Below, in pieces: positions 1 through 13,800 of a stretch of 13,800 nucleotides of DNA; the stretch's first letter is position 1; each line of letters opens with the position of its first letter. Below the pieces are notes generated by a model, which was given only the letters and a program-made list of their open reading frames with translations, had not been told where the DNA came from and did no database searches. A program made the translations under genes and the position numbers. Source of the DNA: Thermoplasmata archaeon (lineage in GTDB: Archaea; Thermoplasmatota; Thermoplasmata; JAGHBH01); contig JAGHBH010000187.1 in NCBI GenBank assembly GCA_021161085.1, positions 1-13,800 of the forward strand, written 5' to 3'.

Positions 1-567
1 AGGGAGACCGAGGGGGGATACGCATGGTACTTCCCGAAGGGGGAGGGGAGGGGAAATTTCGGCATCATGCTCTCGGGAGAAGACGGAGCCAGGGTGTGGC
101 AGTCTCTGGACAGCCTGAAAAGACGGTTCTATCCCGACGCAAGAATAGTCTCCAGGGTGAACGGGGCCGTACCCCTCTCCCTGCCCGTGGAGCATCCATC
201 CAATGGGACCGTCTATCTCGTGGGGGATGCCGCCAGGCTCTCCAACGCCCTGAGCGGAGGGGGGATAAGGAACGCTCTCCTCTCCGGCCGGATGGTCGGA
301 AAGCACATATCCTCCCTATGGGAGGGGGGGAAACACCGGAACCCCGGGGTCTTGGAAGCCTTTGAGGCGGAATGGCGGGATGTCTTCTGGAGTGACCTTC
401 ACAGGGGCGTGAGGATGAGGGAGAGGGTGTTCCGCGGCCTGCGTGAGACCCACAAACTGGAGACCCTGGTCCGTCTGGCCTCCTTCATACAGAGGATAAC
501 GCCGAAAACCCTTATGGACGCCGGTATGCACATGCTCCTCTCCAGGCTCAGCGGCTCCTTCTTATAA
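1..567 (+). CDS. Geranylgeranyl reductase-like FAD flavoprotein, 3' part
   Basis: The reading frame is open from base 1 and ends at TAA 565-567, so the start and the N-terminal FAD-binding fold lie outside the window. The visible 188 residues fit the C-terminal half of the geranylgeranyl reductase / digeranylgeranylglycerophospholipid reductase family. They begin with a GYAWYFPKGEGRGNFGIM stretch, typical of the substrate-binding sheet. About residues 67-90 carry the second FAD motif, VYLVGDAA followed by SGGGIRNALLSGR. In archaea these enzymes saturate the isoprenoid chains of ether lipids at the membrane using FADH2. The exact substrate cannot be told from this half, and some family members act on other prenyl compounds. 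It is followed by a methyltransferase gene after about 92 bases that include their own TATA-like element, so the two are probably not strictly co-transcribed. Confidence 0.8.
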   Translation, partial: RETEGGYAWYFPKGEGRGNFGIMLSGEDGARVWQSLDSLKRRFYPDARIVSRVNGAVPLSLPVEHPSNGTVYLVGDAARLSNALSGGGIRNALLSGRMVGKHISSLWEGGKHRNPGVLEAFEAEWRDVFWSDLHRGVRMRERVFRGLRETHKLETLVRLASFIQRITPKTLMDAGMHMLLSRLSGSFL

Positions 568-627
568 AAGCTTGAAGTTCCGAACTGCCGGGCCACGCGG
601 CGCCATCCCCGGAGGGTCACGGGAAAA

Positions 628-638
628 GTAATATTACG
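628..638 (+). promoter_or_regulatory. TATA-like element of the methyltransferase gene
   Basis: The AT-rich AGTAATATTAC is centred about 28 nt upstream of the ATG at 660. That is the spacing expected for an archaeal TATA box with leaderless or near-leaderless transcription. No convincing Shine-Dalgarno sequence precedes this start. Confidence 0.45.
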
Positions 639-659
639 CCCTTCGTCTGCTGGGGGTCC

Positions 660-1277
660 ATGGCACGGCCCCACCGTTTCCCCATGGAGAAGGCGGCGTA
701 TCTGATATCCGGGGAGAGAAGGAAAAAGACCGACCCGGAAAAATTCCTGGATGCCTTGGAAGGGTGTGTTGGACCCCTCTCAGGGAAAAAAGTTGCCGAC
801 ATAGGTTGTGGCCCCGGTTTCTTCACCATCCCCCTGGCCCGGAGGGTGGGATCCGGTGGAAAGGTGTGGGCGGTGGATGTGGAAAAAGGCGTGCTGGACA
901 TGCTCTTGGAGCACATTCCCCCCGGAATGGAGGACAGGATAGAAACCGTGCATTCCGCCGTGGACCGCATACCCCTCCCGGACGGGGTGACAGACGGGGT
1001 GCTGCTGATAAACATATTTCACGAGATCCGGGGTACCGCAACCCTGGATGAGGTTGATCGGATACTCTCCCCGGGAGGGTTCATGGTGGTCCGGGACTGG
1101 GACATGGTGGAGACCCCACACGGGCCGCCCCTCTCCGAGAGGGTTCCCCCCGACCGAGTGGGAGAGATTCTTGAAGAACTCTCCAGAGGCCGTGGCGGAT
1201 ACGAGAAAACGGCCGTGCTACCTGACAAAAGGGACCACTATACACTGGTCTTCAGGAAACAATCTCTCGACCTGTAA
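660..1277 (+). CDS. Class I SAM-dependent methyltransferase
   Basis: The product has 205 residues. Residues 45-55 (VADIGCGPGFF) are the glycine-rich SAM-binding motif I. VWAVDVE around residue 73 supplies the acidic residue that binds the SAM ribose. ILSPGGFMVVRDW (about 135-147) matches the post-motif III strand. The N-terminal part (HRF..EKAAYLISGERRKK.DPEKFL) is the lead-in common to UbiE/Methyltransf_11-type small-molecule methyltransferases in archaea and bacteria. The substrate cannot be assigned. The start at 660 is preferred because the TATA-like element lies about 28 nt upstream and the conserved lead-in begins there. The 3' end overlaps by 26 nt the end of the convergent STAND gene. 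Its cofactor would come from the SAM synthetase encoded later in the window. Confidence 0.85.
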   Translation: MARPHRFPMEKAAYLISGERRKKTDPEKFLDALEGCVGPLSGKKVADIGCGPGFFTIPLARRVGSGGKVWAVDVEKGVLDMLLEHIPPGMEDRIETVHSAVDRIPLPDGVTDGVLLINIFHEIRGTATLDEVDRILSPGGFMVVRDWDMVETPHGPPLSERVPPDRVGEILEELSRGRGGYEKTAVLPDKRDHYTLVFRKQSLDL

Positions 1278-4176
1278 CCCTCTGATCCTTCCGTCCTCCT
1301 CTCCGGGCGGCCTCTTTCTTCAGCCCGGCCGCAGCCTCCTCGGCATCATGCCAGCCCTCTCTCTCCGCTATCTCGATGATCTCCTCCGCCAGCTTCTCGG
1401 CATCCCTGTATCTTCCGGAAAGAAGCAGGCTTCTTCCCGCCGTGTACATGCCGGCCAGGGCCCCACGGACATCCCCCCCGGCCTTGAGCATCTCGGCGGC
1501 ATCCATGGCCTCCGAAAAGCTCCGCTCCATGTCCCCCGCCGCACGAAGATCCAGGGCCATCTCTATCTTCAGCCGTGCCAGGGCCGTTCTGTCGCCCGCC
1601 CTTTCCAAGATATCCGCTGCTTTTTTCCGCAGTGACAGGGCATTCGTGGGCCTGCCCTTTTCCCGGAGGAACGATGCCGCCGAACCCAGCCACATGGCCA
1701 CCACCGGGGGAGACGGATGGGAGGGATGCCTCATGCGCTGTACCCGTGAGGGACGTATGCGGGCCGAGTCGGAGAAATCGTAAAAAGCCTCGACCCCGGG
1801 AGAAACACGGTCAAAAACCGCCTCGGCCCCGGAGAGGTCCTGCGGCAACATGGTGTCGAGAACCTGTGATGCGAAGGAGAGGGCCACGTCGTGGGATGAG
1901 GATGCCAGATCCCCGTAAACTTGGGAGAAAGCGGACACGGCCCGGTCTATCTCGCCGATCTGTGTTAGAAGCCGGATGAGGGTGAAGGCCGCCGCCCTCT
2001 CCGCCTCGTGGTCCCCGAGTTCCCTGGACAGAGATATGGAACGCTCCAGAAATCCTACGAACAGGCCGTCATCCCCGCCCCGGAGAAAGGAGATGACGCC
2101 CATCTCGTGGAGGGCTGCGGCTTCTCCCCTGGGGTCTCCGACCTTCCTGAACTTTTCAAGAGCCGCCGAGGCATATTCCAGGGCCCTCTCCATATCCCCC
2201 CTGCTCCGGTATGCCGTGGCAAGGTTCAGCCTCTCCCTGGCCTCCATCCTCACATCGCCAGTGGATATGGCCTTTTCCAGGGCCGATGCGAAGGTGGATA
2301 TGGTCTCCTTCCACATGTTGAGATCCCTCTGGACCACCCCTATTCTTTCCCTGGCCTCTTCCTCAACAACCCTCATCTCCTCAGCCAGGCCGTTTCCGCT
2401 CTGCCGGGAGGCGTAAACCGCAGCCGCAGTATATCTGTCCAGAGCTCTTTCCAGTTTTCCCCTCCCCCTCCAGTAGTCCCCCTCGGCCACATATAGACGG
2501 GGGAGCAGACCCTTCCCCCGGGTTTCCTCTGATGCAGCGGCCTCCTCCAGTCTGCCGAACATCGCCTCGGCCTCTCTCTCCGGCAGGGACGACAACATCC
2601 TATCGGCGGACAGGAACACCTCAACGGCCCTCATGGGGCTGTCGGATGCGAGAAAATGCATGATGCACTCCCGCAAAACGGAGATATCAGGATACTCCTC
2701 CCCCCCCACAACCCCTGCCAGATAGTCGCCCGCCTTTCTGTGCAGAATCTTCGCCTCCTCGGGGGAAAGAAGGGATAACACGCCCTCGCGCACGAGATCG
2801 TGGATCACATAATCCTCGCCTGTGGAGGATATCAGCCCCGACGATATCATATCATCCAGCATTCCGAGGTCCTCAGATGACATGGACAAACCCAGGGCCT
2901 CCGCCGGCACGGGAAGGTTGAAGACGGAAAGCATCTTTACGACCTCAACGGCCTTCGGGGGGATGAGGGAGAACAGTTCCCTGCGGAAGAAGGAGGAGAT
3001 GTCCTCTCCGGAAAGCGGTCTTCCCATCTCCGCCGAGATCTCCATCAAGAGGGGGTGGCCTGCCGTGCTCTCGTATATCTCCCTCCATAGCTCCGCCGCA
3101 CCTGGGTTCTTGGCTTTTATGAATTCCTCGGCGGCCTCCATGTCCATTCCCCCCAGCCGTATCCTGACGACCTCTCCTCTGTCCGTTTCCCTTGAAAGCC
3201 ATCGCAGTCCCGTACGGGATACGAGAACGAGGAGATATCCTCCTGTTTTTCTGGCGTCAACCATGATGCGGAAGAACGGCATCCACTCTCCCGCCCCGCC
3301 GCTCTCGTTGTCCGGGGTCTCATGGACGTCGTCCAGAACGAGTATCGCCCCGGCCCCTCCGAGGGACTCCAGGGCGGTTTTGAGTCTGCGCTTCGGCGGA
3401 GGGCTGCGGCTTCCCACCGTGTCCCTCTTTCCGGAGAGTTCTCTGGAAAAACGCTCCACCTCCAGTAAAAGGTCTTCCGGTTCCTCCCACACCTTGATCC
3501 TGTGCCAGAACACTGGTCTCTTTCCGGCAAACCTCCTCAGGGCCTCGGCAGCCAGATATGACTTTCCTATCCCCGGCATCCCCGTGATGTGGACTATGTT
3601 TCCCGCCGAACCCGAACCGAACACTTCTTCCATGAGGGACAGTTCCTTTTTCCGGCCGCAGAACCCCAGGGGATCCGGCATCTCCGACACGAAACGAACC
3701 GGCCCCCCCTCCAGGATATCCCTGGCTTTTGTCATATCTAGGACACCGAAACGGCGGTGGAGCTCCACCAAAACCCACCGGGGGATTCCCATGGACGCAA
3801 CACGGTCTATGGCCTCGCCGAACGGCATCTCCTCCACCCGCCGGCCTTCACCGTCCTCCCCCCACACCACTTTAACCCTCTCCCCCCTCAGGGACTCCAC
3901 CAGAGAGGCGGCGGCTTCCATACCCTTCTCGGTCAGGAAGAATACACGGCGGCGGCGCCGTGCCCCGGGAACCCGGCCCAGAACGGAGGACACCATCCCC
4001 TCGTCGGCCATCCTGGAGAGTATCTTGGAAAGGTTGCTAACCCTTATGGATAGGGCCTCCCCCATACCCTCCTGACAGACGTGGAAGGGATGCTCGTATG
4101 TGTCTTCCTCGAAGGGGTGGCAGTGGAGCAGAAGGAGAATCCTCTGCTCGTTTCCGAGCTGCGAGATGGCCGCCAT
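1252..4176 (-). CDS. Winged-helix / STAND NTPase / TPR signal-transduction protein
   Basis: The product has 974 residues. Residues 1-100 look like a MarR/ArsR-type winged helix, with a recognition region near RVSNLSKILSRMADEGMV, a basic wing GARRRRRVFFLTEKG, and one cysteine. Residues 170-400 form a STAND P-loop NTPase: Walker A GMPGIGKS at 199-206, Walker B ILVLDD at 278-283, and a sensor-like LVLVSRTGLRWL near 316-327. A helical region (about 400-490) resembles the arm behind the NTPase of MalT/AfsR-type proteins. From about 555 to the end, helical hairpins such as ERLNLATAYRSRGDMERALEYASAAL (shown here only as an example of TPR spacing) indicate a TPR sensor domain. By analogy the TPRs sense a ligand or partner, ATP drives assembly, and the winged helix binds DNA. 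The ligand is unknown. The start at 4176 was chosen because a TATA box lies about 30 nt upstream; the frame further upstream reads through that promoter. Confidence 0.8.
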   Translation of the reverse strand: MAAISQLGNEQRILLLLHCHPFEEDTYEHPFHVCQEGMGEALSIRVSNLSKILSRMADEGMVSSVLGRVPGARRRRRVFFLTEKGMEAAASLVESLRGERVKVVWGEDGEGRRVEEMPFGEAIDRVASMGIPRWVLVELHRRFGVLDMTKARDILEGGPVRFVSEMPDPLGFCGRKKELSLMEEVFGSGSAGNIVHITGMPGIGKSYLAAEALRRFAGKRPVFWHRIKVWEEPEDLLLEVERFSRELSGKRDTVGSRSPPPKRRLKTALESLGGAGAILVLDDVHETPDNESGGAGEWMPFFRIMVDARKTGGYLLVLVSRTGLRWLSRETDRGEVVRIRLGGMDMEAAEEFIKAKNPGAAELWREIYESTAGHPLLMEISAEMGRPLSGEDISSFFRRELFSLIPPKAVEVVKMLSVFNLPVPAEALGLSMSSEDLGMLDDMISSGLISSTGEDYVIHDLVREGVLSLLSPEEAKILHRKAGDYLAGVVGGEEYPDISVLRECIMHFLASDSPMRAVEVFLSADRMLSSLPEREAEAMFGRLEEAAASEETRGKGLLPRLYVAEGDYWRGRGKLERALDRYTAAAVYASRQSGNGLAEEMRVVEEEARERIGVVQRDLNMWKETISTFASALEKAISTGDVRMEARERLNLATAYRSRGDMERALEYASAALEKFRKVGDPRGEAAALHEMGVISFLRGGDDGLFVGFLERSISLSRELGDHEAERAAAFTLIRLLTQIGEIDRAVSAFSQVYGDLASSSHDVALSFASQVLDTMLPQDLSGAEAVFDRVSPGVEAFYDFSDSARIRPSRVQRMRHPSHPSPPVVAMWLGSAASFLREKGRPTNALSLRKKAADILERAGDRTALARLKIEMALDLRAAGDMERSFSEAMDAAEMLKAGGDVRGALAGMYTAGRSLLLSGRYRDAEKLAEEIIEIAEREGWHDAEEAAAGLKKEAARRGGRKDQRVTGREIVS

Positions 4177-4201
4177 CGGATGTGGATATGGGATGGCGGG
4201 G

Positions 4202-4210
4202 TATAAATTT
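4202..4210 (-). promoter_or_regulatory. TATA box of the STAND regulator gene
   Basis: TATAAATTT on the plus strand (AAATTTATA on the coding strand) is centred about 30 nt upstream of the ATG at 4176. This implies a leaderless or very short-leader transcript. It sits in a 98-bp divergent intergenic region shared with the surface-protein gene. Confidence 0.6.
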
Positions 4211-4230
4211 ATGGAAAAACAACACAAAGC

Positions 4231-4239
4231 ATATATAAA
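4231..4239 (+). promoter_or_regulatory. TATA box of the surface-protein gene
   Basis: ATATATAAA lies about 25-30 nt upstream of a start site expected near 4260, leaving a leader of roughly 14 nt that contains the Shine-Dalgarno sequence. It is about 27 bp from the divergent TATA box, so a regulator bound between them could control both genes. Confidence 0.6.
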
Positions 4240-4262
4240 CCGCGGAAGAGGGTGGTTATGGT

Positions 4263-4269
4263 GAGGTGA
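4263..4269 (+). promoter_or_regulatory. Shine-Dalgarno site choosing the ATG at 4275
   Basis: GAGGTGA is complementary to the anti-Shine-Dalgarno end of 16S rRNA and lies 5 nt before the ATG at 4275. An in-frame GTG at 4266 lies inside this motif and is therefore an unlikely start. Confidence 0.65.
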
Positions 4270-4274
4270 ATGAA

Positions 4275-5771
4275 ATGCTCGGAAAGAAAGCAACCATATT
4301 CGGGCTTGCACTCCTCCTGGGCCTCCTGGTGCTCTCACCCGTGAGCCTCGCCGAGGAGGAGGAGAACGACCTGACCGTCAACATAACAACCGCCAGCGGA
4401 ACGACCGGAGAATACGGCGGCGGAGACTACTATTTCATAAAGTTCGGAACCGATGAAGCGGGCATCGATTCCGCATTCGGCGTGGTCTGGGGCACCGAGG
4501 AGCATCCGAACACCATAAAGATAATCACCGTCCAGGCCAGATATCTGGGTGTGGCCAACGTCTCCGGAGAGGGAGGCTCCTACCGGCACATGATGAAGGT
4601 CTACACCTACCACGGGATAGCCCTGGGCAACCTCATAGAGTTCAACGACAGCGACCAGAACGGCATGTTGTTCTACGACCCCAGCCCCACGGCTGACGAC
4701 CCGGGGAACGCCACCTTCGAGAACGTGGATACCGTGTACAACAAGAGGGTTCCCATGTGGGGTGCTTGGACAGCCTCCAACGTGACCACAACCACGGACC
4801 CGGAGACCGGGGAGAGAACATGGACCTTCACCCTATCCCGGGAAAATCTCACCTACCGGAAGATATGGTGGTTCCAGCCGCTGGACGAGGGAGCCGAGGG
4901 GAACACCTTGGACCGTGTGGAGTTCACCTTCCACCTCAGGGCCAGGATGGTCGAGGTGAACAACGTCACCATACCCCAGTACAGCGTTGAGGTGGAAAAG
5001 GGTACGGGACAACACTGGAAGGTGACCGACGTGGAAAAAACAGGGGAGTTGAACGTCTCAGGCAAGAAGGCCCTCTACGGTGTCAAGTGGGACCACCTGA
5101 TAGAGGGATGGGATTTCAACCCAGAGAACCAGAACCCCATGCTGCTCCTTGAGACGAGAAACATATTCGGCAACGCCATACCACCTGGGGCCAAGGCCTG
5201 GATGAGGGAGAGGTTCATGAACCGGCTGGGAGAGGGCGGATGCGTTGAGGCCGACACGGAGAACGGCACCGTGGAGCTGAATGACACGGACCCGGGACCC
5301 CCGCCGGGACACCCACGGCTGCTCAGGGCCAACCGCATAGAATACGAGGGAGGATGGACCAGGGTGGCCAGGTTCACATGGGTGTCCAACGTCACGGTTG
5401 ACGACGAGGAGATGGAGATGCACGCACAGATACACCGGGCGGCCGCCTATGCCTTCGTGGGCCCCCACGGAAGAGGGTTCGCCGGATTCGCCTTCCGCAT
5501 GGCCTTCACCTACCCGGGAGGCGAGAGCATATTCCACGACCCGGGAGTGGACGGCTCGATGTACCTTGACCTGCAGGAGTCCTCAACAGGGACGAACATA
5601 CCCATCGGCGCCAACCTCAGGGGCCTGGCTTTCTTGGGCATACTGGTGATCGCTGCCATAGTGGTCGTGGCGGTGGTCAAAGGGAGGAAGAAGCCCCCGG
5701 TGTATCACGACCAGTACGTCCCCGTGGACAACCAGCAGGACCAGTGGGACCGCTACTACAGACAGCAGTGA
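4275..5771 (+). CDS. Exported, C-terminally membrane-anchored surface protein
   Basis: The product has 498 residues and I do not recognise a family. Residues 1-26 form a Sec signal peptide: KK, then hydrophobic ATIFGLALLLGLLVLSPVSLA, with a likely cut before an EEEEND acidic stretch. The ectodomain is rich in tryptophan, tyrosine and acidic residues. It holds about eleven N-x-S/T sequons (NIT, NVS, NDS, NAT, NVT, NLT, NVT, NVS, NGT, NDT, NVT), so it is probably N-glycosylated. About residues 449-468 (LAFLGILVIAAIVVVAVV) form one membrane helix, followed by GRKK and a short polar tail rich in Q, D and Y (cytoplasmic if the signal peptide is cleaved). It could be a cell-surface or envelope protein; beta-rich binding domains are plausible but not proven. 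It has its own TATA box and Shine-Dalgarno site and is divergent from the STAND regulator. Confidence 0.7.
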   Translation: MLGKKATIFGLALLLGLLVLSPVSLAEEEENDLTVNITTASGTTGEYGGGDYYFIKFGTDEAGIDSAFGVVWGTEEHPNTIKIITVQARYLGVANVSGEGGSYRHMMKVYTYHGIALGNLIEFNDSDQNGMLFYDPSPTADDPGNATFENVDTVYNKRVPMWGAWTASNVTTTTDPETGERTWTFTLSRENLTYRKIWWFQPLDEGAEGNTLDRVEFTFHLRARMVEVNNVTIPQYSVEVEKGTGQHWKVTDVEKTGELNVSGKKALYGVKWDHLIEGWDFNPENQNPMLLLETRNIFGNAIPPGAKAWMRERFMNRLGEGGCVEADTENGTVELNDTDPGPPPGHPRLLRANRIEYEGGWTRVARFTWVSNVTVDDEEMEMHAQIHRAAAYAFVGPHGRGFAGFAFRMAFTYPGGESIFHDPGVDGSMYLDLQESSTGTNIPIGANLRGLAFLGILVIAAIVVVAVVKGRKKPPVYHDQYVPVDNQQDQWDRYYRQQ

Positions 5772-5795
5772 CCGGGAGAGAGCCGGACCCCCAAC

Positions 5796-5845
5796 CCCCT
5801 TCCCCTTTCCTTTTCCCTTCCTTTTTCCCCTTACCCTTTTCCTTC
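5796..5845 (+). terminator. Pyrimidine-tract terminator after the surface-protein gene
   Basis: About 50 nt of almost pure C and T, with several T3-T5 runs, starts some 25 nt after the stop codon. T-rich tracts without a hairpin are the usual archaeal terminator form. The IS1634-like element is inserted just beyond it. Confidence 0.4.
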
Positions 5846-5952
5846 GGCAGAAGGTAGACACCCCAATGTCCCATTGGTTTGGTAATAGTTGTTGGGTGTT
5901 AGGTTAGGGTGGGGGGGGGTTCTTCAGGTTTTTGGGTGGTAGAAGCCACAGG

Positions 5953-5962
5953 GTTTATATAC
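5953..5962 (+). promoter_or_regulatory. TATA box of the IS1634-like transposase
   Basis: GTTTATATAC is about 30 nt upstream of the ATG at 5990, inside the element, so the IS carries its own archaeal promoter. Confidence 0.5.
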
Positions 5963-5989
5963 GAGTTAGATATTACCGATGTTGGTAAT

Positions 5990-7408
5990 ATGTCTGGTTT
6001 ACCTGAATGGGTGCGCAAGCATAAGAAAAAGGGCATGGCTGTGGAGAAAAGAGGTGACAGCTACTACCTCACCCGGGTGACCTCTGTGTGGGACCCTGAG
6101 AAGAAACGTGCACGAAAGGTGACACTCGAGTACTTAGGACGGATCACGCCGGAAGGAGTCATACCTCCGAAAGGAAAACGTCCTACTGAATTGGGTGGAA
6201 TACTTGATGCAGGAAATTACGTGTATCTTGAAAACTTCGCCCGTCATCTCGAAGGACCGCTGAGACAGTGTTTCCCTGACGATTGGCAGAGCATACTTGC
6301 AACAGCCGCCATCAAACTCTGCTATGGAGAACCCTTCCGAAGGATGCAACTCCGTCACCAGACAAGCCTATCCAAACGGCTCTGGCCGAAGGCAGCGCTC
6401 AGCAAGAACAGCCTGACAAGACTCCTGGAACGGCTGGGTAATCAGTGGCCGGCACAGAGGGAGTTCTTCACGAAGATATCTCGGGAAGAGAAGCACATGG
6501 CCATAGACCTCAGCCACATATTCAGCACAAGCAAGAACATCCCGTGGACGGAGTATGGCCACAACAGCGACGACATCTGGCGGCCCCAGGTTGGAATCCT
6601 TCTAATGTGGGGCACCAGCACAAAAAGACCTGGATTCCTGAAACTGCTCCCCGGAGCCACGCACAGCGCCCAGACGCTCATCAACGCTATATGGGAATCA
6701 GATATCCAAGAAGTTGTAGTAGTTGTTGACAAAGGATTCTGGAGCTCAAATAACCTAGCGGCCCTTGAAGAAGCGAACTTGGAGTACGTGATGGCCCTAC
6801 GTCGCGACCTGCCGATAGTCAAACACACCGCTCACAACCGTTACAAAAAGTATTTTCGATACCGGGGTAGAGTCCAGTGGTGGCACGCTCAAGAATGGGA
6901 AGGACGTACACTGTACCACTACCTAGACAAAACGATGGCAGCAGAGGAAGAGTCAAACTACCTTAAACGAGTGGAAGCAGGCCAGGAGACCATGACAAGA
7001 TTCCGGAAACTGAGACCCCGATTTGGAACGCTAACACTTCTCACGGACACAGGACTCTCTGCGGAGAAGACCTATAGCCTCTACAAAGAGAGACGAGACA
7101 TAGAGTACACATTCGACACACTCCAGAACACACTGGGAGCAGACACCACGTGGATGCGAACACGTGAGAGCCTCCAAGGATACCTATTCATCCAATACAT
7201 AGCCCTACACCTCTACAGCCAAATACTCGATCACCTCAAACGCAAAGACCTCCTGAAACGCTACTCGGTCCAAGACATCCTCACACATCTCTCAAAAGCC
7301 ACCGTGGTAGAGATAGATGGAAAAGACCGGATAGGAGAAATAACACGCCAGACGAAAAAGATCATAGAACTCCTTGAACTCCCTATTACCGAAAGACCGG
7401 GACATTAG
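5990..7408 (+). CDS. IS1634 family DDE transposase
   Basis: The product has 472 residues, a normal length for the family. The N-terminus (residues 22-50, DSYYLTRV.SVWDPEKKRARKVTLEYLGRI) is the typical lead-in of IS1634 transposases. The RNase H-like catalytic core shows D173 in AIDLSHIF, D247 in VVVVDKGF and E372 in the signature YKERRDIE (Y365, R368, E372). The usual downstream lysine of the YREK motif is not evident. The ATG at 5990 is preferred over an in-frame start at 5909 because the TATA box lies between the two. The stop lies inside the right terminal repeat, as is common in compact IS elements. The complete triad and intact terminal repeats suggest that it could be active. Confidence 0.85.
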   Translation: MSGLPEWVRKHKKKGMAVEKRGDSYYLTRVTSVWDPEKKRARKVTLEYLGRITPEGVIPPKGKRPTELGGILDAGNYVYLENFARHLEGPLRQCFPDDWQSILATAAIKLCYGEPFRRMQLRHQTSLSKRLWPKAALSKNSLTRLLERLGNQWPAQREFFTKISREEKHMAIDLSHIFSTSKNIPWTEYGHNSDDIWRPQVGILLMWGTSTKRPGFLKLLPGATHSAQTLINAIWESDIQEVVVVVDKGFWSSNNLAALEEANLEYVMALRRDLPIVKHTAHNRYKKYFRYRGRVQWWHAQEWEGRTLYHYLDKTMAAEEESNYLKRVEAGQETMTRFRKLRPRFGTLTLLTDTGLSAEKTYSLYKERRDIEYTFDTLQNTLGADTTWMRTRESLQGYLFIQYIALHLYSQILDHLKRKDLLKRYSVQDILTHLSKATVVEIDGKDRIGEITRQTKKIIELLELPITERPGH

Positions 7409-7436
7409 GGGTAGATAGGTGGCAGATAGGTATATG

Positions 7437-7446
7437 CTTTATATAG
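7437..7446 (+). promoter_or_regulatory. TATA box of the COG1395 operon
   Basis: CTTTATATAG is centred about 35 nt before the ATG at 7477. The predicted leader of about 10 nt ends in GGTGAGGT (7469-7476), a Shine-Dalgarno-like sequence abutting the start codon. The promoter lies just outside the right end of the IS1634-like element. Confidence 0.55.
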
Positions 7447-7476
7447 AACGTATGACATATTGAGATAAGGTGAGGT

Positions 7477-8487
7477 ATGAAAGCGGATATGGTCCAGACG
7501 GTCCGGGAGATGCTCCTTAAGGCCGGCTTCGAGGTCTCCAGACCGCATCATCTCAAGGCAGTGAGCTTCGATCTCGTCGCGAAAAGGAGGGCCCAGGTTC
7601 TATTCCTGAAGATACTCACCAACGTGGACACTTTTTCCGAAGAAAACGCCCGGGCCCTGATGCTCCTTTCGTCCATACTCGGCGGGAGTCCGCTACGGGT
7701 GGGGGAGAGGAACGGGGGAGGAAAGATGGAGGACGGGGTGGTCTACAAACGGTTCGGCATACCGGTGGTCACACCGGGCACCCTCTACGATTACATGATA
7801 GAAGGTGTCCCGCCCCTGGCTTTCGCCGCCCCGGGAGGCCTCTACGTCAACATAGACGGCCGGGCTCTGAGGAGGATCAGAATGGAGAGGCACATCTCCC
7901 TGGGAGAGATAGCGGAAGCCGCCGGGGTGTCCAGACGCACGATCCAGCTCTACGAAGACGGCCAGCGGGGGGCGGTGGTGGATGTGGCCCTCAGAATAGA
8001 GGACTACCTCGACGTCCCGCTCATAGAACCCATCGAGATACTATCCCCGTTCCAGGAGAGGGACAGCGGGAGAAGGGGAGAGAGACCGCTCCCTGGAACC
8101 CCCCTCACCCCCGATATGGGACAGATCGACATCTCGCCCCTGGAGGCCATGTGGAGGGAGGTGTTCAACCGCCTGAGGGAAGAGGGGTGCAACGTGACTC
8201 CCGTGGCACAGGCGCCCTTCGAGCGTGTGGTGGAAAAACGGGTGGAGATGCTCCTGACCGGCGTGGGAAGATACAACCGCACCCTGGTGAAGAAGGCTGT
8301 CACCATAGGAGATGTTTCCAGGGTCGTGGAAAAAGAGTCAGTGGTCATCGTGGACGAGAGAAAACGCAGGGAGGAGATAGAGGGCACCCCCCTGATATCC
8401 ATAGAAGAGATATTATGCCTGGACCACGTGGACCAGTTCCTGGAACTCATAAAGGAGAGAAGCAGGGACAAGAGGGAGGAACAGTGA
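7477..8487 (+). CDS. Archaeal HTH-type transcriptional regulator, COG1395 family
   Basis: The product has 336 residues, the length of this archaea-specific family. Residues 1-125 form an alpha/beta domain with FDLVAKRRAQVLFLKIL.NVD (31-51), resembling a restriction-endonuclease-like fold, followed by VVYKRFGIPVVTPGTLYDYMIEG. Residues 129-182 are a Cro/C1-type helix-turn-helix, ALRRIRMERHISLGEIAEAAGVSRRTIQLYEDG in type, with IGEIAEAAGVS-like helices 2 and 3. The C-terminal domain (about 215-325) carries APFERVVEKRVEMLLTGVG and a GTPLISIEEI motif. This pattern is diagnostic of the family; the regulon is not known. The first gene of an operon: its stop overlaps the GTG of the next gene by GTGA. 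The GTG-TGA coupling suggests that the two products are made together. Confidence 0.85.
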   Translation: MKADMVQTVREMLLKAGFEVSRPHHLKAVSFDLVAKRRAQVLFLKILTNVDTFSEENARALMLLSSILGGSPLRVGERNGGGKMEDGVVYKRFGIPVVTPGTLYDYMIEGVPPLAFAAPGGLYVNIDGRALRRIRMERHISLGEIAEAAGVSRRTIQLYEDGQRGAVVDVALRIEDYLDVPLIEPIEILSPFQERDSGRRGERPLPGTPLTPDMGQIDISPLEAMWREVFNRLREEGCNVTPVAQAPFERVVEKRVEMLLTGVGRYNRTLVKKAVTIGDVSRVVEKESVVIVDERKRREEIEGTPLISIEEILCLDHVDQFLELIKERSRDKREEQ

Positions 8488-9227
8488 CAAAGAGTGAAAA
8501 ACATCGGCCGACCCCTCCAGTCCCCACCCCAGCCCGGCTCTACCGTATCTCGGACGCCGTCACGGAGGCGGAGGGATGGATACTCACCTACGTGAAAGGT
8601 CTCAAGGACAACGCTTCCATCCTGGACACCACCACAGCCATGCTTTCCCCCCGGCAGATAGGAGTACCCATATCCAAGGAGGCCCTGGACGCCCTCCATT
8701 CCTGGGACGGAGACCCCCCTCCCCTCTCCATCGAAGACGAACTCTACCTGGAGGGGCTGAGGGAATACGGCGAAGTGGACGCTCCTCCCCCCATACTCCT
8801 CAAGGCCGTGGAACTTTCCAAGAAGAACAACACCCTCCTCCGGCCTCTGGATATGAGAGAAGAAGAGTTCTCCGACATCTACTGCGACGCCGTATCCTTC
8901 TTCGACCTCTGGCGCAAGACCGCCCTCTGTAAAAAGATAACAAAGAAAGGCAGAATACCCTTCTCCAGGGAGGTGAAGAACGCCGAGGAATACGCCATCG
9001 CATGGGACGAGGTGTTCACCAGAAGAGAGGGATTCCGGAAAGTGGAGATGGAGAGAGAGAAACACATGGCCGAGAGCATGGTACACCTGCTGTCATCTCC
9101 CAAATCCCCGGGCACGTCTTCCGACTCCGCCCCCACCACCCTCTTCCTCCTGGAAGTGGAGAGATGGCCCGGAATAAAGGCCCTTATCGAAACCAGGTAC
9201 AAGATAGAGCCTATGACCCTCCCCTAG
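8484..9227 (+). CDS. Uncharacterised 247-residue protein coupled to the COG1395 regulator
   Basis: I do not recognise this protein. The GTG start at 8484 overlaps the stop of the upstream gene (GTGA) and is preceded by a good Shine-Dalgarno sequence, AGGGAGGA at 8473-8480, so translational coupling is likely. The protein is soluble, with no signal peptide or membrane helix. The first 17 residues are basic and proline-rich. The rest is mostly charged helix, for example RLYRISDAVTEAEGWILTYV and EEYAIAWDEVFTRREGF. A proline-rich low-complexity linker (PKSPGTSSDSAPTT, about 206-219) precedes a final LFLLEVERWPGIKALIETRY segment. Two cysteines (134, 149) are too far apart for a zinc knuckle. It could be a partner of the regulator, which is inference from coupling only. 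Its stop codon shares CTAG with the convergent SAM synthetase gene. Confidence 0.65.
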   Translation: MTKSEKHRPTPPVPTPARLYRISDAVTEAEGWILTYVKGLKDNASILDTTTAMLSPRQIGVPISKEALDALHSWDGDPPPLSIEDELYLEGLREYGEVDAPPPILLKAVELSKKNNTLLRPLDMREEEFSDIYCDAVSFFDLWRKTALCKKITKKGRIPFSREVKNAEEYAIAWDEVFTRREGFRKVEMEREKHMAESMVHLLSSPKSPGTSSDSAPTTLFLLEVERWPGIKALIETRYKIEPMTLP

Positions 9228-10423
9228 AAAGTGGATATTTTTCCTTCTACCACCATATCCGTAATGCTTCCTATGTCCGTAAGCCAGGAATCCACTATTC
9301 CCTTGACCTCCTTGGAAACCTTCCGGAAGCTCGCTCCCTTGGCCACGACAAGCTGTGCACTGGCCAGCTGGGGCCTGTCTATGGGATGTCCTATCTGGCT
9401 CAATATCCTCACATAGGCCTCCTCCACATCCCCTCCCAGCTCCTTGACTATGTTCTCCGCTATCCGGAGAGACAGCAGGTTGTATATCTTGCCAACATGG
9501 GTCACAGGATTCTTGCCGGAGGTCGCCTCCATGCTCATCGGCCTGTAGGGTGTGATGAGGCCGTTCGCCCTGTTGCCCCTTCCCACGGAGCCATCGTCCC
9601 CGTTCTCCATGGAGAGACCGGTCACCGTGAGATAGAACACGTTCCTCTTGTAATTGTCAGCGGTGTTGACATCCACCACCACCTCACGATCCGTGAGCTT
9701 TACCGCATGATCATGCACCATATCCCGGAGCTCCTCCACCAGGCTGATATAATGATCCCTGTCCGGGATGTATCCGGACACCATCGCAGCCGCGACGGTG
9801 AGATTTATCCTATCCCTCTTCCTGGAGCCCATCACCTTGACATCCTCCCCCACCCCCTTCATCTTCTTCTTCCACGGACCGTTTATCTTCTTCTCGGTCT
9901 CCAGCACTATCCTTTCCGTCTCGCTGTAGGGCGCATATCCGACACCGAAAGACGTGTCGTTGGCCAGATGCCTCTGCGTGTCATACACACTCCGAAGGTC
10001 CACGGATCCCTGGCCTATCCTGCAGTCCAGCGTTATATCCTCATCCAGATCCAGATTCGGACAGCAGGACTTCAGATAATCCCTGGCGGCCTTTATCGCA
10101 GTGGACCTGTAGGGAAGCCTCTCCTTGCCCACATGGGTCACCGCACGGCCCACCAAAAGGACATACACGGGCTCGAGAACATTACCGCCACCAAACCGGG
10201 GGGCCGACTGGCCGCCCACAATCTGCGTCTCGTCCGTGTTGTGATGGAGTATCCTCCCATACCTCTCGATGTACATCTTGGAAAGAGCGCGGCTCATACT
10301 CTCCGCCAGACCATCCGCTATACTGTCAGGATGACCTATCCCCTTTCTCTCCACCAGCTCGGTCTTCTGCCTGTCCATAGAAGGGACCCTGAGCCTCTCG
10401 ACCACGATATTCCTTCTAACCAT
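9224..10423 (-). CDS. mat: S-adenosylmethionine synthetase, archaeal type
   Basis: The product has 399 residues, the normal length of archaeal methionine adenosyltransferase (COG1812), which makes SAM from methionine and ATP in the cytoplasm. Family landmarks are [15 protein letters not shown] (24-38), [21 protein letters not shown] (60-80), RIGQGS (135-140), a [11 protein letters not shown] strand, [11 protein letters not shown] (250-260), [32 protein letters not shown] (about 276-306) and [10 protein letters not shown]. The ATG at 10423 is chosen because the family begins MxRNIxVE and GTGGAG lies upstream at a usable distance. The in-frame ATG at 10447 is only about 15 nt from the TATA box and would be upstream of the expected transcript start. 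It supplies the cofactor for enzymes such as the methyltransferase at 660. Confidence 0.95.
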
Positions 10424-10458
10424 CAATATCAACTCCACGGGCCTCATAGCCCGCAAGG

Positions 10459-10466
10459 CTTTAAAC
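10459..10466 (-). promoter_or_regulatory. TATA-like element of the SAM synthetase gene
   Basis: GTTTAAAG on the minus strand is about 39 nt upstream of the ATG at 10423, predicting a leader of roughly 13 nt. From here to 10550 the plus strand is A-rich with scattered CCCC and CCGC words and shows no gene. Confidence 0.45.
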
Positions 10467-10550
10467 GTTTTGTCGGAAAAACCGCTACAAAAACCCCGCA
10501 AAACCGCCAAAAACTGTCGAAAACCCCACAACACGGCTCCAAGACGAAAA

Positions 10551-10692
10551 GCCGCTGGAGGGATCCGTGCCCGCCTTTTTGCTGTCGCAAAAACGTGGGC
10601 GAAAAAAGACAAAAACAGAGAGCCGCCGGAGGGATTCGTGCCCGCCTTTTTGCTGTCGCAAAAACGTGGGCGAAAAAAGACAAAAACAGAGA
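10551..10692 (-). repeat. Two tandem 71-bp repeats fronted by the tRNA-Thr 3' end
   Basis: Units 10551-10621 and 10622-10692 are identical except for two bases. Each begins, on the plus strand, with the 17-bp GCCGCCGGAGGGATTCG that is the 3' end of the nearby tRNA-Thr (complementary strand); the first unit differs from it by two bases. After it comes a hairpin with 14-bp arms and a TGTC loop (10569-10600 and 10640-10671; two mismatched pairs), then an A-rich stretch. On the minus strand the tract follows the tRNA and is T-rich. Possible roles are an att-site scar, a transcription terminator or an element unit. No gene is supported here. Confidence 0.9.
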
Positions 10693-10738
10693 GCCGCCGG
10701 AGGGATTCGACACGGAGAGAATGCTGTCGCATTCCTCC
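10693..10738 (-). repeat. Third, diverged tRNA-Thr-tail repeat with hairpin
   Basis: The same 17-bp tRNA 3' end occurs exactly at 10693-10709. The sequence behind it differs from the 71-bp units but again forms a hairpin with a TGTC loop (10714-10738: GAATGC / GCATTC plus GGAG / CTCC with one bulged A). The stem is new, while the tRNA tail and the loop are kept. The stretch from 10739 to 10784 is AT-rich and holds nothing else I can name. Confidence 0.8.
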
Positions 10739-10784
10739 TATCTCATCCCTCCGTCGCTGATAATATATGCAATGAGTTAATATA

Positions 10785-10858
10785 AGCCGCCGGAGGGATT
10801 CGAACCCTCGGCCTGCTGATTACGAGTCAGCCGCTATACCGGGCTAAGCCACGGCGGC
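10785..10858 (-). tRNA. tRNA-Thr (anticodon CGT)
   Basis: The 74-nt sequence folds as a complete cloverleaf. The acceptor stem is GCCGCCG / CGGCGGC. A D arm with GCTT and AGC follows. The anticodon stem GCTGA / TCAGC encloses loop CTCGTAA, so the anticodon is CGT and it reads ACG. The variable loop has 5 nt, and the T arm is GAGGG-TTCGAAT-CCCTC. The discriminator is U73, which I recall as usual for archaeal tRNA-Thr. CCA is not encoded and there is no intron. Both ends are copied elsewhere nearby: the last 17 bp three more times downstream and the first 10-14 bp twice upstream. Upstream there is no normal TATA box at the expected distance. The nearest AT-rich stretch is inside a repeat hairpin (about 10887-10899), 29-41 nt from the tRNA 5' end. 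Confidence 0.93.
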
Positions 10859-10873
10859 ATTTGCTGCGCAAAT
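10859..10873. repeat. Perfect short hairpin abutting the tRNA-Thr 5' end
   Basis: ATTTGC-TGC-GCAAAT is a perfect 6-bp inverted repeat that begins on the base next to the first tRNA nucleotide. A related but imperfect hairpin with the same GC-TGC-GC centre stands at 11017-11038, in the same place relative to the second 44-bp repeat. Confidence 0.7.
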
Positions 10874-10914
10874 CCCGCCTGGTCGCAAAAACAAGTTTTG
10901 CTCCCACGGCGGCA
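10871..10914. repeat. 44-bp direct repeat, copy 1, with hairpin and tRNA 5' end
   Basis: This is identical over 44 bp to 11036-11079. An outer stem CCGCCTGG / CCACGGCGG (one bulged C) encloses GCAAAA / TTTTGC with loop ACAAG. The distal edge, read on the minus strand, is TGCCGCCGTGG, the first ten bases of the tRNA-Thr plus one flanking base. Confidence 0.9.
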
Positions 10915-11013
10915 CGAGGGAAATACTTGGTATTTCCCGAATAGGTGGAACTCGTTCCACCGTACGAGGGAAATGTGGAACATTTCCCGAGCAGGCGGAA
11001 ATCCCTTTCCGCC
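10914..11013. repeat. Tandem array of two 50-nt double-hairpin units
   Basis: Unit 1 is 10914-10963 and unit 2 is 10964-11013; both start ACGAGGGAAAT. Each holds two hairpins separated by a 5-nt GARYA spacer. First hairpins: arms GGGAAATAC / GTATTTCCC (10918-10938) and GGGAAATGT / ACATTTCCC (10968-10988). Second hairpins: arms GGTGGAAC / GTTCCACC (10944-10961) and GGCGGAAA / TTTCCGCC (10994-11013). All arms are perfectly paired. The two units differ at four base pairs, and all four are double, compensatory changes (A-T to G-C, C-G to T-A, T-A to C-G, C-G to A-T). Loops differ freely. No coding potential is seen. Confidence 0.92.
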
Positions 11014-11035
11014 ATGTTACTTCGCTGCGCTTCGT

Positions 11036-11079
11036 AATCCCGCCTGGTCGCAAAAACAAGTTTTGCTCCCACGGCGGCA
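11036..11079. repeat. 44-bp direct repeat, copy 2
   Basis: An exact copy of 10871-10914. Here the match to the tRNA 5' end extends to 14 bp (CCACGGCGGCATTT at 11069-11082, against 10849-10862). From 11083 to 11128 I see only unique sequence with one T6 run. Confidence 0.9.
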
Positions 11080-11128
11080 TTTAGGTGGAAGAGAGTTGGA
11101 TGTATGGTTTTTTGGTCAGCCGCTCCGA

Positions 11129-11218
11129 GGCGACAGCCGAGGCGAAGGGGAAACATCGTTTCCCCGGGCCGGGGCGACAGCCGAGGCAAGGAGGAAAAGA
11201 CCTTTAGGCTTTTCCTCC
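11129..11218. repeat. Two GGCGACAGCCGAGGC repeats, each followed by a long hairpin
   Basis: The 15-bp word occurs at 11129-11143 and 11173-11187, 44 bp apart. The first is followed by hairpin GGGGAAAC / GTTTCCCC (11147-11165). The second is followed by GGAGGAAAAG / CTTTTCCTCC (11190-11218). The word itself contains the small hairpin GGC-GACA-GCC. The stems use the same purine-left, GGAA-core plan as the 50-nt units and the insertion at 11468. Confidence 0.85.
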
Positions 11219-11233
11219 GAGATACCGGGTGTA

Positions 11234-12264
11234 TTATCGGGGGACCTTGTTGACTATGGTGTAGTGTGAGATGTCTTCCGGGTTGATAAAACCTGCGGTG
11301 TAGGCTTTTAGTGGTGTGGTTAGGTCGATGCCCCAGTGGAGGCGTTCGGTGTTGTACCATTCTATATAATCCTGAGGACCTGTTTTGAACTCGTCCCAGT
11401 TGTTGCAGGAATTACCGTATTCCTCCATGACTGTTCGGTGCCAGCGTTCGATCTTGCCGATGGTTGTTGGCGGAACAAGGTTCCGCCCACGTGAGAGGAA
11501 GCCTTGCTTCCTCTAACATGTGGGTTTTCGGATTCCTGCTTTGATGGGTTTGATTCCTTTTTTGTATGCACCATGTGTCGAATCTACTTGTTCCGCCTCG
11601 AGAAGATCAGAATTGTGAGCCATGATCGGTTAGCACCTGTCGTGGAGGGCCGAACATCTTAACTGCTTTGTCCAGTGTGTCCAGAACCGTGTCGGTGGTC
11701 ACGCTCTCCAGCACTCTGCTGGCTATGATGAATCTGCTGTGGTCATCCATGATCGTGAAGAGATATCTTCGGCCGTGTTCCAGTTCTTTGATGTCCATCT
11801 GCCAGAGACTGTTGGAGTGGTGTCTGGCGAATCGTTTCCATCTTTTTCGTTTCCTTTTTCCCCGAACAACCAGTCCAGCTTCCCATAGTATCTCGTGTAT
11901 TGCCTGGTGATTCAGTTTTCCTTTGAGACCTAATTGGGCCTGGATATTCTGCGCACCTTGTGTGGGGTGGGCTTTCCGGTATTCGATGATCCGCTCTGCA
12001 TATTTTGGCTTTTTACGGTGAACGGTCTTGGGCCTGCTGGGGTTTGTCCCGCAGAGCGGCCCAACATTTGTTCTCCTTCCAGCGTCTGATCCACTTGTAT
12101 ACGACCTGTCTGGAGACACCCAGCATGGCTGCGATCCTTCTCACCGGCATCTTGTCTTTACGCCACCGGTTGACAGCGTATTTCCGGACCTTGAACCAGT
12201 CCCTGGCCCGTCGGTTAAGTTTATCTCTCACTACGTTCCTATATCTCTGTGGCCTTGTTCTCAT
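11234..12264 (-). pseudogene. IS481-like transposase, degraded and interrupted by a double-hairpin insertion
   Basis: The N-terminal piece (12264 to 12013) carries a helix-turn-helix, RRIAAMLGVSRQVVYKWIRRW, ending in a frameshift near 12025-12045 in AALRDKPQQAQ. The next frame (about 12060 to 11607) holds the integrase core, with LWQMDIKELEHGRR, DDHSRFIIASRVLES and VLTDHGSQF. It stops at TGA 11609-11607. Further on, an A6 run (11558-11563) gives another frameshift before GIKPIKAGIRKPT. A 51-nt insertion brings an in-frame TAG (11515-11513), then TTIGKIERWHRTVMEEYGNS and DYIEWYNTERLHWGIDLTTPLKAY resume to a TAA at 11234. The catalytic glutamate region (GKIERWHRT) survives. At least four lesions make it non-functional. 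Family is judged from HTH plus rve layout (IS481 or a close relative). Confidence 0.85.
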
Positions 12265-12293
12265 GGTATCCAACTCCTACCATGCCAACAAGG
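11245..12293 (-). mobile_element. Remnant IS481-like element, about 1.05 kb
   Basis: CCTTGTTG at 11245-11252 is inverted as CAACAAGG at 12286-12293. The similarity continues inward with gaps (ACTATGGTGTAG against GCATGGTAGGAG). The ends are provisional: the pseudogene's last stop lies about 10 bp outside the left repeat, and no target duplication is evident. It sits between the tRNA hairpin cluster and the glutamine synthetase promoter. Confidence 0.55.
11468..11518. mobile_element. 51-nt double-hairpin insertion inside the transposase pseudogene
   Basis: Two perfect hairpins, GGCGGAAC-AAG-GTTCCGCC (11469-11487) and arms AGAGGAAGC / GCTTCCTCT (11494-11514, loop CTT), are joined by CACGTG. 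They split the transposase codons for ...IRKPT and TIGKIER.... TGT occurs on each side (11465-11467 and 11519-11521), consistent with a 3-bp target duplication. Insert plus duplication is 54 nt, so the transposase frame is preserved but an in-frame TAG is introduced. Removing 54 nt restores an uninterrupted conserved segment. The first hairpin has the same arms as those of the 50-nt units. Confidence 0.85.
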
Positions 12294-12393
12294 CCACACC
12301 CATTTCTTACTCTTTCGAACACAACCGACCACCGCCGGCCGCACGAGTAAACAAGGTAGGCTGATAATACAATCCTCGCACCCTCTGTGAAAA

Positions 12394-12401
12394 CTTTAAA
12401 A
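12394..12401 (+). promoter_or_regulatory. TATA box of the glutamine synthetase gene
   Basis: CTTTAAAA is centred about 25 nt upstream of the ATG at 12423, indicating leaderless transcription from that ATG. The stretch 12294-12393 before it holds no gene. Confidence 0.6.
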
Positions 12402-12422
12402 CCCCCCCATTTATCCTCCCCT

Positions 12423-13775
12423 ATGCAGCCGAAGAATCGTGTTTCCGGGGAAGAGCTCGAGGCCGTGAGAGAGAGGATCAAGGCAGAGGGGATAAAGTTC
12501 GTTCATCTGGTGTTCATGGACATCCACGGCTTCCAGAAGGTCGTAATCGTTCCCTCGGACATGCTGGAGGACTCGGTGGAGAACGGCACGATCTTCGACG
12601 GTTCCAGCGTGGCCGGTTACGCTACCGTCGATGAGTCGGACATGCGTCTGCATCCGGACCTCTCCACCTTCCAGATCCTGCCCTGGTACACGGAGGGGGA
12701 GAGAACGGCCCAGGTGATATGTAATATTTATGACTCCGCCGGGCGGCGTTTTCCGGGGGACCCCAGGTGGGTGCTGGAGAGATGGATGGCGGAGACGGAG
12801 AAGATGGGGTATGTGTTCCACACCGGGCCCGAATACGAGTATTTCCTCTTCAGGAACGACGGAAAGGGCGGGGTGCATCCGGTCCACAACGACAGCGGGG
12901 GGTATTTTGACCTCATCCCCATGGATGTGGGCTTCCGGGTGGCGGAGGAGGTGATGTCTGCCATGAGGGATATGGGCATGAAGGTGGAGGCGGGACATCA
13001 CGAGGTGGCTCCCAGCCAGTACGAGATAGACCTCAGGTATGCGGATGCCATGACCTCCGCCGACCGGGTGTTCGCCCTCAAACACGCCCTCAGGGCTGTG
13101 GCCAAGAAACACGGCCTCCATGCCACGTTCATGCCGAAGCCCATCTGGGGTGTCAACGGCAGCGGCATGCACGTACACCAGAGCCTCATAGGAGAGGGAG
13201 GGGTCAACCCGTTCTACGACCCCGATGGAAAGGATGGCTTGAGCGATATGGCCTACCATTTCCTCGGCGGCCTGTTGGCCCATGCCAGGGAGATGACCGC
13301 TGTTCTCGCCTCCTGGCCCAACTCCTACAAGAGGCTGGTCCCCGGATACGAGGCCCCGGTCTATATATCCTGGGCTCACAAGAACCGGAGCGCTCTCGTG
13401 CGGGTTCCCGCAGGCAGGGGAAAGGCCACCAGGCTTGAGCTGCGGTGTGCCGACAGTGCCGGCAACCCCTATCTCCAGTTCGCCGTCATGCTGGCGGCCG
13501 GTCTGGATGGTGTGAGGAGAAAGATAGACCCGCCGGACCCCATAGAGAAGAACATATTCAGGATGACACCCAGGGAGAGGCGGGAGCTGGGGGTCAGAGA
13601 ACTGCCCTCCAACATGGGCCACGCCCTGGAGCTGATGAAGGAGAGCGAGTTCATGAAGGCCGCCCTGGGAGAGCACATCTTCGAACATTTCATCGAGGCA
13701 AAGGAGAGGGAGTGGGATCAGTACAGGACCCAGGTGACGGACTGGGAGATAGCCAGATACCTGCCGGTTCTATGA
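12423..13775 (+). CDS. glnA: Glutamine synthetase type I
   Basis: The product has 450 residues. It makes glutamine from glutamate, ammonia and ATP as a cytoplasmic dodecamer and is the main ammonia-assimilation step. Family signatures: IFDGSSVAGY (57-66), GPEYEYFLF (135-143, metal ligands E137 and E139), HHEVAPSQYEIDLRY (192-206, with E194 and E201), the ATP-binding NGSGMHVHQSL (245-255, H250), the glutamate loop PGYEAPVYISW (307-317), NRSALVRVPAGR (321-332) and LELRCADSAGNPYL (338-351, E339, R341). There is no NLYDLPxEE-type adenylylation tyrosine segment (NIFRMTPRERREL is found instead), and the length is short. This places it with the unadenylylated GSI-alpha type, which I infer is feedback-controlled. 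An in-frame GTG at 12387 is rejected because the TATA box lies between it and the ATG. The end at TGA 13773-13775 is followed by an ATG at 13783 that may open another gene beyond the window. Confidence 0.96.
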   Translation: MQPKNRVSGEELEAVRERIKAEGIKFVHLVFMDIHGFQKVVIVPSDMLEDSVENGTIFDGSSVAGYATVDESDMRLHPDLSTFQILPWYTEGERTAQVICNIYDSAGRRFPGDPRWVLERWMAETEKMGYVFHTGPEYEYFLFRNDGKGGVHPVHNDSGGYFDLIPMDVGFRVAEEVMSAMRDMGMKVEAGHHEVAPSQYEIDLRYADAMTSADRVFALKHALRAVAKKHGLHATFMPKPIWGVNGSGMHVHQSLIGEGGVNPFYDPDGKDGLSDMAYHFLGGLLAHAREMTAVLASWPNSYKRLVPGYEAPVYISWAHKNRSALVRVPAGRGKATRLELRCADSAGNPYLQFAVMLAAGLDGVRRKIDPPDPIEKNIFRMTPRERRELGVRELPSNMGHALELMKESEFMKAALGEHIFEHFIEAKEREWDQYRTQVTDWEIARYLPVL

Positions 13776-13800
13776 TGGTTCTATGACCCCCAGGGAGACG

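Follow-up and report, generated by a model that had tools for sequence, protein, structure and literature searches.

Two adjacent 50-nt units in the 13,800 nt of DNA analysed here (the window) contain four hairpins. We think it probable, if some way short of certain, that these form a short tandem array of double-hairpin elements of approximately 50 nt, that the array occupies the spacer of a unit carrying the end of the neighbouring tRNA, and that the stems are kept paired mainly by template switching. Small hairpin-forming repeats make up a family in this lineage, and comparison of related sites shows that some of them insert as blocks of approximately 47–54 nt. Other repeats sit at the ends of tRNA genes and include a copy of the terminal stretch of that tRNA, to which an inverted arm is paired in many units. 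An earlier note on this DNA had described the units as tandem double hairpins; the co-change of the stems that it described holds, but its interpretation was too narrow and left out both the tRNA context and the signs of insertion.

Genomic setting

The window is contig C95 of the draft MAG G000 (1.02 Mb in 191 contigs, 57.6 % complete). G001 is the only genome of the same family alongside G000, and G100 (CSMAG_1396) was counted as one genome with G001 because contig and positions are identical. The S-adenosylmethionine synthetase adjoining the repeats shares 59–72 % identity (best segment) with 80 loci kept of 458, which come mostly from Thermoplasmata and allied archaeal MAGs, and the top match among these 80 is from Thermoplasmata archaeon CSMAG_1396. 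An organellar location of the repeats was not found, the synthetase neighbour matching archaeal MAGs. The open frame of the synthetase (9224–10732) extends upstream across the 3' repeat array, and the N-terminal stretch added in this way is probably non-coding. The window also includes a second mobile element, a transposase gene at 5909–7408 with a DDE_Tnp_1 domain, and an open frame of 1028 aa at 1252–4338 with AAA_16 and TPR matches.

The two 50-nt units

Unit 1 (10914–10963, plus strand) is ACGAGGGAAATACTTGGTATTTCCCGAATAGGTGGAACTCGTTCCACCGT and unit 2 (10964–11013, plus strand) is ACGAGGGAAATGTGGAACATTTCCCGAGCAGGCGGAAATCCCTTTCCGCC. Each includes a 9-bp hairpin with a loop of 3 nt (10918–10938 and 10968–10988), namely GGGAAATAC-TTG-GTATTTCCC in unit 1 and GGGAAATGT-GGA-ACATTTCCC in unit 2, and an 8-bp hairpin, which is GGTGGAAC-TC-GTTCCACC in unit 1 (10944–10961, loop of 2 nt) and GGCGGAAA-TCCC-TTTCCGCC in unit 2 (10994–11013, loop of 4 nt). 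Four stem pairs differ between the units and all four are altered on both sides, with no one-sided change; the loops and linkers also vary. This confirms the four compensatory pair changes reported in the earlier note for two adjacent 50-nt units with varying loops, and we agree with its argument that paired changes of this kind need either structural selection or copying of one arm from the other.

The 100 nt of units 1 and 2 hold four hairpins with a perfect stem of 8 bp or more and a loop of 2–4 nt. Hairpins of this class number seven in the whole window and three in 19 other contigs of the assembly (83,240 nt), and the density in the two units is above chance. As the units had been chosen for looking perfect, other hairpins were tested on bases that had not been used in choosing them. 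The units lie on the 5' side of a tRNA-Thr gene, in the spacer of the outer of two 5' repeat units, between partial copies of the 5' end of the tRNA.

Repeats flanking the tRNA-Thr gene

The tRNA-Thr gene (anticodon CGT; 10785–10858, minus strand) is at the centre of the repeats, and was the only match in the window to Rfam at the curated cut-off; the repeats matched no family. The inner 5' unit, nearest to the tRNA (10859–10913, minus strand), consists of a partial copy of the tRNA 5' end, GCCGCCGTGG, an inner hairpin, an inverted arm and a spacer. The outer 5' unit (10914–11078, minus strand) has the hairpin of the inner 5' unit again at 11039–11078, and units 1 and 2 with their four hairpins occupy its spacer. 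The partial 5'-end copies (CCACGGCGGCA on the plus strand) are at 10904 and 11069. Further out, a piece at 11116–11229 (minus strand) contains hairpins at 11147–11165 and 11190–11218 between tRNA-Thr-like fragments, which resemble the D-loop (CCCGGTAT) and the anticodon arm (GCGGCTGAC; read by eye). In locus L109 of G001, a 5' half is split in much the same way (by eye).

On the 3' side, copies of the tRNA-Thr 3' end are found at 10692, 10621 and 10550, the last of them diverged, and each belongs to a unit on the minus strand. The type A unit (10692–10754) includes an inverted arm, CGGAGGGAT, a core hairpin, GAATGC-GACA-GCATTC, and the 3'-end copy. The type B unit (10621–10691) is made up of a spacer, the hairpin TTTTTGC-GACA-GCAAAAA and the 3'-end copy, and a second copy of it, in which the 3'-end copy is the diverged one, is at 10550–10620. 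Type B units lack an inverted arm, which counts against the explanation preferred here. We note that the region 10550–10709 downstream of the tRNA-Thr gene is a 71-nt tandem repeat, each copy of which holds the tRNA 3' end and the TTTTTGC/GCAAAAA hairpin, and that the frame of this hairpin also adjoins tRNA-Arg (L114) and tRNA-Lys (L108) genes.

Copies of tRNA ends in G000 and G001

A total of 42 tRNA genes were examined, 17 in G000 and 24 in G001 found with Rfam, and one intron-containing gene called by ARAGORN only when introns were allowed. A 5' copy was defined as the gene's own first 12 nt with no more than 2 mismatches, within 700 nt upstream, and a 3' copy as its own 3' 16 nt with no more than 3 mismatches, downstream. 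Upstream, 39 copies of the gene's own 5' end were found at 21 of the 42 genes, against 0.65 expected from Markov shuffles; downstream, 19 copies of the 3' end were found at 17 of the 42, against 0.15 expected. Copies on the wrong side numbered 1 (5' end) and 0 (3' end). At least one type of copy is present at 29 of the 42 genes. A tandem repeat of approximately 68 nt that follows a tRNA-Glu gene in the 3' flank at L122, and ends in the tRNA-like sequence GGAGCACCA, was missed by this count.

The tRNA stretch copied in each unit is the terminal 12–20 nt, and 5' units are usually 65–90 nt long. Many units fold as a long hairpin with an outer stem formed by the tRNA end and its inverted copy, an inner hairpin that is often GGAA..TTCC, and an unpaired spacer of approximately 20–25 bases. 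When read outward from the tRNA, units on the two sides seem to have a common core, AGGNGGAA...TTCC..., and an identical order of parts, namely tRNA end, spacer, inverted arm, core and tRNA end (both by eye on the alignment). The pattern GGAAN{3,20}TTCC was also considered as a genome-wide marker, and was rejected as too loose (542 occurrences against 356 for the reversed pattern).

Distribution in other genomes

The other 79 synthetase loci include 21 tRNA genes, in 15 loci, and 5' copies were found at three (L027, L029 and L033); by eye, the L033 copy looks like a plain duplication. In six other genomes with 31 tRNA genes, copies were present at 3 of the 6 genes in G002 and at none of the 25 in the remaining five. 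A model of the 3' unit (E ≤0.001, strict filters) had matches in 7 of 300 genomes of the class: 7 in G000, 11 in G001, 3 in G005 and one each in G015, G085, G112 and G155. The weak single model R1 matches were inspected in G015 and G112, and in G085 and G155 they were scanned for tRNA genes alone. One G005 match adjoins a tRNA-Thr gene not picked up in the count of end copies; the match in G112 is next to a tRNA-Gly gene. The frame GTGGGAGC-hairpin-GCGACC is common to the G002 units and the window's own 5' unit (by eye). Given the copies and model matches outside G000 and G001, the pattern is patchy and is not limited to one family.

Insertion of double-hairpin elements

A 54-nt double-hairpin element (11466–11519, plus strand), with the structure GTT-hairpin-CACGTG-hairpin-AACAT and ends that are ambiguous by a few bases, lies within a degenerate rve-type transposase gene (11243–12273, minus strand) that has a further frame break near 11607. 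The piece of the transposase after the insert matched PF13683 and PF13333 above the cut-off. The 54 nt are missing from all seven aligned transposase homologues (four genomes; 11 matches besides the window). Three homologues from one genome read GVRK-PTTQGKVERW where the window has GIRKPT, 18 extra codons with a stop, and then TIGKIERW. A DNA search of 60 genomes with the window transposase found its own copy and a 30-nt match in G001.

A second homologous site that differs in the presence of an element is L127 in G001, where two tandem 3' units share flanking words that abut (0 nt between them) in the first unit and are separated by 47 nt, a double hairpin, in the second. A unit of L145 has a 52-nt double hairpin within its inner hairpin, and the flanking halves match each other (by eye). 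The four hairpins of L131 look like a double hairpin whose CAC/GTG linker has a second one nested inside it (by eye). Several elements end in ATGTT..AACAT or ATCTT..AAGAT (by eye), which are short inverted ends. These are small elements with two adjacent hairpins, and the comparison of occupied and empty sites gives good support for the view that double hairpins of approximately 47–54 nt have inserted as blocks.

The anchor AAAGGTSGGAGGA, with 2 mismatches allowed, was not enriched in G000 (50 and 53 occurrences against 72 and 90 for the control) or in G001 (93 and 74 against 91 and 96). With at most 1 mismatch (30 loci), double hairpins were found at only 9 of 23 places, and five of these nine had already been seen. 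In these nine double hairpins, which were anchored by one arm, the free arms are paired, save for an A.C in L170 and a G.T in L184. On two contigs of G001, L176 and L184 carry very similar double hairpins in matching surroundings, and the stretches scanned there include no tRNA gene.

Pairing and compensation in other copies

For the inner-pair test, 61 places (57 distinct hairpin sequences) were picked on one criterion alone, the six-base outer arm NNGGAA with its complement. Complementary bases occupy the next inner pair at 49 of the 57 places long enough to have one, and the pair after it at 26 of 37 (halved from both-strand totals of 98/114 and 52/74), compared with approximately 25 % when the inner letters are shuffled.

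The fit of each tRNA-end arm was scored against the entire rest of the unit, with one 332-nt 5' unit omitted. Arms fit their own units better than foreign units, which belong to other tRNAs, with scores of 6.76 against 4.82 for 5' units (38 of 39 units) and 7.89 against 6.11 for 3' units (19 of 19 units), and none of 20,000 permutations gave a value as high (P approximately 5e-5 for each side). However, the own arm was at least as good as all foreign arms in just 19 of 38 5' units and 8 of 19 3' units, which counts against the preferred explanation. Two other versions of this test were discarded. By duplex energy, the own arm beat all foreign arms in 8/38 and 4/19 units. A register test gave 6.93 against 4.17 (27 of 39 5' units) and 9.25 against 6.22 (16 of 19 3' units), and was dropped as it favours own pairs, the arm limits having come from the units' own fold.

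Close copies outside tRNA genes were compared in 27 pairs with flanks matching at 18/20 positions. There, 197 of 222 stem pairs are unchanged and 6 are compensated; 12 are unpaired as G.T or A.C and 7 are broken otherwise, and these unpaired cells also weigh against the preferred explanation. Loop bases differ at 47 of 97 positions and stem pairs at 25 of 222. With flanks of 17/20 (48 pairs), where chance matches enter, 258 stem pairs are the same, 34 compensated, 31 wobble-type and 57 (38+19) otherwise broken. Comparisons at 15/20 or 16/20 were rejected because chance matches dominate.

Among 14 3' units, 86.3 % of cells are paired, compared with 78.6 % in shuffles and 33.0–67.6 % in slid versions, and 17 cells are changed on both sides, compared with 6.4 in shuffles. 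Five pairs have a double change, a number reached in 45 of 500 shuffles. Alignment folding of these 14 units gave 11 pairs. RNAalifold predicted no structure for an alignment of 18 5' units, a further result counting against the preferred explanation.

Mismatches in the tRNA sense are 3 G.T, 16 A.C and 8 other in 27 5' units, and 6 G.T, 0 A.C and 15 other in 16 3' units; an earlier count of single mismatches was 5 A.C, 1 G.T and 4 other. Read outward, the wobble asymmetry is 22 to 3, and it was considered as a sign of RNA. It was dropped because arms with foreign partners show an equal bias (191 to 42), which reflects composition. No RNA-specific sign was thus found in the units, the wobble bias being that of foreign-paired arms, and promoter position near the units gave no pointer for or against a folded-RNA role.

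The earlier note had proposed that a perfect stem is kept through change, and that collecting further copies would test this. Pairing is far above chance in the copies collected, as the inner pairs show, and own arms fit better on average than foreign ones, but pairing is imperfectly kept: broken and wobble-type cells in the close copies outnumber compensated ones.

Origin of the repeats and of their paired stems

The repeats would spread by a process that copies tRNA ends locally, as the copies derive from the adjacent tRNA's own matching end. Their variable stems may stay paired mainly through hairpin-primed template switching in DNA synthesis, during which one arm would template the other, and strong transcription of tRNA genes may favour such switching. 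Selection acting on the folded strand may contribute. Published work describes template switching at hairpins as a route by which perfect stems and multi-base compensations arise (PMC8794818), and quasi-palindrome mutations in yeast assays as arising only under high transcription (PMC3820800). Potential templates, the tRNA ends, are close to the hairpins, often a few tens of bases away. Two further results count against this explanation. No positive mark of template switching was found, inverted loops, which mark one kind of switch, occurring in only one of 33 comparisons of non-identical loops, and profile searches for Y1 transposases and tyrosine recombinases tied no enzyme to the elements. 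Ordinary selection would account equally well for the unpaired cells in close copies.

Selection on a folded RNA would mean that the repeats belong to the leaders and trailers of pre-tRNAs, where their hairpins serve processing, stability or regulation and purifying selection keeps the stems paired. This view is consistent with the alternation of hairpins and unpaired spacers in the units, with the smaller share of changes in stems than in loops of close copies, and with the excess of paired and doubly changed cells in the 14 3' units. We nevertheless consider it unlikely. By eye, 5' units resemble 3' units on the opposite strand, so that one transcript would hold both in opposite senses; wobble pairs are tolerated no more than composition predicts; and a transposase gene is interrupted by the same type of element. 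The 13 of 42 tRNA genes without an end copy speak against RNA selection and count against template switching too. Assembly artefact is hardly credible: the assembly is a draft MAG containing repeats, but similar anatomy is found in several independent assemblies and the tandem copies are not identical to one another.

The end copies could also be old attachment sites left by tyrosine-recombinase elements that integrated in tRNA genes. Integration in tRNA genes leaves end copies distal to the tRNA that start close to the T-loop or stop close to the D-loop. The copies here are distal to the tRNA on both sides and begin or end at these points, a direct copy of the tRNA end is found at the far edge of the insert, and tyrosine recombinase matches were found in G000 (1), G001 (2) and G005 (1). 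Such an origin is improbable all the same, because the units, mostly 55–190 nt, are too short and contain no integrase gene, they repeat in tandem, many have an inverted copy of the tRNA end, and G002 (89 % complete) has units but no PF00589 match. Very improbable is spread of REP/RAYT-like repeats by a Y1 transposase, for which the numerous small hairpin repeats and one Y1 match in G002 can be cited: PF01797 had no match in G000, G001 or G005 (57–78 % complete), and the repeats accompany tRNA ends.

Beyond the template-switching explanation, we offer as a tentative and doubtful proposal that the repeats constitute a minimal class of DNA repeat with neither a gene nor a fixed sequence. The fold would be its main heritable property, arms would be recopied from each other, and the repeat would take up the tRNA end at its landing site and spread as arrays of end, spacer, inverted end and core.

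Comparison with known systems

Short, non-coding, hairpin-forming sequences present in multiple copies include the REP/BIME and MITE elements. The repeats described here are similar by this description, but the two main genomes (G000 and G001, both incomplete) had no Y1 transposase match. Double-hairpin elements of Allomyces mitochondria, reportedly described by Paquin, Laforest and Lang in 2000 (cited in PMC2800124), were argued to be mobile and are said to occur inside genes as well. Likened by architecture, they too consist of a pair of hairpins, measure a few tens of bp, are argued to be mobile and are found within genes, whereas the repeats here are in an archaeal chromosome and many of the units come with copies of the end of the tRNA beside them.

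Repetitive hairpin-forming elements of sponge mitochondria, with types that differ by complementary substitutions, resemble the present repeats in their perfect tandem hairpins, in double and multiple hairpins and in the complementary substitutions, and differ in that the cited passages do not mention copying of tRNA ends (PMC2800124). Neurospora mitochondrial tRNA genes are flanked by GC-rich palindromes that, like the repeats here, adjoin tRNA genes; going by a title cited in PMC2800124, these palindromes are highly conserved, whereas the stems here vary. Hairpins produced by template switching, as presented in PMC8794818, share the multi-base compensatory changes and new perfect stems, but they result from a mutation process and are not an inserting repeat family at tRNA genes. 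A literature search, in which subscription papers were thinly covered, found no account of hairpin arrays that copy tRNA ends in archaea.

Template switching has been proposed as an answer to the unsettled question of how perfect stems can change in sequence and yet remain paired (PMC8794818), and the pattern here may show hairpins copied arm from arm. In these archaea a single genome offers many parallel hairpin cases, and a candidate template often lies nearby. Comparison of strains can therefore separate templating from selection. That hairpin repeats fill the flanks of tRNA genes in some archaea also bears on tRNA processing and on genome annotation. By analogy, the nearest known kind would be the organellar double-hairpin and repetitive hairpin-forming elements.
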